In this document: positions 1 to 64,000 of the stretch, piece by piece | Numbering within the stretch: position 1 is the stretch's first letter | How the letters are laid out: each line of letters starts with the position of its first letter | Assembly (NCBI RefSeq): GCF_014205135.1 | Contig: NZ_JACHMY010000001.1 | Location: forward strand, 7,502,001-7,566,000 | DNA length: 64,000 nt | DNA from: Kribbella italica | GTDB taxonomy: Bacteria > Actinomycetota > Actinomycetes > Propionibacteriales > Kribbellaceae | Direction: 5' to 3' | The notes under the pieces: generated by a model | Database searches by the model: none | Seen by the model: the letters and a program-made list of their open reading frames with translations, nothing else | Told to the model about the DNA's origin: nothing | Made by a program: the position numbers and the translations under genes

Positions 1-646
1 CGAGATCATCGTCGAGGCCGGCCGCGGGGTCACCGACAACCCGACCGTCGTGCTGATCCTCACCGTCGCGCTGTCGGCGATCGCCGTCCTAATCCTCGGT
101 CTGGCCGTACCGGTGACCGCGTCGTTCATCATCGCCGCGGTGATCATCGCGCCGGCCCTGGTGCAACTCGGCGTCACTCCGGCCGAGGCCTACATGTTCA
201 TCTTCTACTACGCCGTGCTGTCCGAGGTGTCGCCGCCGACCGCGCTGGCCGCTGTCGCGACGTCGGCGATCACCGGTGGCCGGACGATGGCCACGATGTG
301 GCAGGCCTGGAAGTACACGCTGCCGGCCTTCCTGGTGCCGTTCGCCTTCGTGCTCACCGAGAACGGCGCGCACCTGCTCGGCCAGGGGTCGTTCGTCGGC
401 ATGGTGTGGACGCTGGCGGTGTCGATGCTGGCGGTCGCGGCGCTGGCCGTGGTCACCGGCGGCTGGATCCTGGTCGCCACCAGCTGGGTCGAGCGGGCGC
501 TCTGCGTCCCGGCCGCGCTGCTGCTCCTCTACCTGGCGCCCGTAACCATCGCCGTCGGAATCGGTTTGCTACTTGTTGCCGTCGTCATCAACCTGGTCCG
601 GCGCCAGCGCCAGGCCGGACTACCGGAAGGATCCGTCACTCCATGA
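1..646 (+). CDS. TRAP transporter permease, C-terminal part (partial)
   Basis: The reading frame is open from the left edge, so the start lies outside the window. About 215 residues remain, almost all hydrophobic, forming five or six membrane helices. A stretch reading FIIAAVIIAPALVQLGV and the motif SEVSPPTALAAVATSAITG resemble the large DctM-type domain of TRAP permeases. The stop overlaps the start of a TAXI-type binding protein (ATGA), which supports a TAXI-TRAP system with a fused 4TM-12TM permease. Such systems import organic acids by sodium symport; the substrate cannot be read from this fragment. Confidence 0.85.
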   Translation, partial: EIIVEAGRGVTDNPTVVLILTVALSAIAVLILGLAVPVTASFIIAAVIIAPALVQLGVTPAEAYMFIFYYAVLSEVSPPTALAAVATSAITGGRTMATMWQAWKYTLPAFLVPFAFVLTENGAHLLGQGSFVGMVWTLAVSMLAVAALAVVTGGWILVATSWVERALCVPAALLLLYLAPVTIAVGIGLLLVAVVINLVRRQRQAGLPEGSVTP

Positions 647-1623
647 GAACCCGACGCCTCCCCGCCGCCGTACTCGCGCTCGTTGCCGCCGTGTCGTTGG
701 TGGCCTGTGGTGGGCAGCGTGAGCCCGAGGCCGGTGGGACCGGTACCGACGGCGGCCGGCTGACGATTGCCACCGGCAACACCACCGGCGTGTACTACCA
801 GCTCGGCGGCGCGCTCGCCTCGGTGATCTCGGACAAGGTCGAGGGCTACCGGGCCACCGCCAGCGAGACCGGCGCCTCGGTGCAGAACGTGCAGGGCCTG
901 GTGGCCGGCAACTACGACATCGCGTTCTCGCTCGGCGACACCGCCGCCGACGCGGTCAAGGGGCAGAACAGCTTCCAGCAGGTGCAGGACGTCGTCGCCC
1001 TGACCCGCCTCTACCCGAACTACACGCAGGTCGCGGTCCGGGCGTCGTCCGGGATCACGAAGTTCGCCGACCTGAAGGGCAAGCGGGTCTCCACCGGCTC
1101 GCCGAACTCGGGGACCGAGGTGATCGCCCGGCGGCTGCTCGAGGCGGCCGGGCTCGACGCGGCCCGCGACGTCACCGCGCAGCGGCTCGGTCTGCCCGAG
1201 TCCGTCGACGCGATGAAGAGCGGCTCGATCGACGCGCTGGTCTGGTCCGGCGGCATCCCGACCGGTGGCATCACCGACCTGACCACGAGCCTCGGCAAGG
1301 ACGTCAAGCTGATCCCGATCACGGACCTGCTGCCGGCGCTGAACACGAAGTACGGCACGATCTATGCCGAGGGCACCATTCCCGCGGCGGCGTACAAGCA
1401 GCCGGGCGACGTGAAGACGATCATCGTTCCGAACGTGCTGCTGGTCCGCAAGAACATGCCGGACGAGCTGGCCGAGAAGCTGACCAAGGTGATCTTCGAC
1501 AACAAGGACGCCCTGGTCCAGGTGAACGCGGCGGCCAAGGACATCACGCTGGAGACCGCCGCCGAGACCGACCCGGTCCCGCTGCACCCCGGTGCGAAGA
1601 AGGCGCTGGACTCCCTCAAATAA
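643..1623 (+). CDS. TAXI family TRAP transporter solute-binding lipoprotein
   Basis: This 326-residue protein begins with a lipoprotein signal ending SLVAC (Cys22). A TAXI-type core follows, with TIATGNTTGVYYQLGGALA near residues 42-60 and repeated glycine/serine loops that in this family line the ligand cleft. It would capture a carboxylate outside the membrane and hand it to the permease encoded just upstream, with which it shares an ATGA overlap. The ATG at 643 was chosen because the longer frame upstream is a shadow of the permease gene. Its 3' side leads straight into the hairpin array at 1634-1833. Confidence 0.9.
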   Translation: MRTRRLPAAVLALVAAVSLVACGGQREPEAGGTGTDGGRLTIATGNTTGVYYQLGGALASVISDKVEGYRATASETGASVQNVQGLVAGNYDIAFSLGDTAADAVKGQNSFQQVQDVVALTRLYPNYTQVAVRASSGITKFADLKGKRVSTGSPNSGTEVIARRLLEAAGLDAARDVTAQRLGLPESVDAMKSGSIDALVWSGGIPTGGITDLTTSLGKDVKLIPITDLLPALNTKYGTIYAEGTIPAAAYKQPGDVKTIIVPNVLLVRKNMPDELAEKLTKVIFDNKDALVQVNAAAKDITLETAAETDPVPLHPGAKKALDSLK

Positions 1624-1633
1624 CTCCATAGCT

Positions 1634-1833
1634 CGCTCTCCTTCGCACACCAGGCGCAGCGGGGGAGAGCGTCGGTCCCATCCCTGTCCGTAGGCGCGGC
1701 GGGGACGGGCCACACCCCTTCTCCGCTTCCAGGCGCTGTGGAGAAGGGACCGCCCCCGCCACAACCAGGCGCAGTGGCAGGGGCACCGGCCGGGCCGATC
1801 CTTTGGGAGGCATCCCGAAGGGTTGGTCCGGCC
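1634..1833 (+). repeat. array of five tandem hairpins with a shared AGGCGC loop
   Basis: Five stem-loops lie head to tail after the binding-protein stop: 1634-1671, 1683-1709, 1716-1748, 1752-1784 and 1788-1833. Stems are 7-17 bp and differ in sequence. Loops 1, 3 and 4 are 11-12 bases and contain CCAGGCGC; loop 2 contains TAGGCGC; loop 5 contains GAGGCAT. Most imperfections in the stems are G-U wobbles when read as plus-strand RNA (two in stem 1, one each in 2 and 3, four in stem 5), which become mismatches on the other strand. It may act as a terminator or 3' UTR element between convergent genes, or as a protein-binding RNA. Confidence 0.7.
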
Positions 1834-1841
1834 ACCTGCTT

Positions 1842-2492
1842 CTAGGTGTTGTTCTCCTCGGGGATCTTGGCGCCGCGCAGATAGTGCGACAGGGCCGAGT
1901 CGCGCTTGGGATGGGCGTGGTAGTTCGTCGGTACGACGCGCCCTTCGGCGCTGTCCCACGCGGTGTCGGCGACGCGCCACATCCGGTGCGCCATCCGCCC
2001 GGCCACCCCGGTGTGCGGCGTGAACGGGTGCGCTCTGGTCGGCGCGACCTCCTCGGCACTCAGCAGCCGCTCGGTCAGCGCACTGATGTCCTCACCGTCC
2101 ATCGACTCGCTGAGCTGCCGGCTGTACTCGGTCTCCATCCGCTCGTGCTCGTCGAGCTGACGGTCGATCACCTGCCACACCTCGTCCGGCCGCAGGTGCA
2201 GCACCCGGCTGTCGCCGTACTGCCGTGCCTTCAGGAACCGCAACGACCGCTCGAGCTGCTTGGCGTTCCCGACGTACGCCGCCACCAGGTACCGCCCGTC
2301 CGGCAGCTGCCGCACCTTCGGCAGCAACACGTCCTCAGCCGCCGCCAGATGCTGCGCCGCGATCGCGTAGAACCAGTCCGTCTCATGCCGCCGATGCGGC
2401 AACCCGGCATCCGGCAGATGCGCCGGCACCGCCAGCTCGCGAATCTTCCCGTGCTCGTACCCGAGCGCCACTTCAAGAGAAGAAGCGGTCAT
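1842..2492 (-). CDS. hemerythrin-like HHE domain protein
   Basis: The protein has 216 residues. The N-terminal half is helical with spaced His/Glu positions (EHGK near 14, HRRHE near 33, QHLAAAEDVLLP near 48 and DEHERMETE near 105), a pattern fitting a hemerythrin/HHE cation-binding four-helix bundle that could hold a di-iron site. The C-terminal 90 residues are unlike the family. The start was set at the ATG at 2492 because a GGAGG lies about eight bases upstream; the frame extends further only through the C-rich repeat tract. It is convergent with the TAXI gene across the hairpin array. The family assignment is moderate. Confidence 0.6.
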   Translation of the reverse strand: MTASSLEVALGYEHGKIRELAVPAHLPDAGLPHRRHETDWFYAIAAQHLAAAEDVLLPKVRQLPDGRYLVAAYVGNAKQLERSLRFLKARQYGDSRVLHLRPDEVWQVIDRQLDEHERMETEYSRQLSESMDGEDISALTERLLSAEEVAPTRAHPFTPHTGVAGRMAHRMWRVADTAWDSAEGRVVPTNYHAHPKRDSALSHYLRGAKIPEENNT

Positions 2493-2589
2493 CGAAACCA
2501 CCTCCTGGGGGGTTCCCTCCAGCCTGCGCCCGATCCCCACCACAAGCAACCGTCCCAGCACGGTACGTGAGCAGCCTGTAATCCCCTGC

Positions 2590-3420
2590 GGCCTTCGGCG
2601 CACCCCGCTGCCCGCCTGACCGCTTCCCGCCGCCCCCAGCCACCACCGGCCAAACGCCGCCAAGACCTCGCCACCGCCGCCCTCCACGCACGGCCAGCCA
2701 CCAGCCGCCACCTGTCGGCCCCACGGGCCGCCGACCACGTGCCGCCCGCCGGACCCCACGGGCCGCCGACCATCGGGTGGCCGCAAGCCACCACCGGCCA
2801 CGCGCCGCCAGGTGCCCGCCGCCGCCCGCCACGCGCCGCCAGCCACATCGGCCATCGGCCGCCACCCGTCGGCCTCACGGGCCGCCAACCACCAGCAACC
2901 CCGCCCAACCCCCGGGGATCAAGTGCCCGCTACCGCCACCTGTCGCCGGCCACGTGCCGCCAGCCGCCACCTGTCGGCCCCACGGGCCGCCGACCACGTG
3001 CCGCCCGCCAAGCCACCATCGGCCGCCGCCACCAAGTGCCCGCCACCGCCACCTGCCGACCACCGGGTGCCCGCCAGCCACCACCGGCCACCCGTCATCG
3101 GATGCCCGCCACCGCCACCTGTCACCAGCTGCCACCTAGCACTGGCCACGGCCACAAGCGTCCGCTGCCACCCGTCGCCCCCACGGGCAGCCAGCTACCC
3201 GCCAAGCCACCACCGGCCACGCGCCACCAAGTGCCCGCCGCCGCCGCCCGCCACGCGCCGCCAGCCACACCGGCCACCGGCCGCCACCCGTGTCGCCCCA
3301 CGGGCCACCAGCCACCACCGGCCACCGCCACAAGTGCCCGCCACCGCCACCTTGCCGGCCACGCGGCACCAGCCATCCGACACCTCGCACCCGCCCAGCG
3401 CCTGACACGCGGTCGGGGCC
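2590..3420. repeat. 1-kb C-rich degenerate repeat tract, no gene
   Basis: The 1.1 kb between the hemerythrin-like start and the aldo/keto reductase stop holds no convincing gene. The plus strand is strongly C-rich and built from shuffled short units such as CCCACGGGCCGCC, GTGCCCGCC and CCACCGGCCAC. A 50-base segment is perfectly duplicated (2701-2750 equals 2960-3009), and a longer imperfect copy pair lies near 2813-2873 and 3231-3297. Nearly all six frames are open because stop codons are rare in this composition, so the long frames here are not evidence of coding. Confidence 0.8.
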
Positions 3421-3619
3421 GGAGTGCGGTAGGGATGGTGCGAGAGCAGCCGGGCGAGCCGAGCGATGCTTCGGGACAAGGTAGAAGCGGCTGTGGGATC
3501 GGGGCAGCTGAGGGCGAGTGTGGTGTTGGACCTGAGTCGGGTGATGCGGGTGCGGCGGTGGAAAGACAACTGGGGATCACCAAGCTCGGCCGGTGACCCC
3601 CAGTGTCAGTGGTGCGGGC

Positions 3620-4654
3620 TCAGTTGTCGGAGCTCTTCTTCCAGAGGTTGATGCCGGCCTCTACAGCGTCGGCGTCGATGGCGTCGAGTTCTTCCTGGCT
3701 GAACTCGAGGTTCTTGACCGTCGCCAGGTTGTCCTCGAGCTGGGCGACGCTCGAGGCGCCGATCAGGGCGCTGGTGACCCGGTCGTCGCGCAGGGTCCAG
3801 GCGAGGGCGAGCTGGGCGACGGACTGGCCGCGCTGCTTGGCGATCTCGTTGAGGGCGCGGACGTGCTTGAGGGTTTCCTCGGTGAGCATGTCGGTGCTCA
3901 GGGACTTGCCCTGGGCGGCGCGGGAGTCGGCGGGGACGCCGTCGAGGTAGCGGTCGGTGAGCATGCCCTGGGCCAGCGGGGAGAACGCGATCACGCCGAC
4001 GCCGAGGTCGCCGACGGCGTCGAGCAGGTCCTCCTCGATCCAGCGGTTCAGCATCGAGTACGACGGCTGGTGGATCAGCAGCGGCGTCCCGAGCTCGGCC
4101 AGGATCGCGGCCGCCTCGCGGGTCTTCTCCGCCGAGTACGACGAGATGCCGGCGTACAGCGCCTTGCCGGAGCGGACGGCGGAGTCGAGCGCGCCCATCG
4201 TCTCCTCGAGCGGGGTGTCGGGGTCGAAGCGGTGCGAGTAGAAGATGTCGACGTAGTCCAGGCCCATCCGGTCCAGCGACTGGTCGAGCGAGGCGAGCAG
4301 GTACTTGCGCGAGCCGCCGCCCTGACCGTACGGACCCGGCCACATGTCGTACCCGGCCTTGGTCGACAGGATCAGCTCGTCGCGGTACTTCGCGAAGTCC
4401 CGGGCGAAGTGCGTACCGAAGTTGGTCTCGGCCGAGCCGTAGGGCGGGCCGTAGTTGTTCGCCAGGTCGAAGTGGGTGACGCCCAGGTCGAACGCCCGGC
4501 GCAGGATGTCGCGCTGCGTCGCGAACGGCTTGTCGTCACCGAAGTTGTGCCACAGGCCCAGCGAGATGGCCGGCAGCTGCAGTCCGCTGCGTCCCGTCCG
4601 CCGATAGGCCATCTGGTCGTCGTACCGGTTCTCAGCTGCTGTGTAGTCAGTCAC
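3620..4654 (-). CDS. aldo/keto reductase, YghZ/Gpr type
   Basis: This 344-residue NADPH-dependent aldo/keto reductase is very close in sequence pattern to E. coli YghZ (L-glyceraldehyde 3-phosphate reductase): LPAISLGLWHNFG, FDLANNYGPPYGSAE (catalytic Asp/Tyr), STKAGYDMWPGPYG and IFYSHRFDPDTP (catalytic His) appear in the expected order, and it ends in NLWKKSSDN. The GTG at 4654 was chosen since the residues before MAYRRTGRSG (ENRYDDQ) align with the E. coli N-terminus. In the cytosol it would reduce aldehydes such as methylglyoxal or glyceraldehyde 3-phosphate. It reads alone, next to the kinase gene on the same strand. Confidence 0.92.
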   Translation of the reverse strand: MTDYTAAENRYDDQMAYRRTGRSGLQLPAISLGLWHNFGDDKPFATQRDILRRAFDLGVTHFDLANNYGPPYGSAETNFGTHFARDFAKYRDELILSTKAGYDMWPGPYGQGGGSRKYLLASLDQSLDRMGLDYVDIFYSHRFDPDTPLEETMGALDSAVRSGKALYAGISSYSAEKTREAAAILAELGTPLLIHQPSYSMLNRWIEEDLLDAVGDLGVGVIAFSPLAQGMLTDRYLDGVPADSRAAQGKSLSTDMLTEETLKHVRALNEIAKQRGQSVAQLALAWTLRDDRVTSALIGASSVAQLEDNLATVKNLEFSQEELDAIDADAVEAGINLWKKSSDN

Positions 4655-4722
4655 GAAACTCAGTCTGCACCATGTCGTGACAAGTCCGCGAACCCCTTGT
4701 ATTTCAGCACAACCGGCGTCGA

Positions 4723-6357
4723 TCAGACCCAGAGATCCACCTTCTTGATCAAGCCGTCCCATGGCTCCGGCGGGTCCGAGGCCAGAAAGCGGAGTACGCC
4801 GAGCACCCGGCTGCCGGGCGTGGCCGTCCAGTGCCGCTGGCCGGTCCGCGGCGGGCCGGTCAGGTTCGACAGTCCCCACTGCAGGTGGAACCAGAGCACC
4901 GCTGCCTCCAGTTCGCCGGTCTCGAACCGCACGTCCGCGACCTCTCGGTACGCCGGCAGCACCCGCGCGACGTCCTCCAGCCGAAGCTTGGCGAACTCCA
5001 TCCCACGCGGTCCCCAGGCAGCGTCACCCCAGTCGACCAGCGCCACGAACCGCCCGGCCTCGTCGACCATCAGGTTCTGCGGGGCCAGATCGCCGTGCAG
5101 CAGAACATTCGGCGACCTCTCGTCGAACCGCCCACGCAGCCCGTCCATCCATGCACCGAGCCAGCGCCCCGTCCCGGCATCGAGATAACCACGCTCGACC
5201 AGTTCGTTGGCAGACCCACGACCGGTCCCAGAGTCTTCCGGAACGCCGCTAAGGCCGTCAGCCAGGGCACCAGTGAGCCCGCCAGCGGAGGCGTCAGCGC
5301 GCCCGCCAGTGAAGGGCTCAGCAAAGACGTCAGCGCGCCCGCCAGGGAGGGGGTCAGCGAAGGCGTCGGGGGAGCTGAAGCCTGCTGAGCCACGGCTCGC
5401 CCCGGGCCGACGGTCGAGCACGGCTCGACCGTGCTCCCTGCGGACTTGGTGGAGCAGCGCGATCTCCCGGCCGAGGTCTGCCCAAAACCCGGGGTCGAGC
5501 CGAGCCGCCGGGGCGTATGGCCGATCCACCGGAAAGCGGCCGTCGACCCGGTTGGTTGGGGTGTGCGGCTGGTCCGCCGGTTCGTGGTGGTGGACCTGGT
5601 TGGTTGGGGTGTGCGGCTGGTCCGCGAGACCGTGGTCGTGCACCCGGTCGGCCGGGGCAACCGGCCGAGCCACCAGGTGGTGGTCGTGGACCCGGTTGGT
5701 TGGGGTGTGTGGTTGGTCTGCCGGGTGGTGGTCGTGGACCCGGTCGGTCGGGGCAACTGGCCGAGCCACCAGATCGTGGTCGTGCGCCCGATTGGTTGGG
5801 GTGTGCGGTTGGTCCGCCGAATGGTGGTCGTGGACCTCGTTGGTCGGGGCATGCGGGTGGTCCGACGGACCGTGGTCGTGCACCCGGTCCCTCGGGGCGT
5901 CCGGCCGATTCACCGGATGGTGATCGTGCGCCCGGTTGGTTGGGGTCTGCGGTTGGTCAGCCGGATGGTGGTCGTGCACCCGGTCTTTTGGGGCGTCCGG
6001 CTGGTCCGCGAGATCGTGTCCTTGGACCTGGTTGGCCGGGATGTGCGGTTGGTCCGCCAGGTCGTGGCCTTGGACGCGGTCCATCAGGACGTAGGGCGTG
6101 GGGATGCTGTCGAGGGTGATGGTGCCTTGGGCCGCGATGGCTGGTGTGCGGACGCCTGCTGTGCGGGCGACGGGGATGACGGCGGCCTCCTTCTGGAGGT
6201 CGGCGATGAAAGCGGCGGATCGCGGGATTCTCAGGATCAGCGTGGAGCCGAGGCGGAACACGTGGTTGGCGACGCCGCCGGGGAGTTCGGTGACGTCGTC
6301 GGGGTCGAGGCCGTGGGCGGTGGCGATTGCTCTGGCTGCGGTCTGGATCGGAGTCAT
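4723..6357 (-). CDS. aminoglycoside-phosphotransferase-like kinase with 12 hinge repeats
   Basis: The protein has 544 residues where the family usually has about 300. The N-lobe (1-93) contains LPGGVANHVFRL and the strand TLILRIPR. It ends at the hinge motif YVLMDRVQGHDL. Twelve 16-residue repeats (94-285) follow, rich in His, Asp and Pro (consensus RVHDHHPADQPHTPTN). The C-lobe resumes at 286 with WADLGREIALLHQ. Catalytic HGDLAPQN (421-428) and DWGD (442-445) are intact. A second expansion lies at 330-370 (GGRAD..FAEP units). The ATG at 6357 gives a normal N-lobe. The substrate is unknown; relatives phosphorylate hydroxyl groups of small molecules. Confidence 0.85.
   Translation of the reverse strand: MTPIQTAARAIATAHGLDPDDVTELPGGVANHVFRLGSTLILRIPRSAAFIADLQKEAAVIPVARTAGVRTPAIAAQGTITLDSIPTPYVLMDRVQGHDLADQPHIPANQVQGHDLADQPDAPKDRVHDHHPADQPQTPTNRAHDHHPVNRPDAPRDRVHDHGPSDHPHAPTNEVHDHHSADQPHTPTNRAHDHDLVARPVAPTDRVHDHHPADQPHTPTNRVHDHHLVARPVAPADRVHDHGLADQPHTPTNQVHHHEPADQPHTPTNRVDGRFPVDRPYAPAARLDPGFWADLGREIALLHQVRREHGRAVLDRRPGASRGSAGFSSPDAFADPLPGGRADVFAEPFTGGRADASAGGLTGALADGLSGVPEDSGTGRGSANELVERGYLDAGTGRWLGAWMDGLRGRFDERSPNVLLHGDLAPQNLMVDEAGRFVALVDWGDAAWGPRGMEFAKLRLEDVARVLPAYREVADVRFETGELEAAVLWFHLQWGLSNLTGPPRTGQRHWTATPGSRVLGVLRFLASDPPEPWDGLIKKVDLWV
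5503..6078 (-). repeat. coding tandem repeat, 12 x 48 bp
   Basis: Twelve in-frame 48-bp units sit between the two lobes of the kinase. The first unit still reads as the kinase hinge (RVQGHDLADQPHIPAN) and the last (RVDGRFPVDRPYAPAA) joins smoothly to the C-lobe. Units 7-8 and 9-10 are near copies of each other, a 96-bp higher-order duplication. The unit length is a multiple of three, so copy-number change would keep the frame. Confidence 0.9.
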
Positions 6358-6420
6358 CGGTGCCAGTCTGCGGGGGAGTCCCGCGCGGGCCCACCGGTTT
6401 TCGGGCGGGATACTGGCTGG

Positions 6421-7038
6421 GTGCGAGTTGATCTGGATCCGGACGTGGTCGGTGGCAGGGAGTTCTACGCGGCGCTGAACTCGGTGGTGGTGCCGCGGCC
6501 GATCGCCTGGGTCTCGTCGGTCTCCGCGGACGGCGTACTGAACCTGGCGCCGCACTCGTTCTTCACCGTGTCCTGCGTCCGCCCGCCGATGGTGCAGTTC
6601 ACCTCGGTCGGCCGCAAGGACAGCCTGAACAACGTCGAGGCGACCGGCGAGTTCGTGGTGAACTTCGCGACCGAGCCGCTGTTCGAGCAGGTCAATGCCA
6701 CCGGCACCAACTTCCCCGCCGGGATCTCGGAGTTCGAGGCCGTCGGTCTCAGCACAGAACCGTCCACGACGATCGCGGTCCCGCGGGTTGCCGAGTCCCC
6801 GGTCGCGATCGAGTGCACCCTGCACACCACTCTCGAGCTCGGCGACTCCACGGTCGTCATCGGCCGGGTCCGCCACCTGGCGATCGCCGCCGAGGTGATG
6901 GACGGAGACCACCCCGACATCAACCGCCTCCGCCCGCTCGCGCGCCTCGGCCGGAACGAGTGGTCGACGATCGGCGAGGTCCTCGACATCACCCGCATCC
7001 GCTACGACGACTGGCCCGGGCACCGGCAGGCCGACTGA
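6421..7038 (+). CDS. flavin reductase-like domain protein
   Basis: The 205-residue protein shows the FMN-binding split-barrel pattern of the flavin reductase/DIM6 family: FYAALNSVVVPRPIAWVSS, NLAPHSFFTVSCVRPPMVQF, NNVEATGEFVVNFA and IECTLHTTLELGDSTVVIGRV-like strands. It likely binds FMN and either supplies reduced flavin or acts as an oxidoreductase. The GTG at 6421 starts where similarity begins. It is divergent from the kinase gene (63 bp between starts). The last residues GHRQAD are written by the first copy of the 26-bp tandem repeat that follows, so the C-terminus has probably been altered by repeat expansion. Confidence 0.85.
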   Translation: MRVDLDPDVVGGREFYAALNSVVVPRPIAWVSSVSADGVLNLAPHSFFTVSCVRPPMVQFTSVGRKDSLNNVEATGEFVVNFATEPLFEQVNATGTNFPAGISEFEAVGLSTEPSTTIAVPRVAESPVAIECTLHTTLELGDSTVVIGRVRHLAIAAEVMDGDHPDINRLRPLARLGRNEWSTIGEVLDITRIRYDDWPGHRQAD

Positions 7039-7249
7039 CCCCCGGGCACCGGCAGGCCGACTGACCCCCGGGCACCGGCAGGCCGACTGCCCCCCGGGCA
7101 CCGGCAGGCCGACTGCCCCCCGGGCACCGGCAGGCCGACTGCCCCCCGGGCACCGGCAGGCCGACTGACCCCGGCACTACCGGCAGGCCGACTGACCCTG
7201 GGCACTACCGGCAGGCCGACTGACCCTGGGCACTACCGGCAGGCCGACT
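7021..7249. repeat. 26-28 bp tandem repeat, nine copies
   Basis: Nine copies of ACCGGCAGGCCGAC plus a C/G-rich linker run from the end of the flavin reductase gene. The first six are spaced 26 bp, then 27, 28 and 28 bp. The later three differ together (linker GGCACT), so the array has two sub-families. The units carry TGA or TGC in turn after the core, and the first supplies the flavin reductase stop. The rest of the gap to 7400 holds an imperfect inverted repeat near 7308-7335 (AATCCCT/AGGGATT), a possible operator for the next gene. Confidence 0.9.
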
Positions 7250-7400
7250 GACGCGGCTGAGCTCCGCACGCTGGTCCCGCGAACCGGCGCTCCTCGCCGG
7301 GCCTCAGGGAATCCCTGATCAGTAAGGGATTTCCGGTGAGGGTCTGAAGTTTTCTCCGACGGCGACCCATCCGGGAGCGGAACGGGTCCGAAGTCCGGGC

Positions 7401-9077
7401 ATGACTTCGCATCAGCGGATCCTTGCAGCGTTGGGTGGCTTGCTCGCCGCCGCGGCCGGTCTCGGCCTCGGTGAGCTGACCGCCGCCCTCGCCGGTGGGA
7501 CGTCGCCGGTGGTCGGGGTCGGGACCCAACTGATCGACCTCGCCCCTGGTCCGGCCAAGGACTGGGCGGTGAAGAACCTCGGCACCGCCGACAAGCCGAT
7601 CCTGGTGGGTGGCGTGCTGGTCGCGGTTGCGGTCTTCGCGCTGGTGGCCGGTGCGGTCGGGGTCAAGCGGCCTCGCGTCGCGCTGGGGATGACGGTTCTC
7701 CTGGGACTGTTGGCGATTCTCGCCGCGGCGACCGGGCGTTCGCTGGCGACCAACGCGGTGGTCCGGGTGCTGCCCGGTGTCATCACGTTGCTGGTGGCAA
7801 CTGCCGGCATGTACTTGGTGCTCCGAGCCCGTGGCTACTCGCTGCGGCGCAAGAGCCCGACCAGCGCGCAGCCCGAGATCGAGCCCGGGACCGAGAACAA
7901 GGCCGGGACCGGAATCAAGTCCGAGGCCGGAACTGAGCTCAAGCCCGATGCTGGGACCGGGATCAATCCCGAGGCGGGAACCGAGAGCAAGCCCGAGGCC
8001 GAGGCGCCGGACGGGTTCGACCGGCGGAAGTTCCTGGTCACGACCTTCGCGCTGGGCGCTGTGGGCGCCGCGGGTGGTGTCGTCTCCCGAGTCCTTCCGG
8101 GTGGAGTCGACGAAGCGACGCGGCGTGGGATCCGCTTGCCGGTCCCCGCGAGTCGGGCGAAGGCTTTGCCGGCCGGAGTGGCCGCGGACGCGGCGGGGGT
8201 CAGCCCCTTCACCACGCCCAACAAGTCCTTCTACCGCGTGGACACGCTGCTCACCGTCCCGAAGGTCGACCCGCGGAACTGGGAGCTGCGCATCCACGGC
8301 ATGGTCGACAAGGAGATCCGGCTGAACTTCGCCGATCTGCTGAACCGGAAGCTGATCGAGCGCGACATCACGCTGACCTGTGTCTCCAACGAGGTCGGTG
8401 GCCCGTACGTCGGGAACGCCCGCTGGATCGGCGTTCCGATCGCGGAGATCCTGCGCGAGGCCGGCGTCCAGGACGGTGCGGACGCGGTCAAGTCGACCAG
8501 CGTCGACGGTCTCACCATCGGCACGCCGCTGGCCGCGCTGACCGACGGCCGGGACGCGATCTTCGCGATCGGCATGAACGGTGAGCCGCTGCCCTTCGAC
8601 CACGGGTTCCCGGTACGGATGGTCGTCCCGGGCCTGTACGGCTACGTGTCCGCGACCAAGTGGATCGTGGACTTCGAGGTCACCCGGTTCGACGACTTCA
8701 GCGCCTACTGGACCGACCGCGGCTGGTCGGTCGAGGCGCCGATCAAGACCTCGTCGCGGATCGACGTCCCCAAGGGCTTCGCCCGCGTCAAGCCGGGACC
8801 GGCGGTCGCCGCGGGCGTCGCGTGGGCCCAGCACCGCGGGATCGAGAAGGTCGAGGTGCAGGTCGACGACGGCCCCTGGCAGGAGGCGAAGCTCGCCGAC
8901 GAGGCCGGGATCGACATCTGGCGGCAGTGGACCTTCCGCTGGGACGCCACCTCCGGCAACCACACGCTCACCGTCCGCGCGACCGACAAGACCGGACAGG
9001 TGCAGACCTCCGATCGTGCCGCTCCCCGGCCCAACGGGTCGAGCGGGCTGCACAACACGGTGGTGATGGTCGAGTAA
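7401..9077 (+). CDS. membrane-anchored molybdopterin-dependent oxidoreductase
   Basis: The protein has 558 residues. Four hydrophobic segments (about 7-30, 67-87, 95-112, 122-141) precede a low-complexity linker of EAGTxxKP-type units (160-202). A segment DRRKFLVTT (207-215) with a further hydrophobic stretch follows, then a sulfite-oxidase-fold domain with the cofactor cysteine in DITLTCVSNEVGG (C327) and a C-terminal Mo-co dimerisation domain. It would act outside the membrane as an electron-transfer oxidoreductase of unknown substrate. A fasciclin lipoprotein follows in the same direction, an association also known from other actinobacteria. Confidence 0.85.
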   Translation: MTSHQRILAALGGLLAAAAGLGLGELTAALAGGTSPVVGVGTQLIDLAPGPAKDWAVKNLGTADKPILVGGVLVAVAVFALVAGAVGVKRPRVALGMTVLLGLLAILAAATGRSLATNAVVRVLPGVITLLVATAGMYLVLRARGYSLRRKSPTSAQPEIEPGTENKAGTGIKSEAGTELKPDAGTGINPEAGTESKPEAEAPDGFDRRKFLVTTFALGAVGAAGGVVSRVLPGGVDEATRRGIRLPVPASRAKALPAGVAADAAGVSPFTTPNKSFYRVDTLLTVPKVDPRNWELRIHGMVDKEIRLNFADLLNRKLIERDITLTCVSNEVGGPYVGNARWIGVPIAEILREAGVQDGADAVKSTSVDGLTIGTPLAALTDGRDAIFAIGMNGEPLPFDHGFPVRMVVPGLYGYVSATKWIVDFEVTRFDDFSAYWTDRGWSVEAPIKTSSRIDVPKGFARVKPGPAVAAGVAWAQHRGIEKVEVQVDDGPWQEAKLADEAGIDIWRQWTFRWDATSGNHTLTVRATDKTGQVQTSDRAAPRPNGSSGLHNTVVMVE

Positions 9078-9227
9078 CCGATGCCCCCGGACGGCCGTAC
9101 CAGCCGCCCGGAACCAGCTCAGCGGCGGTCTCGATCGCGCGAGATGTGCACGAGCTTTCAGCACCACCTCTTTCAGCACCACACCCCTCAGTACCGAAGC
9201 AGCACCATCCAAAGGAGAAGGATCGTC

Positions 9228-9899
9228 ATGTCGAACACCCTGAAGCGCGTCACCATCTCGGCCGCCGCCGTTTCGTTGCTCTTCGCAACGGCTGCCTGTG
9301 GTGGCGGCGACGACAACGCCGACAGCGGTAGCGGCAGCAGCCCGTCGGCCAGCACCTCGTCGCCGGCCGACAGCCCGAGCGCCTCCCCGTCGGCCGACAA
9401 CATGTCCGGTCTGGTCGGTCCGGGCTGTGCGGACTACGCCAAGGCCAACGCCACCGGCGCGGGCTCGATCGACGGCATGGCCGCCGCTCCGGTCGCCAGC
9501 GCTGCCGCGGGCAACCCGCTGCTGAAGACCCTGGTCGCCTCGGTGTCGGGCAAGCTGAACCCGAAGGTCAACCTGGTCTCGACGCTGAACAGCGACCAGT
9601 TCACCGTGTTCGCCCCGGTCGACTCCGCGTTCGCGAAGATCCCGGCCGCGACGATCAACACGCTGAAGACCGACAGCGCGCTGCTGACCAAGATCCTGAC
9701 CTACCACGTCGTCCCGGGCCAGCTCGACGCCACCGCGGTCGTCGGCAAGCACGCGACGGCCGAGAAGCAGGAGCTGACCGTCACCGGCTCCGGCCAGAAC
9801 CTGAAGGTCAACAACGCCAACGTCATCTGCGGCGGCGTGAAGACGGCCAACGCGACCGTCTACCTGATCGACACCGTCCTGATGCCTCCGATGAGCTGA
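9228..9899 (+). CDS. fasciclin domain lipoprotein
   Basis: The 223-residue protein carries a lipoprotein signal (SLLFATAAC, Cys24), a Ser/Asp-rich spacer to about residue 60, and one fasciclin (FAS1) domain with [15 protein letters not shown] (H1 motif) and [12 protein letters not shown] (H2 motif), ending with an [19 protein letters not shown] strand. A strong site AAAGGAGAAGG precedes the ATG. FAS1 domains mediate adhesion or ligand binding at the cell surface, and mycobacterial MPT70/MPT83 are the known relatives. A 150-bp gap with a repeated TTTCAGCACCAC separates it from the molybdopterin gene. Co-transcription is likely but not proven. Confidence 0.9.
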
Positions 9900-9917
9900 T
9901 CGCAACTCCCCACTGAC

Positions 9918-9953
9918 CTGGGCGGCGTCACCTTTCATGGTGGCGCCGCCCAG
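9918..9953. terminator. bidirectional hairpin terminator
   Basis: A 15-bp stem (CTGGGCGGCG continuing into CACC, with one T-G pair) closes a six-base loop. It lies 18 bases after the fasciclin stop and overlaps the last codons of the convergent decarboxylase gene. There is no long T run, as is common in high-GC actinobacteria. Confidence 0.7.
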
Positions 9954-11325
9954 TTCCATTGCCGGCGGCAATGATCGCCCGGACCGACGCGGCGACGTCC
10001 GCCTCGGTGGTCAGGTGGTTCGACACGGAGATCCGCAGGTAGCGCCGGCCGCGCCAGGTCGTACCGCCCATCCAGCAGACGCCTGATCGCTGGACCTCCT
10101 CGATCACGCGGTCGGTCTCGGCGTCCGAGCCGAACGAGACCAGGACCTGGTTGAGCACGACGGCGTTGCCGATCTCGAACCCGGCCGCCTTCAGTTGGTC
10201 GGCGAAGGAACGTGCCAGGTCGCAACAACGGTCGACGAGGTCGCGAACGCCCGCACGGCCCAACTCCTGCAGACCTGCCCAGACCGCCAGTCCGCGGGCA
10301 CGACGGGACGACTCGATGGCGTAGTCGCCAGGCTCGGGCTCGCCGGAGGCGACCAGGTACGACGCGCTGTACGCCAAGGCGTTCGCGTGCGACGTGGGAT
10401 GGGCGGAGAAGACGAACCCGTTGTCGTACGGGAGATTCAGCCACTTGTGGCCGTCGCAGGCCCAGGAGTCCGCGCGTTCCACGCCGCTGACCTGCTCGTG
10501 CTGCGTGGAGCTGGCCGCAGCCCACAGACCGAAGGCGCCGTCGACGTGAACCCAGCCGCCGTACTCGTGGACGAGGTCGCAGGCGGCGCCGAGTGGGTCC
10601 GTGGCGCCGGTGTTCACGTTGCCGGCTTGTAGGCAGACGATCAGTGGGCCGGTGTGACCGGTCAAGCGGGCTCGGAGGGCGTCGAGGTCGAGCGCGCCGT
10701 TGGAGTCGGAGGGCACCAGCTCGAGGGACCGGGAACCGAAGCCGAGCAGTCGCAGCGAACGGTCGATGGTGGCGTGGCGTTCTTCTCCCGCGAGCAGGCG
10801 GACCTTCGGTGCGCTACCCAGGCCGTCGGCTTCGACGTCCCAGCCGGCTTGGTGGAGAACGTGATGCCGCGCGGCGGCCAGAGCGATCGTGTTCGCAGAC
10901 TGCGCGCCAGTGGCGAACCCGGCCGACGCTGTTGGAGGCAGGCCGAGCAGCTCTTTCAGCCAGTCGGCGGACGCTTGCTCGGCGGCGGCCGAGGTGGGCG
11001 AGAGCACGCTGTTCCAGGCGTTCTGGTCCCAGCCGGCGGCGAGGATCTCGGCGGCGGTCGCGGCGGGGAGTGCACCGCCGACGACGAAGCCGAAGTAGCG
11101 CGGACCCGCACTGGCGACGATTCCGGGGTCGGCGACAGCGATCAGCTCGTCGATCACGTCGGAGGCTGGTCGCCCGGCCTCGGCGAGTGGCCGGCGGAAG
11201 CCGGCGCGGACCTCCGGGTAGGACTTGGCCGCGTGGACCGGGCGTTCGGCGAGAGAGTCGCGGAAGGTGGCGGCGTGCGTGGCCGCGCGGGTGAAGAGCT
11301 GGTGCGAGAGCGACGAAGGCTGCAT
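9928..11325 (-). CDS. pyridoxal-phosphate-dependent decarboxylase family protein
   Basis: The 465-residue protein has the group II decarboxylase fold: YFGFVVGGALPAATAAEILA, GFATGAQSANTIALAAARHH (phosphate loop), WVHVDGAFGLWAAAS (Asp that contacts the pyridine nitrogen) and SWACDGHKWLNLPYDNGF, where K294 should form the Schiff base with PLP. It resembles aromatic-amino-acid/glutamate decarboxylases and related aspartate-aminotransferase-fold enzymes. The exact substrate is not readable. The ATG at 11325 gives a full N-terminal arm. It is followed on the same strand (upstream) by an uncharacterised gene. Confidence 0.88.
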   Translation of the reverse strand: MQPSSLSHQLFTRAATHAATFRDSLAERPVHAAKSYPEVRAGFRRPLAEAGRPASDVIDELIAVADPGIVASAGPRYFGFVVGGALPAATAAEILAAGWDQNAWNSVLSPTSAAAEQASADWLKELLGLPPTASAGFATGAQSANTIALAAARHHVLHQAGWDVEADGLGSAPKVRLLAGEERHATIDRSLRLLGFGSRSLELVPSDSNGALDLDALRARLTGHTGPLIVCLQAGNVNTGATDPLGAACDLVHEYGGWVHVDGAFGLWAAASSTQHEQVSGVERADSWACDGHKWLNLPYDNGFVFSAHPTSHANALAYSASYLVASGEPEPGDYAIESSRRARGLAVWAGLQELGRAGVRDLVDRCCDLARSFADQLKAAGFEIGNAVVLNQVLVSFGSDAETDRVIEEVQRSGVCWMGGTTWRGRRYLRISVSNHLTTEADVAASVRAIIAAGNGTGRRHHER

Positions 11326-11376
11326 GGTCCGACTGTCCCATTCGGTCGAGGGGTGGAGGAGACGGATCGAGGCGGG

Positions 11377-12300
11377 TCAGCGGAGGGTGCGGGTCAGGGC
11401 GTGGAGAACGGGCGTGAGGTGGATGGCTTCGAGGTCCTTGGGCTGGGTGGTGGCGGGATACCAGCTCGAGTCGGCGACGTACTGAATCCAGGGCGTCAGG
11501 GGACCGGGTTGGGTGCTGTGGGCGCGGAGGGAGAGGCCGAGCATGACGGCCAGGGCGGACAGGATCGAGAGATCGGTGACGACGTGTACGAGCAGCAGGC
11601 TGCGCGCCGGCAGGGCGACGAGCACGCCGTGCGGCGGGTTCTCGACGTGGAGGGTCTCGCGCAGCACGGTGTCGAGGACCAGCGCCCGCGAGGCGGCGAA
11701 GCTGGACCCGCCGATCACCGCGATGGCGGCGCCTTCGTGATCGACGAGCTCGACCTGGTCGGTCCGGCGGCGGAGATTGGCCAGGGCCGCGTCGAGGGCT
11801 TCGGCGCGGGTCATCCCGAAGTCGGCAGGGTCGAGGTGAAGAGTGACGACGCCGTCGTCGTGAGTGGCCGGTACGGCGAGCAGACCGGGCAGGAACTCGG
11901 GCGTGCCCGCGGTCCAGGCCGGTGGAAGGGAGGTGGTCGGGACAAGTCTCGCGACGAGGTCGCGGACCGGGTCGGTGGGTGGTGGGGGTGGGCCGTGACT
12001 GAGGTGCTCGCCGAGGCGGTCGAAGTGGTCGCTGACGAGTTGGGGCCAGCGCTGTGGATGCTCGGGGGCGACGATGCGGGCGAGGTTGCCCAGACCGGCG
12101 ACCAGGCCGGACCTGACGTGGGGCAGGAGCGGGCCCGGCGCCAGCAGTAGTGCGTCGGTGCCGTCGAAGGTCGCCCGCAAACCGCGCTCGCCGGCGGCGT
12201 CGAGGGCCAGCCGGACGAGATGAGCCGCTTGCGACGCCGTCAAGGGCGGCAGGGCGCGGTCGTTGCCTGAAGCCCGTTCCGGTGGATGGTGGATGGTCAT
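11377..12300 (-). CDS. uncharacterised protein, 307 residues
   Basis: I do not recognise this family with confidence. The protein is soluble, with no signal peptide, moderately hydrophobic, and has a proline run HGPPPPPTDP near residue 105. The C-terminal half alternates strands and helices (LVDHEGAAIAVIGGSSFAASRALVLDTVL, HGVLVALPARSLLLVHVV), somewhat like DUF1444/YtpQ-type proteins. It lies 51 bp upstream of the decarboxylase on the same strand and may be co-transcribed with it. Codon use is like its neighbours. The ATG at 12300 is followed by a typical soluble N-terminus. Confidence 0.6.
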   Translation of the reverse strand: MTIHHPPERASGNDRALPPLTASQAAHLVRLALDAAGERGLRATFDGTDALLLAPGPLLPHVRSGLVAGLGNLARIVAPEHPQRWPQLVSDHFDRLGEHLSHGPPPPPTDPVRDLVARLVPTTSLPPAWTAGTPEFLPGLLAVPATHDDGVVTLHLDPADFGMTRAEALDAALANLRRRTDQVELVDHEGAAIAVIGGSSFAASRALVLDTVLRETLHVENPPHGVLVALPARSLLLVHVVTDLSILSALAVMLGLSLRAHSTQPGPLTPWIQYVADSSWYPATTQPKDLEAIHLTPVLHALTRTLR

Positions 12301-12418
12301 GAGTACCTCCTCGCCAAAGAAAGTACGAGGATTGGGTCACTGCGGAGGTGACGAGTTCGCGAGCTGTGGACAACCCGGCGGTTATCCTGCCCGCAGTCGA
12401 GTCCTAGGAGTGTGAGGT

Positions 12419-12940
12419 ATGTCGGACACCCCGGCGTCGCGGCCGTCGTCGGCGGCCCGGCTCTCGTTGTCGCACATCACGGCGCAGAACGAGACGAACC
12501 TGCTCGGCACGGTGCACGGCGGCGTGATCATGACGCTGGTCGACTCGGTCGCCGGCGTCGTCGCGGCGCGGCACTCGGGCGGTCCGGCGGTCACCGCGTC
12601 GATGGACGAGATGCAGTTCCTGGTCCCGGTCCGGGTCGGCGACGTCGTGCACTTCACCGCCCAGGTGAACTGGACCGGCCGCAGCTCGATGGAGATCGGG
12701 GTCCGGATCACCGCGGACCGTTGGGACTCGGTCGGCCCGCAGGTGCACGTCGCGACGGCGTATCTGGTGTTCGTGGCCGTCGACGCCGACGGTCAGCCGC
12801 GGCACGTGCCGCAGGTCGAGCCGGAGAACGACGAGGACCGGCGCCGGATGCGCGAGGCCGAGATCCGGCGCAGCCACCGGCTGGCCCGGCGCAAGGCGAT
12901 CATCGCCTCCCGCGAGGACCTCGATGACGCTGTTCACTAG
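12419..12940 (+). CDS. acyl-CoA thioesterase, hotdog fold
   Basis: The 173-residue protein matches cytosolic acyl-CoA hydrolases of the hotdog family: NETNLLGTVHGGVIMTLVDSVAGVVA (active-site Asp at the start of the long helix), MDEMQFLVPVRVGDVVHFTAQV and MEIGVRI. It would hydrolyse acyl-CoA thioesters in the cytoplasm. The last 30 residues are charged and helical. The ATG at 12419 follows AGGAGTGTGAGGT. Its last 17 bases overlap the next gene in another frame, so the two are translationally linked. Confidence 0.9.
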   Translation: MSDTPASRPSSAARLSLSHITAQNETNLLGTVHGGVIMTLVDSVAGVVAARHSGGPAVTASMDEMQFLVPVRVGDVVHFTAQVNWTGRSSMEIGVRITADRWDSVGPQVHVATAYLVFVAVDADGQPRHVPQVEPENDEDRRRMREAEIRRSHRLARRKAIIASREDLDDAVH

Positions 12941-13583
12941 CGCCCGGCGGCACCCGTCCGCCGTCCTGCTGGTGGTCCAGCTGCTCGGCGTACTGGTCTA
13001 CCCGGCGATGGAAGGATCGCGCGGCGGCCGGGTCGGCTTCGAGACGCTGGGCATCATCGTGCTGGTGCTGGCGGTCTTCTCGGTCCGTTCGACACCTGGT
13101 CTGACCTGGGTCAGCATCTGCCTGGGCATCCCGGCGGTGGTGCTGTCGCTGGTCGACGCGTTCCGCCCGACCGAGGTGATCGAGCCGGTCTCCGGCGCTT
13201 TCCACGCGGCGTTCTACTTCTACACGGCGTACAGCCTGCTGCGGTACATGCTGTCCGACCACGACGTCAGCGTCGACGAGCTCTACGCGACCGGCGCGAC
13301 GTTCACCTTGGTGGCGTGGGGATTCGCGTACATCTTCGTCGTCGTCCAGGCGCTCGATCCGGGCAGCTTCACCGCCGCGGTCAACCCGCAGCAGGAGCGC
13401 ACGTGGATGGAGCTGCTGTTCCTCAGCTTCACCACCTTATCCAGCACAGGGCTCAGCGACATCGTCCCGATCAAGTCCTGGGCGCGATCCGTGGTCATGC
13501 TCGAGCAGCTCGCCGGTCTCGGGTACGTCGCGATGGTGGTCTCCCGGCTCGTCGGTCTCACGGTCGCCAAGAGAAACAACTAG
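12924..13583 (+). CDS. ion-channel-like membrane protein with altered pore
   Basis: The 219-residue protein has about six hydrophobic segments. The last two flank a pore-loop-like stretch FLSFTTLSSTGLSDIVP. This matches the layout of two-helix potassium-channel domains but lacks the TVGYG selectivity filter (TLSSTGLSD instead). A potassium or other cation channel is therefore only a structural guess. It overlaps the thioesterase gene by 17 bp and ends three bases before the convergent TetR gene. Confidence 0.7.
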   Translation: MTLFTSARRHPSAVLLVVQLLGVLVYPAMEGSRGGRVGFETLGIIVLVLAVFSVRSTPGLTWVSICLGIPAVVLSLVDAFRPTEVIEPVSGAFHAAFYFYTAYSLLRYMLSDHDVSVDELYATGATFTLVAWGFAYIFVVVQALDPGSFTAAVNPQQERTWMELLFLSFTTLSSTGLSDIVPIKSWARSVVMLEQLAGLGYVAMVVSRLVGLTVAKRNN

Positions 13584-13586
13584 GAG

Positions 13587-14213
13587 CTAACGGCGCGGCC
13601 AGGAAGCGAGCAGATCGCCGGCCGCTCGAAGAGCCACTGCGGGTGCGTGCTCCATCGCCGCGACGCGGTAGCTGACCAGCGCGCCCTCGTGCAGCAGCAG
13701 CAACCGATCCGCCAGCTCGCCCACCTGGTCGAAGCCGGCCAGCTCGGCCTGCGCGACGAACTCCGCCCGCATCCACGTCTTCTGCCCGACGATCACCGGC
13801 ATGGCGGGATGGTCCGGCGCCGCCAGCTCGACGCTCGCGTTGATGAACCCGCAGCCGCGCTGCGACTCCTCCATCCAGTCGCTCAAGGACGCGAACAGCG
13901 CCAGGATCACCTCTTCGGGTGACGTCGGCTGACGCTCGGCGAGCTGGTCGTCGAGGAACGTGTGCCACTGCCGGTTCCGGCGTTCCAGGTACGCCGCGAT
14001 CAGCCGGTCCTTCGAGCCGAACCGGTCGTACAGCGTCTTCTTGGTCACCTCGGCCGCGTCCGCGATCGCGTCCACACCGACGGTCCGGATGCCCCGGGCG
14101 TAGAACAGCGCGGACGCCGCCGCCAGGATTCGCTCCCCGGCCGGCGTGAGCGGCGCGGCCGGAGTCAGGGCGCGCTCCACGAGCAGGGTGGGTCTCAGCT
14201 GCTGGTCGACCAT
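13587..14213 (-). CDS. TetR family transcriptional regulator
   Basis: The 208-residue repressor has a classic N-terminal HTH (ILAAASALFYARGIRTVGVDAIADAAEVTKKTLYDRFGSKDRLIAAYL, about 29-76) and a variable ligand-binding C-terminal domain. It is divergent from an EamA permease gene with 37 bp between starts, so it probably represses that exporter and itself. Its start codon overlaps the palindrome ATACTGACAGTAT. The ATG at 14213 was chosen over the longer open frame because similarity starts shortly after it. Confidence 0.9.
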   Translation of the reverse strand: MVDQQLRPTLLVERALTPAAPLTPAGERILAAASALFYARGIRTVGVDAIADAAEVTKKTLYDRFGSKDRLIAAYLERRNRQWHTFLDDQLAERQPTSPEEVILALFASLSDWMEESQRGCGFINASVELAAPDHPAMPVIVGQKTWMRAEFVAQAELAGFDQVGELADRLLLLHEGALVSYRVAAMEHAPAVALRAAGDLLASWPRR

Positions 14214-14236
14214 ACTGACAGTATACCGACCGGTGT
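14212..14236. promoter_or_regulatory. candidate TetR operator in divergent promoter
   Basis: A 13-bp perfect palindrome around a central base (ATACTG-A-CAGTAT, 14212-14224) runs into TATACCGACCGGT, itself holding ACCG-AC-CGGT. The site covers the TetR start codon and lies within the only promoter space of both genes. Operator function is inferred. Confidence 0.6.
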
Positions 14237-14250
14237 GGTTACGTCGTGGC

Positions 14251-15189
14251 ATGACCGTCACCGAAGTCGCCCCGCACCGCACCACGGTGATCCCGCTGCT
14301 GGCCGGGGCCGGGTTCGTCGTGTTCTGGAGCTCGGGCTTCATCGGCGCCCGCTGGGGTACGACGTACAGCTCGGCGGTCGACCTGCTGGCCTGGCGATTC
14401 CTGCTCGCGGGGACCGTGGCCGCCCTGATCCTCGCGATGCGCCGGCCGAGGATCAGCCGCGCGGACGTGATCACCCACAGCGCGATGGCGTTCCTGACTC
14501 AGTTCGTCTACCTCGGCCTGATCTTCACCGGCATCGACCACGGCATCCCCGCCGGACTGACGGCGCTGATCGGTTCGCTCCAGCCGATCCTGATCGCCAC
14601 TGTCGCCGGACCGCTGCTCGGCGAACGGGTGTCACCGCTGCAGTGGACCGGACTGCTGGTCGGTCTCGCTGGCGTCGGCCTGGTGGTTGCCGACTACCTC
14701 GGCCACGGATCGCCGCTGCTCTTCCTGCTGCCCTTCGGTGGATTGCTCGGCCTCGCGGCCGGTACGTGCCTCGAACGCAAGCGCAAGCCACAGGCCCACC
14801 TTCTCGACGCGCTCTGCCTGCAAAGCCTGGTCTCCGGGGTCCTCTTCCTCGCCTTCGCGGCCGCGACGCGGCAGCTGACCGTCCCGCACGAACTCGGCTT
14901 CTACGGCGCCGCGATCTGGCTGGTCGTCCTCTCGACCACCGGCGGCTGGGGCCTCTACCTGGTCAACCTCCGGCTGTCCGGCGCGACCCGGGTGAGTTCG
15001 CTGCTCTACCTCGTGCCGCCGACCACGATGGTGCTGGCGTACCTGATGTTCCACGAGACGATCGGCAGGCTCGCCGTCCTCGGGATCGTCGTCTGCGCGG
15101 TCGCCGTCCTGCTGATTCGTTGGCCGAACCCCCAACAAAGCGACCCCGAGATGGCTACGCTGCGGTCATGGCGGAACCCCGGTGGCTGA
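14251..15189 (+). CDS. EamA family (drug/metabolite) transporter
   Basis: The 312-residue membrane protein has ten predicted helices and two EamA repeats (LAGAGFVVFWSSGFIGARWG in the first, FLLPFGGLLGLAAGTCLERKR starting the second). DMT permeases export metabolites or drugs at the cytoplasmic membrane. Expression is likely controlled by the divergent TetR gene. The ATG at 14251 is the first in-frame start past the operator. The downstream MarR gene starts inside this gene (22-bp overlap). Confidence 0.9.
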   Translation: MTVTEVAPHRTTVIPLLAGAGFVVFWSSGFIGARWGTTYSSAVDLLAWRFLLAGTVAALILAMRRPRISRADVITHSAMAFLTQFVYLGLIFTGIDHGIPAGLTALIGSLQPILIATVAGPLLGERVSPLQWTGLLVGLAGVGLVVADYLGHGSPLLFLLPFGGLLGLAAGTCLERKRKPQAHLLDALCLQSLVSGVLFLAFAAATRQLTVPHELGFYGAAIWLVVLSTTGGWGLYLVNLRLSGATRVSSLLYLVPPTTMVLAYLMFHETIGRLAVLGIVVCAVAVLLIRWPNPQQSDPEMATLRSWRNPGG

Positions 15190-15653
15190 ACGAGCAAGAG
15201 CAGCAGGCCTGGCGTGCGTTCATCGCGGCGCAGCGCGTGGTCAACGGGCGGATCGAGCAACAGCTGCAGCGCGACGCCGGGATGCCGCACACGTACTACG
15301 AGATCCTGGTCCGGCTCTCCGACGCCACCGACGGCCGGCTCCGGATGAGCGAGCTCGCGATCGCCACGCTCGGGTCCCGCAGCCGCCTCTCGCACGCGGT
15401 GAACCGGCTCGAGCAGGTCGGCTGGGTCCGCCGTGAGGGGATCTCGTCGGACCGTCGCGGTCAGGTCGCCATCCTCACCGACGCGGGCCGGGAGAAGCTG
15501 AAGGAGACCGCGCCGGGCCATGTCGAGACGGTCCGCTCGGCGGTCTTCGACCCGCTGACCGACGAGCAGGTCCAGCAGCTGCACGACATCTGCGCCGCGC
15601 TGGCCCGCCACTCCGGTGGCAGCGAGGACAGCGCCGCCTGGGAGCCCAGCTGA
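15168..15653 (+). CDS. MarR family transcriptional regulator
   Basis: The 161-residue winged-helix regulator has MarR hallmarks: LQRDAGMPHTYYEILVRLSD, a recognition helix region LGSRSRLSHAVNRLEQVGWVRRE and the wing SSDRRGQVAILTDAGREKL. It begins inside the EamA gene, so the transporter is flanked by a TetR and a MarR regulator. The MarR protein could sense the same substrate. The start is ATG at 15168. Confidence 0.9.
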   Translation: MAEPRWLNEQEQQAWRAFIAAQRVVNGRIEQQLQRDAGMPHTYYEILVRLSDATDGRLRMSELAIATLGSRSRLSHAVNRLEQVGWVRREGISSDRRGQVAILTDAGREKLKETAPGHVETVRSAVFDPLTDEQVQQLHDICAALARHSGGSEDSAAWEPS

Positions 15654-15678
15654 GGCTCGTCGGTAACAATGGGCGTCG

Positions 15679-16920
15679 ATGAAGACTTTCCAGGGCGTCC
15701 GAGGCATCACAGCCATCACAGCCGCCGCACTTCTCCTGGCCGGGTGCGCCGACTCGAGTTCACCGACGGCAGGGCCCAGCACCGCTCCCTCGTCGTCGGT
15801 GCCGATCCCGCCGACGGACACGCCGCCGCCCAGCACCCAGCCGACGCAATCGCCGAGCACGCCGCCCGTCACTCCGCCGACCGGCTGCCTCGACCAGAAG
15901 CTGGCCGGGCTCACGCCGCGCGAGCGGGCGGCCCAGCTGATCATGACCGGTATCAGCGCGACCGGCATGACGGCGGACGAGCGCACCGTCGTACGGAGTC
16001 GTAAACCGGGCGGTGTCCTGCTGATGGGCGCCGGCGGCAGTCTCAGCAACACCCGTACGGCGATGGCCGCCGCGACGGACGCGGCCACGGTCGACGGGAT
16101 CAAGCCGTTCGTCGCCGCGGACCAGGAGGGCGGCAAGATCCAGCGGCTGAAGGGTTCCGGCTTCGACCGGATCCCGGCCGCGACCGTCCAGGCGGGATGG
16201 TCGCCGCAGAAGCTCACCGGCCAGGCCACCGTGTGGGCGAAGCAGCTCAAGCAGGCCGGGGTGAACCTCGACCTCGCGCCGGTCGCCGACGTCGTACCGA
16301 AGTCCCTGGGTGACGACAACGCGCCGATCGGAGCGCTGGACCGCGGCTACGGCAGTACGCCGGGACCGATCGGCGAGCACGTCGCCGCCTTCGTGAAGGG
16401 CATGGACGGGGCCGGCGTGATGACCTCGGTCAAGCACTTCCCGGGTCTCGGCCGGGTCCGCGGCAACACCGACTTCTCCTCCGGTGTCGTCGACACCGTC
16501 ACGGTCCGCGGCGACGCCGACCTCGCGCCGTTCGCCGCCGGGATCAAGGCGGGCAGCGATCTGGTGATGGTCTCCACCGTCACCTACACCAAGATCGACA
16601 AGACCAACCGGGCCGTCTTCTCGCCGACCGTCATCCAGGGCATGCTCCGCGGCGACCTCCAGTACGACGGAGTGGTGATCACCGACGACGTCGGCGCCGC
16701 CGCCGAGGTGGCCTCCGTGCCGGCCGGCGACCGCGCGACGCTGTTCATCGGTGCGGGCGGTGACGTGGTGATCACCGCGAAGGCCTCGCTGACCTCGACG
16801 ATGATCGACGCCGTGGTCGCCAAGGCCCAGCAGGACAAGGGTTTCGCCGCCAAGGTCGAGGCCAGCGTGCGCCGGGTGCTCGCGCTCAAGCAGAGCCGGG
16901 GGCTGGTGAGCTGCGGGTGA
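15679..16920 (+). CDS. glycoside hydrolase family 3 lipoprotein, NagZ-like
   Basis: The 413-residue protein has a lipobox (LLLAGC, Cys23), a Pro/Ser/Thr linker to about 68, and a GH3 N-terminal barrel: AAQLIMTGI, PFVAADQEGGKIQRL, KHFPGLGRV and VVITDDVG. D336 is the likely nucleophile. NagZ enzymes normally have KHFPGHG and an Asp-Ser-His acid/base loop; here the loop reads KHFPGLGRVRGNTDFSSG, without that His. It may be a beta-N-acetylhexosaminidase acting on cell-wall sugars with an altered acid/base. It shares a GTGA overlap with the DUF202 gene. Confidence 0.85.
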   Translation: MKTFQGVRGITAITAAALLLAGCADSSSPTAGPSTAPSSSVPIPPTDTPPPSTQPTQSPSTPPVTPPTGCLDQKLAGLTPRERAAQLIMTGISATGMTADERTVVRSRKPGGVLLMGAGGSLSNTRTAMAAATDAATVDGIKPFVAADQEGGKIQRLKGSGFDRIPAATVQAGWSPQKLTGQATVWAKQLKQAGVNLDLAPVADVVPKSLGDDNAPIGALDRGYGSTPGPIGEHVAAFVKGMDGAGVMTSVKHFPGLGRVRGNTDFSSGVVDTVTVRGDADLAPFAAGIKAGSDLVMVSTVTYTKIDKTNRAVFSPTVIQGMLRGDLQYDGVVITDDVGAAAEVASVPAGDRATLFIGAGGDVVITAKASLTSTMIDAVVAKAQQDKGFAAKVEASVRRVLALKQSRGLVSCG

Positions 16921-17252
16921 TCCCCGACGAGGAACCCGACTACCGGTTCACCCTGGCCAACGAGCGGACGTATCTCGCCTACCTGCGGACATCACTCGCC
17001 TGTTATGCCGGTGGCCTGTCGGCGGTCCAGTTCCTCGACCTCGGGCCGGACCGCTGGCCGGCCAAGATCATCGGCATCGTCCTGGTCGGTGCCGGACTGG
17101 TCACCACCGCGGGTGCGTTCCGCCGCTGGCAGGCGAACACGAGCGCGATGCGCGGCGGCCGGCCACTTCCGGTGACCCGCCTGCCGTTGATGCTCGGGGC
17201 AACGATCGTGGTGGTCGGGCTGGTCGGCCTGCTGTTCAGCCTGTGGCGATGA
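16917..17252 (+). CDS. DUF202 (YidH family) membrane protein
   Basis: The 111-residue protein starts with FTLANERTYLAYLRTSLA, the DUF202 signature, and has three hydrophobic segments. It starts with GTG inside the stop of the GH3 gene and overlaps a second DUF202 gene by four bases. The role of this family is not known. Confidence 0.85.
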   Translation: MIPDEEPDYRFTLANERTYLAYLRTSLACYAGGLSAVQFLDLGPDRWPAKIIGIVLVGAGLVTTAGAFRRWQANTSAMRGGRPLPVTRLPLMLGATIVVVGLVGLLFSLWR

Positions 17253-17557
17253 CCCGCGACCCCGGTCTGCAGCCCGAGCGCACGCTGCTCGCGTGGCGGC
17301 GGACCGCGCTCGGCCTGATCGCGAACGGTGTTCTCCTGTTCGCGTCCGGCCACGGGACCTCGGGAGTCCGGACCGGGCTCGGCATCGTGGTCGTCGTACT
17401 GGCCCTGGGGTGCTGGGCCGCCGTGAGCGCGGTCTTCCGGCAGGCGGCAGAGTCCCACCCACCGGGCTTTCTGGGGCAGCAAAGAGTGCTGCAGGCCTCC
17501 GCCGGCCTGGTCCTGCTGGTGGGGCTTTTCGACCTGTACGCGGTGATCACGCGCTGA
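17249..17557 (+). CDS. second DUF202 membrane protein
   Basis: The 102-residue protein has PGLQPERTLLAWRRTALGLIAN, the second type of DUF202 N-terminus, then three membrane segments. The two DUF202 genes overlap (ATGA), so the pair probably forms a heteromeric membrane complex. The ATG at 17249 was preferred to a GTG two codons earlier because of the ATGA junction. Function is unknown. Confidence 0.85.
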   Translation: MTRDPGLQPERTLLAWRRTALGLIANGVLLFASGHGTSGVRTGLGIVVVVLALGCWAAVSAVFRQAAESHPPGFLGQQRVLQASAGLVLLVGLFDLYAVITR

Positions 17558-17565
17558 CACCGTCT

Positions 17566-17587
17566 GGTCACGGATTGGTCGCACTGA
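17566..17587 (+). promoter_or_regulatory. weak PHO-box-like direct repeat
   Basis: GGTCACGGATT and GGTCGCACTGA lie exactly 11 bp apart upstream of the PhoU-like/Pit operon. The first unit fits the actinobacterial PhoP half-site, while the second has one mismatch. Single GTTCAC half-sites also occur at 17596, 17660 and 17678. PhoP control is plausible but weaker here than at the other sites in the window. Confidence 0.35.
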
Positions 17588-17695
17588 GTCAATGTGTTCA
17601 CAATCTCGCGGTACGTTGCCAGGACGGATGCCAACTCAACGGTCCGTTGCCCCTAGCATGTTCACGGTTTGTCCCTCGTTCACCCGGAGCTTGAA

Positions 17696-18328
17696 GTGCC
17701 GTTACGTCTGCGTCCGAACGACCCGACGTTCTACGACCTTTTCACGGAGTCCGCCAACCACCTCGTCGACGGCGCCCGCATCCTGGCCGACCTGCTCGGC
17801 AGCACCGCCGGAACGGGTCTGGCGGCCAGCCACCAGATCGCCGCCCAGATGAAGGACGCCGAGCACGCGGCCGACGAGACCACCCACTCGATCATCCGCC
17901 GCGTGAACTCGACCTTCGTCACGCCGTTCGACCGCGAGGACATCTACCGTCTCGCGTCCGACCTGGACGACGTGATGGACTACATGGAAGAGGCCGTCGA
18001 CTCGATCCACCTGTTCAACCTGGAGTCGCTGCCGGGCGAGGTGGCCGAGCAGATCGAGGTTCTGCAGCGGATGGCCGCCCTGACGTCGGAGACGATGCCG
18101 CGGCTGCGCACGATGAAGGACCTGGCCGAGTACTGGATCGAGATCAACCGGCTGGAGAACACCGGTGACGCCGTGCACCGCCGCATCATCGCCAAGCTGT
18201 TCAGCGGCGAGTTCGACGCGCTGACGGTGATGAAGGTGAAGACCGTGATCGATCTGCTGGAGGACGCCGTCGACGCGTTCGAGCACGTCGCCAACACGGT
18301 CGAGCAGATCGCCGTCAAGGAGAGCTGA
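17696..18328 (+). CDS. PhoU-like DUF47 family protein, Pit accessory
   Basis: The 210-residue all-helical protein matches the DUF47/TIGR00153 family: FYDLFTESANHLVDGARILADLL, AEHAADETTHSIIRRVNSTFVTPFDREDIYRLASDLDDVMDYMEE. These proteins bind metals and regulate Pit phosphate permeases. The GTG at 17696 was chosen because GGAG lies eight bases upstream and because the protein then starts MPLRLRP. The pit gene follows after two bases, a clear operon. Confidence 0.9.
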   Translation: MPLRLRPNDPTFYDLFTESANHLVDGARILADLLGSTAGTGLAASHQIAAQMKDAEHAADETTHSIIRRVNSTFVTPFDREDIYRLASDLDDVMDYMEEAVDSIHLFNLESLPGEVAEQIEVLQRMAALTSETMPRLRTMKDLAEYWIEINRLENTGDAVHRRIIAKLFSGEFDALTVMKVKTVIDLLEDAVDAFEHVANTVEQIAVKES

Positions 18329-18330
18329 GC

Positions 18331-19329
18331 GTGGAGCTCGCGCTCGTCATCGCGGTCATCGCGATCGCGCTCATCTTCGACTACACCAACGGTTTTCACG
18401 ACGCGGCCAACGCGATCGCCACCTCCGTGTCGACCCGGGCGCTGACGCCCAGGGTGGCGTTGGTGATGGCGGCGGTGATGAACTTCGTCGGCGCCTTCCT
18501 GGGCACGGAGGTGGCCGACACCGTCGGCAAGGGCATCATCGTCACCCCGAGCGGCCAGCACGGACTGGTGATCGTGCTGTCGGCCCTGATCGGTGCCATC
18601 ACGTGGAACCTGATCACCTGGTACTTCGGTCTGCCGAGCTCCTCGTCGCACGCGCTGATCGGCGGCCTGGTCGGTGCCGGTCTGGCCTCGACCAGCGTCG
18701 TGCTGTGGTCGGGCATCGTCGACAAGGTCGTCATCCCGATGGTCCTGTCCCCGGCCATCGGCTTCCTCGGCGCCTTCGCGGTGATGACCGCGATCCTGTG
18801 GATCTTCCGGCGCAGCAACCCCGGCCGGACCACCCGCGGCTTCCGCCTGGCCCAGTCGCTGTCCGCGGCCGCGATGGCGCTCGGGCACGGCCTGCAGGAC
18901 GCCCAGAAGACGATGGGCGTGATGTTCCTGGCCCTGCTCACCACCGGGCACGTCCAGCCCGGCCAGGGCATCCCGATCTGGGTGAAGATCTCCGCCGCGA
19001 CCGCGATCTCGCTCGGCACCTACTCCGGTGGCTGGCGGATCATGCGGACCCTGGGCCGCCGGATCATCCACCTGGACCCGGCCCGTGGCTTCGCCTCCGA
19101 GGCGGTCGCCGCGACCGTGCTCTACGTGATGGCGATCGGCCTGCACGCGCCGGTGTCGACCACGCACACGATCACCTCCGCGGTGATGGGGGCCGGCGCG
19201 ACCAAGCGGCTGTCCGCGGTCCGGTGGGGGGTCGCGAAGGGCATCGTCACCGCCTGGGTGCTGACCATTCCGGCCGCCGGTGTGGTCGCCGCGTGCTGTT
19301 ACTGGCTGGCTCACCTGATCCTCGAGTAG
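18331..19329 (+). CDS. pit: low-affinity inorganic phosphate transporter, Pit family
   Basis: The 332-residue permease shows both Pit signatures: DYTNGFHDAANAIATSVSTRAL near the N-terminus and LPSSSSHALIGGLVGAG, with the second repeat element HGLQDAQKTMGV and PVSTTHTITSAVMGAG. Pit transporters take up phosphate as a metal-phosphate complex by proton symport. It starts with GTG two bases after the PhoU-like gene. A paralog follows. Confidence 0.93.
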   Translation: MELALVIAVIAIALIFDYTNGFHDAANAIATSVSTRALTPRVALVMAAVMNFVGAFLGTEVADTVGKGIIVTPSGQHGLVIVLSALIGAITWNLITWYFGLPSSSSHALIGGLVGAGLASTSVVLWSGIVDKVVIPMVLSPAIGFLGAFAVMTAILWIFRRSNPGRTTRGFRLAQSLSAAAMALGHGLQDAQKTMGVMFLALLTTGHVQPGQGIPIWVKISAATAISLGTYSGGWRIMRTLGRRIIHLDPARGFASEAVAATVLYVMAIGLHAPVSTTHTITSAVMGAGATKRLSAVRWGVAKGIVTAWVLTIPAAGVVAACCYWLAHLILE

Positions 19330-19331
19330 CA

Positions 19332-19353
19332 GTTCACGGCCAGTTCACCCAGA
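19332..19353 (+). promoter_or_regulatory. PHO box upstream of the second pit gene
   Basis: Two units, GTTCACGGCCA and GTTCACCCAGA, lie 11 bp apart (19332 and 19343), matching the direct-repeat PhoP site known from Streptomyces. They lie between the stop of the first pit and the start of the second, so the second permease can be switched on separately under phosphate starvation. A possible -10 is GATACG near 19366. Confidence 0.7.
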
Positions 19354-19406
19354 AGGATTAGCGTCCGATACGTTCCTGACGCCGCCCTCTCCGGGATGTG
19401 ATCGTG

Positions 19407-20528
19407 ATGGACCTGTCGTTCCTCGTCGTCGTGGTGATCGCCACCGCACTGGTGTTCGACTTCACCAACGGTTTCCACGACACCGCCAACGCGATGGCCA
19501 CCTCCATCGCCACCGGAGCGCTCAGACCCAAGGTCGCGGTCGGGCTGTCCGCCGTACTGAACCTGGCCGGGGCGTTCGTGTCCACCGAGGTCGCCAAGAC
19601 CATCTCCAGCGGCCTGGTCGACGACGCCAAGGTGACCGTGCCGATCATCTTCGGCGGTCTGGTCGGCGCGATCCTGTGGAACCTGCTGACCTGGTACGTC
19701 GGCCTGCCGAGCTCGTCGTCGCACGCCCTGTTCGGCGGCCTGATCGGTGCCACCTGGATCGCGGCCGGCAGCGGCGCGGTCAACTTCGGCACCGTGGTCC
19801 AGAAGATCGTGATCCCGGCCGTCGCGGCGCCGATCATCGCCGGCGTCATCGCGCTGCTCGGCACCTACCTGGCGTACCGGATCACCCAGCGCGGCCGGAA
19901 GAAGACCGTCGACGACGGCTTCCGGGCCGGGCAGATCGCGTCCGCGTCGCTGGTCTCGCTGGCGCACGGCACCGGGGACGCGCAGAAGACGATGGGCATC
20001 ATCACGCTGGTGCTGATCACCTCGGGCAGCCTGGCGCCGGGTTCGCGGCCGCCGCTGTGGGTGATCGGATCGGCCGGCCTGGCGATTGCCTTGGGCACCT
20101 ACCTGGGCGGCTGGCGGATCATCCGCACGATGGGTAAGGGCCTGACCGAGATCGAGTCGCCGCAGGGGTTCGCCGCGGAGACCAGCTCCACCGCCGTACT
20201 GCTGGCGTCGTCGCACCTGGGCTTCCCGCTGTCGACCACTCAGGTCTGCTCGGGCAGCATCCTGGGCGCCGGGCTCGGCAAGCGACTCGCTGAGGTCCGC
20301 TGGACGGTGGCCGGGCGGATGGCGCTCGCCTGGCTGTTCACGCTGCCGGCTGCCGCCGTGGTGGGCGCACTGGCCGGCCGGGTGGCCAACTCGGGCAACG
20401 CGGGCGTTGCCATCATCGCGGTGGCCGCCGCAGCTGCCGGGCTCGGCATCTACGTCGCCTCGCGCCGCAAGCCGGTCACGGCCGGCAACGTGAACGAGTA
20501 CCCCGGCACCTCGGTGCCGGTGGCCTGA
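19407..20528 (+). CDS. second Pit family phosphate transporter
   Basis: The 373-residue paralog has DFTNGFHDTANAMATSIATGAL and LPSSSSHALFGGLIGAT, plus HGTGDAQKTMGI and PLSTTQVCSGSILGAG in the C-terminal repeat. It has a longer cytoplasmic tail than the first pit. Start options are GTG at 19398, GTG at 19404 and ATG at 19407; the ATG was chosen because the membrane segment follows at once and GGGA is at a workable distance. A PHO box precedes it. Confidence 0.9.
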   Translation: MDLSFLVVVVIATALVFDFTNGFHDTANAMATSIATGALRPKVAVGLSAVLNLAGAFVSTEVAKTISSGLVDDAKVTVPIIFGGLVGAILWNLLTWYVGLPSSSSHALFGGLIGATWIAAGSGAVNFGTVVQKIVIPAVAAPIIAGVIALLGTYLAYRITQRGRKKTVDDGFRAGQIASASLVSLAHGTGDAQKTMGIITLVLITSGSLAPGSRPPLWVIGSAGLAIALGTYLGGWRIIRTMGKGLTEIESPQGFAAETSSTAVLLASSHLGFPLSTTQVCSGSILGAGLGKRLAEVRWTVAGRMALAWLFTLPAAAVVGALAGRVANSGNAGVAIIAVAAAAAGLGIYVASRRKPVTAGNVNEYPGTSVPVA

Positions 20529-20541
20529 GAGGAGTCAGCGG

Positions 20542-20775
20542 ATGCACATCGACTGGAGCGCACTCGGACAGGTCGCAGTGGTCAGCCTGATCTTCGGAGT
20601 CGGGCTGGCAGTGCTGTTCTCGTTCGGCGTGACGGCGCTGTCGCGGCGAGCGGTGGCTGCCGACGAGAAGCGGGCGGTGTCCCCGGTGGACACGGCCGTG
20701 GCGGGGCTCTGCTTCCTGGCCTGCGTCGCAGCGGTGATCTACGGGCTGTACTTGATCATCCCGCAATTCCACTAG
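20542..20775 (+). CDS. small two-helix membrane protein
   Basis: The 77-residue protein has two hydrophobic segments (about 8-32 and 50-74) joined by a charged loop SRRAVAADEKRAVSPVDT. It follows the second pit gene by 13 bp with AGAGGAGT upstream of its ATG, so it belongs to the same operon. Short proteins of this type are common after actinobacterial pit genes and could be a permease partner. Its stop abuts the stop of the convergent gene. Confidence 0.8.
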   Translation: MHIDWSALGQVAVVSLIFGVGLAVLFSFGVTALSRRAVAADEKRAVSPVDTAVAGLCFLACVAAVIYGLYLIIPQFH

Positions 20776-21312
20776 CTAGCGGTTCCAGCGGCGTACGGCC
20801 TTGACCATGTCCTTGGGGCGCAGGGAGTTCAGGTACGCGTCCCAGGTCGCGTAGAGCTTGTCGCCGAGCAGTCCGACGTCCAGGTACGCCTGCGGCCGTA
20901 CGGCGACCACCCAGGTCGCCGCGGCCGCGTGGCCCTGGGTGAGCAGCAGGTGGTTCGACGTGTCGTCGATCCGGCGCTTGGACTCGCCCGTCCGGCCGTG
21001 GTCGGGCAGGGCCCGGGTCGCCCAGCGGCGCAGGATCTCCGGGTCCTCGGCGGTCATCCGGGCCAGGTAGGTCAGCGGGCCCGGCCGGAGACCGCGCAGC
21101 GGGATGTTGCTCAGACTGCCGAGGGGAAACCAGCCGTTCGTGCAGCGCCGGCCGTTCACCGCGGACTCGACCTCGCGGGCCTGCTCCGGTCGCAGTCCCT
21201 GGATCGCCCAGGACAGGAAGAACACCCCGGCGTCCGGGATCTCCTCCGCGATATGAGGAGCGACCTTCAACCGCCCCGGTTCGAAGAGATGCAACTCCTC
21301 GGAATCGAACAC
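20776..21312 (-). CDS. uncharacterised protein, about 178 residues
   Basis: I do not recognise this family. The protein starts FDSEELHLFEPGRLKVAP and contains LSWAIQGLRPEQAREVESA, NHLLLTQGHAAAATWVVAVRPQ and a basic C-terminus KAVRRWNR. No signal or membrane segment is visible. GTG codons at 21315 and 21312 are both possible; the second has GGAAGG at a better distance. The open frame continues upstream through G/C-rich sequence with no family-like content. Confidence 0.55.
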   Translation of the reverse strand: MFDSEELHLFEPGRLKVAPHIAEEIPDAGVFFLSWAIQGLRPEQAREVESAVNGRRCTNGWFPLGSLSNIPLRGLRPGPLTYLARMTAEDPEILRRWATRALPDHGRTGESKRRIDDTSNHLLLTQGHAAAATWVVAVRPQAYLDVGLLGDKLYATWDAYLNSLRPKDMVKAVRRWNR

Positions 21313-21466
21313 CACAAACCTTCCCCCGACCCGCCTGGAACCGTCGGCCGGCGCCCCCGCCCGGGGAACCGTCGACCGTCGCCGAGAGGGACCCCCCAGG
21401 TCCAGCACGACAATCAAAGGCCTTTCGTACTCCCGCGTGCGCCCGGGGTCAAGGTCTTGTCCACGG

Positions 21467-21507
21467 CCGAAAGGGCAGCCGGTACGCCGTACCGGCTGCC
21501 CTTTCGG
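21467..21507. terminator. 20-bp perfect inverted repeat
   Basis: Two perfect 20-base arms (CCGAAAGGGCAGCCGGTACG and its complement) flank a single base. On the minus strand it follows the acyltransferase gene by 15 bases, so it most likely ends that transcript. No T run follows. Confidence 0.65.
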
Positions 21508-21521
21508 CGGTGAGGGGTGGG

Positions 21522-22262
21522 TCAGCGCTTGCGGCGGCGGGCGAGCTCCTCCTGGTCGAGGCGCTCGGCCTCCTCGGGCGTCGGCGCGCCCCCGCCGTAC
21601 GACGCCGGCAGCCACCAGGCGCCGGCCGGCTGCTCGGGATAGGCGCGGATCGTCTCGTCGAGCATCCCGGCCATCGTGGTCCGCAGGTGCTCGGTCGCCT
21701 CGGTCGCGTCGTCCTGGCGGGTCACCGAGATCGGTGCCCCGACGGTGATCGAGACGTTCCGGTGCCGGGAGAAGTCCTTCGGGTGGTCCTTGGTCAGCAT
21801 CCGCTGGGTGCCCCACAGGATCATCGGGATCACCGGTACGCCGGCCGCCGCGGCCATCCGGACCGTGCCGGACTTGAACTCCTTCAGCTCGAACGACCGC
21901 GAGATCGTCGCCTCCGGGAAGACCCCGACGATCTCGCCGGCCTTGAGCTGGGTCAGGGCCTCCCGGTACGACGCCGAGCCGGCCGCGCGATCGACCGGGA
22001 TGTGGCGCATCCCGCGCATCAGCGGCCCGGAGTACCGGTTGCGGAACAGGACCTCCTTGGCCATGAACCGGACCAGTCGCTTGCTCGGCTGGGCGCCGAA
22101 GCCGCCGATCACGAAGTCGACGTAGCTGATGTGGTTGAGCGCGATCACCGCCCCGCCGGTCCGCGGCACGTGCTCGGTGCCGACCATCGCGAACTTGAGG
22201 TCGAGCACCTTGAACGCGGTCTTCGCGAAGGCGATCACCGGCGGGTAGACAATGTCTGGCAT
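21522..22262 (-). CDS. 1-acylglycerol-3-phosphate O-acyltransferase family (PlsC-like)
   Basis: The 246-residue acyltransferase has the block I motif ALNHISYVDF (NHxxxxD), GMRHIPVDR, and block III VGFPEAT-like GVFPEATISR. It would transfer an acyl group to lysophosphatidate or a related lipid at the inner membrane face in phospholipid synthesis. A charged tail ERLDQEELARRRKR ends it. It is divergent from the thiC riboswitch region. Confidence 0.9.
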   Translation of the reverse strand: MPDIVYPPVIAFAKTAFKVLDLKFAMVGTEHVPRTGGAVIALNHISYVDFVIGGFGAQPSKRLVRFMAKEVLFRNRYSGPLMRGMRHIPVDRAAGSASYREALTQLKAGEIVGVFPEATISRSFELKEFKSGTVRMAAAAGVPVIPMILWGTQRMLTKDHPKDFSRHRNVSITVGAPISVTRQDDATEATEHLRTTMAGMLDETIRAYPEQPAGAWWLPASYGGGAPTPEEAERLDQEELARRRKR

Positions 22263-22381
22263 GGCTCGACGCTACCGGCCGCCGTCAATGACCTGCACCA
22301 CCTGAGCGCCGGCGACGCGCGGGATCCCGTACGCAGTACACCGCGGGTTCGCTATCGTGGGCGGCGGAAAGTCGAAACGCG

Positions 22382-24139
<1,758 letters not shown>

Positions 24140-24151
24140 TCGCAGTGTGGT

Positions 24152-24176
24152 GGCCCCGGGCAACCTGTCCGGGGCC
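24152..24176 (+). terminator. hairpin after thiC
   Basis: Perfect 8-bp arms GGCCCCGG and CCGGGGCC around a nine-base loop lie 12 bases after the thiC stop. No T run follows. It probably ends the thiC transcript. Confidence 0.55.
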
Positions 24177-24221
24177 GCCCTACGATGGCAGCTCCTATCC
24201 CCGGCCGCACAGGAGCCCGCC

Positions 24222-24467
24222 ATGACCCCGTTGGACCACGCGAAGTCGGACCTCGCCGAACGCGCCGGTGTCACGGTCGACGAGATCACGCTCGTCAGCT
24301 CCGAGGAGGTCACCTGGCCCGACAGCAGCCTCGGGTGCCCGCAGCCGGGAATGATGTACGCCCAGGTTCTCACCAGCGGAAGCCGCATCATCCTCAGTGC
24401 CGGCGGCCGCACCTACGAGTACCACTCAGGCGGTCAGCGCCCGCCGTTCCTGTGCGAAACGCCTTGA
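24222..24467 (+). CDS. conserved small protein with SLGCPQPG motif
   Basis: The 81-residue protein reads LAERAGVTVDEITLVSSEEVTWPDSSLGCPQPGM and then AGGRTYEYHSGG, a pattern I know only from uncharacterised proteins in actinobacteria and cyanobacteria. AGGAG lies seven bases before the ATG. It follows thiC by 80 bp but lies past the thiC hairpin. No signal peptide is present. The function is unknown. Confidence 0.75.
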   Translation: MTPLDHAKSDLAERAGVTVDEITLVSSEEVTWPDSSLGCPQPGMMYAQVLTSGSRIILSAGGRTYEYHSGGQRPPFLCETP

Positions 24468-24593
24468 CGCGGAGTGAAGTCCGACGGTGAGTCGGTGGGC
24501 GGACCGGACCGTTTTCAGCGGAGAATTGGGGGATCGGTGAGTTCGCGGAGTGATCACGGGGAGTGATCGGGCGAACCGGTTCAGGTTTTTTCC

Positions 24594-24608
24594 TTCACTC
24601 TACGTGAA
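24594..24608. promoter_or_regulatory. inverted repeat upstream of SatD-like gene
   Basis: TTCAC-TCTAC-GTGAA lies in an A/T-rich stretch 46 bp before the SatD-like start. A possible -10 (TAGCCT) follows at 24617, and two copies of GAGTGATC lie further upstream. It is a candidate operator for the HTH protein encoded next. Confidence 0.4.
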
Positions 24609-24653
24609 TAAGACTGTAGCCTTAATCTTGCGTCGAGAAGGAGGTGCAGGGCG

Positions 24654-25274
24654 GTGGTCTTCGTTCTGACGGTAGATCAGCGGGGCAGCGGCGGCGCGAG
24701 TGATCTCGTACCCGAGCTGCTGAACACGCTGAACCGGCGGCCGCGCCGGACCGGTCTGCTGCGCAAGTTCGAGCGCACGGCGGGCGACGAGGTGCAGGGT
24801 GTGCTGTCCGAGGCGCGTGCGACGGTCGAGGTGATCGTGCAGCTGATCCGCGCCGACCACTGGCACATCGGTCTGGGCATCGGCGCGGTCGAGCAGCCGC
24901 TCCCGCGCAGTACCCGGGCCGGCAGCGGTACGGCGTTCTTCAACGCCAGGACCGCCGTCACCAAGGCCAAGTCGAGTCCGCACCACGTGAACGTCGTCGG
25001 CGACGACCCGCGGGTGGCCGACCAGGTGGAGAGCGTGCTCTGGCTGATGGCCTCCGTACTGCGACGCCGTAGCGAGCGCGGCTGGGCCGTGGCCGACCTG
25101 CTGGCGGAAGGGCTGACCCGCCGGGAGATCGGCGTGAAGCTCGGCATCAGTCAGTCGGCGGTGACCCAGCGGGCACAGGCGGCCGGGTTCGCCGAGGAAC
25201 AACGAGGGCGGCTGCTGGCCGCGGAGCTGCTCGCACCGGGTGCCGCTGCATTACGGCGGCTGTCCTCGCGCTGA
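24654..25274 (+). CDS. SatD-like protein with C-terminal helix-turn-helix
   Basis: The 206-residue protein opens with VFVLTVDQRGSGGASDLVPELL and FERTAGDEVQGVL, the SatD-family pattern. It ends with a helix-turn-helix (LLAEGLTRREIGVKLGISQSAVTQRAQAAG, about 150-179). SatD was named in a streptococcal acid-adaptation operon; its activity is not established. GAGAAGGAGGTG precedes the GTG start. The membrane gene downstream is close enough for coupling. Confidence 0.75.
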   Translation: MVFVLTVDQRGSGGASDLVPELLNTLNRRPRRTGLLRKFERTAGDEVQGVLSEARATVEVIVQLIRADHWHIGLGIGAVEQPLPRSTRAGSGTAFFNARTAVTKAKSSPHHVNVVGDDPRVADQVESVLWLMASVLRRRSERGWAVADLLAEGLTRREIGVKLGISQSAVTQRAQAAGFAEEQRGRLLAAELLAPGAAALRRLSSR

Positions 25275-25285
25275 CCGCGGCCGGG

Positions 25286-25804
25286 TTGATCCTTGCCGTA
25301 GTGGCGTGGATCCTGCCGGCGGGGGAGATCAGCGAGATCGTGGTCAGCGGCTTCATGCTGGCCTGCCTGGTCGCGGACGGCATCATCCTGCTGGCCGGTG
25401 ACGGCGTCACCGGCTGGGGCGAAGGCGGGTGGAACGTCCTGCTCCTGGTGTCCGGCGCCCTGGCTGTCGCCGGCGGTGGCCCGCTGACGACGTCAGTCCT
25501 CTCCCTGGTGGACCGCAACAACACCAGGTCCCAGTCGACCCAGCAGGCCGGTGAGGTGCTGCGCGGTGGCGCGCTGATCGGTGCGCTGGAGCGCGGTGCG
25601 ATCTACGGCTCGATGGTGGCCGGCTGGCCGGAGGGACTGGCGATCGTGCTGGCCATCAAGGGCCTCGCCCGGTACCCCGAGCTGCGCAGTCCGGACCAGC
25701 CGGCATCCGTTACGCCGCAGGCGGTGGCAGAGCGGTTCATCATCGGCACGTTCACCAGTGTGCTCTGGTCGGTCACCTGCGCGGGCCTGCTGCTGTCGCG
25801 CTAG
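25286..25804 (+). CDS. membrane protein paired with SatD-like gene
   Basis: The 172-residue protein has four hydrophobic segments (about 2-14, 18-40, 50-70, 150-170) and a central loop GGALIGALERGAIYGSMVAGWPEGLAIVLAIKGLARYPELR. The only standard start in frame is TTG at 25286, but hydrophobic sequence continues upstream (VLALTAAG), so a rare start further left is possible. The same pairing of a SatD-like gene with a membrane gene suggests a joint role. Its stop TAG lies one base before the fold-back element. Confidence 0.7.
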   Translation: MILAVVAWILPAGEISEIVVSGFMLACLVADGIILLAGDGVTGWGEGGWNVLLLVSGALAVAGGGPLTTSVLSLVDRNNTRSQSTQQAGEVLRGGALIGALERGAIYGSMVAGWPEGLAIVLAIKGLARYPELRSPDQPASVTPQAVAERFIIGTFTSVLWSVTCAGLLLSR

Positions 25805-25972
25805 CTAGGGTGTGTCTCTCGATTCCCGCCTACTGCGCGGCACTCGGCACGGCACCTCGAAGCACTGGAGCAAAGACCACGATGGAAGAACATCGAGGCC
25901 TTCACTCCAGCACTCCGAGCTACCGCACCGAGCACCTGCTCGCTACGGCGGGAATCGAGAGACACACCCTAG
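25805..25972. mobile_element. 166-bp fold-back element (MITE-like), copy A
   Basis: Perfect 26-bp terminal inverted repeats starting CTAGGGTGTGTC flank 116 bp of inner sequence that also folds on itself almost to the apex. There is no transposase frame. A second copy lies at 61983-62148 with the same 166-bp length (TA to TA). The right end lies in the stop codon of the minus-strand RDD gene, and the left end follows the plus-strand stop by one base. The element fills the space between two convergent genes and could serve as a terminator for both. Confidence 0.8.
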
Positions 25973-26595
25973 AGCTTGATGACGATGTCCGACGCGACCT
26001 TGTCGTGCCAGGTCTGGTGCTTGTCGTCCCACAGCGGCCAGAGCACGTTCAGGAAGCAGATGTTGTTGAAGATCAGCGCGCAGAGCTCGCGGCCGAAGGT
26101 CCGGCCCACACCGATCAGCTCGCCGGTCTCGGGGGAGACGATCTTGAGACCGACGACCTTCTTGCCCAGCGACTGACCGGTGCGGCCCTGCCGGATCACC
26201 CGGTTCCAGATCTGGTAGACGATCGAGGCGAGGTACCCGATCACCATCGCGGCACCGCCGGCGTCGCTCATCTCCTCCAGGTCGCCGCTCAGCGCGAGCG
26301 CGGTGATCGCGCCGGCCGCGATCAGGACGATCGCGAGGAGTGAGTCCACGATCGACGCGAGCACCCGGGAGCCCCAGCCGGCGAGCTGGCCCGGCAGCGA
26401 GTAGTTGTAGCCGTAGCCGCCACCACCGCCGGAGTAGGGGTTGTAGCCCGGCTGCGACGGGTTGTACTGCGGCGCGTAGTTGCCCGGCTGGTTCGGGTAC
26501 GACGGCTGGTTGGGATAGCCCGGCTGCTGCCCAGGAACGGCCGGGTACGGCGGCTGGTCCTGCGGGCGGTTCGGGTCGAACGGAGGGGTGCTCAC
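25969..26595 (-). CDS. RDD family membrane protein 1
   Basis: The 208-residue protein has a disordered Pro/Tyr/Gln/Asn-rich N-terminus (about 1-70), then an RDD domain: GWGSRVLASIVDSLL (Arg and first Asp), two membrane helices, RQGRTGQSLGKKVVGLKIVS and WPLWDDKHQTWHDKVASDIVIKL (final Asp-Asp and Asp). RDD proteins are thought to help transport at the cell membrane; the substrate is unknown. GTG at 26595 has AAGGA six bases upstream. Its TAG stop is the terminal TA of the fold-back element. Confidence 0.9.
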   Translation of the reverse strand: MSTPPFDPNRPQDQPPYPAVPGQQPGYPNQPSYPNQPGNYAPQYNPSQPGYNPYSGGGGGYGYNYSLPGQLAGWGSRVLASIVDSLLAIVLIAAGAITALALSGDLEEMSDAGGAAMVIGYLASIVYQIWNRVIRQGRTGQSLGKKVVGLKIVSPETGELIGVGRTFGRELCALIFNNICFLNVLWPLWDDKHQTWHDKVASDIVIKL

Positions 26596-26681
26596 GACAG
26601 TCCTTTCTACGACACCGGCGAGGACAGCAGAACGCCGTGGCCTCGACAGGCCACGGCGCTCGGAACGCAGACGGTACGAGG

Positions 26682-27542
26682 TCAGAGCTTGACGACGTAC
26701 GTGGTGTTGATCTTGTCCGCGAAGGTCTGCTTCTTGTCGTCCCACAGCGGCCACAGGTAACCCAGGTAGCACGGCAGGGCGTCCAGGATGTGGGTGATCT
26801 CGCGCAGCAGCGCCTTGCCCACGCCGACGTTCTGTCCGGTGTCGGCGGAGACCAGCTTGAGGCCGAGCGCCTTCTTGCCCCAGCTCTGGCCGGTCTGGCC
26901 CTGCAGGACGAGGCGGTTGTAGATCCACAGACCCAGCGCGACCAGGCTCAGCAGCAGGCCGATGATCGTCGTCCCGGCGCCGCCGTCGCCCACGCCGGAG
27001 ATCAGGTTCCCGATCCAGGACGGGATCGCGATGATGATGCCGTCGATCAGCGAGGCGCCCACGCGGACCGGCCAGGTGGCCAGTTCACCGCCGGGGTTGC
27101 CGTAGCCGTAGCCGCCGTAGGGCTGCGAGCCGTACGGCGTCGCGCCGCCCTGCGGGTACGACGGGTAGGAGGACCCACCCGGCTGGCCCGGCTGCTGACC
27201 AGGCTGCTGGCCGTACTGGCCGCCGCCCGGCTGACCCGGGTACGCACCCGGCTGCTGCGGCTGCCCGTACTGACCGGGCTGCTGGCCGTACTGCCCGGGC
27301 TGCTGCCCGTAGTCCGGCTGCTGCGGCTGACCGTACCCAGGCTGACCCGGCGGCTGACCGTACCCAGGCTGCTGGCCGTACTGGCCCGGCTGACCCGGGT
27401 AACCGCCGGGCTGGTCCTGGGTCGGCTGGCCGTACTGGCCCGGCTGCTGACCGTACTGGCCCGGCTGGTCCGGCGTCTGATCCCCGTTGCCCTGGTTCGG
27501 GTCCTGGGGGTCGAAACCCGGTGGTGGCGTCGGAGTGCTCAC
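26682..27542 (-). CDS. RDD family membrane protein 2 with long PQG-rich tail
   Basis: The 286-residue paralog has about 150 residues of repeated [14 protein letters not shown] units, then the RDD domain: [42 protein letters not shown] and [25 protein letters not shown]. The tail should be disordered and cytoplasmic. It lies 86 bp upstream of the first RDD gene on the same strand and both start with the residues STP, so the pair arose by duplication. The start is GTG at 27542. Confidence 0.9.
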
Positions 27543-27650
27543 GACGATCCCTTCTGATCTTCGTTGAGGAGTCATTGCAGGCTAGCGAGTCTGAGGCTCA
27601 CCGGCCACGCACCGCACCGGGGAGTCCGGATGACGGTCTACCGTGGAGCC

Positions 27651-28094
27651 ATGCATCCGGCACACCCTAGAGGGAACGAGCGCGGGCGCGCCACGCCCGA
27701 GCCGTTGGACCGCCGGGTGCGTGGCCTGGCGGCGGTCCTGGCCGGCGGCGCAGTGCTTGCCGCGGTCAACGGACTGTCGGGTGGACGGATCGGGCTGCCG
27801 TGCCCGTTCCACGCCGTCACCGGGCTGAACTGCCCGTTCTGCGGGACGACGCGGATGGCCGCCGCCCTGCTCGAGGGCGACGTGGCGCGTGCCTGGCCGT
27901 ACAACCCGCCCATGTTCGTGGTGCTCCCGGTCGTCGCGCTGGTGGTCGGTTACCTGCTGCTGGCATGGACGCTGGAGCGGCTCGGCCGGTTCCGTCTGCC
28001 GCGTCCGCGTCCGGGCGCGCGGTTCACGCGGGTCGCGCCGATGGCGTTCCTGGCCGTGATGGCGGCGTACGGCGTACTGCGGAATCTGGTCTAG
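27651..28094 (+). CDS. DUF2752 membrane protein
   Basis: The 147-residue protein carries the DUF2752 signature CPFHAVTGLNCPFCGTTRM (two paired cysteine sites) followed by NPPMFVVLP and two or three membrane helices. The ATG at 27651 is preceded by TACCGT at 27639, which would make the mRNA leaderless; an in-frame ATG at 27630 is the alternative. The function of the family is not established. Confidence 0.8.
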   Translation: MHPAHPRGNERGRATPEPLDRRVRGLAAVLAGGAVLAAVNGLSGGRIGLPCPFHAVTGLNCPFCGTTRMAAALLEGDVARAWPYNPPMFVVLPVVALVVGYLLLAWTLERLGRFRLPRPRPGARFTRVAPMAFLAVMAAYGVLRNLV

Positions 28095-28115
28095 ATCCCT
28101 TCCAGGCAAGGGAAA

Positions 28116-28147
28116 GCGCCGCGGGCCGAAGTGCTTGCCCGCGGCGC
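28116..28147. terminator. bidirectional hairpin between DUF2752 and pstB
   Basis: Perfect 11-bp arms (GCGCCGCGGGC and complement) flank a ten-base loop between the two convergent stops. It can end both transcripts. Confidence 0.75.
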
Positions 28148-28160
28148 CGACACCGGCGGC

Positions 28161-28937
28161 TCAGCCGAAGCGGCCGGTGATGTAGTCCTCGGTCGCCTTC
28201 TCGGTCGGGTTCGAGAAGATCTGCTTGGTCGGGCCCATCTCGATCAGCCGGCCGGGCTTGCCGGTCGCGGCCAGGTTGAAGAACGCGGTCTGGTCGGAGA
28301 CCCGGGCCGCCTGCTGCATGTTGTGCGTCACGATGACGACGGTGAACTTGTCCTTCAGCTTCTCGATCAGGTCCTCGATCGCCAGCGTGGAGATCGGGTC
28401 CAGCGCCGAGCACGGCTCGTCCATCAGGATCACCTCGGGCTCGACGGCGATCGCCCGCGCGATGCACAGCCGCTGCTGCTGACCACCGGACAGGCCGGCG
28501 CCCGGCTTGTCGAGGCGGTCCTTCACCTCGTTCCACAGGTTCGCGTCGTGCAACGACCGCTCGACCACCTCGGTGAGCTTCTTCTTGTCCTTGACGCCGT
28601 TCAGCTTCAGGCCGGACGCGACGTTGTCGAAGATCGACATGGTCGGGAACGGGTTCGGCCGCTGGAACACCATGCCGACCACGCGGCGGACCGCGACCGG
28701 GTCGATCCCGGTGGCGTACAGGTCCTGCTGGTCCAGCAGCACCTTGCCCTCGACCCGGGCGCCGGGGATCACCTCGTGCATCCGGTTCAGGGTCCGCAGG
28801 TAGGTGGACTTGCCGCAGCCGGACGGGCCGATGAACGCGGTGACCGAGCGGGGCTCGATCGTCATCGACACGTCCTCGACGGCCTTGAAGTCGCCGTAGT
28901 AGACGTTGAGGCCGCTGACCTCGATGCGCTTTGCCAT
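28161..28937 (-). CDS. pstB: phosphate ABC transporter ATP-binding protein
   Basis: The 258-residue ATPase has Walker [10 protein letters not shown], the Q-loop FQRPNPFP typical of PstB, signature LSGGQQQR, Walker B VILMDEP and the switch His in VTHNM. It energises phosphate import by PstSCA. It is the last gene of the pstS-C-A-B operon, 20 bp after pstA. Confidence 0.97.
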
Positions 28938-28957
28938 ATCGGTTCAGTACCTCTCGA

Positions 28958-29878
28958 CTATTTGGACTTGATCGTGCTGAACCGCGCGACCAGGCGGGCC
29001 AGCAGGTTGAGCAGGAGGACGAGCAGGATCAGCGTCAGCGCGGCCGCCCAGACCCGGTCCGCGGCCGGCTGCAGCGCCAGCTCGGTCCGGTCCTGGTTGA
29101 TCATCGTCGGCAGCGCGCCCATGAATCCGTCGAACGGGTTCAGGTTGATGTTCTTGGAGTAGCCGACCAGGATCAGCAGCGGCGCGGTCTCACCCATCAC
29201 GCGGGCCAGGCCGAGCATCACACCGGTGACGATGCCACCGAACGCGGTCGGGACGACCACCTTCAGGATCGTCTTCCACTTCGGCACCCCGAGCGCGTAC
29301 GACGCCTCGCGCAACTCGTCCGGGACCAGTTTGAGCATCTCCTCGGTGGAGCGCAGCACGACCGGCAGCATCAGCAGCACCAGGGACAGCGACACCGCGA
29401 AACCGACCCGGTTGAACCCGAAGACGGTGATCCAGACGGCGTAGATGAACAGCGCCGCGACGATCGACGGGACACCGGTCAGGATGTCGATCATGAAGCT
29501 GACCACCCGGGCCGCCCTGGTGCCCCGGCCGTACTCGACCAGGTAGACCGCGCCCATGATCGCGATCGGGACGGCGATCAGCGCGGTGATCAGGGACATG
29601 ATCAGCGTGCCCATGATCGCGTGGTACGCGCCGCCGCCTTCGCGCCGTACGGTGATGCCGCGCTGCGACTCGCTCCACCAGCCGGCGTCCGCCAGCAGTC
29701 CGTAGCCCTTGCTGATCACGGTCCACAGGATCCACACCAGCGGGATCAGCGCGACCAGGAAGCACAACGTGATCAGCACGCTGGCCAAGGTGTTCTTGAA
29801 CGCCCGGTTGCCGGACTTGCCGGTCAGGTCCAGGGTCTTGCCGTCGTAGGCCGGCCGGTTCGCCGCGAGGGTCGTCAC
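28958..29878 (-). CDS. pstA: phosphate ABC transporter permease PstA
   Basis: The 306-residue permease has six membrane helices and the permease EAA loop ELREASYALGVPKWKTILKVVVPTAFGGI. It ends FSTIKSK. Start GTG at 29878 overlaps the pstC stop (GTGA), so the two are translated together. The longer open frame upstream is a shadow of pstC. Confidence 0.95.
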   Translation of the reverse strand: MTTLAANRPAYDGKTLDLTGKSGNRAFKNTLASVLITLCFLVALIPLVWILWTVISKGYGLLADAGWWSESQRGITVRREGGGAYHAIMGTLIMSLITALIAVPIAIMGAVYLVEYGRGTRAARVVSFMIDILTGVPSIVAALFIYAVWITVFGFNRVGFAVSLSLVLLMLPVVLRSTEEMLKLVPDELREASYALGVPKWKTILKVVVPTAFGGIVTGVMLGLARVMGETAPLLILVGYSKNINLNPFDGFMGALPTMINQDRTELALQPAADRVWAAALTLILLVLLLNLLARLVARFSTIKSK

Positions 29879-30927
29879 AGCGTCGCTCCTTCGCTCTGCG
29901 GCTTGTCGCCGACTCGCTTGACCTTGCGCGTCCGCTTGCCGCCGGGCGTGCTGCGGTCCACGATGATCCGGGCGATCGAGTTGACCAGGAAGGTCACCAC
30001 GAACAGCACCAGACCGGCCGCGATGTACGCGCCGGTCTTCTCCGGCGAGTCGAACTCGGCGGCGTTGTTGGCGATCTTCGAGGCGAACGTCTCGCCGCCG
30101 GCGAAGATCGAGGAGTTCCACGGGTCGTTGCCGTTCGGCACCGACAAGATGATCAGGACGGCGACGGTCTCACCGAGCGCGCGGCCCAGGCCGAGCATCG
30201 AGGCGCTGACCACGCCGGAGCGCCCGTACGGCAGAACGGCCATCCGGATCATCTCCCAGCGGGTCGACCCGAGCGCCAGCGCGCCCTCGCGGTGCGCGAT
30301 CGGGGTCTGGGCGAAGATCTCCCGGCTGATCGCGGTGACGACCGGCAGGATCATGATCGCCAGCACGACCGACGCGGTGAACACCACGCCGACGTTGTCG
30401 GTGGGTGGCTTCTCGAAGATCGGGATCCAGCCCAGCGCCGTCCCCAGGCCGTTGATGACCGGCCTCAGCAGCGGGGCGAACAGCAGGATCCCCCACAGGC
30501 CGTAGATGATCGACGGGACGGCGGCCAGCAGGTCGATCGCGTGCGACACCGGCGCGGCCAGCCGCTTCGGTGCGTAGTACGTGGTGAACAGCGCCACCCC
30601 GACCGCGATCGGGACGGCGATCGCCATCGCGATGATCGAGCTGACGACAGTGGTGTAGAACAAGGCGGCGATACCGAACTTCGGCGGCACCGCGCCGGGC
30701 TCCCAGATCCGGGAGAAAAGAAAATTGCTGTCGTTCTTGGCCAGGGAAGGGATCGCCAGGGCCAGCAGAAAGATGCCGACGAAGGCGACGATCAGGACTA
30801 CCAGCCCACCCGAACCGCGGGCCAGACCGGAGAACAGCCGATCACCGAGGTGGCCGACCGGACCGAGGTCCATCGTGCGTTCGTCAGCCGGCCGATCGGG
30901 CGGGGCCGTGCCGTCTGTGCTGCTCAT
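29875..30927 (-). CDS. pstC: phosphate ABC transporter permease PstC
   Basis: The 350-residue permease has six helices, an N-terminal cytoplasmic stretch of about 40 residues, and the EAA loop REGALALGSTRWEMIRMAVLPYGRSG. LLAAVPSIIYGLWGI and LGRALGETVAVLII are typical PstC sequence. It follows pstS across a 115-bp gap with a strong hairpin. Confidence 0.95.
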   Translation of the reverse strand: MSSTDGTAPPDRPADERTMDLGPVGHLGDRLFSGLARGSGGLVVLIVAFVGIFLLALAIPSLAKNDSNFLFSRIWEPGAVPPKFGIAALFYTTVVSSIIAMAIAVPIAVGVALFTTYYAPKRLAAPVSHAIDLLAAVPSIIYGLWGILLFAPLLRPVINGLGTALGWIPIFEKPPTDNVGVVFTASVVLAIMILPVVTAISREIFAQTPIAHREGALALGSTRWEMIRMAVLPYGRSGVVSASMLGLGRALGETVAVLIILSVPNGNDPWNSSIFAGGETFASKIANNAAEFDSPEKTGAYIAAGLVLFVVTFLVNSIARIIVDRSTPGGKRTRKVKRVGDKPQSEGATL

Positions 30928-30976
30928 CGTTGTGGCTCCAAGCGACGGGGTCGTTGTCCGGGGTGGTCATGAGGCA

Positions 30977-31012
30977 AGCCCCGGTCGCTTGCCGAGGGCA
31001 AGGACCGGGGCT
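30977..31012 (-). terminator. hairpin between pstS and pstC
   Basis: A 10-bp perfect stem (AGCCCCGGTC and complement) continues, past one bulged base, into a 6-bp stem CTTGCC/GGCAAG with a three-base loop. It lies 30 bases after the pstS stop. It may partly stop transcription or protect the pstS message, so that binding protein is made in excess over permease. Confidence 0.65.
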
Positions 31013-31042
31013 CGCATCACGGCCGGTTGCGACCGGATGAAA

Positions 31043-32179
31043 TCAGCTGATGGCCTGGACGGCCGCGTCGACCTTCGTCCGGATCTCGTCCGGCAGCGGG
31101 GCGTAGTTCAGCTCGGCCAGCGAGGACTGACCCTCGGTGCTCGCGAAGTAGGACAGGAAGCTCTTCACCAGCGCGGTCTTCTCGGCCGGCAGGCCCTTGC
31201 TGCAGACGATCTCGTAGGTGACCAGGACGATCGGGTAGGCCCCGGCCGCCTTCGTCGCGTAGTCGACCTTGAGCGCCAGGTCGTTGCCGGTGCCCGCGAC
31301 CTTCGCCGCGGCAACCGCCTTGCCGGCCGACTCGCCGGTCAGCTCGACCGCTCCGGCGCCGCTGTCGACCTGCGCCACCCCGAGCTTGTTGTCGATCGCG
31401 TAGGACCACTCGACGTAGGTGAGCGCGTTCTTGGTGCTCTTCACGCCCTCGGCGACACCGGAGGACTTCTCCTTGCCGTTGCCGGTCCCGGACCACTTCT
31501 TGGCCGGCTTGCCCTTCCACGCGCCACCACCGGCCGCGGCCAGGTACTTGGTGAAGTTCTCGGTGGTGCCGGACTCGTCGGAGCGGAAGAAGACGGCGAT
31601 GGCCGCCGACGGCAGCGTCGTCCCCGGGTTCAGCTTGGCGATGGCCGGGTCGTTCCAGGTCTTGATCGTGCCCTGGAAGATCGCGGCGGCAGTCGGTCCG
31701 TCGAGCACCAGCTTGCTCACGCCGTCGATGTTGTAGGCCAGGGCGATCGGCCCGGTGACCATCGGCAGGTTCCACGCCGGGCTGCCCTGGCAGCGCTTGG
31801 CCGCGGCGGCCGCCTCGGACTCGCCGCCGTCGGAGCCCTCGGTCTTCAGCGCCGAGTCGGAACCGGCGAAGTCGACCTGGCTGGCGTTGAACTGCTTGAT
31901 GCCCGCACCGGACGCGGTGGCGTTGTAGTTCACCGTGGCATCGGCGCACTTCTCGTTGTACTTGGCGATGACTTCCTCGATGGCGTTCTTCTGCGCCGAG
32001 GATCCCTCGGCGTTCAGGGTGCCCTCGGGGCAGTCGGCGGTGCCGGTGGAGGCCGAGCTGTCACCCGACGGGGTCGAGGAGCCCGACGGCTCCGGGTCAC
32101 TGCCACAGGCGCTCAGAGCGAGAACGCCGAGGGAAGCCACGGCGACGGTGCCGACGCGGAGCAGGCGATTGACGGACAC
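31043..32179 (-). CDS. pstS: phosphate-binding lipoprotein PstS
   Basis: The 378-residue protein has a lipobox (LALSAC, Cys25), a Ser/Gly spacer, and the PstS fold with phosphate-contact segments LNAEGSSAQKNAI, VDFAGSDSAL and RSDESGTTENFTKYL. It captures phosphate outside the membrane for PstCAB. The start is GTG at 32179. A PHO box lies about 85 bp upstream. Confidence 0.96.
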   Translation of the reverse strand: MSVNRLLRVGTVAVASLGVLALSACGSDPEPSGSSTPSGDSSASTGTADCPEGTLNAEGSSAQKNAIEEVIAKYNEKCADATVNYNATASGAGIKQFNASQVDFAGSDSALKTEGSDGGESEAAAAAKRCQGSPAWNLPMVTGPIALAYNIDGVSKLVLDGPTAAAIFQGTIKTWNDPAIAKLNPGTTLPSAAIAVFFRSDESGTTENFTKYLAAAGGGAWKGKPAKKWSGTGNGKEKSSGVAEGVKSTKNALTYVEWSYAIDNKLGVAQVDSGAGAVELTGESAGKAVAAAKVAGTGNDLALKVDYATKAAGAYPIVLVTYEIVCSKGLPAEKTALVKSFLSYFASTEGQSSLAELNYAPLPDEIRTKVDAAVQAIS

Positions 32180-32227
32180 GAGAGTGTTGCCCTTCTGCGG
32201 GAATTCAGACTTTGTGAACTTCCACAG

Positions 32228-32282
32228 ACGGTAGGGAGAGCAGGTGACCGCCTGGTCCGTCGCGGATGAACGAGCGGTGAAC
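32228..32282 (-). promoter_or_regulatory. PHO box and -10 of the pst operon
   Basis: On the minus strand GTTCACCGCTC (from 32282) and GTTCATCCGCG (from 32271) are 11 bp apart, the PhoP direct-repeat layout. A TACCGT -10 lies at 32233-32228. A further GTTCACC half-site lies near 32337. The rest of the 317-bp gap between pstS and the DUF151 gene shows no other gene. Confidence 0.75.
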
Positions 32283-32496
32283 GGTTTCGGTAGTGCTCGC
32301 GACGACTGGCGTGCCGTCAGGAGGCCAGCAGGTGAACTGAGTTAAGAGCCGTGACGCTGAGTGATTTCAAGCGCCTGTTGGTCACGGTCCGGTATCAGCG
32401 CACGACCAGCGCAAGGGATGCCGATGACGGCCAGGTGATCGCGCGGCCGCCGTACGTCGTACTGGGGATGAAGAACCGGTACGCCGCGGGCTTGTT

Positions 32497-32970
32497 TCAG
32501 CTGGAGAAGTCCTCCGGCGCCACGCCGTCGAGGAACTGGCGGAAGCGCTCGAGCTCGGCCTGCTCCTCCTCGGGCGTGGCAACGCCGGCCTCGCGCAGCA
32601 CCTGCTCGGTGCAGCGGATCGGCGTACCGAGTCTGACCGCGAGCGCGACCGAGTCGCTCGGCCGGGCCGACACGCGGGCGCCGTTGGCCAGCACCAGCTC
32701 GGCGTAGAAGACCGCGTCGCGCAACTCGACGATCTCCACCGCCTCGATGTGCACGCCGAACGCCTCGATCAGGTCGCGCATCAGGTCGTGGGTCAGCGGC
32801 CGGGAGGGGCGCAGGCCCTGCTCCTCGTACGCGATCGCGGTCGCTTCCACCGAACCGATCGAGATCGGTAGGTAGCGGTAGCCCTCGGTCTCGCGCAGCA
32901 TCATCACGGGCGCCCGGTTGGGCGACTCCATCCGGATCCCGATCAGGGTCAGTTCGCGCATCGATGTCAT
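32497..32970 (-). CDS. bifunctional nuclease family protein (DUF151)
   Basis: The 157-residue protein fits the DUF151 family: MRELTLIGIRMESPNRAPVMMLRETEGYRYLPI, IGSVEATAIAYEEQGLRPSRPLTHDLM, VHIEAVEIVELRDAVFYAELVL and SARPSDSVALAVRLGTPI. Plant and bacterial relatives have been reported to cut DNA and RNA; the role in actinobacteria is unclear. ATG at 32970 was chosen over ATG at 32961. Confidence 0.9.
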   Translation of the reverse strand: MTSMRELTLIGIRMESPNRAPVMMLRETEGYRYLPISIGSVEATAIAYEEQGLRPSRPLTHDLMRDLIEAFGVHIEAVEIVELRDAVFYAELVLANGARVSARPSDSVALAVRLGTPIRCTEQVLREAGVATPEEEQAELERFRQFLDGVAPEDFSS

Positions 32971-33121
32971 GGTGCGGTCCCGGCCTCTCCGTGCCGCCGG
33001 CTCCCGGTAGGGCGCCGGTTTCCTCGGTAGGAACATACCCGGCAGGGCCCGCCGCACTCGGCGGCGACCCCGACTGTGACGATCTCTTTGCATTGGCGGG
33101 GTCGCTCGGAGTCACACCCCC

Positions 33122-34000
33122 TTACGGCGCGCTGAAGCGTTCGTGGGCGACGCGGCCGTCGGCGAGCAGGTGCGCGACGACGAACGCGCCGGGGGAGTAC
33201 TTGCCGACGGGGAGCCCGAGCTCACGCGCCAGAGCGGGCAGCACCGGGCGGTGCGAGCAGATGACGGTCACGTGGCCGTGCTTCCACGCGGTGCCGGCCA
33301 GGCCCTCCATCGCCTGCGGGTCCGCCTCAAACCCGCGCTCGGAGATCTCCGGGTGCAGGTGGATCTTGCGGCCGATCGCCGCGGCGTACGGCGTGAGCGT
33401 GGTCGCGCACCGCTCCGCGTCGCTGCTGCGCACCCGGTCCACCCCGAGCGCGGCCAGTACGTCGACCAGCCGCTCGGAGGTGCCCCGGCCGCGATCGGTC
33501 AGCGGGCGGTCCGTGTCGTCCTCGTCCCAGTCCTTGCGCCTGATCGCCTCCGCGTGCCGGATCAGGACCAGCGACGCGACCACCGGTACGGCGGGCTCGA
33601 GGTTGCGCAGGATGTCCACGTCGCGCGGGTAGCTGAGCCGCGCCGCGGCCTGGTCGACCTCGAGCCACTCGACCCGGTCGACCTCGTCGCTCGAGACGAA
33701 CTCGCCGTCGCCGCGGGTCTCGGCGGACCAGTAGTGCACCAGCTTCGGCACGGTCCCGCCGTTCTTGCGGACGTCGTACCGCTGGATGCCGAGCGACGGG
33801 CCGAGCACGACCCGCAGACCGGTCTCCTCCTCGATCTCGCGCCGCGCCGCGGACAGCACGTGCTCGTGCGCGGTCAGCTTGCCCTTCGGCAGGGACCAGT
33901 CGTCGTACCTGGGGCGGTGCACCAGCAGGACCTGGCGCGTGCCGCGGCGCTCCCGCCACACGACACCACCCGCGGCGATCACGGTCGCCGGGTTGCTCAT
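33122..34000 (-). CDS. mutT1: NUDIX hydrolase with phosphatase domain, MutT1-like
   Basis: The 292-residue protein has an N-terminal NUDIX domain, with the box GKLTAHEHVLSAARREIEEETGL at about 40-62, and a C-terminal histidine-phosphatase domain with LVLIRHAEAIRRKDWD (about 142-157) and a second His in VICSHRPVLP. In mycobacteria the same two-domain protein, MutT1, degrades 8-oxo-GTP and diadenosine polyphosphates and lies next to ppk, as here (21 bp downstream of ppk). Confidence 0.93.
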   Translation of the reverse strand: MSNPATVIAAGGVVWRERRGTRQVLLVHRPRYDDWSLPKGKLTAHEHVLSAARREIEEETGLRVVLGPSLGIQRYDVRKNGGTVPKLVHYWSAETRGDGEFVSSDEVDRVEWLEVDQAAARLSYPRDVDILRNLEPAVPVVASLVLIRHAEAIRRKDWDEDDTDRPLTDRGRGTSERLVDVLAALGVDRVRSSDAERCATTLTPYAAAIGRKIHLHPEISERGFEADPQAMEGLAGTAWKHGHVTVICSHRPVLPALARELGLPVGKYSPGAFVVAHLLADGRVAHERFSAP

Positions 34001-34021
34001 CGTCTCCAGCCTTCGATCGAC

Positions 34022-36178
34022 CTACGGGGTGTCGGCCTGGCGGCGCCTGCCGCGGGTCGCGATCAGGCGTTCCTGCAGGTCACGCAACGGCTCGCCGTCC
34101 GGACCGGTGAGCCGGGCCTGCCAGGTGTCGTCGGGCTGCAGCCACCACGAGCCGGTCCGCTCGTCGAAGCCGAGGTCGAACAGCTCGCGCAGCTCGGTGA
34201 TCTGGTCCTGCTGCTTGAGCTGGACCAGCACCTCGACCCGGCGGTCCAGGTTGCGGTGCATCAGGTCGGCCGAGCCGATCCACACCTCGGACTCGCCGCC
34301 GTTGTCGAACCAGAAGACCCGGCTGTGCTCCAGGAACCGGCCGAGGATGCTGCGGACGCGGATGTTGTCCGACAGCCCCGGTACGCCGGGACGGATGGTG
34401 CAGATGCCGCGGATCCACAGGTCGACCGGGACACCGGCTTGCGACGCACGGTACAGGGCGTCGCACAGGGCCTCGTCGACCAGGCTGTTCACCTTGATCC
34501 GGACCCGGGCCGGGCGACCGGCCAGGTGGTGCTGGACCTCGCGCTCGATCCGGTCCAGCAGGCCCCGACGTACGGACTGCGGAGCGACCAGCAGCCGGCG
34601 CGAGCCCGTACTGCGGGCGAAGCCGGACAGGTGGTTGAACAGGTGCGCGATGTCCTCGGTGACGACCTTGTCGCTGGTCAGCAGGCCGAGGTCCTCGTAC
34701 ATCCGGGCAGTCTTCGGGTGGTAGTTGCCGGTGCCGATGTGGGCGTAGCGACGCAGGCCGTCCGGCTCGTCGCGGACCACCATCGAGAGCTTGCAGTGCG
34801 TCTTCAGGCCGATCACGCCGTAGACGACGTGGCAGCCGGCATGCTCGAGCTGACGGGCCCACTTGATGTTGGCCTGCTCGTCGAACCGGGCCTGGATCTC
34901 GACCAGGACCAGCACCTGCTTGCCGGCCTCGGCGGCGTCGATCAACGCGTCGACGATCGGCGAGTCACCGCTGGTCCGGTACAGCGTCTGCTTGATCGCG
35001 AGCACGTGCGGGTCGGCCGCGGCCTGCTCGATGAAGCGCTGCACGCTCGTCGAGAAGCTGTCGTACGGGTGGTGGACCAGTACGTCGCGCTGCTTGAGCG
35101 CGTGGAACATGTCGGCCGGGTTGGAGGTCTCGACCTCGGCCAGGTGCGGGTGCGTCGACGGGACGAAGCCGGGGTACTTCAGCTCGGCCCGATCCAGCGA
35201 CGCGATGTCGAACAGGCCGCGCAGGTCCAGCGGACCCGGCACCTCGAACACCTCGGCCTCGGTGACGCCCAGCTCGGACACCAGCAACGCCCGGACCTTC
35301 GGGTCGATCGACTCCTCGACCTCGAGCCGGACCGGCGGGCCGAACCGGCGCCGCAGCAGCTCCTTCTCGAGCGCGGCGAGCAGGTTCTCCGCGTCGTCCT
35401 CCTCGACCTCGAGGTCCTCGTTGCGGGTGACCCGGAAGGTGTGGACCTGGGTCACCTCCATGCCCGGGAACAGCTGGCCGAGGTGCGTGGCGATGACGTC
35501 CTCGAGCGGGACGAACCGGCCCTCGGCGACCTTCACGAACCGGGGCAGCAGCGGCGGCACCTTCACCCGGGCGAAGTGCTCGCCGCCGGAGTCGGGGTTG
35601 CGGACCACGACGGCCAGGTTGAGCGACAGGCCGGAGATGTACGGGAACGGGTGCGACGGGTCGACCGCGAGCGGGGTCAGGACCGGGAAGACCCGGTCCT
35701 TGAAGAACTGGGTCATCGCCTCGCGCTCGGCGTGCTCCAGCTCGTCCCAGCGGAGGATGTCGATACCCTCCTTGACCAGGGCGGGCAGCACGACCTTGCG
35801 CCAGGTCTCGGCCTGCCGGTCCATCAGCTCGCGGCTGCGGCTCAGGCTGCGGTCGAGCACCTCGCGCGGCATCAGGCCGCTGGCGGCTTTGACAGCAACG
35901 CCGGCCGCGATGCGGCGCTTGAGGCCGGCCACGCGGACCATGTAGAACTCGTCCAGGTTGCTGGCGAAGATGGCCAGGAACTTGGCCCGCTCCAGCAACG
36001 GCACGCGGTCGTTCTCGGCCAGCTCGAGCACGCGCTGGTTGAACGCCAGCCAGCTCAGCTCGCGGTCCGAGAACCGGTCCTCGGGAAGGTCGCCGGCCTC
36101 CGTGATGTCGTACGGGGGCTCGACGTCGTACTCCCGGTTGTGCGACGCCAACAAGTCTCCTGCCACGTTGACCAGCAT
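34022..36178 (-). CDS. ppk: polyphosphate kinase
   Basis: The 718-residue enzyme makes polyphosphate from ATP. Visible marks are [17 protein letters not shown] at the N-terminus, [28 protein letters not shown] with the autophosphorylated His at position 461, and [20 protein letters not shown]. The ATG at 36178 has AAAGG five bases upstream; another ATG at 36214 has no good site. One GTTCACC half-site overlaps the ribosome-binding region. It is co-directional with mutT1. Confidence 0.95.
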
Positions 36179-36265
36179 CCCATCCTTTGGTGAACGGTAG
36201 GTGGCTGGACGCATGTCAGGGTCGTCTCTGCGCGATCTCGCTGATTGTTGCTAGCGTCACGCTTT

Positions 36266-37339
36266 GTGAACCCACGAGTGGACGCGTTGCTGCGGACCGG
36301 ACTGACCGCTGTCCAGAAGGCGGTCCAGGGCCATGCCCTGACCCCGGTCTACGCCCTGCCCCCGGCGGTCCGCCGCCGCCTGGCCGGCGCTCCGATCGAG
36401 ATCGACGGCAACGTTCTCGACCCCGACCTGCAGCTGCTGCTCCGGCTCGAGGCTCTGCTCCCCGGCAGCGGCGGCCTCCCGAAGTCCGTTGCCGCGGCGC
36501 GCGCGGGTCTGTTGCGGGGGACCGCCCTCGTGTCCGGACCACTCCGTGAGGTCCAGCGCGTGACCGAACTCACCGTCCGGGGCGCCGACGGCCAGCTCGG
36601 CGCCCGCCTCTACGTCCCCCGTACGGCGGGCCGCGGGCTCCTCGTCTTCTTCCACGGCGGCGGCTGGGTCGTCGGCGACCTCGACACCCACGACGCGTAC
36701 TGCCGCGACGTCGCGGCCGAGACCGGCGTACGGGTCCTGTCGGTCGACTACCGCCTCGCCCCCGAAGCCCCCGCCCCGGTCGCCGCCGAGGACGCCGTCG
36801 CCGCCTTCAGCTGGGCCATCGAGCACGCCGAAGACCTGGGCGCCGACCCTGCCCTGGTCGCGGTCGGCGGCGACTCCGCGGGCGGCAACCTCGCCGCGGT
36901 CGTCGCCCAGCAGTGCGTCGTACGGGACATCCCTGCCCCGGCGCTGCAGCTCCTCATCTACCCCGCCGTCGACCTCGTCGGCCGCCGCCCGTCCAGAGAT
37001 CTCTTCGGCGAAGGCTTCTTCCTCACCGAGGAAGAGATCCTCTGGTACCGCGAGCACTACACCCCCGACCCGACCCTCCGCCCCGACCCCCGCGTCTCCC
37101 CCCTCTTCGGCCCACTCGAAGGCCTGGCCCCGGCGTACGTCGTCACCGCCGGCTTCGACCCCCTCCGCGACGAAGGCAACGAATACGCCGACGCGCTGAC
37201 CGCCGCGGGCGTCCCCACGACCCACCACCAAGAACCCACCCTCATCCACGGCTTCACCAACATGCTCACCCTGGGCGGCGCCACACGGGCCGCGCAGCTG
37301 CGCATCCACGCTTATGTGAAGTCGGTCCTCAACCCCTAG
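36266..37339 (+). CDS. alpha/beta hydrolase, hormone-sensitive lipase family
   Basis: The 357-residue hydrolase has the oxyanion motif FFHGGGWVVGD, nucleophile GDSAGGN, acid region GFDPLRDEG and catalytic His in LIHGF. It likely cleaves short-chain esters in the cytoplasm. GTG at 36266 is seen right after a TAGCGT -10 (36252), suggesting a leaderless message. It is divergent from ppk. Confidence 0.9.
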   Translation: MNPRVDALLRTGLTAVQKAVQGHALTPVYALPPAVRRRLAGAPIEIDGNVLDPDLQLLLRLEALLPGSGGLPKSVAAARAGLLRGTALVSGPLREVQRVTELTVRGADGQLGARLYVPRTAGRGLLVFFHGGGWVVGDLDTHDAYCRDVAAETGVRVLSVDYRLAPEAPAPVAAEDAVAAFSWAIEHAEDLGADPALVAVGGDSAGGNLAAVVAQQCVVRDIPAPALQLLIYPAVDLVGRRPSRDLFGEGFFLTEEEILWYREHYTPDPTLRPDPRVSPLFGPLEGLAPAYVVTAGFDPLRDEGNEYADALTAAGVPTTHHQEPTLIHGFTNMLTLGGATRAAQLRIHAYVKSVLNP

Positions 37340-37349
37340 CTCCGTGGAG

Positions 37350-37934
37350 TCAGGTGATCTGCATCTCGTACATCACCCAGTTCCCCGCGCTGCTCGAGAA
37401 AGTGAACTCCAGAGTGCCGTCGGCGCTCGTCTGAAGAACCGGGGATGCGGTCGGCGTGAGCCGCTCTTCGTAGATCCCCGACCTGATCGTCGCCGATCCG
37501 CCCAATCGGCCGGACTCGCCGCGATAGATCTCCTTCACGGCGATCAACTTGTCCTTGTAGTCGCCCTTGACGGCGCCGTTCTTCACATTGACCTTGCGGG
37601 TGTAGTCGGCCAGCCCTTGGCATCCAAGGCAACCTTTGTCGCTCGCCGCGAGAAACGGTGCAGGGTCGCCGGTGGCGGACGCGTGGTTCAGCAGGTCTAG
37701 GTAGTGGGCGATGAACGCTTCCCCAGCAGCCAAGCTGGTGCCTGCTGCCGGCGCAGGCCGGGGAGGTGGCGTGCTCAGCGCTGGCTTGCTGGATTTGGGC
37801 GTGGCAGATGAGTCGGTTGAACCGAGCGGTGCGGTGCCCGGTCCGCTTGCCACAGGCCCTCCATGCGAACAGGCGGCGAGAGCCGCGGCCGCGAACGCGA
37901 TGCCAACGGATGCTGCCGCTTTGTTGTGGATCAT
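37350..37934 (-). CDS. DUF6318-like lipoprotein A
   Basis: The 194-residue protein has a lipobox (AAALAAC), a Pro/Ser/Thr linker, then a domain reading GEAFIAHYLDLLNHASATGDPAPFLAASDKGCLGCQG and ending AGNWVMYEMQIT. The CxxC (CLGC) and the final NWVMYEM are shared with the two paralogs in this operon. It begins in the stop of lipoprotein B (ATGA). The function of the family is unknown; the fold looks like the NTF2-like/SnoaL type. Confidence 0.8.
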   Translation of the reverse strand: MIHNKAAASVGIAFAAAALAACSHGGPVASGPGTAPLGSTDSSATPKSSKPALSTPPPRPAPAAGTSLAAGEAFIAHYLDLLNHASATGDPAPFLAASDKGCLGCQGLADYTRKVNVKNGAVKGDYKDKLIAVKEIYRGESGRLGGSATIRSGIYEERLTPTASPVLQTSADGTLEFTFSSSAGNWVMYEMQIT

Positions 37935-38518
37935 CGCTCGACCAATTTCATCTCGTACATGACCCAGTTCGCGCTCCGTGCCGACAGCGCGAACTCACGG
38001 GTGTACGTCGTCGCCTTACTCGTGAACGGCGTGTCTGTCGGCGTCCGGCGGCTCACGTAAAGGCCGACCTGAATCGTCGCCGAGCCGCCCACCCGCCCGC
38101 TCTCGCCCTGGACCAGCTCGGCCACCTCGCCGACCCTCTCGGCGTAGTCGCCCTTCATCAGGCCGTTGGCGCCGTTGGATTTCCTGACGAAGTCCGCGTA
38201 CCCCTTGCAGTTCTCGCAGCCGGGATCGCTTGCGCCCAGCATGGGCGCGGCGTTCCCGGTGGCGGACGCGTAGTTCAAGAGACTGCTGTAGTACCGAACG
38301 AACCCTTCGGCAGCGGCGAGGCTCAGGCCGTTAGCGCTGTCAGGGCGCTCGGGTACAGAAGGTGGGCTCGCGGCCGACGTACTCGAAGGTGTCGGGTTGT
38401 TCCTCGACGGCGCGCCTGTGTTCGCGGAGCCTGCCTCCGGGCCGGCAGTCGAACAGGCCGCAAGAACCGCGGTCAGGAAAGGGACGCAAGCCGCCATCCG
38501 GGTCCGCCGACTGTTCAT
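37931..38518 (-). CDS. DUF6318-like lipoprotein B
   Basis: The 195-residue paralog has a lipobox (LTAVLAAC), a linker, then AAEGFVRYYSSLLNYASATGNAAPMLGASDPGCENCKG with the same CxxC position, and ends SANWVMYEMKLVER. It overlaps the PKD gene upstream and lipoprotein A downstream by a few bases each. The three lipoproteins differ mostly in the linker and surface positions. Confidence 0.8.
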   Translation of the reverse strand: MNSRRTRMAACVPFLTAVLAACSTAGPEAGSANTGAPSRNNPTPSSTSAASPPSVPERPDSANGLSLAAAEGFVRYYSSLLNYASATGNAAPMLGASDPGCENCKGYADFVRKSNGANGLMKGDYAERVGEVAELVQGESGRVGGSATIQVGLYVSRRTPTDTPFTSKATTYTREFALSARSANWVMYEMKLVER

Positions 38519-39420
38519 CAATTCGGCGGATCCACCAGTACCGGCACGGCTTCCTGGATCTGCAGGGGTGTCGCGGGTCCGGTGATCGGGACGGTGCCCG
38601 CGATGTACTGCCACCCGGTCCCGTCGACGTTGAAGCGGGCTGCGTAGTTGGTCGTCAGCGTGATGCCCACCGACCCGCGCTTCAGGTACTTGTGCGTGAT
38701 CTCCTTCGCCGGGTACGGCTTCCCCGGCGACTCGGTCGTCACGGTCGTCCCGTCCCCGAACCGCCACGTGTAACTCATCGGCGTCGCCTCGACCAGAACG
38801 GGGAACCCCAGCAACGTCACCGTCGTGTTCGAGACCTTGGCCTGGTCGGTGTAGACGATCGTGTCCAGATTCACCAAGGTCTTCCCGGCCGGCTGCACCT
38901 TCACCTCCAACCCGGGAAACGCAACGTTCTTGGTCTCTGCCAGCACCTGCTCCCAGGTGACATCCTCCGGCCGAGGCAAATCCCGCCGAACCCCCACCGA
39001 AGGCGTCGGCTGCTCCGGCTCCAACCGCTCGGCTTCCTCACAACGAGCAGGCCCGATCCGCCCACCCCCATCGGCTGCGGGCAACCCGCAGATCCCGATG
39101 TTCAGGCGGAACGGCGTGATGCGTTTCTGCGCGGCCGGCGTACGGATCTTCGACTCTGACTTCTTGGAATCGCTCTTGTTCGAGTCAGGTCTGGGTTCCT
39201 GGCGGTCCTGCTCCTTCTTGCTGAGGGTGACCGTCCCACCGGACTTGATGAGCTTCATCTTGCCTTTGGGCTTCGGCGGCGGCGTTCTGGTCAGTGCCCG
39301 CTCGTCGAGCCCGATCGTCATCGCCTGGTTCGGAGTCGCGGACGTGACCGTCGCGGTCCAGACGGTCCCCGAGAGAACGGTCGCGAACGCCGCTACCGCT
39401 CCGATGGCTTTGACAGTCAT
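38518..39420 (-). CDS. secreted PKD-domain protein
   Basis: The 300-residue protein has a Sec-type signal peptide (about 1-28), a Lys-rich region KPKGKMKLIKSGG and a Ser/Lys/Asp run near 75-90. A four-Cys region follows, then a C-terminal PKD-like domain with SYTWRFGDGTTVTT and ITHKYLKRGSVGITLTT. PKD domains bind proteins or sugars on the outside. It lies between lipoprotein genes with overlapping stops and starts. Confidence 0.75.
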   Translation of the reverse strand: MTVKAIGAVAAFATVLSGTVWTATVTSATPNQAMTIGLDERALTRTPPPKPKGKMKLIKSGGTVTLSKKEQDRQEPRPDSNKSDSKKSESKIRTPAAQKRITPFRLNIGICGLPAADGGGRIGPARCEEAERLEPEQPTPSVGVRRDLPRPEDVTWEQVLAETKNVAFPGLEVKVQPAGKTLVNLDTIVYTDQAKVSNTTVTLLGFPVLVEATPMSYTWRFGDGTTVTTESPGKPYPAKEITHKYLKRGSVGITLTTNYAARFNVDGTGWQYIAGTVPITGPATPLQIQEAVPVLVDPPN

Positions 39421-40022
39421 CCGTCAGCCTCTATTTCGTACATCACCCAAGCGTTGCCGGCCGCGCTGAGTGTGAACTGCCATGTCTCGGTGTGGGCCTT
39501 CTTCTGGACCGGCGAAGCCGACGGGGAGCTTCGCTCGACGTAGTTTCCGGACTGAACAGCCAAGGACCCGCCGATCCTGCCGGACGCGCCTTTGAAGATC
39601 TCCTTGACCTCGACCAATCGGTCGGCGTAGTCGCCGGAAAGACCACCGTTCTTTCCGTTGACCTTGGCGAGATAGTCGGCTGTCCCCTTGCACCCCACGC
39701 AACCCTTGTCGCTGGCAGCCAACAGTGGTGAGGTGTCGCCGGTCGTGTACGCGAAGTTCAGCAAGGCGAGGTAGTGCCCCAGAAACGCCTCGGCAGCAGA
39801 CAACGAGAGGCCCTCAGCCGTCGCAGGACGGTCCGGAGGAGCGCTCGACTGCTCAGACGGACCTGAGGTCGGCGCAGTGCCCTCTGAGGTCATGGATCCA
39901 GTCGGCACGGGCGGAGCTGTCTCAGGGCGCCCCGCCTCGGGGCTGTCGTTCGAGCAGGCTGAGAGGGCAGCGGTCATGCAGATCGCTGTCATGGTGGCAG
40001 CCAGTCTGTTGCGGAATGTCAC
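39417..40022 (-). CDS. DUF6318-like lipoprotein C
   Basis: The 201-residue first member of the operon has a signal TMTAICMTAALSAC, a linker, and AAEAFLGHYLALLNFAYTTGDTSPLLAASDKGCVGCKG, ending AWVMYEIEADG. The GTG at 40022 has GGAGG ten bases upstream; the frame is open further but with no family-like sequence. Its stop overlaps the PKD start (ATGA). Confidence 0.78.
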   Translation of the reverse strand: MTFRNRLAATMTAICMTAALSACSNDSPEAGRPETAPPVPTGSMTSEGTAPTSGPSEQSSAPPDRPATAEGLSLSAAEAFLGHYLALLNFAYTTGDTSPLLAASDKGCVGCKGTADYLAKVNGKNGGLSGDYADRLVEVKEIFKGASGRIGGSLAVQSGNYVERSSPSASPVQKKAHTETWQFTLSAAGNAWVMYEIEADG

Positions 40023-40232
40023 GTTCGTCAGCCCTCCGTAGTCGACTGGTCGATCGTAACTGTCCGTGGGGGACGGGTGCGGTGGCAAAAGCTGCAGCTG
40101 TGGAAAACCGGGTGGGGCCAGGAGCCGCCCGGCTGGGGGGTGAGAGGCTCGGACGGCTCCTGGTTGGTGGTGGGACGGGGGTGGGGCGGGTTTATGACGC
40201 GATGTGAGTGGATGACTTCGGTGTGACACCGT

Positions 40233-41141
40233 TCACAGGGCGTACTGGACGTCCAGGGCGGTCGTGGTGAAGCCGAGGGATTCGTACAGGCGGCGGGCTG
40301 GGGTGTTGGTGCCGTCGACGTACAGGGTGATGGCGTCGAGGGACCGGGTTTCCTGGAGGTGGTGGAGGCCCTGGAGGGTGAGGGCCTTGCCGAGGCCGGA
40401 GCCCTGGTGGGTGGGGGAGACGCCGACGACGTACACCTCGCCCTCGTTGTGCTCGATCTTGGTCCAGTGGAAGCCGGCGACCTCGCCGGTGGTGCGGTCG
40501 ACGGCGAGGAAGAAGCCCTCGGGGTCGAACCAGTCCTGGTGGAAGCGGTCCGTGAGGTCGGCTTGGGTCCAGGCGCCTTGTTCGGGGTGGGAGGCGAAGG
40601 CGGCGGCGTTGACCTTCAGCCAGGCGGCGTCGTCCTGGCCGGGGACGAACGCGCGTACGTCGACGTTGTCCGGCCAGGTGATCTCGGGCAGAGGCGCGCT
40701 CGTACGGCGTAAGAAGTACAGCTCGCGCGTGACCTTCAGGTCGAACAGCGCGGCCAGTTCGTCGGCGCCGGGGAGGCGGCCGTGGGCCCAGACGCGGAGC
40801 TTGTCGCCGCCGTGGTCGATCAGGGTGCGCAGCAGCGCCGTACCGGTTCCTTGGCGGCGGGCCGCCGGGGCGACGACGAGTTCGGCGGATCCGTCGGGGC
40901 CGAGGGCGGCGTAGCCGACCAGGTCGCCGGGGGTGGTGGCCAGGCCGGCGACGTCCAGGGTGCCGGGCTCGCCGGCGTACGCGAGGACGTGCAGGTCGCC
41001 GTGATGCTCGCCGTCGAGGTGGAGCAGCGTCTGTTCGGACAGCGGATTGACGTCGTCGCTCTGCGCGGCCAGGCGAGCGAGTTCGGTGACGGCGGCCGCG
41101 GTGGCCGAGGGCAACGGTGAGGGAACTGCGTCGAGGGTCAC
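40233..41141 (-). CDS. mshD: mycothiol synthase
   Basis: The 302-residue enzyme has two GNAT domains: [21 protein letters not shown] in the first, [27 protein letters not shown] in the second, with the typical ending [20 protein letters not shown]. It acetylates Cys-GlcN-Ins to give mycothiol, the actinobacterial thiol. GTG at 41141 gives the usual length. Confidence 0.95.
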
Positions 41142-41167
41142 GTGAATACCGTAAAAGGTCCTACCCA

Positions 41168-41212
41168 GTTCATCGCCAGGTCCTTGGACGGTCCACTCCG
41201 TGTCGGGTAATT
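41168..41212 (+). promoter_or_regulatory. PHO-box-like triple repeat and -10
   Basis: Three 11-bp units lie in register: GTTCATCGCCA (41168), GGTCCTTGGAC (41179) and GGTCCACTCCG (41190). A TAATTT -10 follows at 41207. This fits PhoP control of the secreted 5'-nucleotidase, a classic phosphate-starvation gene. Confidence 0.6.
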
Positions 41213-41258
41213 TCGCGGCACCGCATCCACTGCGGACCGAAACTACAACGGAGTAGAC

Positions 41259-43031
41259 ATGGCCTTCACAGGACGGGACAAGACGTGGTTCAGGGGTCCG
41301 CGGGCGGTTGCCCTGCTGGCTGCCGGTGCCGCGGTGGCACTCGGCTTGGCCACGGGGGGAACCGTGACCCAGGCTGCGCCGGCCAAACCGAAGCCGACGC
41401 ACACCCAGATCAACCTGCTGGCGCTGAACGACTTCCACGGCAACCTCGCGCCCAACCCGGCGACGAGCTCCGGCGGCAACGTCAACGGGACTCCGGCCGG
41501 CGGCGCGGAGTACCTGGCCACCCACCTGGAGAACCTGCGCGCCGCGGCGAAGGCGCAGGGCCAGGAGAGCGTCACGGTCGCCGCGGGTGACCTGATCGGC
41601 GCGTCCCCGCTGCTGTCGGCCGCGTTCCACGACGAGCCGACCATCGAGGCGATGAACGAGATGGGCCTGGACGCCGCCTCGGTCGGCAACCACGAGTTCG
41701 ACGAGGGCTGGCACGAGCTGCTCCGGATGCAGACCGGCGGCTGCCTGAACGACGGCGACGGGCAGAACAACCAGAACTCCTGCCCGGACAAGAAGGCCAA
41801 GTTCAAGGGCGCCGACTTCGACTACCTGTCGGCCAACGTGTTCTTCGAGAACACCCGGCAGACGCTGCTCGACCCGTACACGGTGAAGAAGTTCAAGAAC
41901 GGCCAGAAGGTCGCCTTCATCGGTATGACGCTCGAGGCCACCCCGGACATCGTCACCAAGTCCGGTGTCGAGGGGCTGACGTTCACCGACGAGGTCGAGA
42001 CCGCGAACGCGCTGGTCCCGAAGCTGCGCAGGCAGGGCATCGAGTCGATCGTCGTGCTGCTGCACGAGGGCGGGTTCCCGAGCGACCCGCGCGCGTTCAA
42101 CAGCTGCCCGGGGATCTCCGGCCCGGTCACCGACATCGCCAAGAGCCTCGACCCGGCGATCGACGCGGTCATCTCCGGCCACACCCACACGGCGTACAAC
42201 TGCTCGATCAACGACCCGGCCGGCAAGCCGCGGCTCGTCACCAGCGCGTCGTCGTTCGGCAAGGTCGTCACCCAGGTGCGGCTCAGCATCAACAACGCGA
42301 CCAAGGACGTCGACCGGCTGAACACGCTGGCCAACAACCTGATCGTCACCCAGGACGTGCCGAAGAACCGTGACCTGACCAAGCTGATCACCAAGTACCA
42401 GGGCCTGGTCGCGCCGATCGAGTCCAAGGTGATCGGGCACATCACGACGCCGTCGGTGGTCCGTACGCCGGACGACTCGCAGGAGTCCCCGCTGGGCAAC
42501 CTGATCGCGGACGCGCAGCTGGCCGATCCCTCGACGGTGACCGGCGGCAAGACGCCGGTGGTCGCGTTCATGAACCCGGGCGGGATCCGGGCCGACCTGG
42601 CCTCGACCGGTGGCGCGGTGTCGTTCGGGCAGGCGTTCACAGTGCAGCCGTTCAACAACTACCTGGTCTCGATGGACATGACCGGGACGCAGATCAAGGC
42701 GCTGCTGGAGCAGCAGTTCTCGGGGGCGAACCAGGCCGCGAACAAGGTGCTGCAGGTCGCCGGGATCACCTACACCTACAAGCCGGCCGGTACGCCGGGC
42801 GCGAAGGTGGACGCTGCGACGGTGAAGATCGCCGGTCAGCCGATCGTGGACGGTACGTCGTACCGGATCGTGACGAACAACTTCCTCTCCGACGGTGGCG
42901 ACGGGTTCCCGGCGTTCACCACGGCGACGAACAAGTTCTTCGGCGGGCTCGACATCGACGCGTTCGCGGCGTACCTGGCCGCGCACGACCCGTACACCCC
43001 CGGCCCGACGGACCGGATCAGCATTTCCTGA
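41259..43031 (+). CDS. secreted 5'-nucleotidase / metallophosphatase
   Basis: The 590-residue protein has a signal peptide ending near TQAAP (about 40). The metallophosphatase domain has all metal sites: [34 protein letters not shown] and SGHTHTAY. The C-terminal 5'-nucleotidase domain has [24 protein letters not shown] and [15 protein letters not shown] for base stacking. It would release phosphate from nucleotides outside the cell. ATG at 41259 follows CGGAG. Confidence 0.93.
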
Positions 43032-43073
43032 CGATGACCGGGCCTGCTGCTGAGTGAGGCCCGGTACGACGGC

Positions 43074-43109
43074 CGCCCGGGTCGCCTTCTGGCGAAGGTG
43101 ATCCGGGCG
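43074..43109 (+). terminator. hairpin after the 5'-nucleotidase
   Basis: Arms from CGCCCGG to CCTTC and GAAGG to CCGGGCG form about 16 pairs with two G-T wobbles and a four-base loop, 43 bases after the stop. Confidence 0.7.
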
Positions 43110-43188
43110 GGTGTGTTCCTGGGCGTTGGCGTACGGCGTGGTGGTGGCTACCCGGCCCTGTCCCGAGTGACGGCGTACAGGGCTCGGG

Positions 43189-43497
43189 TCAGAGGACGAA
43201 CTTGAGGACGACGAAGGCCAGGGCGACGCCCGTTGCGATGGCGGCGCGGCCGGAGCCGATGCCGCGGCGGACACCGGTGGCGAAGACGGCGAGGGTGAGG
43301 GGGACCAGCATCACCAGCAGGGTGATCCCTGCCGCGTGGACGCCGACGTGCTCGCGGCTGCTGAGCAGCAGGCCGAGAGCCAGGGCGAAGGTCAGGCCGA
43401 GCCAGGTGGTCGTCTGGATCGGTCCGTCGGACGGATCGCTGCGATGCGTTGCGTGAGCACCACCACCGCGGCGGTGCGAAGTCGGAGCGTGCGCCAT
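43189..43497 (-). CDS. small membrane protein, 102 residues
   Basis: After a polar N-terminus with many His/Arg residues (1-30) come three hydrophobic stretches ([54 protein letters not shown]). AAAGGTG lies six bases before the ATG. I do not know the family. Confidence 0.65.
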
Positions 43498-43996
43498 CGG
43501 TCACCTTTCGTGAACAGACCGAATACGCAAGGTAGCACCCTGGCTACACGCCGGTCCAAGCCTGAACTTGTGCAGGCGGTCGGGGCCAGATCCGTTGCTG
43601 GGGTGGGAAGTAGGTGCCGTGGGGCTGGTGGGGCTGCTGTGGTTTTTGAGGTTGATCGGACGGCTGTGGTGCGGGAGGCCTGGCCCGGCCGGTCACGCCG
43701 CAGGGGCTGAGGCCGCGGCGGCCGGAGAAGAGCTCGAGTGCCGGGCGGCGGGGCGGCGGGGCGGCGGGAGCCGGGAGTCGGGCGGCGGGAGTCGTACGGC
43801 GGGAGTCGGGAGTCGGGCGTCGGAGAACCGTAGCCCGGTGCCGATTGGGCGGAGCCAAGCGACAGTTGCGAGCCGAGGGTGCCAGGAGCCGGGGAGGCGA
43901 CAGGCGGTGGTACGGGTGCCGCTGAGGGCGGGAGCTGGTGGCAGCGGCCGAGAGCCGAGGGAGTCCGGCTTAGCCTGCTAGGCAGGCAGCGAGGGC
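43498..43996. other. gene-free G-rich low-complexity stretch
   Basis: About 500 bp without a convincing gene. At 43755-43830 GGGAGTCGGG and GGGCGGCGGG alternate in a short repeat. Both strands are open in some frames, but the products are low-complexity and unlike real proteins. It separates the small membrane gene from glnR's 3' end. Confidence 0.6.
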
Positions 43997-44710
43997 TCAG
44001 GCTCTGGAGTCGGCGGGTTCGCGGTCTTTGGTGGTGGGTGGGATGACGAAGCGGTAGCCGACGTTGCGGACGGTGCCGATCAGGGACTCGTGCTCGGGGC
44101 CGAGTTTGGCGCGGAGGCGGCGGACGTGGACGTCGACCGTGCGGGTGCCGCCGAAGTAGTCGTAGCCCCAGACCTCCTGGAGCAGCTGCTCGCGGGTGAA
44201 GACGCGGCCGGGGTGCTGGGCCAGGAACTTGAAGAGCTCGAACTCCTTGTACGTGAGGTCGAGCGCGCGCCCGTTCAGCTTCGCCGTGTACGACGCCTCG
44301 TCGATGACGACGTCACCGCTGCGGATCAGCGTCGTTTCGGGGTCCTCGTTGCGGGCCGCGGCCAGGCGGCCGATGACGAGGCGCAGCCGGGCCTCGATCT
44401 CGGCGGGGCCGGCCGTGTCGAGCAGGACGTCGTCGGCACCCCAGTCGGCGTTCACCGCGGTCAGGCCGCCTTCGGTGACGACCAGGAACAGCGGTACGTC
44501 GATGCCGGTGGTCCGGATCAGCCGTGCCACACCGCGGACCGTGACCAGGTCACGACGGGCGTCGAGCAGGACCGCGTCGGCGTCGGGTGCGTCCACCAGC
44601 GCCGCGACCTCGGAGGGAAGGATCCTGATCTGGTGCGGGAGCAGGGCGAGAGAGGGCAGGACCTCGGTGGAGGCCTGCAGCGCGTTCGTCAGCAGCAACA
44701 ACGTGCTCAC
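43997..44710 (-). CDS. glnR: nitrogen response regulator GlnR
   Basis: The 237-residue OmpR-type regulator reads [21 protein letters not shown] at the start and has an almost family-identical C-terminal winged helix: [20 protein letters not shown] and [20 protein letters not shown]. GlnR controls ammonium uptake and glutamine synthetase genes and, unlike most regulators of its class, works without a partner kinase. GTG at 44710. A MoaD-like gene is divergent, as in other actinobacteria. Confidence 0.95.
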
Positions 44711-44872
44711 GCTGTCTCCTTGTGCGGGTCGGCGGAGCGCGGGTGAGCGATCCGGTCCTGAAGCACGTCAGGCCCCAACGGCGTCATTGCCGGGGGCCCG
44801 AGACACACTGGTGTGGAACAGCAAGCTGACATAATACTCCAGGAACCCTTCGATGAGTGAGGCGTCTCCCAC

Positions 44873-45112
44873 ATGCCGGAAGTGACGATCAGATACTTCG
44901 CCGCCGCGCGCGCCGCGGCCGGGGAGTCGACCGCGACGGCGCGGGCCGACTCGGTCAAGGAGCTCGTGGGCACGGTCTCGGCCGACCGCCCGGAGCTGGC
45001 GCGGGTGCTCGGCATCTGCACGTTCCTGGTCGATGGCGAGCGCGTGGAGCTCACTGCGGCGCTCGAGGACGGTGCTTTGGTTGACGCGCTGCCGCCGTTC
45101 GCCGGGGGCTGA
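44873..45112 (+). CDS. MoaD/ThiS family sulfur carrier
   Basis: The 79-residue ubiquitin-like protein reads VTIRYFAAARAAAGES at the start and ends in FAGG, the Gly-Gly tail that is thiocarboxylated. It could serve molybdopterin synthesis, which fits the two molybdopterin enzymes in the window, or another sulfur transfer. A TAATACT element about 40 bases upstream may be its -10. Confidence 0.85.
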   Translation: MPEVTIRYFAAARAAAGESTATARADSVKELVGTVSADRPELARVLGICTFLVDGERVELTAALEDGALVDALPPFAGG

Positions 45113-45373
45113 GTCGATGGCCGGCTGAGCCGATGGCCGGTTGAGCCGATGGCCGCGGCGGGGTGCGCCGGTGGCTGGAGTCGCTTGCCCTGCTGGTCGG
45201 CCGGCGGCTGATTTTCCGGTACGCCGCTGTGGTGGAGGTTGCCTGCGATGCGGCCGGGGAGCTCGGCGTGGGCTGAGGCCGCGGCGGCCGGGTGACAAGA
45301 GTGTGGGGTGCGGGCGTGCCTGGTGGGTGTGGGGGCTGGGGGCCGGTGGCGGGGTGCGGGGTGCGCGGGTGGA

Positions 45374-45510
45374 GGTGCTCGGGGCCTGTGAGTGGCTGGG
45401 TCGGCTTGGGCGGGTGGGGGTGCTTGGGGCCTGTGAGTGGCTGGGTCGGCTTGGGCGGGTGGGGGTGCTTGGGGCCTGTGAGTGACTGGGGCGGCTTGGG
45501 CGGGCGGGTC
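45374..45510 (+). repeat. 45-bp G-rich tandem repeat, three copies
   Basis: GGGGCCTGTG occurs at 45381, 45426 and 45471, exactly 45 bp apart, within nearly identical units; the third is diverged. Each repeat contains four runs GGG-C-GGG-T-GGGGG-TGCTT-GGGG, a strong G-quadruplex pattern on the plus strand. It lies in the 425-bp gap between the convergent MoaD-like and methyltransferase genes. No gene is evident in this gap. Confidence 0.85.
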
Positions 45511-45537
45511 AGGGGTGAGGTTGGTGGTCGGCGTGGG

Positions 45538-46404
45538 CTACGTGGTGCGCCTGGCCAGGTGGAGGGTTAGGTCGGCGTTCATCGTTACCTCTAGGGGGAG
45601 GATCTGGAGGACTTCGGTGAGGGCCTGGAGGCGTGTGGGCTCGGGGAGTTGCAGGTACGCCGAGATGGTGGACAGGTGGGCGACGTACTCGTGGCCGGGC
45701 ATGGTGACTCGGCGGTCGATGGTCGACTGGCGGATGTCGGTGAAGAGTGGGGAGCGGAGGAGTTCGGTGCCGGGCCATTGCATCGGGCTGTCTTCGGGGG
45801 TGCCGTCGGGGGACGGGATGTTGTCGGTCTCGAGGTAGCGGAGGGTGATGGTGCGGACTGCTTGCGCCACGTCCGGGTCGGCCAGGTCGAGGGAGCCGCC
45901 GAAGGAGGCGAAGACGCCCTGCGGGTTCAGGAGTGCTGAGACTCGCTCCCAGCGGGCGGTGGGGTTGGTCCAGTGCAGGGCGGCGGCTGCGAAGACCAGG
46001 TCGTACGTCGTGCCGAGGGGCAGGTCTTCGAAGGCGCTCTGGTAGCTGGACGCTGCTGGGAGTTGGCGGCGGAGCTCGGCGAGCATCGCGGGGTCGGGAT
46101 CGGTCGCGGTGACCGCGATGCCGCGGGCGGTGAACGCGCGGGTGGCCTTGCCGGTCCCGGCACCGATCTCCAGCGCCGTTCGGACCGGCGTACGGCGGGA
46201 GCCGGGGCCGGCGTCGAGCGCGCCGGCGTCCAGCGAGCCCAGGACTGCGCCGACCGAGCCGGAGCCGGCCTCAAGCGAGCCCAGGCCCGCGCCCGGCGTC
46301 GCTGCGTACTCCAGCACCGCGTTCACCAGCTCAGGTGGATACCCAGGCCGGTAGCGCTCGTAGGTGGCTGCGACGGATCCGAAGCTCAAGGCGCGTTCGT
46401 TCAC
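45538..46404 (-). CDS. class I SAM-dependent methyltransferase with insertion
   Basis: The 288-residue enzyme has FGSVAATYERYRPGYPPEL, motif I ALEIGAGTGKATRAFTARG, motif II TATDPDPAM and YDLVFAAAALHWTNP. Between the N-terminal helix and motif I lies an extra low-complexity stretch with a near-duplicate (LGSLEAGSGS / LGSLDAGALDAG). The target is unknown. GTG at 46404 is the first start before similarity. Confidence 0.85.
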   Translation of the reverse strand: MNERALSFGSVAATYERYRPGYPPELVNAVLEYAATPGAGLGSLEAGSGSVGAVLGSLDAGALDAGPGSRRTPVRTALEIGAGTGKATRAFTARGIAVTATDPDPAMLAELRRQLPAASSYQSAFEDLPLGTTYDLVFAAAALHWTNPTARWERVSALLNPQGVFASFGGSLDLADPDVAQAVRTITLRYLETDNIPSPDGTPEDSPMQWPGTELLRSPLFTDIRQSTIDRRVTMPGHEYVAHLSTISAYLQLPEPTRLQALTEVLQILPLEVTMNADLTLHLARRTT

Positions 46405-46486
46405 CGGCTGATCGTGCCAACCGAAACGTCCCGCGGCTACCCGATTACGGTAGGGAAGGCCTCCCTGGCCGGTAGATTGCGCGGTT

Positions 46487-47869
46487 GTGGCACAGGACAC
46501 GGGGACCCTGCTCACTACGGTGGGCCGGGCGGCGGGGTTGTTCGGGCGGGCTTGGCCTCGGCTGCTGGCCGTCTTCCTGGTCGCCGAGCTGCTGCATCGC
46601 GGGGTGTTGTGGGTTGCGGTGCGGGCCGGGGCGCAGGCTCAGGCGGCGGGGATCGCCGTGCTGGCGTTGCTGGTGGTGATCTCGCTGGCGATGTACGTCG
46701 CGATGTTCCTGGTGCTGCGCCGTGAGCTGCCGTACCACCGGCGGGCCGTGTCCGAGGGGGTGCTCGCACCGGACGGCGTCGAGCCGGGCAAGGAGGCGGG
46801 GGCGGTCGACGCGCTGGCGTCGGCGTTGCTGCCGTTCCTGGCCTTCTACGCGGCGTACAAGTTCCTGCAGGCCGAGGCGCTGAACTACGAGTACCAGCTG
46901 GCCGTGCACAACCTGATGGACGACGCCGCCACCGCGTTCAGCGGTGGGACGGTCACGCAGGCGCCGACCGGGTTGCAGGCGTTGTCGACCTGGCTGTTCA
47001 TCGGGCTCGGCGTCGCGGCGTACCTGCTGCGGCTGGCGTTCAAGAACAAGCGCAAGAGCGGGCCGGTGCGCAAGCTGTTCGTCACCTATCTCGAGGCGCT
47101 CTGGATCTTCGTCGTCGCGTACCAGGCCTCGGCGTACCTGCCGTCGCCCAAGGGCTGGCTGGAGGAGCGGCGGCTGTGGGAGTGGGGCCAGGACGCGTAC
47201 GGCTGGGTGCTCGACCACGTGCTCGGCGTCGAGCGGATCCGGGAGATCTGGGACGCCGTCACCGGTTTTGTTGCCGCGGGCATCGGTGATCTGTGGAGCG
47301 CGGCGGTGCTGCCGCTGATGTGGATCACGATGACCGCGGTGATCTACGGCCGGGCGATGCCGAAGGCCGCGCGGGTGGAGCAGCTGCGCTGGCGCTTCGA
47401 CCGGATCAGCAACCGCTGGCAGCGGACGCCGCGGCTGGTCCAGGTGGCCGGCAACTCGATGGTGTCCGACTGGCGCGACCGCTGGCGGCCGGTGCGGGAC
47501 GCGTTCCGCCTGGTCGCGCGCTCGGGGATCCGGCCGATGCTCGGCTACTTCCTGGCCTGGGCGGTCGTCACGTACGCCGCCGGCGCGGTCTGGATCCTGC
47601 TGCGCGACTACGTCATCGGCCCGCAGTCGCTGCAGTTCTGGAAGGTCATCGACGAGCCGATCGGGCTGGCGGTCGAGGCGCTGAAGATCATGCTGCAGAT
47701 CGCGTTGCTGGCCGCGGCGTACGACCGGATGGTCGGCGGCCTGGCCGGCTACCTCAAACCGCGGACCCGTCCGCTGCACCCAGCCGGCGGCGAGGACCAC
47801 GGCGTCACCGACCTGACTGCCGCTACCTCGGGAATGCCAGGTACTGCGGAAGCCGGGTCGCCCACGTGA
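46487..47869 (+). CDS. uncharacterised polytopic membrane protein
   Basis: The 460-residue protein has about six to eight hydrophobic segments, long loops, and no motif I recognise. The N-terminal region reads RAWPRLLAVFLVAELLHRGVLWVA. The last 30 residues are soluble. Its 3' end overlaps by 47 bp the end of the convergent membrane-anchored gene. GTG at 46487. Confidence 0.7.
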   Translation: MAQDTGTLLTTVGRAAGLFGRAWPRLLAVFLVAELLHRGVLWVAVRAGAQAQAAGIAVLALLVVISLAMYVAMFLVLRRELPYHRRAVSEGVLAPDGVEPGKEAGAVDALASALLPFLAFYAAYKFLQAEALNYEYQLAVHNLMDDAATAFSGGTVTQAPTGLQALSTWLFIGLGVAAYLLRLAFKNKRKSGPVRKLFVTYLEALWIFVVAYQASAYLPSPKGWLEERRLWEWGQDAYGWVLDHVLGVERIREIWDAVTGFVAAGIGDLWSAAVLPLMWITMTAVIYGRAMPKAARVEQLRWRFDRISNRWQRTPRLVQVAGNSMVSDWRDRWRPVRDAFRLVARSGIRPMLGYFLAWAVVTYAAGAVWILLRDYVIGPQSLQFWKVIDEPIGLAVEALKIMLQIALLAAAYDRMVGGLAGYLKPRTRPLHPAGGEDHGVTDLTAATSGMPGTAEAGSPT

Positions 47870-48428
47870 TCGTCGGCCGGACCTCGGCAGCGACAGCAGT
47901 CGGTACGACGAACACCGCGACCGTCTCGTAGGGCTTGCCGGCCTTCGGCTTCAGGAAGTACGGCGCGAGCCGCGGATCCCGCCAGCTCTGCGGCTTCTCG
48001 TCGGAGCCGCCGGTGCAGCCGGTCGGGCGGTCCTGGAACTCGTCGTCCAGGATCGACTCGTCCCAGGTCCGGCCGTCGTTCGCGCGCAGGTGGACCAGGC
48101 AGCCGCCGAGCTTCTCCAGCTTGGCGACGTCGTCGACCTGCAGCCGGAAGTAGACGCGGATCCGCGTCGTGCCGTCGGGCAGGGGTGTGCCGGTCCGCCC
48201 TGCCCTGGGAGACGGGTCGGTCTCGACACTCGCCGCGAACCAGGTCGCGTCCTGGTACGACGTACCGCCGGCCGCGACCTCGACCGCGTCGCGCGGCTCG
48301 CCGTCGTACCAGGAGTCGTAGTCGCTGCGCACCGACCACCAGCCGAGCAACGGGATCGTGAGAACGAGCGACGCGAGGGCGATCGTGTTGCGCCGGAGCC
48401 AGCCCGGGCGCGCGCGCCGGGCGGTCAT
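47823..48428 (-). CDS. membrane-anchored protein, third of a three-gene operon
   Basis: The 201-residue protein has one N-terminal membrane anchor (NTIALASLVLTIPLLGWW) and an extracytoplasmic domain with two cysteines far apart (GGCLVHL, TGCTGG). The family is unknown. It overlaps the previous gene by four bases and the convergent 460-residue membrane gene by 47 bp. Confidence 0.7.
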   Translation of the reverse strand: MTARRARPGWLRRNTIALASLVLTIPLLGWWSVRSDYDSWYDGEPRDAVEVAAGGTSYQDATWFAASVETDPSPRAGRTGTPLPDGTTRIRVYFRLQVDDVAKLEKLGGCLVHLRANDGRTWDESILDDEFQDRPTGCTGGSDEKPQSWRDPRLAPYFLKPKAGKPYETVAVFVVPTAVAAEVRPTITWATRLPQYLAFPR

Positions 48429-49003
48429 CGCTCCACCGCCGGGTTCAGGATGGCGACGTCCTCACGCAGGCCGTCGAGCTGGTCCTTCGAGATCTCCAGC
48501 GCGATCGTCGCCTGCGGCTCCAGATCGGTGAAGATCTCTTTCTCCAGCACCAGCAAAGTTGCGCCCGGCAACTGATCGGCCGGCATCTCGACCACCAGTG
48601 GGCCGCGCACCGGGATCCCCGGCGCGAACTGGAAGCCGGTCAGGTCACTGCGGTCCAGCTCACTGCGGTTCGCGACCGCGTACGTCGTACCGTCACTGGC
48701 CCGGATGCCGATCTTCTGCAGGTGGATCGGCTCACGGTTCGCGGTGACCACCGCGTCGATCACGACGAAGTCGGTCAGCGTGTCCCGGTCCGGTGTCGTC
48801 CGCGGGACGCGGAGCTTCTTGCTGATCCGGACCTTCTCGACGGTGAAGTCGAACCGCGGCGTGTGCACGGCCTGGCCGGTGACGCCCTTGACCGCGATCG
48901 GCTGCTGGAAGTCCTTCTCGGTCGGGGTGAGCCGGTAGAGGCCGACGATCGCGACCAGGACGACTGCGACCAGGACCGTGTCGACGAGCTTGCGGCGGGT
49001 CAT
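48425..49003 (-). CDS. membrane-anchored protein, second of the operon
   Basis: The 192-residue protein has an N-terminal anchor (LVDTVLVAVVLVAIVGLY) and a beta-rich outer domain (DFTVEKVRISKKLRVP, DFVVIDAVVTANREP) like Ig-fold DUF4352-type domains. The start ATG at 49003 overlaps the previous stop. The longer frame upstream is a shadow. Confidence 0.7.
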   Translation of the reverse strand: MTRRKLVDTVLVAVVLVAIVGLYRLTPTEKDFQQPIAVKGVTGQAVHTPRFDFTVEKVRISKKLRVPRTTPDRDTLTDFVVIDAVVTANREPIHLQKIGIRASDGTTYAVANRSELDRSDLTGFQFAPGIPVRGPLVVEMPADQLPGATLLVLEKEIFTDLEPQATIALEISKDQLDGLREDVAILNPAVER

Positions 49004-49614
49004 CTGTTGTCCTTCACCGGTGAGGTCACCTCGGCGGCGATGGTGTCGTCCCGCCAGCCCTCGTGGTGGTCCAGGACCGACTCGCGGAACTCGTAGTGCT
49101 GGACGCTCAGGGTGACCTCGCGCGGGAGATCGGTGGCCTTGGGCAACTTCCAGACGTACGCGACGTCCTCGGCGTGGTGCGGGGTGAGGATCGGGTCCGG
49201 TGTCTGGTCGCGCAGGTTGGTGGTGCCGATCGGCGGGTCGGTCGGCTTGACACCGTTCACGTCGAGCAGCCGGATCAGGTCGGACGGCGGATCGACGCCG
49301 GTCTTGTCGGTCAGCTCGAGCTTGAGCACGACACCGATCAGGACGCCGCCCTCGTCGGGGGTGAAGAGCGGTTTGAGATCCTTGACGACGACCACGCGCT
49401 GGACGGTGACGCTGAACTGGCCCGCGTCGACGGCGGTCCCGGCGCCGACCTTGGGGGTCTCGTCGGAGGCCTTCGCCAGGCCCCCGAAGGCGGCCGAGAT
49501 CGCGAGCAGTACGACGACCGCGCCGATCACCCAGGTCCTGACCGACCGCCCCCGGACCTTGAGGTCCTTCAGCTCGGGCAGTTCCTCCCGTTCCCCGCTC
49601 CCCGTTTCCTGCAC
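49000..49614 (-). CDS. membrane-anchored protein, first of the operon
   Basis: The 204-residue protein has a charged cytoplasmic N-terminus, one anchor (TWVIGAVVVLLAISAAFGGL) and a beta-rich outer domain (QFSVTVQRVVVVKDLKPLF, GVLIGVVLKLELTDKTG). The architecture matches the second gene, so the two may be old duplicates. All three in this operon likely form or support an envelope complex with the convergent membrane protein. Confidence 0.7.
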   Translation of the reverse strand: MQETGSGEREELPELKDLKVRGRSVRTWVIGAVVVLLAISAAFGGLAKASDETPKVGAGTAVDAGQFSVTVQRVVVVKDLKPLFTPDEGGVLIGVVLKLELTDKTGVDPPSDLIRLLDVNGVKPTDPPIGTTNLRDQTPDPILTPHHAEDVAYVWKLPKATDLPREVTLSVQHYEFRESVLDHHEGWRDDTIAAEVTSPVKDNR

Positions 49615-49650
49615 GGCCGAAGCGTATCCACGGCGAGGGCCGTCGCGGGG

Positions 49651-50076
49651 TCAGTCGAACGGCCGGCCGCGCAGCCGTTTCGTCTCGCCGCGGCGCTTCT
49701 TCTCGTCCAGGCGGCGGCGTACCGAGCCCTTCGACGGACGCGTCGCCCGCCGCTGCCGGGGCGGAGCCGCGATCGCGTCCCGCAGCAGGCTCGCCAGCCG
49801 GGCCCGGGCCGCCTCCCGGTTGCGCCACTGGGACCGGTGCTCGGACGCGGTGATCGTCAGTACGCCGTCCACGAGCCGGGTCGCCAGCCGCTCGAGCGCA
49901 CGGTTCTTCAACGGCTCGCCCAGCGCCGACGTCGCCGCCAGGTCGAAGATCAACTCCACCCGGCTGTCGGCCGTGTTCACCGACTGTCCGCCCGGCCCGC
50001 TCGAGCGCGAGAACCGCCACCCCAGCTCAGCCTCGGGGATCACCACCCCGGCGCGCACCGTCAGCCCTCCGTCCAC
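49651..50076 (-). CDS. arfB: alternative ribosome-rescue factor ArfB
   Basis: The 141-residue peptidyl-tRNA hydrolase has the GGQ motif in FSRSSGPGGQSVNTADSRVEL and a basic C-terminal tail (RRRLDEKKRRGETKRLRGR) that enters the mRNA channel. It frees ribosomes stalled on broken messages. GTG at 50076 gives the family length. It is divergent from the HIT gene. Confidence 0.93.
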   Translation of the reverse strand: MDGGLTVRAGVVIPEAELGWRFSRSSGPGGQSVNTADSRVELIFDLAATSALGEPLKNRALERLATRLVDGVLTITASEHRSQWRNREAARARLASLLRDAIAAPPRQRRATRPSKGSVRRRLDEKKRRGETKRLRGRPFD

Positions 50077-50136
50077 GCCCCCATTCAACCCGAAAACCCC
50101 GGGTCGAGCCCGCGCATTACCGCCAGACTGCTCCCC

Positions 50137-50565
50137 ATGGACTGCGTCTTCTGCGACCTGATCGCCGCCGATTCCGCCCAGTGGGTCGCGAAGGAGCAGA
50201 CCGCCGTTGCCTTCGCACCTCTGCCCGGCTCGGAGATCGCCGCGGGCCACACCCTCGTCGTACCGCGTCGTCACTGCGACCTCGGCGTCCTCGACGTCGG
50301 TCCGGACGACCTGGCGGCGACGACCGAGCTCGTACGCCAGGTCGCCCGCGCGATGGTCGACGCGCTCGGCGCCTCGGGCGTCTGCGTGCTCAACGCCTCC
50401 GGCCCCGACTCCGGCCGGAGCATCGATCACCTGCACTTCCACGTCGTACCGAGATTTCCCGGCGACGGCGACGACACCTTGCCGTGGCCAACGGGTCGGT
50501 CCACGCATCAGCCGGCCGGCGATCCCAGGGCGCTGCTGGCGGCGGCGCTCGTGTCCAAGGGGTGA
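50137..50565 (+). CDS. HIT family hydrolase
   Basis: The 142-residue protein starts MDCVFCDLIAADS, the zinc-binding start typical of HIT proteins. It has the histidine triad HLHFHVVP (H98, H100, H102), which cleaves nucleotide phosphoramidate or dinucleotide substrates. Confidence 0.92.
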   Translation: MDCVFCDLIAADSAQWVAKEQTAVAFAPLPGSEIAAGHTLVVPRRHCDLGVLDVGPDDLAATTELVRQVARAMVDALGASGVCVLNASGPDSGRSIDHLHFHVVPRFPGDGDDTLPWPTGRSTHQPAGDPRALLAAALVSKG

Positions 50566-50611
50566 AACGAGGGCGTGGGGCCGAAAGTGCAGCGGCGTAC
50601 TCTCGATTGGT

Positions 50612-51058
50612 GTGAGTGCAGGTGCTGTCGTGCTGGTCGCCGCGGTTGTCGCCGGGGTGCTGCTGAGCGTGCTCAAGACCTGGTACGACGGACGCTTCCG
50701 CGCCTCGCGCGCGGCGGAGAGGCGAGCGGTGGAGAACGGCGACCAGCTGACGGCTGACGACCTCGGCGTCGAGCTGGGGGAGCGGGCGACGCTGCTGCAG
50801 TTCTCCTCGGCGTTCTGCGCGCCGTGCCGGGCGACCCGGCGGGTGCTCGCCGAGGTGGAAGGCATGGTCGACGGCGTCCGGCACGTCGAGATCGACGCCG
50901 AGTCCAACCTTGAACTGGTCCGCCGGCTGAACATCCTCCGGACGCCGACCGTCCTGGTCCTGGACGCCACCGGCGGTACCGTGACCCGCGCGAGCGGCGC
51001 GCCCCGCAAGGCCGACGTGATCGCCGCCCTCGGCGTAGCCGTCGACCACGCCCGCTGA
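50612..51058 (+). CDS. membrane-anchored thioredoxin-like protein
   Basis: The 148-residue protein has an N-terminal helix (AVVLVAAVVAGVLLSVL), then a thioredoxin fold with the active site FCAPCRATRRV (C69, C72) and the cis-Pro segment RTPTVLVLD. It lies upstream of the leader peptide and sulfur genes, and thioredoxin-like genes often sit beside DUF4395 genes. GTG at 50612. Confidence 0.85.
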   Translation: MSAGAVVLVAAVVAGVLLSVLKTWYDGRFRASRAAERRAVENGDQLTADDLGVELGERATLLQFSSAFCAPCRATRRVLAEVEGMVDGVRHVEIDAESNLELVRRLNILRTPTVLVLDATGGTVTRASGAPRKADVIAALGVAVDHAR

Positions 51059-51174
51059 TGCCGCCAGGCTCACGATGACCGCTGAACCGATTCACTGATC
51101 CCACATCGCGATCAGTTGTCTCAGGAAATGGGACCACGACTGGCGGGTCCCCGGCGTTTCCGTACTCTCGACAC

Positions 51175-51255
51175 GTGGCTTACACGACATGGCTGACCAA
51201 GCGCAGGGCAGTGGACAACTGCCGCATGCGCTCGTCCCTGTGTCGACGCCCCTGA
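51175..51255 (+). CDS. 26-residue cysteine-containing leader peptide
   Basis: This small frame reads V-A-Y-T-T-W-L-T-K-R-R and then AVDNCRMRSSLCRRP before TGA. The end SSLCRRP matches the leader peptides known upstream of actinobacterial sulfur genes (for example Ms5788A in Mycobacterium smegmatis, reported to sense cysteine). A TACTCT -10 at 51163 ends seven bases before the GTG, so the message would begin on the start codon. It lies upstream of DUF4395-sulfurtransferase-DUF1416. Confidence 0.7.
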   Translation: MAYTTWLTKRRAVDNCRMRSSLCRRP

Positions 51256-51258
51256 CCA

Positions 51259-51316
51259 GGCGGCGTCCCGAGCGCTCCGGAACCGGCAGCTGAGCACGGT
51301 CCGGATGTACGCCGCC
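51259..51316 (+). promoter_or_regulatory. candidate attenuator hairpin after the leader peptide
   Basis: GGCGGCGT starts three bases after the leader stop and pairs with ACGCCGCC at 51309-51316; inside, TCCGGAACCG can pair with CGGTCCGGA. A ribosome on the leader would change this folding. A second small hairpin (CCCG/CGGG) follows near 51318-51333. Confidence 0.5.
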
Positions 51317-51372
51317 TCCCGCAAGTCGTCGGGCGGGCAAGTCTCGTTCCAGCTCCTTGTCGAGGAGTTCGT

Positions 51373-51882
51373 ATGTCCCAGCAAGCGGTCACCCCCCAGG
51401 TCGACCCGCGCGGACTCCGGTTCGCGGCGGCGCTGACGACGGTCGTTCTGGCGCTCACGCTGATCCTGAACAACCCCTGGCCGCTGGCCGTCCAGGCGGT
51501 CGTGTTCGCGATCGCGGTCGCGTTCGGCGTCCAGGCGTCGCCGTACGGACAGCTGTTCAAGCGGCTGGTCCGGCCCCGGCCCCAGACCGGGGTGGTGGGG
51601 CGGGGAAGGTATTTGTTCAGCCCGCCGAAGGAGCTGGAGGACGCGGCCCCGCCGCGGTTCGCGCAACTGGTCGGGCTGGTCTTCGCCGTGCTCGGCCTGA
51701 TCGGTTACTTCAGCGGCGCCGAGGTGCTCGGCGTCGTCGCCACCGGATTCGCCCTGGTCGCCGCGTTCGTGAACGCGGCGGTCGGGCTGTGCCTCGGGTG
51801 CGAGGCCTATCTGCTGATCCAACGCATTCGTACGCCAAACCGTGACACTTCGCTGTTACCAACTGAGAGGCAGCACACATGA
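51373..51882 (+). CDS. DUF4395 membrane protein
   Basis: The 169-residue protein starts VDPRGLRFAAALTTVVLALTL and has four membrane segments, with QASPYGQLFKRLVRPR in a loop and GLCLGCEAYLL near the end, where the CLGC pair is typical for the family. It is the first gene of the sulfur operon and overlaps the sulfurtransferase by four bases. GGAG lies before ATG. Confidence 0.88.
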   Translation: MSQQAVTPQVDPRGLRFAAALTTVVLALTLILNNPWPLAVQAVVFAIAVAFGVQASPYGQLFKRLVRPRPQTGVVGRGRYLFSPPKELEDAAPPRFAQLVGLVFAVLGLIGYFSGAEVLGVVATGFALVAAFVNAAVGLCLGCEAYLLIQRIRTPNRDTSLLPTERQHT

Positions 51883-52727
51883 GCAGGGAATCCGCTCTCG
51901 TCTCGGCCGACTGGGTCGAGGAGCACAAGTCCGACGAGAACATCGTGCTGGTCGAGGTCGACGAGGACGTCTCGGCGTACGACGCCGGTCACATCGCCGG
52001 TGCGATCAAGCTGGACTGGAAGACCGACCTCCAGGACCAGGTCCGCCGCGACTTCGTCAACCAGGAGCAGTTCTCCGCGCTGCTGTCCGAGCGGGGCGTG
52101 AAGAACGACGACACCGTCGTGCTGTACGGCGGCAACAACAACTGGTTCGCGGCCTACGCGTACTGGTACTTCAAGCTCTACGGCCACGGTGACGTCCGCC
52201 TGCTCGACGGCGGCCGCAAGCGCTGGGAGCTGGACAGCCGCGAGCTGACCGACGAGGTCGTCAAGCGCGACGCGACCGAGTACGCCGCCAAGGAGCCGAA
52301 CCTGGAGATCCGCGCCTTCCGCGACGAGGTCGAGCAGGCCATCGGCGTGAAGAACCTGGTCGACGTGCGCAGCCCCGACGAGTACGCCGGCCGGCTGCTC
52401 GCCCCGGCCCACCTCCCGCAGGAGCAGGCCCAGCGCGCCGGGCACATCCCGACCGCGGCCAGCATCCCGTGGAGCAAGGCGGCCAACGACGACGGCACCT
52501 TCCGCTCCGACGACGAGCTGCAGAAGCTGTACTCCGAGGCCGGTGTCGACTTCGGCAAGGACACCATCGCGTACTGCCGGATCGGCGAGCGCTCGGCGCA
52601 CAGCTGGTTCGTGCTGCACGAGATCCTCGGCCAGGAGAACGTCAAGAACTACGACGGTTCGTGGACCGAGTGGGGTTCGCTGGTCGGCGTACCGGTGGCG
52701 CTCGGCGACGAGCCCGGGAAGGCCTGA
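51879..52727 (+). CDS. sseA: thiosulfate/3-mercaptopyruvate sulfurtransferase
   Basis: The 282-residue two-domain rhodanese has VEVDEDVSAYDAGHIAGAIKLDW in the N-terminal domain and the active loop IAYCRIGERSAHSWF (Cys233) in the C-terminal domain. It moves sulfane sulfur to cyanide or other acceptors. Its place between DUF4395 and DUF1416 is the same in many actinobacteria. The symbol is used in the broad family sense. Confidence 0.9.
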   Translation: MSRESALVSADWVEEHKSDENIVLVEVDEDVSAYDAGHIAGAIKLDWKTDLQDQVRRDFVNQEQFSALLSERGVKNDDTVVLYGGNNNWFAAYAYWYFKLYGHGDVRLLDGGRKRWELDSRELTDEVVKRDATEYAAKEPNLEIRAFRDEVEQAIGVKNLVDVRSPDEYAGRLLAPAHLPQEQAQRAGHIPTAASIPWSKAANDDGTFRSDDELQKLYSEAGVDFGKDTIAYCRIGERSAHSWFVLHEILGQENVKNYDGSWTEWGSLVGVPVALGDEPGKA

Positions 52728-52728
52728 C

Positions 52729-53025
52729 ATGTGCGGAGCCAAGAAGGGCGGCCTTGACCTCAAGGGCGTCGACATCGACAAGGAAGCCGTGATCCAGGGC
52801 CAGGTCCTGCGCGGCGAGGACCCGGTCGGCGGTGCGTACGTGCGGCTGCTGGACTCCTCCGGCGAGTTCACCGCCGAGGTGCCGACGTCCGCGACCGGGC
52901 ACTTCCGGTTCTTCGCGGCGCCGGGCAGCTGGACGCTGCGGACGCTGGCGCCGAAGGCCGAGCCGGTCGACCGCCAGGTCGTCGCGCAGTACGGCGAGGT
53001 GGCCGAGGTGGCCGTCGCGGTCTGA
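52729..53025 (+). CDS. DUF1416 family protein
   Basis: The 98-residue protein starts MCGAKKGGLDLKGVD and has a transthyretin-like beta fold (IQGQVLRGEDPVGGAYVRLLD, GHFRFFAAPGSWTLRTL). The conserved N-terminal Cys2 is typical. It follows the sulfurtransferase by one base and is thought to act with it; the role is not established. Confidence 0.9.
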   Translation: MCGAKKGGLDLKGVDIDKEAVIQGQVLRGEDPVGGAYVRLLDSSGEFTAEVPTSATGHFRFFAAPGSWTLRTLAPKAEPVDRQVVAQYGEVAEVAVAV

Positions 53026-53048
53026 CGCTCTGTCCATTGATCGACCCT

Positions 53049-53088
53049 GAGGGGCCCGGGCCTTGCGCGCCCGGGCCCCTCACTTTTT
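53049..53088 (+). terminator. strong intrinsic terminator
   Basis: A perfect 13-bp stem (GAGGGGCCCGGGC and complement) with a seven-base loop is followed by ACTTTTT, 23 bases after the DUF1416 stop. It ends the sulfur operon. Confidence 0.92.
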
Positions 53089-53129
53089 CCAAAGTCTTTT
53101 GTTTTGGTTTCTTGGCTTTCCTGTCACTT

Positions 53130-53151
53130 GGTTACGGTTTGGTCACGGACC
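53130..53151 (+). promoter_or_regulatory. 11-bp direct repeat upstream of surface protein gene
   Basis: GGTTACGGTTT and GGTCACGGACC are adjacent 11-mers, one helical turn apart. The layout suits an OmpR-type regulator such as MtrA or PhoP. The region just before it (53083-53125) is T-rich. Which regulator binds is not known. Confidence 0.4.
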
Positions 53152-53243
53152 TGCGGCTGCTCGTTACCTACTGCGACCGACTGAGTTGTGTCTGTGTCCT
53201 GGCCCCCAGTTGGGGTCACGTCATCACTCAGGGAGGAGGGGTC

Positions 53244-54467
53244 ATGAGACCCCGCATCAACAAGAAGCTCGCTGCCGTGGGCGTTGCGGCGGTAGTCGGC
53301 GTAGCTTCGACGATCGCGCTCACTTCGGGCTCGGCGAACGCCTCGCCGGTCTACGGCTACAACGGCTACTCGATCGGCACCGACGTGCAGGGCGGCATCG
53401 TTGCCAGCGGCCCGCAGGTCAAGTCCGAGATCAGCTGCACCACCGACGCGACCCGCAAGTCGCGCAACGACCTGGCGACCGCGAACGTCAACGACCAGAC
53501 CATCGCCAAGACGGTCACCACGGACACCTTCGCCTTCGCGGAGAAGCGCGGCAACGGCGTGACCTCGACCGCCACCGCGGCCGACATCCGCGTCGGCTCG
53601 CTGCTGCACCTGAAGGGCGCCAAGACCACGACCACCGCGTGGATCAAGAACGGCGTCACGTACTACACCGGCAGCACCACCTTCGCCGACGTGCGGATCG
53701 GCTCCGTGTCGGTCCGGTCGCTGCTCAAGGCCAAGCCGAACACCAAGGTCGCCGTTCCGGGCCTGGGCTACATCGTGCTGAACCGCGTCGGCGGCGTGAA
53801 GACCGACGCCGGCATCTACTCGTACGCGCAGGCCGTCGTGCTGCACGCGACCGTTCGCAACCGCTACATCCCCGAAGGTGTCGACGTCGCGGTCCTCAAG
53901 ACCCGCGCCGAGGTCACCAAGCCGGCCACCGCGCTGGTCATCGGTGACGCGTACGCCACCAAGGCGAACGTCGACAAGCTGGTCAAGTCCGGCCCGACGT
54001 CCTACCAGGCCACCTGCCAGGGCACTGGCGGGCGCACCGACCGCGTCGCGGTCGGCGAGGTGAACATCCCGAAGGTCGCCTACGTCGGCGCCGCGTTCAC
54101 CACCAAGCGGGGCGACATCGGCCCGAACAAGTCGTACGTCGACTTCAGCTCGCACGTCGCGGGCATCAAGGTCGCGAACCTCTCCATCGGCGCCATCGAG
54201 TCCTCGGCGTCCGCGTGGAAGACCAAGGACGGCAAGGTCGGTCTGAACTCGCGCTCGACCATCGCCTCGATCAAGGTCGGCAACAAGGTCTACCCGGTCA
54301 AGACCGGTGAGAACGCCGAGCTGGAGATCCCCGGCATCGCCAAGCTGACCTTCAACCAGGTCCTGCGTCAGAGCCGCTACATCTCCGTCAACGCCCTGGT
54401 GATCGACGTCTACAGCCTGAACACCAAGGTTGTCGTGGGCCACTCGGCCGCCGGTGTGATCGGCTGA
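53244..54467 (+). CDS. secreted choice-of-anchor-P-like protein
   Basis: The 407-residue secreted protein has a signal peptide (ending about NASP, residue 34) followed by repeated beta-rich modules (SLLHLKGAKTTTTAWIKNG, AAFTTKRGDIGPNKSYVDFS, NLSIGAIESSASAWKTKDGKV). It resembles actinobacterial choice-of-anchor-P proteins, whose role is unknown. GGGAGGAGGG precedes the ATG. A long leader of 150 bp with regulatory repeats suggests control. Confidence 0.75.
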   Translation: MRPRINKKLAAVGVAAVVGVASTIALTSGSANASPVYGYNGYSIGTDVQGGIVASGPQVKSEISCTTDATRKSRNDLATANVNDQTIAKTVTTDTFAFAEKRGNGVTSTATAADIRVGSLLHLKGAKTTTTAWIKNGVTYYTGSTTFADVRIGSVSVRSLLKAKPNTKVAVPGLGYIVLNRVGGVKTDAGIYSYAQAVVLHATVRNRYIPEGVDVAVLKTRAEVTKPATALVIGDAYATKANVDKLVKSGPTSYQATCQGTGGRTDRVAVGEVNIPKVAYVGAAFTTKRGDIGPNKSYVDFSSHVAGIKVANLSIGAIESSASAWKTKDGKVGLNSRSTIASIKVGNKVYPVKTGENAELEIPGIAKLTFNQVLRQSRYISVNALVIDVYSLNTKVVVGHSAAGVIG

Positions 54468-54523
54468 TCCAGCCACACACCCTCCCTGACTGAGTCGAAC
54501 CTCACCGATCCAGACAGGCACCG

Positions 54524-54564
54524 GACGGCCCCGGCCGGATCTTCGGATCCGCGCCGGGGCCGTC
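54524..54564 (+). terminator. hairpin terminator after the surface protein
   Basis: Perfect 12-bp arms GACGGCCCCGGC and GCCGGGGCCGTC flank a 17-base loop, followed by TTCTGTG. Confidence 0.75.
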
Positions 54565-54673
54565 TTCTGTGTGCGGTACGCCGGCGAAGGCGCCGAGGTA
54601 TGCCGGTTCAGGCGCCGAGGTGCGTCGGTTCTGGCGTCGCCGTACGCCGTTCAGGCGTGGCGGGACGCCCGGG

Positions 54674-55099
54674 TCAGGCGTCGAGGATCACGGTGACCGG
54701 GCCGTCGTTGGTCAGGTGGACCTGCATGTCCGCGCCGAAGCGGCCTCGCTCGACCTTGGCGCCGAGGGATTCCAGGGCCGCGCAGAACGCGTCGTACAAG
54801 GGCTCGGAGACCGGGCCGGGGGCGGCGGCGCTCCAGGACGGGCGGCGGCCTTTGCGGGTGTGGGCGTACAGGGTGAACTGGCTGATCGCGAGGATCGGGG
54901 CCTGCTCGTCGGCGGCCGACCGTTCGTGGCGCAGGATCCGCAGTGTCCAGATCTTCGCCGCCAGCGCCTTGGCCTTCTCCTCGGTGTCGTCGTGCGTCAC
55001 GCCGAGCAGCACCACCAGACCGGGCTGATCGATCGCGCCGACCATCTCGCCCGCGACCTCGACCGATGCGTCCGTGACTCGTTGCACCACTGCTCTCAT
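54674..55099 (-). CDS. dtd: D-aminoacyl-tRNA deacylase
   Basis: The 141-residue enzyme starts [15 protein letters not shown] and carries SQFTLYAHT and [10 protein letters not shown], the two DTD active-site motifs. It removes D-amino acids, and glycine, from tRNA. ATG at 55099. Confidence 0.95.
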
Positions 55100-55193
55100 G
55101 GATCACAGTCTGCCGTTCCGCAAATTGTCCGGTCCTCGGGGTGATTCACGACCGAATCTCCCGTTCAGTGCCGACATCTGGCACGATTCCTCC

Positions 55194-56024
55194 ATGACGT
55201 CGACGTTGATCACCGTTGCCCCGACCGGTGCCGAGACCGCGAAGGCGGACTGCCCGGCGCTGCCCACCACCCTCGACGAACTGGTCGAGACCGCGAAGCG
55301 CTGCGAGGCGGCCGGGGCCGCGATGATCCACATCCACATCCGGGACGCCGAGCACCGTCCGACGCTCGACCTCGGCCGGCTCACCGAGACCGTCGCCGCG
55401 ATCCGGGAGAACACCGCGCTGATCGTCCAGCTGTCCACCGGTGGCGCGGTCACCGACCCGTTCGAGCACCGGCTGCGCGTCCTGGAGGCGGCACCGGACT
55501 CCTGCTCGCTGACGATGGGCACGGTCAACTTCGGCGACGACGTGTTCATGAACCCGTGGCCGTTCGTCACCGAGCTCTACCAGCTCACGCAGGAGCGGCA
55601 CGTCGTACCGGAGTTCGAGCTGTTCGACCTCGGGCACGTGGCGGCGCTGCACCGGCTGCTCGACAAGTTCGGCCTGCCGTACGGCGGTCGCGTGCACTGC
55701 GACCTGGTGATGGGCGTTCCTGGTGGGATGCCCGGTACGCCGGACGCACTGGTTGCCGCGGTCAACGCACTCCCGCCGGCGGTGACGTCCTGGGCGGCGA
55801 CCGGAGTCGGCCGGACCACGATCCCGGTCGCGCTCGCGGCGCTGTCGAAGGGCGGCCACCTCCGGGTCGGGATGGAGGACACCCTGACCCTGGCGAAGGG
55901 GCAGCCGGTCACGCACAACGCCGAGCTCGTCGAGCGGGCCGCGGCTTTGGCGACCCTGGCTCAGCGGCCGCCGATGTCGCCGGACGCCGCGCGCGACCTG
56001 CTGAACGTCGCCCGCCGGGACTGA
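55194..56024 (+). CDS. beta-keto acid cleavage enzyme (BKACE, DUF849)
   Basis: The 276-residue TIM-barrel enzyme matches the 3-keto-5-aminohexanoate cleavage (BKACE) family: LITVAPTGAETAKADCPALP, EAAGAAMIHIHIRDAEHRPT with the metal-binding His pair, and ELFDLGHVAALHRLLDKFGL. It condenses a beta-keto acid with acetyl-CoA. ATG at 55194 was chosen since the longer frame is antisense to dtd. Its last 64 bp overlap the convergent gene. Confidence 0.9.
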   Translation: MTSTLITVAPTGAETAKADCPALPTTLDELVETAKRCEAAGAAMIHIHIRDAEHRPTLDLGRLTETVAAIRENTALIVQLSTGGAVTDPFEHRLRVLEAAPDSCSLTMGTVNFGDDVFMNPWPFVTELYQLTQERHVVPEFELFDLGHVAALHRLLDKFGLPYGGRVHCDLVMGVPGGMPGTPDALVAAVNALPPAVTSWAATGVGRTTIPVALAALSKGGHLRVGMEDTLTLAKGQPVTHNAELVERAAALATLAQRPPMSPDAARDLLNVARRD

Positions 56025-56419
56025 ACGACCGCCACGATCACGCCGGCCACGATGATCGTTGACTCAAGCAACAACCAGTCGCGCAGGTAGTCACGCGGCA
56101 GCACGGTCGGGTTGACGCCCTTGCCCTGACGGATGAGCAGCGGGATCGCGACGAGGGTCGTGATCCCGACGTACAAGGCTGTGGTGCGGACGGCGCCGAT
56201 CGTGCGGTGGTGGCCGGGACCGATCGACCATCTCGTCAGGAGCCAGCCGGCCGCGACGGTCAGCGGGACGAGCAGGAAGTCATCGACCAGGACGGCGCCG
56301 CCGAGCCAGAGCGGCAGGCGGATCAGGGCGTCGATGCTCAGGCTCTGCAGGAGAAGACGGAGGCCCCAGAGGCCGAGTCCAACGCCGACTGCGGCCATGG
56401 CTACGCGGGCGACTCTCAT
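55961..56419 (-). CDS. small membrane protein next to molybdopterin enzyme
   Basis: The 152-residue protein has four hydrophobic segments (VAMAAVGVGLGLWGLRLL, LWLGGAVLVDDFLLVPLTVAAGWLL, TTALYVGITTLVAIPLLI, LLLESTIIVAGVIVAVV). Its ATG overlaps the stop of the upstream molybdopterin gene, so it is likely a partner membrane subunit. The stop lies within the 3' end of the convergent BKACE gene. Confidence 0.75.
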   Translation of the reverse strand: MRVARVAMAAVGVGLGLWGLRLLLQSLSIDALIRLPLWLGGAVLVDDFLLVPLTVAAGWLLTRWSIGPGHHRTIGAVRTTALYVGITTLVAIPLLIRQGKGVNPTVLPRDYLRDWLLLESTIIVAGVIVAVVQSRRATFSRSRAASGDIGGR

Positions 56420-57717
56420 GCGAGGACCTCCAGACGGTGGACCCACTTGGTCTGCAGGACACCGGGGCGGTTGGGGGCGATGATCCGGGCCGGGAAGCCG
56501 TGGTCGAGATCGAGGTCGGAGCCGTTGAGCTTCAGTGCCAGGAGCGTGAGCGGGTCGGCGGCGAACTGGGGTGGGAGCTCGCTGGTCGCGTAGAAGCCAC
56601 CCTTCTCCATCGACACGACGCGGACCGTCGAGTGGTCGGGGGCGCCGGCCAGCTGGAGGAGATCACGGATCCGGATGCCTTCCCAGCTGGCGCCTTGGCT
56701 CCAGCCCTCGACGCAGGCGATCGGGAGGTCGGACCGGCTCTGCGGCAGGGACCTGAGCTCGGCGAGCGACCAGGAAAGTTGCTGAGGGCCACTGATCGTG
56801 AAACGCCAGTCGTCGCCGACCGGTACGACGCCGGCGTCGTGGGCGGTGCGGTTGACCGGGAGGGACTGCGGGCCGACGTTGGGCTTGCGCGGCGCGAGGA
56901 CGGCGATCGGGCCGAAGGCCGGGACGGACTGGCCGACCGAGGCGATGCCGACCAGGGCTCCGGCGCCGGCGACGGTACGGAAGAGGCCGCGGCGGCTGAG
57001 GCCGGTGATCTCGGCGGGGAGCGAGGTGCGGGCATGCGCCGGCTCGGGTTCGTCGGCGGGCGGTGCGTCTGCGGGTTGCGGTGGGTCCGCGGGCGGTGCG
57101 TCTGTGGGATGCGGTGCGTCCGCGGGCCGGCTCGTGAGCGGTGCGTTTGCCGTGGGTGGCTCGTCGAGTGGCGCGTACGGCGTACGGTCTGCTGCTGTTC
57201 GGCTCCAGTGGGCGCGGATCAGCGGCAGCTTGACGGCGAGGTGCACGAGCAGGGCGCCGATGATGATCCAGGCGAGGGCGTAGTGCGTTTCCTTGAAGGG
57301 GAACGGCCACGGATACCACTGCAGGGTGTTGACGAAGCCGATGAACAGTTCGAGCGCCAGCGCGGAGACGAGCACCAGGATGGAGAGGCGTTCGAGCAGG
57401 GTGGCGAGCGCGGCGCGGCTCGGCGGCCACGGGGGCTTCTCGAAGAGCTTCGGGTAGACGGTCCAGAGCTTTGCCAGCAGCAACGGAATCGCCATGGTGC
57501 CGCTGAGCACGTGCAGGCCCTGCGTCACGCGGTACAGGGACGCCGGGCGCGCGGGGATGTGCAGCCAGCCGGGCGTCGCCTGCTGGAAGTGGCTGAACAG
57601 ACCGGTCAGGAAGCAGACGAAGATGGCGACCGCCAGCCAGCGGCCGATCACGGTCGCGACCCGGGGGTGGTGCAGCGCGGACCTGAACGCCGGCTGCGGA
57701 GGGCTCGGGAGCTTCAT
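56416..57717 (-). CDS. cytochrome b-like / molybdopterin oxidoreductase fusion
   Basis: The 433-residue protein has four N-terminal helices of cytochrome-b type with His residues near helix ends (GLHVLSG, ETHYALAW, LLVHLAV), a Pro/Ala/Asp repeat linker (186-230, units like ADAPP), a twin-Arg-like SRRGLFRTVAG segment and a sulfite-oxidase-fold domain with the cofactor Cys in LPIACVEGWS (C335). It would move electrons between a substrate outside and heme or quinone. It differs from the enzyme at 7.4 kb in its heme-type anchor. Confidence 0.85.
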   Translation of the reverse strand: MKLPSPPQPAFRSALHHPRVATVIGRWLAVAIFVCFLTGLFSHFQQATPGWLHIPARPASLYRVTQGLHVLSGTMAIPLLLAKLWTVYPKLFEKPPWPPSRAALATLLERLSILVLVSALALELFIGFVNTLQWYPWPFPFKETHYALAWIIIGALLVHLAVKLPLIRAHWSRTAADRTPYAPLDEPPTANAPLTSRPADAPHPTDAPPADPPQPADAPPADEPEPAHARTSLPAEITGLSRRGLFRTVAGAGALVGIASVGQSVPAFGPIAVLAPRKPNVGPQSLPVNRTAHDAGVVPVGDDWRFTISGPQQLSWSLAELRSLPQSRSDLPIACVEGWSQGASWEGIRIRDLLQLAGAPDHSTVRVVSMEKGGFYATSELPPQFAADPLTLLALKLNGSDLDLDHGFPARIIAPNRPGVLQTKWVHRLEVLA

Positions 57718-58072
57718 TTCTCCATCAGAACGCCTCGCGGACCGCTCGGCGGGGTGACTGCGGTTACCGCCCGCGAACGACCTGCCGACCGGCTTACGGG
57801 TCGGGGACGGATCGGGTCCGGGGCTGGCGGGCCGCGTCCGGATTGTTGTCGGATTGCAGGTTTTGCCGGGTCGCGAGGGGCGAAGTTGCGTGTAAGGGTG
57901 GTTGGTCGCGCGGGCCGGTCAGCCGGTCCGGACAGGCCTTCGGGAGTGGGATCCGGTAGGCCTGTGGATACGTCGGAACGGGTGGCACCGATTCGGCTTA
58001 ACCTGAGAGTGGTCCAGTTCAGGGGCCGTCGGAGATCTTGGTCGAGGGCGTAGGCAGGAGAGGGGAAGGTCA
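57718..58072. other. 355-bp divergent intergenic region
   Basis: No gene is seen. It holds promoters of the molybdopterin operon (minus) and the 58073 gene (plus). Small marks are the direct repeat CGGATTGT..CGGATTGC near 57838-57858 and an inverted pair CCGGTCAG/CCGGTCCG near 57920. The ribosome-binding site of the plus gene (AGGAGAGGGGAAGG) is at the right end. Confidence 0.5.
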
Positions 58073-58636
58073 GTGAAGACGCAGTTGCGGTCGCCGGACG
58101 AGGACGTCCGTGCGATGGCCGACCTCGCGGAAGTGGGCGACTGGAGCCGGCTGTGGGGGCCGCCCCAGACCGGGCCCGCCGGGATCCGTGCGCTGGTCGC
58201 GCGCGTGGTCGCCGCGACCGGCTGGCAGCCCTGGGCGCCCGGCGACATCGACCCGGCCGAGTACGCGTGGGGTCTGGTCACGCCGCGTGAGACGGTCATG
58301 CTCGCGCTGCCGGACGCCGTCCTGCCGGAGAGCCCGCGGGGCACCTGGTCGGCGTACAACATCGGCGCGGACGAGGTGGCCGACGCGGAGGACCTGATCG
58401 ACGACCACTGGCCCGACCAGCTCGCGCTGGCACGGCAGCACTGGGGCGACCCGGTGTTCGTCGGGCCGGGCAACGACCCACGGATCCCCGGCGAGTGGCG
58501 GGAACGGCGGCGGCACCTCGCGGTGTGGCTGCGGCCCGGCGCGGAGATCCACCTGTACGCCACCCGGCTGCTGCCGGGTGAGGCGAATCCGACGGCCGGC
58601 TTCGCGTACTCCGTCTATGCGAGCGAGGTGGCGTGA
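58073..58636 (+). CDS. uncharacterised protein, 187 residues
   Basis: The soluble acidic protein reads MADLAEVGDWSRLWGPP, TPRETVMLALPDAVLPESP and FAYSVYASEVA. I do not know the family. AGGAGAGGGGAAGG lies before the GTG start. Its TGA overlaps the ATG of the giant acidic gene by one base (TGATG), so the two are co-translated and probably work together. Confidence 0.7.
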   Translation: MKTQLRSPDEDVRAMADLAEVGDWSRLWGPPQTGPAGIRALVARVVAATGWQPWAPGDIDPAEYAWGLVTPRETVMLALPDAVLPESPRGTWSAYNIGADEVADAEDLIDDHWPDQLALARQHWGDPVFVGPGNDPRIPGEWRERRRHLAVWLRPGAEIHLYATRLLPGEANPTAGFAYSVYASEVA

Positions 58637-60789
58637 TGGCGCAGCCCCAGTCGATCGAGGAAGAACTGCTCGACAGCCTGTACCGCGGGTTCAAGCGGGC
58701 CGCGCAGGGCGTGCGGGCGACGTACCGCGGGCTGCGGCGGTTGCTGCGGCGCGGTCGTTCGCGCCGTCCCGCGGGGGCGCCGGCGATGGCCGGGCCGGGG
58801 CAGGACAACACCTTCCCGCCGAACGACGGTCCTTCCGTTGACGACCGTCAGCTCCAGGAGCAGGAGCGCAACCTCGACTTCAAGGAACGCCGGGCGATGA
58901 CCGAGGCGGTCGTCGAGTACATGCGCAACAACCCCGAGGCCAGGTCGCAGCTGCAGAACCTGAGCCAGCACCAGCAGCGGATGCTGCTGCTCGGTCTGGT
59001 CGAGCGTGCCATGAACGACGAGGAGCTCGCCCGCGACGACGCCGACGACCGTCTCGAGCGGGAGCAAGGGGCCGACGGCCGGGACCCGCTCGACCTGGAC
59101 GGCAACCGCGTGCTCGACACCCGCGACCGGGAGCTCGAGGACCAGGACGTGGACCGGCTGAGCGACCGCGACGGCGATCGGGTTCCCGACAACCTGGAGC
59201 GTGACCGCGAGGACGACCAGCGCGAGCGGGGCGAGGACGAGGAGCGCGAGACCGAGCAGAGCGCCGAGGAGCGGGAGCGCGAAGCGGACGACCGCGAGGA
59301 GACTCGCGAGGCCGAGGCGCAGGAACAGGACCGCGAGCGCGAACGCCGCGAGGGGGCGGACGGCCCTGACGTCCTTCCTGCGGCGGCGGCCGGCGCGGTG
59401 GCTGCCGAGGGGCTTGACGGCCAGGACCAGCCGGAAGCCGAAGGTCCGGAGGTGGACCAGGCCGCGGTTGACGCTGAGCGTGACGGCCAAGAGGTGGACC
59501 AGGCGGCGGTTGATGCTGAGCGTGATGGTCCGGAGGTGGACCAGGCCACGGTTGACGCTGAGCGTGATGGGCAGGAGGTGGATCAGCCTGCTGTTGACGC
59601 ACAGGCTGATGGTCCGGAGGCCGAGCAGGGTCAGCCTGAGGTCGACGAGCAGGCGGACCGGGATGAGGTCGACCGGGCTGAGGGTGATCCTCAGGTGGGG
59701 CAGGGCGAGGTCGCGCGGGACGACGTAGAGGTCGATCGGGAGCAGCCTGCGGCTGAGCAGGATCAGGCCGACCGAGACTTGCAGGAAGTCGAGCAGGCTG
59801 AGCCGGCGGTTGACCAGCAGGCCGCAGATCGCGACCAGCCGGAGGTGGCCGAGCCCGACAGGGATCAGGCTGAGCTCGACCGTGACCAGCAGGCTGATAC
59901 CGAGCGGGACGCGCAGGAGGTCGACCAAGCCGACCAGCAGCTCGACCCGCAGGAGATCGACCAGGCCGAGCCGGACCGGGATCCGCAGGAGGTCGACCAG
60001 GCTCAGCCGGTCGTCGACGAGCAGGCTGACCGGGATCAGGTCGATCGGGCTGAGGGCGATCCGCAGGTGGGGGACAGCGAGGTCGCGCGCGACGACGTAC
60101 AGGTTGATCGCGAGCAGCCCGAGGTGGAACAAGCCGGTCTGGACGAGCGCGAGCAGCCCGAGGTGGAACAAGCCGGTCTGGACGAGCGCGAGCAGCCTGA
60201 GGTGGAACAGCCCGAGCCGGAACGCGACGGGCCCGAGCAGGATCAGCCCGAGCGCGACCAAGTCGAGCAGGACCAGCCTGGCCGGGAGCAGGTCGAGCAG
60301 GATCAGGCCGGCCGGGATCAGCAGGTGGAGCGGGAGCAGGCTGAGGTCGATCGGAACGACCCTGCGGTCGACGGGCCTGAGCGTGACCAGCAAGGGCAGG
60401 ACCGCCAGGGGCCTGAGGCTGAGCAGAACCAGCAGGACCCACAGGTGGAGACCTCAGCCATGCCGACCGGTGGTGACCTGCGTGCCGAGGCTCAGGCGCG
60501 TGAGGCCCAGAAGCCTTCAGGTCCGCTGGAGGCCCGGTTGGACGACGATCGGAATCGCGAGGAAGCCCTGAAGAACGGCGAGCGTGGTCAGGGGCAGCAG
60601 GGGTACAGCCAGCCGATGTCCGACACCGAGAAGGCCAAGCTCGACTCACTCGCCCGCGATGGCGTCACCGGCCCCGCCGAACGCCGCCCCGACCGCCAGC
60701 TCGAACCAGCCGGCCAAGCCGGTCGAACTCCTGGCGCCCAGCACCAGCGCGACACCCAACCGACCCAGGACCCCGAACGGACCCGCTGA
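58636..60789 (+). CDS. very acidic repeat protein, 717 residues
   Basis: Residues 1-110 look structured: a basic helix LYRGFKRAAQGVRATYRGLRRLLRRGR, then RRAMTEAVVEYMRNNPEAR. From about 115 the sequence is almost all D, E, Q, R, V and A. DLDGNRVLDTRD (153) and DRDGDRVPDNLERD (177) look like calcium-binding type-3 repeats. Then come four 14-residue EVDQAAVDAERDGQ units (272-327), a 36-residue block (from 336) duplicated 124 residues later, and three 13-residue REQPEVEQAGLDE units. The C-terminus is Gln-rich. There is no signal or membrane segment. It resembles disordered scaffold or stress proteins; the function is unknown. Confidence 0.75.
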   Translation: MAQPQSIEEELLDSLYRGFKRAAQGVRATYRGLRRLLRRGRSRRPAGAPAMAGPGQDNTFPPNDGPSVDDRQLQEQERNLDFKERRAMTEAVVEYMRNNPEARSQLQNLSQHQQRMLLLGLVERAMNDEELARDDADDRLEREQGADGRDPLDLDGNRVLDTRDRELEDQDVDRLSDRDGDRVPDNLERDREDDQRERGEDEERETEQSAEEREREADDREETREAEAQEQDRERERREGADGPDVLPAAAAGAVAAEGLDGQDQPEAEGPEVDQAAVDAERDGQEVDQAAVDAERDGPEVDQATVDAERDGQEVDQPAVDAQADGPEAEQGQPEVDEQADRDEVDRAEGDPQVGQGEVARDDVEVDREQPAAEQDQADRDLQEVEQAEPAVDQQAADRDQPEVAEPDRDQAELDRDQQADTERDAQEVDQADQQLDPQEIDQAEPDRDPQEVDQAQPVVDEQADRDQVDRAEGDPQVGDSEVARDDVQVDREQPEVEQAGLDEREQPEVEQAGLDEREQPEVEQPEPERDGPEQDQPERDQVEQDQPGREQVEQDQAGRDQQVEREQAEVDRNDPAVDGPERDQQGQDRQGPEAEQNQQDPQVETSAMPTGGDLRAEAQAREAQKPSGPLEARLDDDRNREEALKNGERGQGQQGYSQPMSDTEKAKLDSLARDGVTGPAERRPDRQLEPAGQAGRTPGAQHQRDTQPTQDPERTR
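59449..59616 (+). repeat. coding 42-bp repeat, four copies
   Basis: Four in-frame 42-bp units encode EVDQAAVDAERDGQ-type blocks. Other coding repeats in the same gene are a 108-bp block at 59641 copied at 60013 and three 39-bp units near 60111-60230. Confidence 0.85.
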
Positions 60790-60808
60790 CCCTCGTCACC
60801 GACCGGAG

Positions 60809-60950
60809 ACCGTGAACCCCCGCCGGGGACTGTGAACACCGGCCGGGGCTGCGAACACCCGGCCGGGGGCCGTGAGCACCCGGCCCGGGGCCGCGAGCAG
60901 CCGGCTGGGGTCCGTGAACACCCGGCCGGGGGTGCGAACTCCCGGGGCCG
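60809..60950. repeat. 20-22 bp palindrome-cored tandem repeat, seven copies
   Basis: Seven units follow the acidic gene's stop, each of the type CCGTGAACACCCGGCCGGGG. The CCCGGCCGGG core is self-complementary, so each unit can form a small hairpin. They lie between the convergent acidic and DsrE-like genes and may act as a terminator array. Confidence 0.8.
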
Positions 60951-60955
60951 GATGG

Positions 60956-61318
60956 TCAGTAGACGATCGCCTGGGCGTTGTCCGTGAGGATCTCCTCGGT
61001 GAACGCCGGCGCACCCGCGATCCGCGTGCTGGGCAGCAGGTCCGACTTGGCGAGATCTCGGCGCTTGGCGCACTGGGTGCAGACAGTGAGAGTCCCCCCG
61101 GCCAGTACCGCCGCCAGTAGATCCCCCAAGGGCGCCGCATGCGGCAGTTCGAACGCCTCCGCGCGCCCAGGCACGGCGAACCAGACGGCTTCGCCGGTGA
61201 GCCACAAAGAGACCGTGGCTCCCGAGGCAACGGCGGTCGCGGCGACCGTGAAGGCCTGGTTGGCGCGTTCGGGCTCATCGGCGCCTGCGGTCAGCTTGAT
61301 CACCAGCGTGCGAGACAT
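60956..61318 (-). CDS. DsrE family protein
   Basis: The 120-residue protein starts MSRTLVIKLTAGADEPERANQAFTVAATA and has VSLWLTGEAVWFAVPG and GGTLTVCTQCAKRRDL, matching DsrE/peroxiredoxin-like small sulfur-relay proteins. The CTQC pair may be the active site. ATG at 61318 was chosen over the longer frame. Confidence 0.82.
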   Translation of the reverse strand: MSRTLVIKLTAGADEPERANQAFTVAATAVASGATVSLWLTGEAVWFAVPGRAEAFELPHAAPLGDLLAAVLAGGTLTVCTQCAKRRDLAKSDLLPSTRIAGAPAFTEEILTDNAQAIVY

Positions 61319-61367
61319 CACGCCACCGTAGCCGAGGGTCCGGCGGGCATCCCCTAGACTGGCGAAC

Positions 61368-61475
61368 GTGCTACATGTCATCTTCACGACCCTGCTGGTC
61401 CTGGTCAGTGTGTTCATGGCCTGGTTCTCGGCGTTCGTCGTCTACCGGCTGTACCGCGGCCGCAGCGCGAACTGA
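61368..61475 (+). CDS. 35-residue single-helix membrane peptide
   Basis: A short frame reads LHVIFTTLLVLVSVFMAWF then SAFVVYRLYRGRSAN. One hydrophobic helix (4-28) is followed by a basic tail, fitting a type of small membrane protein with the positive end in the cytoplasm. TAGACT at 61355 lies seven bases before the GTG, suggesting a leaderless message. The nitrobindin-like gene follows after 15 bp. Confidence 0.6.
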   Translation: MLHVIFTTLLVLVSVFMAWFSAFVVYRLYRGRSAN

Positions 61476-61490
61476 CGCGCGGACCGACCG

Positions 61491-61985
61491 ATGGCCTTCG
61501 AGATTCCGCAGGACCTGCACCCCGACCTGATGCCGCTCGCCTGGCTGCTCGGCCGGTGGGAGGGCCGCGGGCACGGCGACTACCCGACGATCGAGAAGTT
61601 CGAGTTCGGGCAGCAGGTCGACTTCAGCCACAACGGCAAGCCGTACCTGCACTACGTCAGCCAGACCTACGTGGTCGGTGAGGACGGCACCAAGCAGCGC
61701 CCGCTGGCCGTGGAGACCGGCTTTTGGCGGCCCAAGCCGGACAACAAGCTCGAGGTCGTGCTGGCGCACCCGACCGGGTTCGCCGAGATCTGGTACGGCG
61801 AGATCGAGGGCGCCAAGGTCGAGATGCGGACCGACGTGATCGCCCGCACGGCCACCGCCAAGGAGGTCGCCGCCGGCCACCGCCTCTACGGCCTGGTCAA
61901 GGGCGAGCTGCTCTGGGCCTACGACATGGCCGCGGAAGGCCAACCGCTGCAGCCCCACCTCTGGGCCACCCTCGTCCGGGTGTAG
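61491..61985 (+). CDS. nitrobindin-like FABP family protein (DUF1794)
   Basis: The 164-residue beta-barrel protein has WLLGRWEGRGHGDYPTIEKFEFGQQ, the nitrobindin GxWxGxGxGxYPTI motif, and ends HLWATLVRV. Relatives bind heme and scavenge peroxynitrite. The TAG stop coincides with the terminal TAG of fold-back copy B. Confidence 0.9.
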   Translation: MAFEIPQDLHPDLMPLAWLLGRWEGRGHGDYPTIEKFEFGQQVDFSHNGKPYLHYVSQTYVVGEDGTKQRPLAVETGFWRPKPDNKLEVVLAHPTGFAEIWYGEIEGAKVEMRTDVIARTATAKEVAAGHRLYGLVKGELLWAYDMAAEGQPLQPHLWATLVRV

Positions 61986-62148
61986 GGCGTGTCTGGCAAT
62001 TCTCGCCTACTGCGCGGCACTCGGCACGGCACCTCAGCGCACTGGAGCAAAGACCACGATGGAAAAACATCGAGGCCTTCACCCCAGCACGCTGAGCTAC
62101 CGCACCGAGCACCTGCTCGCTACGGCGGGAATTGCCAGACACGCCCTA
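61983..62148. mobile_element. 166-bp fold-back element (MITE-like), copy B
   Basis: Terminal inverted repeats of 25 bp start TAGGGCGTGTC, with one mismatch between arms. The inner sequence is nearly the same as copy A (25805-25972), in the same orientation and of equal length. The left TAG is the stop codon of the nitrobindin-like gene, and the right CTA is the stop codon of the minus-strand response regulator. Arm differences from copy A are matched on the opposite arm. Confidence 0.8.
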
Positions 62149-62826
62149 ACTCTCCGACACCCAGCTGTACTCGACCTTCGGCCGCCCACTGCGTCCGTCG
62201 TAGCGCTGCGTCCGTAGCGCCTGCTGCTGGTCGGCCAGGTGCTCCAAGTACCGCCGAGCGGTGATCCGCGACGTCCCGAGCTCGGCCGCGACCTCTTCGG
62301 CCGTCCACCCCTCGCGGTTGCCGAGCAACTGGACCACTCGATCGAGCACCGACCCGGCCAGCCCCTTCGGCACTGACGAAACAGTAGCCGGATGCAACAA
62401 CCGGTCGACCTCGTCCTGGTCGGCGACGACCTGACCGGCTTCAGCCGCTCGTCGCTGGCGGGCGTAGGCCGAGAGGCGGTCGCGGAGAGTCTCGAAGGCG
62501 AACGGCTTGAGCACGTACTGGACGACACCGATGCGCGCCGCGGCCTGCACGGCGGCGACTTCGCGAGCCGACGTCACCGCGACCACGTCGGTCTGGTTGC
62601 CAGAGGCGCGCATGCGCCGGACCACGTCGAGCCCGTGCCCGTCCGGCAGGTTCATGTCGAGCAGGACCAGATCGATCTGGCCTTGGGAGAGGACGGAAAG
62701 GGCCCGCGCCGCCGTACCGGCGATGCCCACGCACGTGAAGCCGGGCAGGCGATCGACGTACGTCCGATGGGCCTCGGCGGCGACCGGATCGTCCTCGACG
62801 ACGAGGACCCGCAGCAGATCAGGCAT
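62146..62826 (-). CDS. CitB/DcuR-type response regulator
   Basis: The 226-residue regulator has a receiver domain with VVEDDPVAAEAH and the phospho-acceptor in LVLLDMNLPDG (D57), Lys in YVLKPF, and a C-terminal winged-helix-like domain GWTAEEVAAELGTSRITARRYLEHL, as in CitB/DcuR family members. The kinase gene lies 29 bp upstream. The pair should sense carboxylates such as citrate. Confidence 0.92.
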   Translation of the reverse strand: MPDLLRVLVVEDDPVAAEAHRTYVDRLPGFTCVGIAGTAARALSVLSQGQIDLVLLDMNLPDGHGLDVVRRMRASGNQTDVVAVTSAREVAAVQAAARIGVVQYVLKPFAFETLRDRLSAYARQRRAAEAGQVVADQDEVDRLLHPATVSSVPKGLAGSVLDRVVQLLGNREGWTAEEVAAELGTSRITARRYLEHLADQQQALRTQRYDGRSGRPKVEYSWVSES

Positions 62827-62855
62827 TCGCGTCCACCCCCAGAAACCTTGGCAGA

Positions 62856-64000
62856 TCAGGCACTCGTGCTCACCGCCCGCGGCAGCCGCACGCGCACGGT
62901 CAGCGCGGGGATCTCGTCCAGCTCGGAGTCCGGGTCGACCATCAACGTCCCCTGCCAACGCATCACCGTGCTGCGGACCAGCACCAGTCCGAGTCCGTGT
63001 CCTGGCTCGTTCTTCGTCGTCCAGCCGCGCTCGAACATCCGGGCCAGCTCGCCCGACCCGAGCTCGGCGCCGGTGTTCGTCACGGCCAGGTCGATCGCGT
63101 CCGGCGTCGTACCGGCCTTCAGCTCGACGCGTCGTGGTGCCGGGCCACTGCGCGCGGCCTCGATCGCGTTGTCGAGCAGGTTCCCGACGACGGTGACCAC
63201 GTCCTGCGCGGGCAGTCGGGTGTTGAGCGCCTCGGAGCCGAGCTCCAGCGTGAGCAGTACGCCGCGCTCCTGCGCCTGCGACAGCTTGGCCAGCAGCAGC
63301 GACGCGAGCACCGGGTCACCGACCGTCCCGACCACGCGGTCCGTCATCGCCTGCGCGAACTGCAACTCCGACACCGCGAACTCCCGCGCCCGTTCCGGCC
63401 GGCCGATCTCGATCAGGCTGACGACCGTGTGCAACCGGTTCGAGGCCTCGTGGTTCTGCGCCTCGAGCGACTCAGCCAGGCTGCGCACCGCGTCCAGCTC
63501 GCCGAGCAGCGCCTGCAGCTGGGTGTGGTCCCGCAGCGTGACGATCCGCCCGGAGCGCGCCGGCTGCTGGTTCACCACGACCACGCCGTACGCGCCGAGG
63601 TGCAGTTCGTCGTACGCCGTACGCCCGGCCCTCAGCAGATCGGACAGCGCGACCGGCAGGTGCAGCTCGTCCACGGTGGTCCCGGTGGGGATCGCCTGGA
63701 GCCCGAGCAGCCGCCGGGCCTCCTCGTTGACCAGCTGGACCCGCCCGTCGGCGTCAATCAGCAGCAGGCCTTCACGGGCGGCGCGCAGGACACCCTGGTA
63801 GAAGTCGAGCATCCAGGCGAGCGTCTGGGTCCCCATCCCGCGGGTCGCGCGGCGGACCCGCCAGGCGACCAGCGCGTTGCCCGCGATCGCCACCCCGAGC
63901 ATCAGGCTGGCGATGCCGAGCATCGTCCGGGTCTCGGCCCGGAGCAGCTCGTCCCAGCCCGGCGGCGTGAGTCCGGCCGCCGCGGCGTCGCGGTCGGCCT
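62856..64000 (-). CDS. CitA/DcuS-type sensor histidine kinase (partial)
   Basis: The 5' end lies past the window: the frame is open to base 64000 with more sequence before the MLGIASLMLGVAIAGNALVAW membrane helix. Then come a PAS domain (REGLLLIDADGRVQLVNEEARRLLG), the phospho-acceptor helix AQNHEASNRLHTVVSLIEIG, an N box NLLDNAIEAA and GHGLGLVLVR in the ATPase domain. It matches CitA/DcuS kinases for di- and tricarboxylates. The ligand-binding outer domain is cut off. Confidence 0.9.
   Translation of the reverse strand, partial: ADRDAAAAGLTPPGWDELLRAETRTMLGIASLMLGVAIAGNALVAWRVRRATRGMGTQTLAWMLDFYQGVLRAAREGLLLIDADGRVQLVNEEARRLLGLQAIPTGTTVDELHLPVALSDLLRAGRTAYDELHLGAYGVVVVNQQPARSGRIVTLRDHTQLQALLGELDAVRSLAESLEAQNHEASNRLHTVVSLIEIGRPERAREFAVSELQFAQAMTDRVVGTVGDPVLASLLLAKLSQAQERGVLLTLELGSEALNTRLPAQDVVTVVGNLLDNAIEAARSGPAPRRVELKAGTTPDAIDLAVTNTGAELGSGELARMFERGWTTKNEPGHGLGLVLVRSTVMRWQGTLMVDPDSELDEIPALTVRVRLPRAVSTSA

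Follow-up and report, generated by a model that had tools for sequence, protein, structure and literature searches.

The window analysed here, a stretch of 64,000 nucleotides from the genome of Kribbella italica, harbors two copies (A and B) of what we consider, with a probability of about 0.55, to be a non-autonomous mobile fold-back element of Kribbella whose folded single strand, either DNA or an RNA that is copied, is joined at replication forks. The mobile form would be the folded single strand, which would be distinguished from its complement by an asymmetric core of GTGC·GTGC wobble modules, and its joining at forks would cause the orientation of the copies to follow the fork. The paired arms would be needed for the fold and would mark each insertion, and the cores would be partly homogenised between copies. 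In comparison with an earlier sequence-only reading of this DNA, the orientation of the element relative to replication is the new observation.

Copies A and B

The features of both copies are collected in Table 1. The sequence-only reading had described them as 166 bp long from TA to TA, which holds for both; the limits that it gave for copy B (61983-62148) are exact, and those for copy A (25805-25972) are one base too wide on each side, the actual positions being 25806-25971. Its description of two fold-back copies with covarying arms was borne out, the arm differences that it named being compensated in the opposite arm, and the inner mismatches do become G·U pairs on the minus strand, where 11 such pairs occur in the fold of each copy. 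When folded as RNA, the minus strand of copy A reaches -138 kcal/mol (z -17.8; none of 200 shuffles as good), in comparison with -102 kcal/mol for the plus strand. The minus strand of each copy contains seven GTGC and no GCAC, and six of the seven GTGC in copy A face another GTGC.

Table 1. Features of copies A and B (positions in the window) and members of the second family (positions in the genome named; G000, host genome)
Feature	Position	Strand	Remarks
Copy A, fold-back element AGGG...CCCT	25807..25970	-	164 bp; stably folding strand is minus; from fold, alignment and empty-site comparison
Copy A core	25828..25949	-	122 bp; conserved blocks, GTGC·GTGC wobble modules, inner stem, loop; from alignment
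Copy A outer arm, 3' arm on minus strand	25807..25827	-	21 bp; outer pairs all Watson-Crick
Copy A outer arm, 5' arm on minus strand	25950..25970	-	21 bp; insertion 3' of CT
Copy B, fold-back element AGGG...CCCT	61984..62147	-	164 bp; stable strand is minus; empty site in G004 without duplication
Copy B core	62005..62126	-	122 bp; from alignment
ORF upstream of copy A	25286..25804	+	TAG directly before the element; convergent neighbour
Convergent ORF at copy A	25969..26928	-	TAG stop composed of the ORF's own T and the element's AG
L212	G000 4025883-4026048		second family
L213	G000 1043513-1043678		second family
L214	G000 530812-530976		second family
L210	G020		second family
L068	G024, site A		second family

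Distribution of the Family

The host genome is a single contig of 8,885,108 bp, in which a genome-wide BLAST search revealed 22 full or near-full copies together with fragments. A covariance model built from these 22 copies brought to light, in the host, one further member of 100 bp, three elements belonging to a second family and a 54-bp remnant. A 28-base core pattern was found in 14 stretches of species-genome contigs, all of them from Kribbella, and BLAST gave a match in 35 of 36 other genomes of the genus and in one of 21 outside it, the latter being weak. In the model search, all 38 genomes of the genus among the matches listed carry matches, some of them weak, and weak matches at E <= 0.001 appeared in 46 genomes outside the genus, 391 having been searched in the order. 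Relatives or simply long hairpins could lie behind the matches outside the genus, given that even genuine full-size copies score 76 to 107 bits on their wrong strand with the model. No match to the element was obtained in the plasmids, phages and viral contigs searched, and no paper on it was found in searches of the open-licence literature.

Shorter family members (L112-L121, L129 and L131), whose measured cores are 42 to 59 bp long, possess the same conserved blocks, and several short members have a core C-G pair swapped to G-C on both arms. The 54-bp remnant (L127, 3148-3201; G000 8653147-8653200) consists of two arms with GCCGTAGCG between them, and lone AGGGYGTGTCT-like ends without a partner (L122, L123, L124, L125 and L126) are possibly remnants.

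Fold, Covariation and Strand Polarity

Across the host's 22 copies, pairing holds in 99.4% of 1415 cells, and double-sided changes occur in 22 of 65 pairs. The covariation lies above both kinds of control: the doubly changed cells number 117, whereas shuffling leaves 32.6 and sliding no more than 15. The score amounts to 0.260; shuffling gives 0.103, with none of 500 shuffles reaching the observed value, and sliding gives no more than 0.054. In all 115 long elements the stable strand folds better than its complement, with RNA and with DNA parameters alike, the means of the DNA folds being -76.6 for the stable strand and -61.9 for the other strand; a DNA hairpin therefore fits as well as an RNA hairpin. 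About half of the host subfamilies (L051-L055 and others) have the terminal loop GCGAAGC or GCGCAGC, and such loops are known to form unusually stable mini-hairpins in DNA.

On the stable (minus) strand, the first 20 arm pairs comprise 2346 Watson-Crick, 56 G·U, 10 A·C and 48 other pairs, as counted in 123 of the 125 distinct elements of the host and its relatives, two with broken arms being left out. The G·U polarity hence holds in the variable arms too. Across more than 100 copies the arms covary and do not mismatch at random, an outcome that would have refuted the sequence-only reading. The usual mutational asymmetry is C-to-T on the leading strand. Within the window, the position of dnaA makes the plus strand the leading one, and the GC skew of this strand is slightly positive; C-to-T changes there would yield A·C, not G·U, on the minus strand, and the G·U excess thus appears to go beyond mutation bias alone.

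Orientation Relative to Replication

In ten complete genomes, 137 of the 139 places among the matches listed share one orientation relative to dnaA, in which the stable strand is the leading-strand template, that is, has the sense of the nascent lagging strand, and the weaker-folding strand is the lagging-strand template. The counts per genome, likewise among the matches listed, are 22/22 in G000, 17/18 in G002, 7/7 in G004, 24/24 in G012, 17/17 in G013, 15/16 in G014, 11/11 in G016, 6/6 in G024, 4/4 in G028 and 14/14 in G035. The binomial p is 2.8e-38, a value that assumes independent places, which these are not fully, nine orthologous pairs being present among the 125 elements. The origin was placed at dnaA and the terminus at its antipode; dnaA was found in 11 complete genomes, of which G029 was left out, and G019 and G031 were also left out of the orientation count. 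The 139 places comprise the 22 host copies and 117 rows from nine genomes among the matches listed, six rows having been dropped since they repeated places in the count, four as second pieces and two as weaker reverse matches.

The two exceptions among the matches listed, at 2770215 in G002 (L182) and 647878 in G014 (L173), are one orthologous insertion, whose region may have been inverted. L173, L182 and L103, the last a minus-strand copy, represent one insertion common to three Kribbella species. In the host, the orientation rule is also obeyed by four additional members that are 100 bp or longer (at 5413684, 4025883, 1043513 and 530812). With 43.4 vs 41.8 bits, the 54-bp remnant at 8653147 is close to symmetric; by its residue it appears to lie the opposite way, which counts against the folded-strand explanation.

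According to a codon model, both flanks are confidently coding for 86 of 124 elements; relative to the stable strand, the flanking genes are antisense on both sides in 31 cases, convergent in 24, divergent in 16 and sense on both sides in 15. Because these directions are mixed, transcription does not account for the orientation, which follows replication and not the transcription of the neighbours. The result bears directly on the sequence-only reading, in which the minus strand is transcribed and its RNA hairpin is the selected function (a regulatory RNA, a 3'-end protector or a terminator), spread by transposition. The minus-strand fold is indeed favoured, as that reading held, and the predominance of G·U over A·C in the variable arms, the conserved tandem U·G/G·U pairs and the 27 elements that lie directly after a same-sense stop codon are compatible with such a function. 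It is nevertheless an unlikely explanation, as orientation tracks replication instead of neighbouring genes, the sites turn over between species, and no family of Rfam 15 reaches its gathering threshold, the matches being weak, generic microRNA-hairpin models only (best 59.9 bits vs a threshold of 168).

The same orientation could be left by survival bias, if insertion occurred both ways and a copy was lost or deleted where the lagging-strand template carried its more stable hairpin. The position of the weaker-folding strand in that template and the difference between the mean DNA folds agree with this idea, which we consider decidedly unlikely all the same: a graded effect would hardly be expected to be as strict as the 98.6% among the matches listed, the fold is strong on either strand, and the rule extends to eight short members whose two strands differ by only -0.3 to 6.8 kcal/mol, although these could be deletion products of long copies.

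GTGC Modules and a Second Family

The stable strand of the 116 long cores carries on average 6.66 GTGC and 0.43 GCAC, and in the folds of the 115 long elements 656 of 778 GTGC lie opposite another GTGC, which gives rise to tandem U·G/G·U pairs. The arms are symmetric and the core is asymmetric, so that only the core can reveal the orientation. Since the ends are symmetric, the direction comes from the core, and the asymmetry of the core becomes structure only in a folded single strand, we infer a single-stranded intermediate at the forks; against this, the direction of the core could be read by a double-strand-binding protein. It is scarcely credible that the element is a polar motif of the chromosome, comparable to KOPS, Chi and Ter, retained for the host and with the GTGC repeats as its directional signal, which would suit the orientation rule and the surplus of GTGC over GCAC, because the sites are mostly not common to species and a motif acting in double-stranded DNA needs no pairing arms with a G·U bias.

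A second family (L210, L212, L213 and L214) has a different core sequence and the same build, with GTGC facing GTGC; each element contains 6-7 GTGC, of which 4-6 face another. The stable and the other strand fold at -151 and -120 kcal/mol in L212, -135 and -95 in L213, -130 and -105 in L214, and -122 and -90 in L210. The orientation rule holds for the three copies of this family in the host and for the one at site A of G024. Second-family elements occupy site A in G024 and the site of the host copy L043 in G020, and the two families accordingly use the same gene junctions in different species. Both families might tentatively be placed in a superfamily of mobile hairpins whose folded single strand, recognised through GTGC·GTGC, is joined into nascent DNA at forks without a Y1 transposase or RVT_1, a possibility to which we give clearly less than even odds; the orientation would be kept since the piece would stay in the sense of the nascent lagging strand.

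Mobility and Insertion Sites

The element family is mobile, since 12 of 13 host sites are without the element in the relative G006, the thirteenth (L039) not having been placed. At site A, 24 relatives of the same genus were compared, with both flanks matched in 23 and only one in G008; the element is absent from 22 of the 23, and G024 has its second-family element at that very site. Comparison of A with G006 and of B with G004 gave empty sites of equal length without duplication; at B, L038, L047 and others, G006 holds 44-55 bp of other intergenic sequence. Target-site duplications of 2-9 bp were not above shuffles in 116 flank pairs.

On the stable strand, the element is inserted 3' of CT, and the junction often falls precisely within a stop codon. 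Before the 116 elements there is C in 71, T in 77 and CT together in 54, CT before the element occurs together with AG in 22 of 116 flank pairs, and TA or CTAG is present at many junctions. Among the confident neighbours in the sense of the stable strand, 27 of 44 end in a TAG made of their own T and the element's AG, and on the other side the stop overlaps the element end by one or two bases in 25 of 67 antisense neighbours. The G006 empty sites of A, L038 and L047 carry TGA at that stop, the one at site A being the stop of the convergent ORF.

Arms and Cores

The 125 distinct elements display 112 different 20-nt 5' arms. In 119 within-genome pairs the cores differ by 1.5% and the arms by 28%, a contrast exaggerated by selection of the pairs for at most three core differences, and 591 of the 707 differences in the 5' arms are exactly compensated. 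L054 and L052 have identical cores and five arm differences, all of which are compensated, and the orthologous L136 and L174 have arms identical over 22 pairs and cores differing at 9 of 121 positions. Since orthologous arms are rather stable and identical cores within a genome can carry different arms, slow compensatory change at individual sites does not by itself account for the covariation among copies.

Some cores are nearer to other copies than to their own ortholog: that of L137 shows no difference to copies in its own genome and 11 to its ortholog, that of L136 three to other copies vs nine, and that of L017 one to a copy in another genome and 13 to its ortholog. Hence the cores seem to be partly homogenised between copies, and the arms seem to mark the insertion. 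The cores of L103/L173/L182, L029/L030 and L106/L107 are closest to their own orthologs. In L136/L174, L137/L110 and L017/L024 the orthologs agree better in arms than in cores, which hints at gene conversion of the core.

Search for a Mobilising Enzyme

The profile Y1_Tnp (PF01797) has no match in the host genome and matches 5 of 14 control genomes. RVT_1 was not found in 13 of the 14 Kribbella genomes searched, with one interrupted match in G028, and a retroelement with an RVT_1 enzyme (a group II intron or other) is thereby unsupported; the enzyme may be a divergent reverse transcriptase. The surroundings of 20 single ends, partial cores and remnants contained shorter members, fragments or lone end motifs, and no autonomous copy with the conserved blocks around a gene. 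Reading the internal GTAG in terms of REP/RAYT was rejected, as the host is without Y1_Tnp and a C-to-G change in the core, which makes the local hairpin weaker, is matched by a compensating change on the other side of the long stem.

The missing enzyme counts against the folded-strand explanation, as does the stable strand lying in the opposite template from that of IS608-like hairpin insertion into the lagging-strand template. An ordinary MITE of a DDE transposase, with IS5- or IS630-like ends, a TA or CTAG target and an orientation imposed by contact between transposase and replisome, would explain the terminal inverted repeats and the TA/CTAG junctions, and PMC5371812 reports that the orientation of Tn7 and several IS families depends on the fork. 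We hold this identity to be very improbable, as no target-site duplication was detected and two end-motif searches of the host genome yielded no full-length element or insertion sequence bounded by this pair of ends; all that they gave were pairs spaced by about 166 bp and the 54-bp remnant, in keeping with the sequence-only reading, which had not attributed the arms to transposase ends alone. Furthermore, the arms vary among copies, and, the ends being symmetric, a transposase that works on a double strand could take the direction only from the core.

Significance and Comparison with Known Systems

Replication-coupled mobility of single strands is best documented for Y1 transposases. The combination of near-absolute fork polarity, insertion-specific paired arms and partly homogenised cores, with no Y1_Tnp found in the host, points to an unrecognised enzyme or a host-driven route, and a superfamily of hairpins joined at forks would, if true, constitute a new route of replication-coupled mobility. 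Nature has, with these copies, also provided experiments on how long hairpins fare at forks, and the copies mark the direction of replication in Kribbella.

IS200/IS605 elements make no target-site duplication, a trait that the Kribbella element appears to share, and palindromic non-autonomous derivatives of them exist. The Kribbella element further resembles IS608 and ISDra2 in an orientation that follows replication and in hairpins of one strand, traits described in PMC5371812 and PMC6006769, the orientation of IS200/IS605 following replication through the lagging-strand template (PMC5371812). In contrast, the host has no Y1_Tnp, the whole Kribbella element is one hairpin whose stable strand is in the leading-strand template, and the target appears to be CT instead of a defined tetranucleotide. 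REP, BIME and REPIN sequences, as described in PMC3733652, are likewise intergenic palindromes in many copies, with G·T pairs in their stems and a GTAG motif, and G·T pairing is described there for GTAG repeats. REPs, however, are 20-40 bp long with an unpaired terminal GTAG and come with a RAYT, whereas the Kribbella element is 164 bp long with GTAG inside the stem region, in a host without Y1_Tnp.

Tn7 has distinct ends and makes a target-site duplication. Its TnsE pathway has a strong bias of insertion orientation relative to replication, as stated in PMC5371812, and the Kribbella element is similarly biased, but Tn7 is double-stranded. Prokaryotic DDE MITEs are also short, non-coding and present in many copies with terminal inverted repeats; unlike them, the Kribbella element has no target-site duplication or autonomous partner found in the host, and it is further set apart by its near-absolute replication polarity and by variable paired arms around a constant core.
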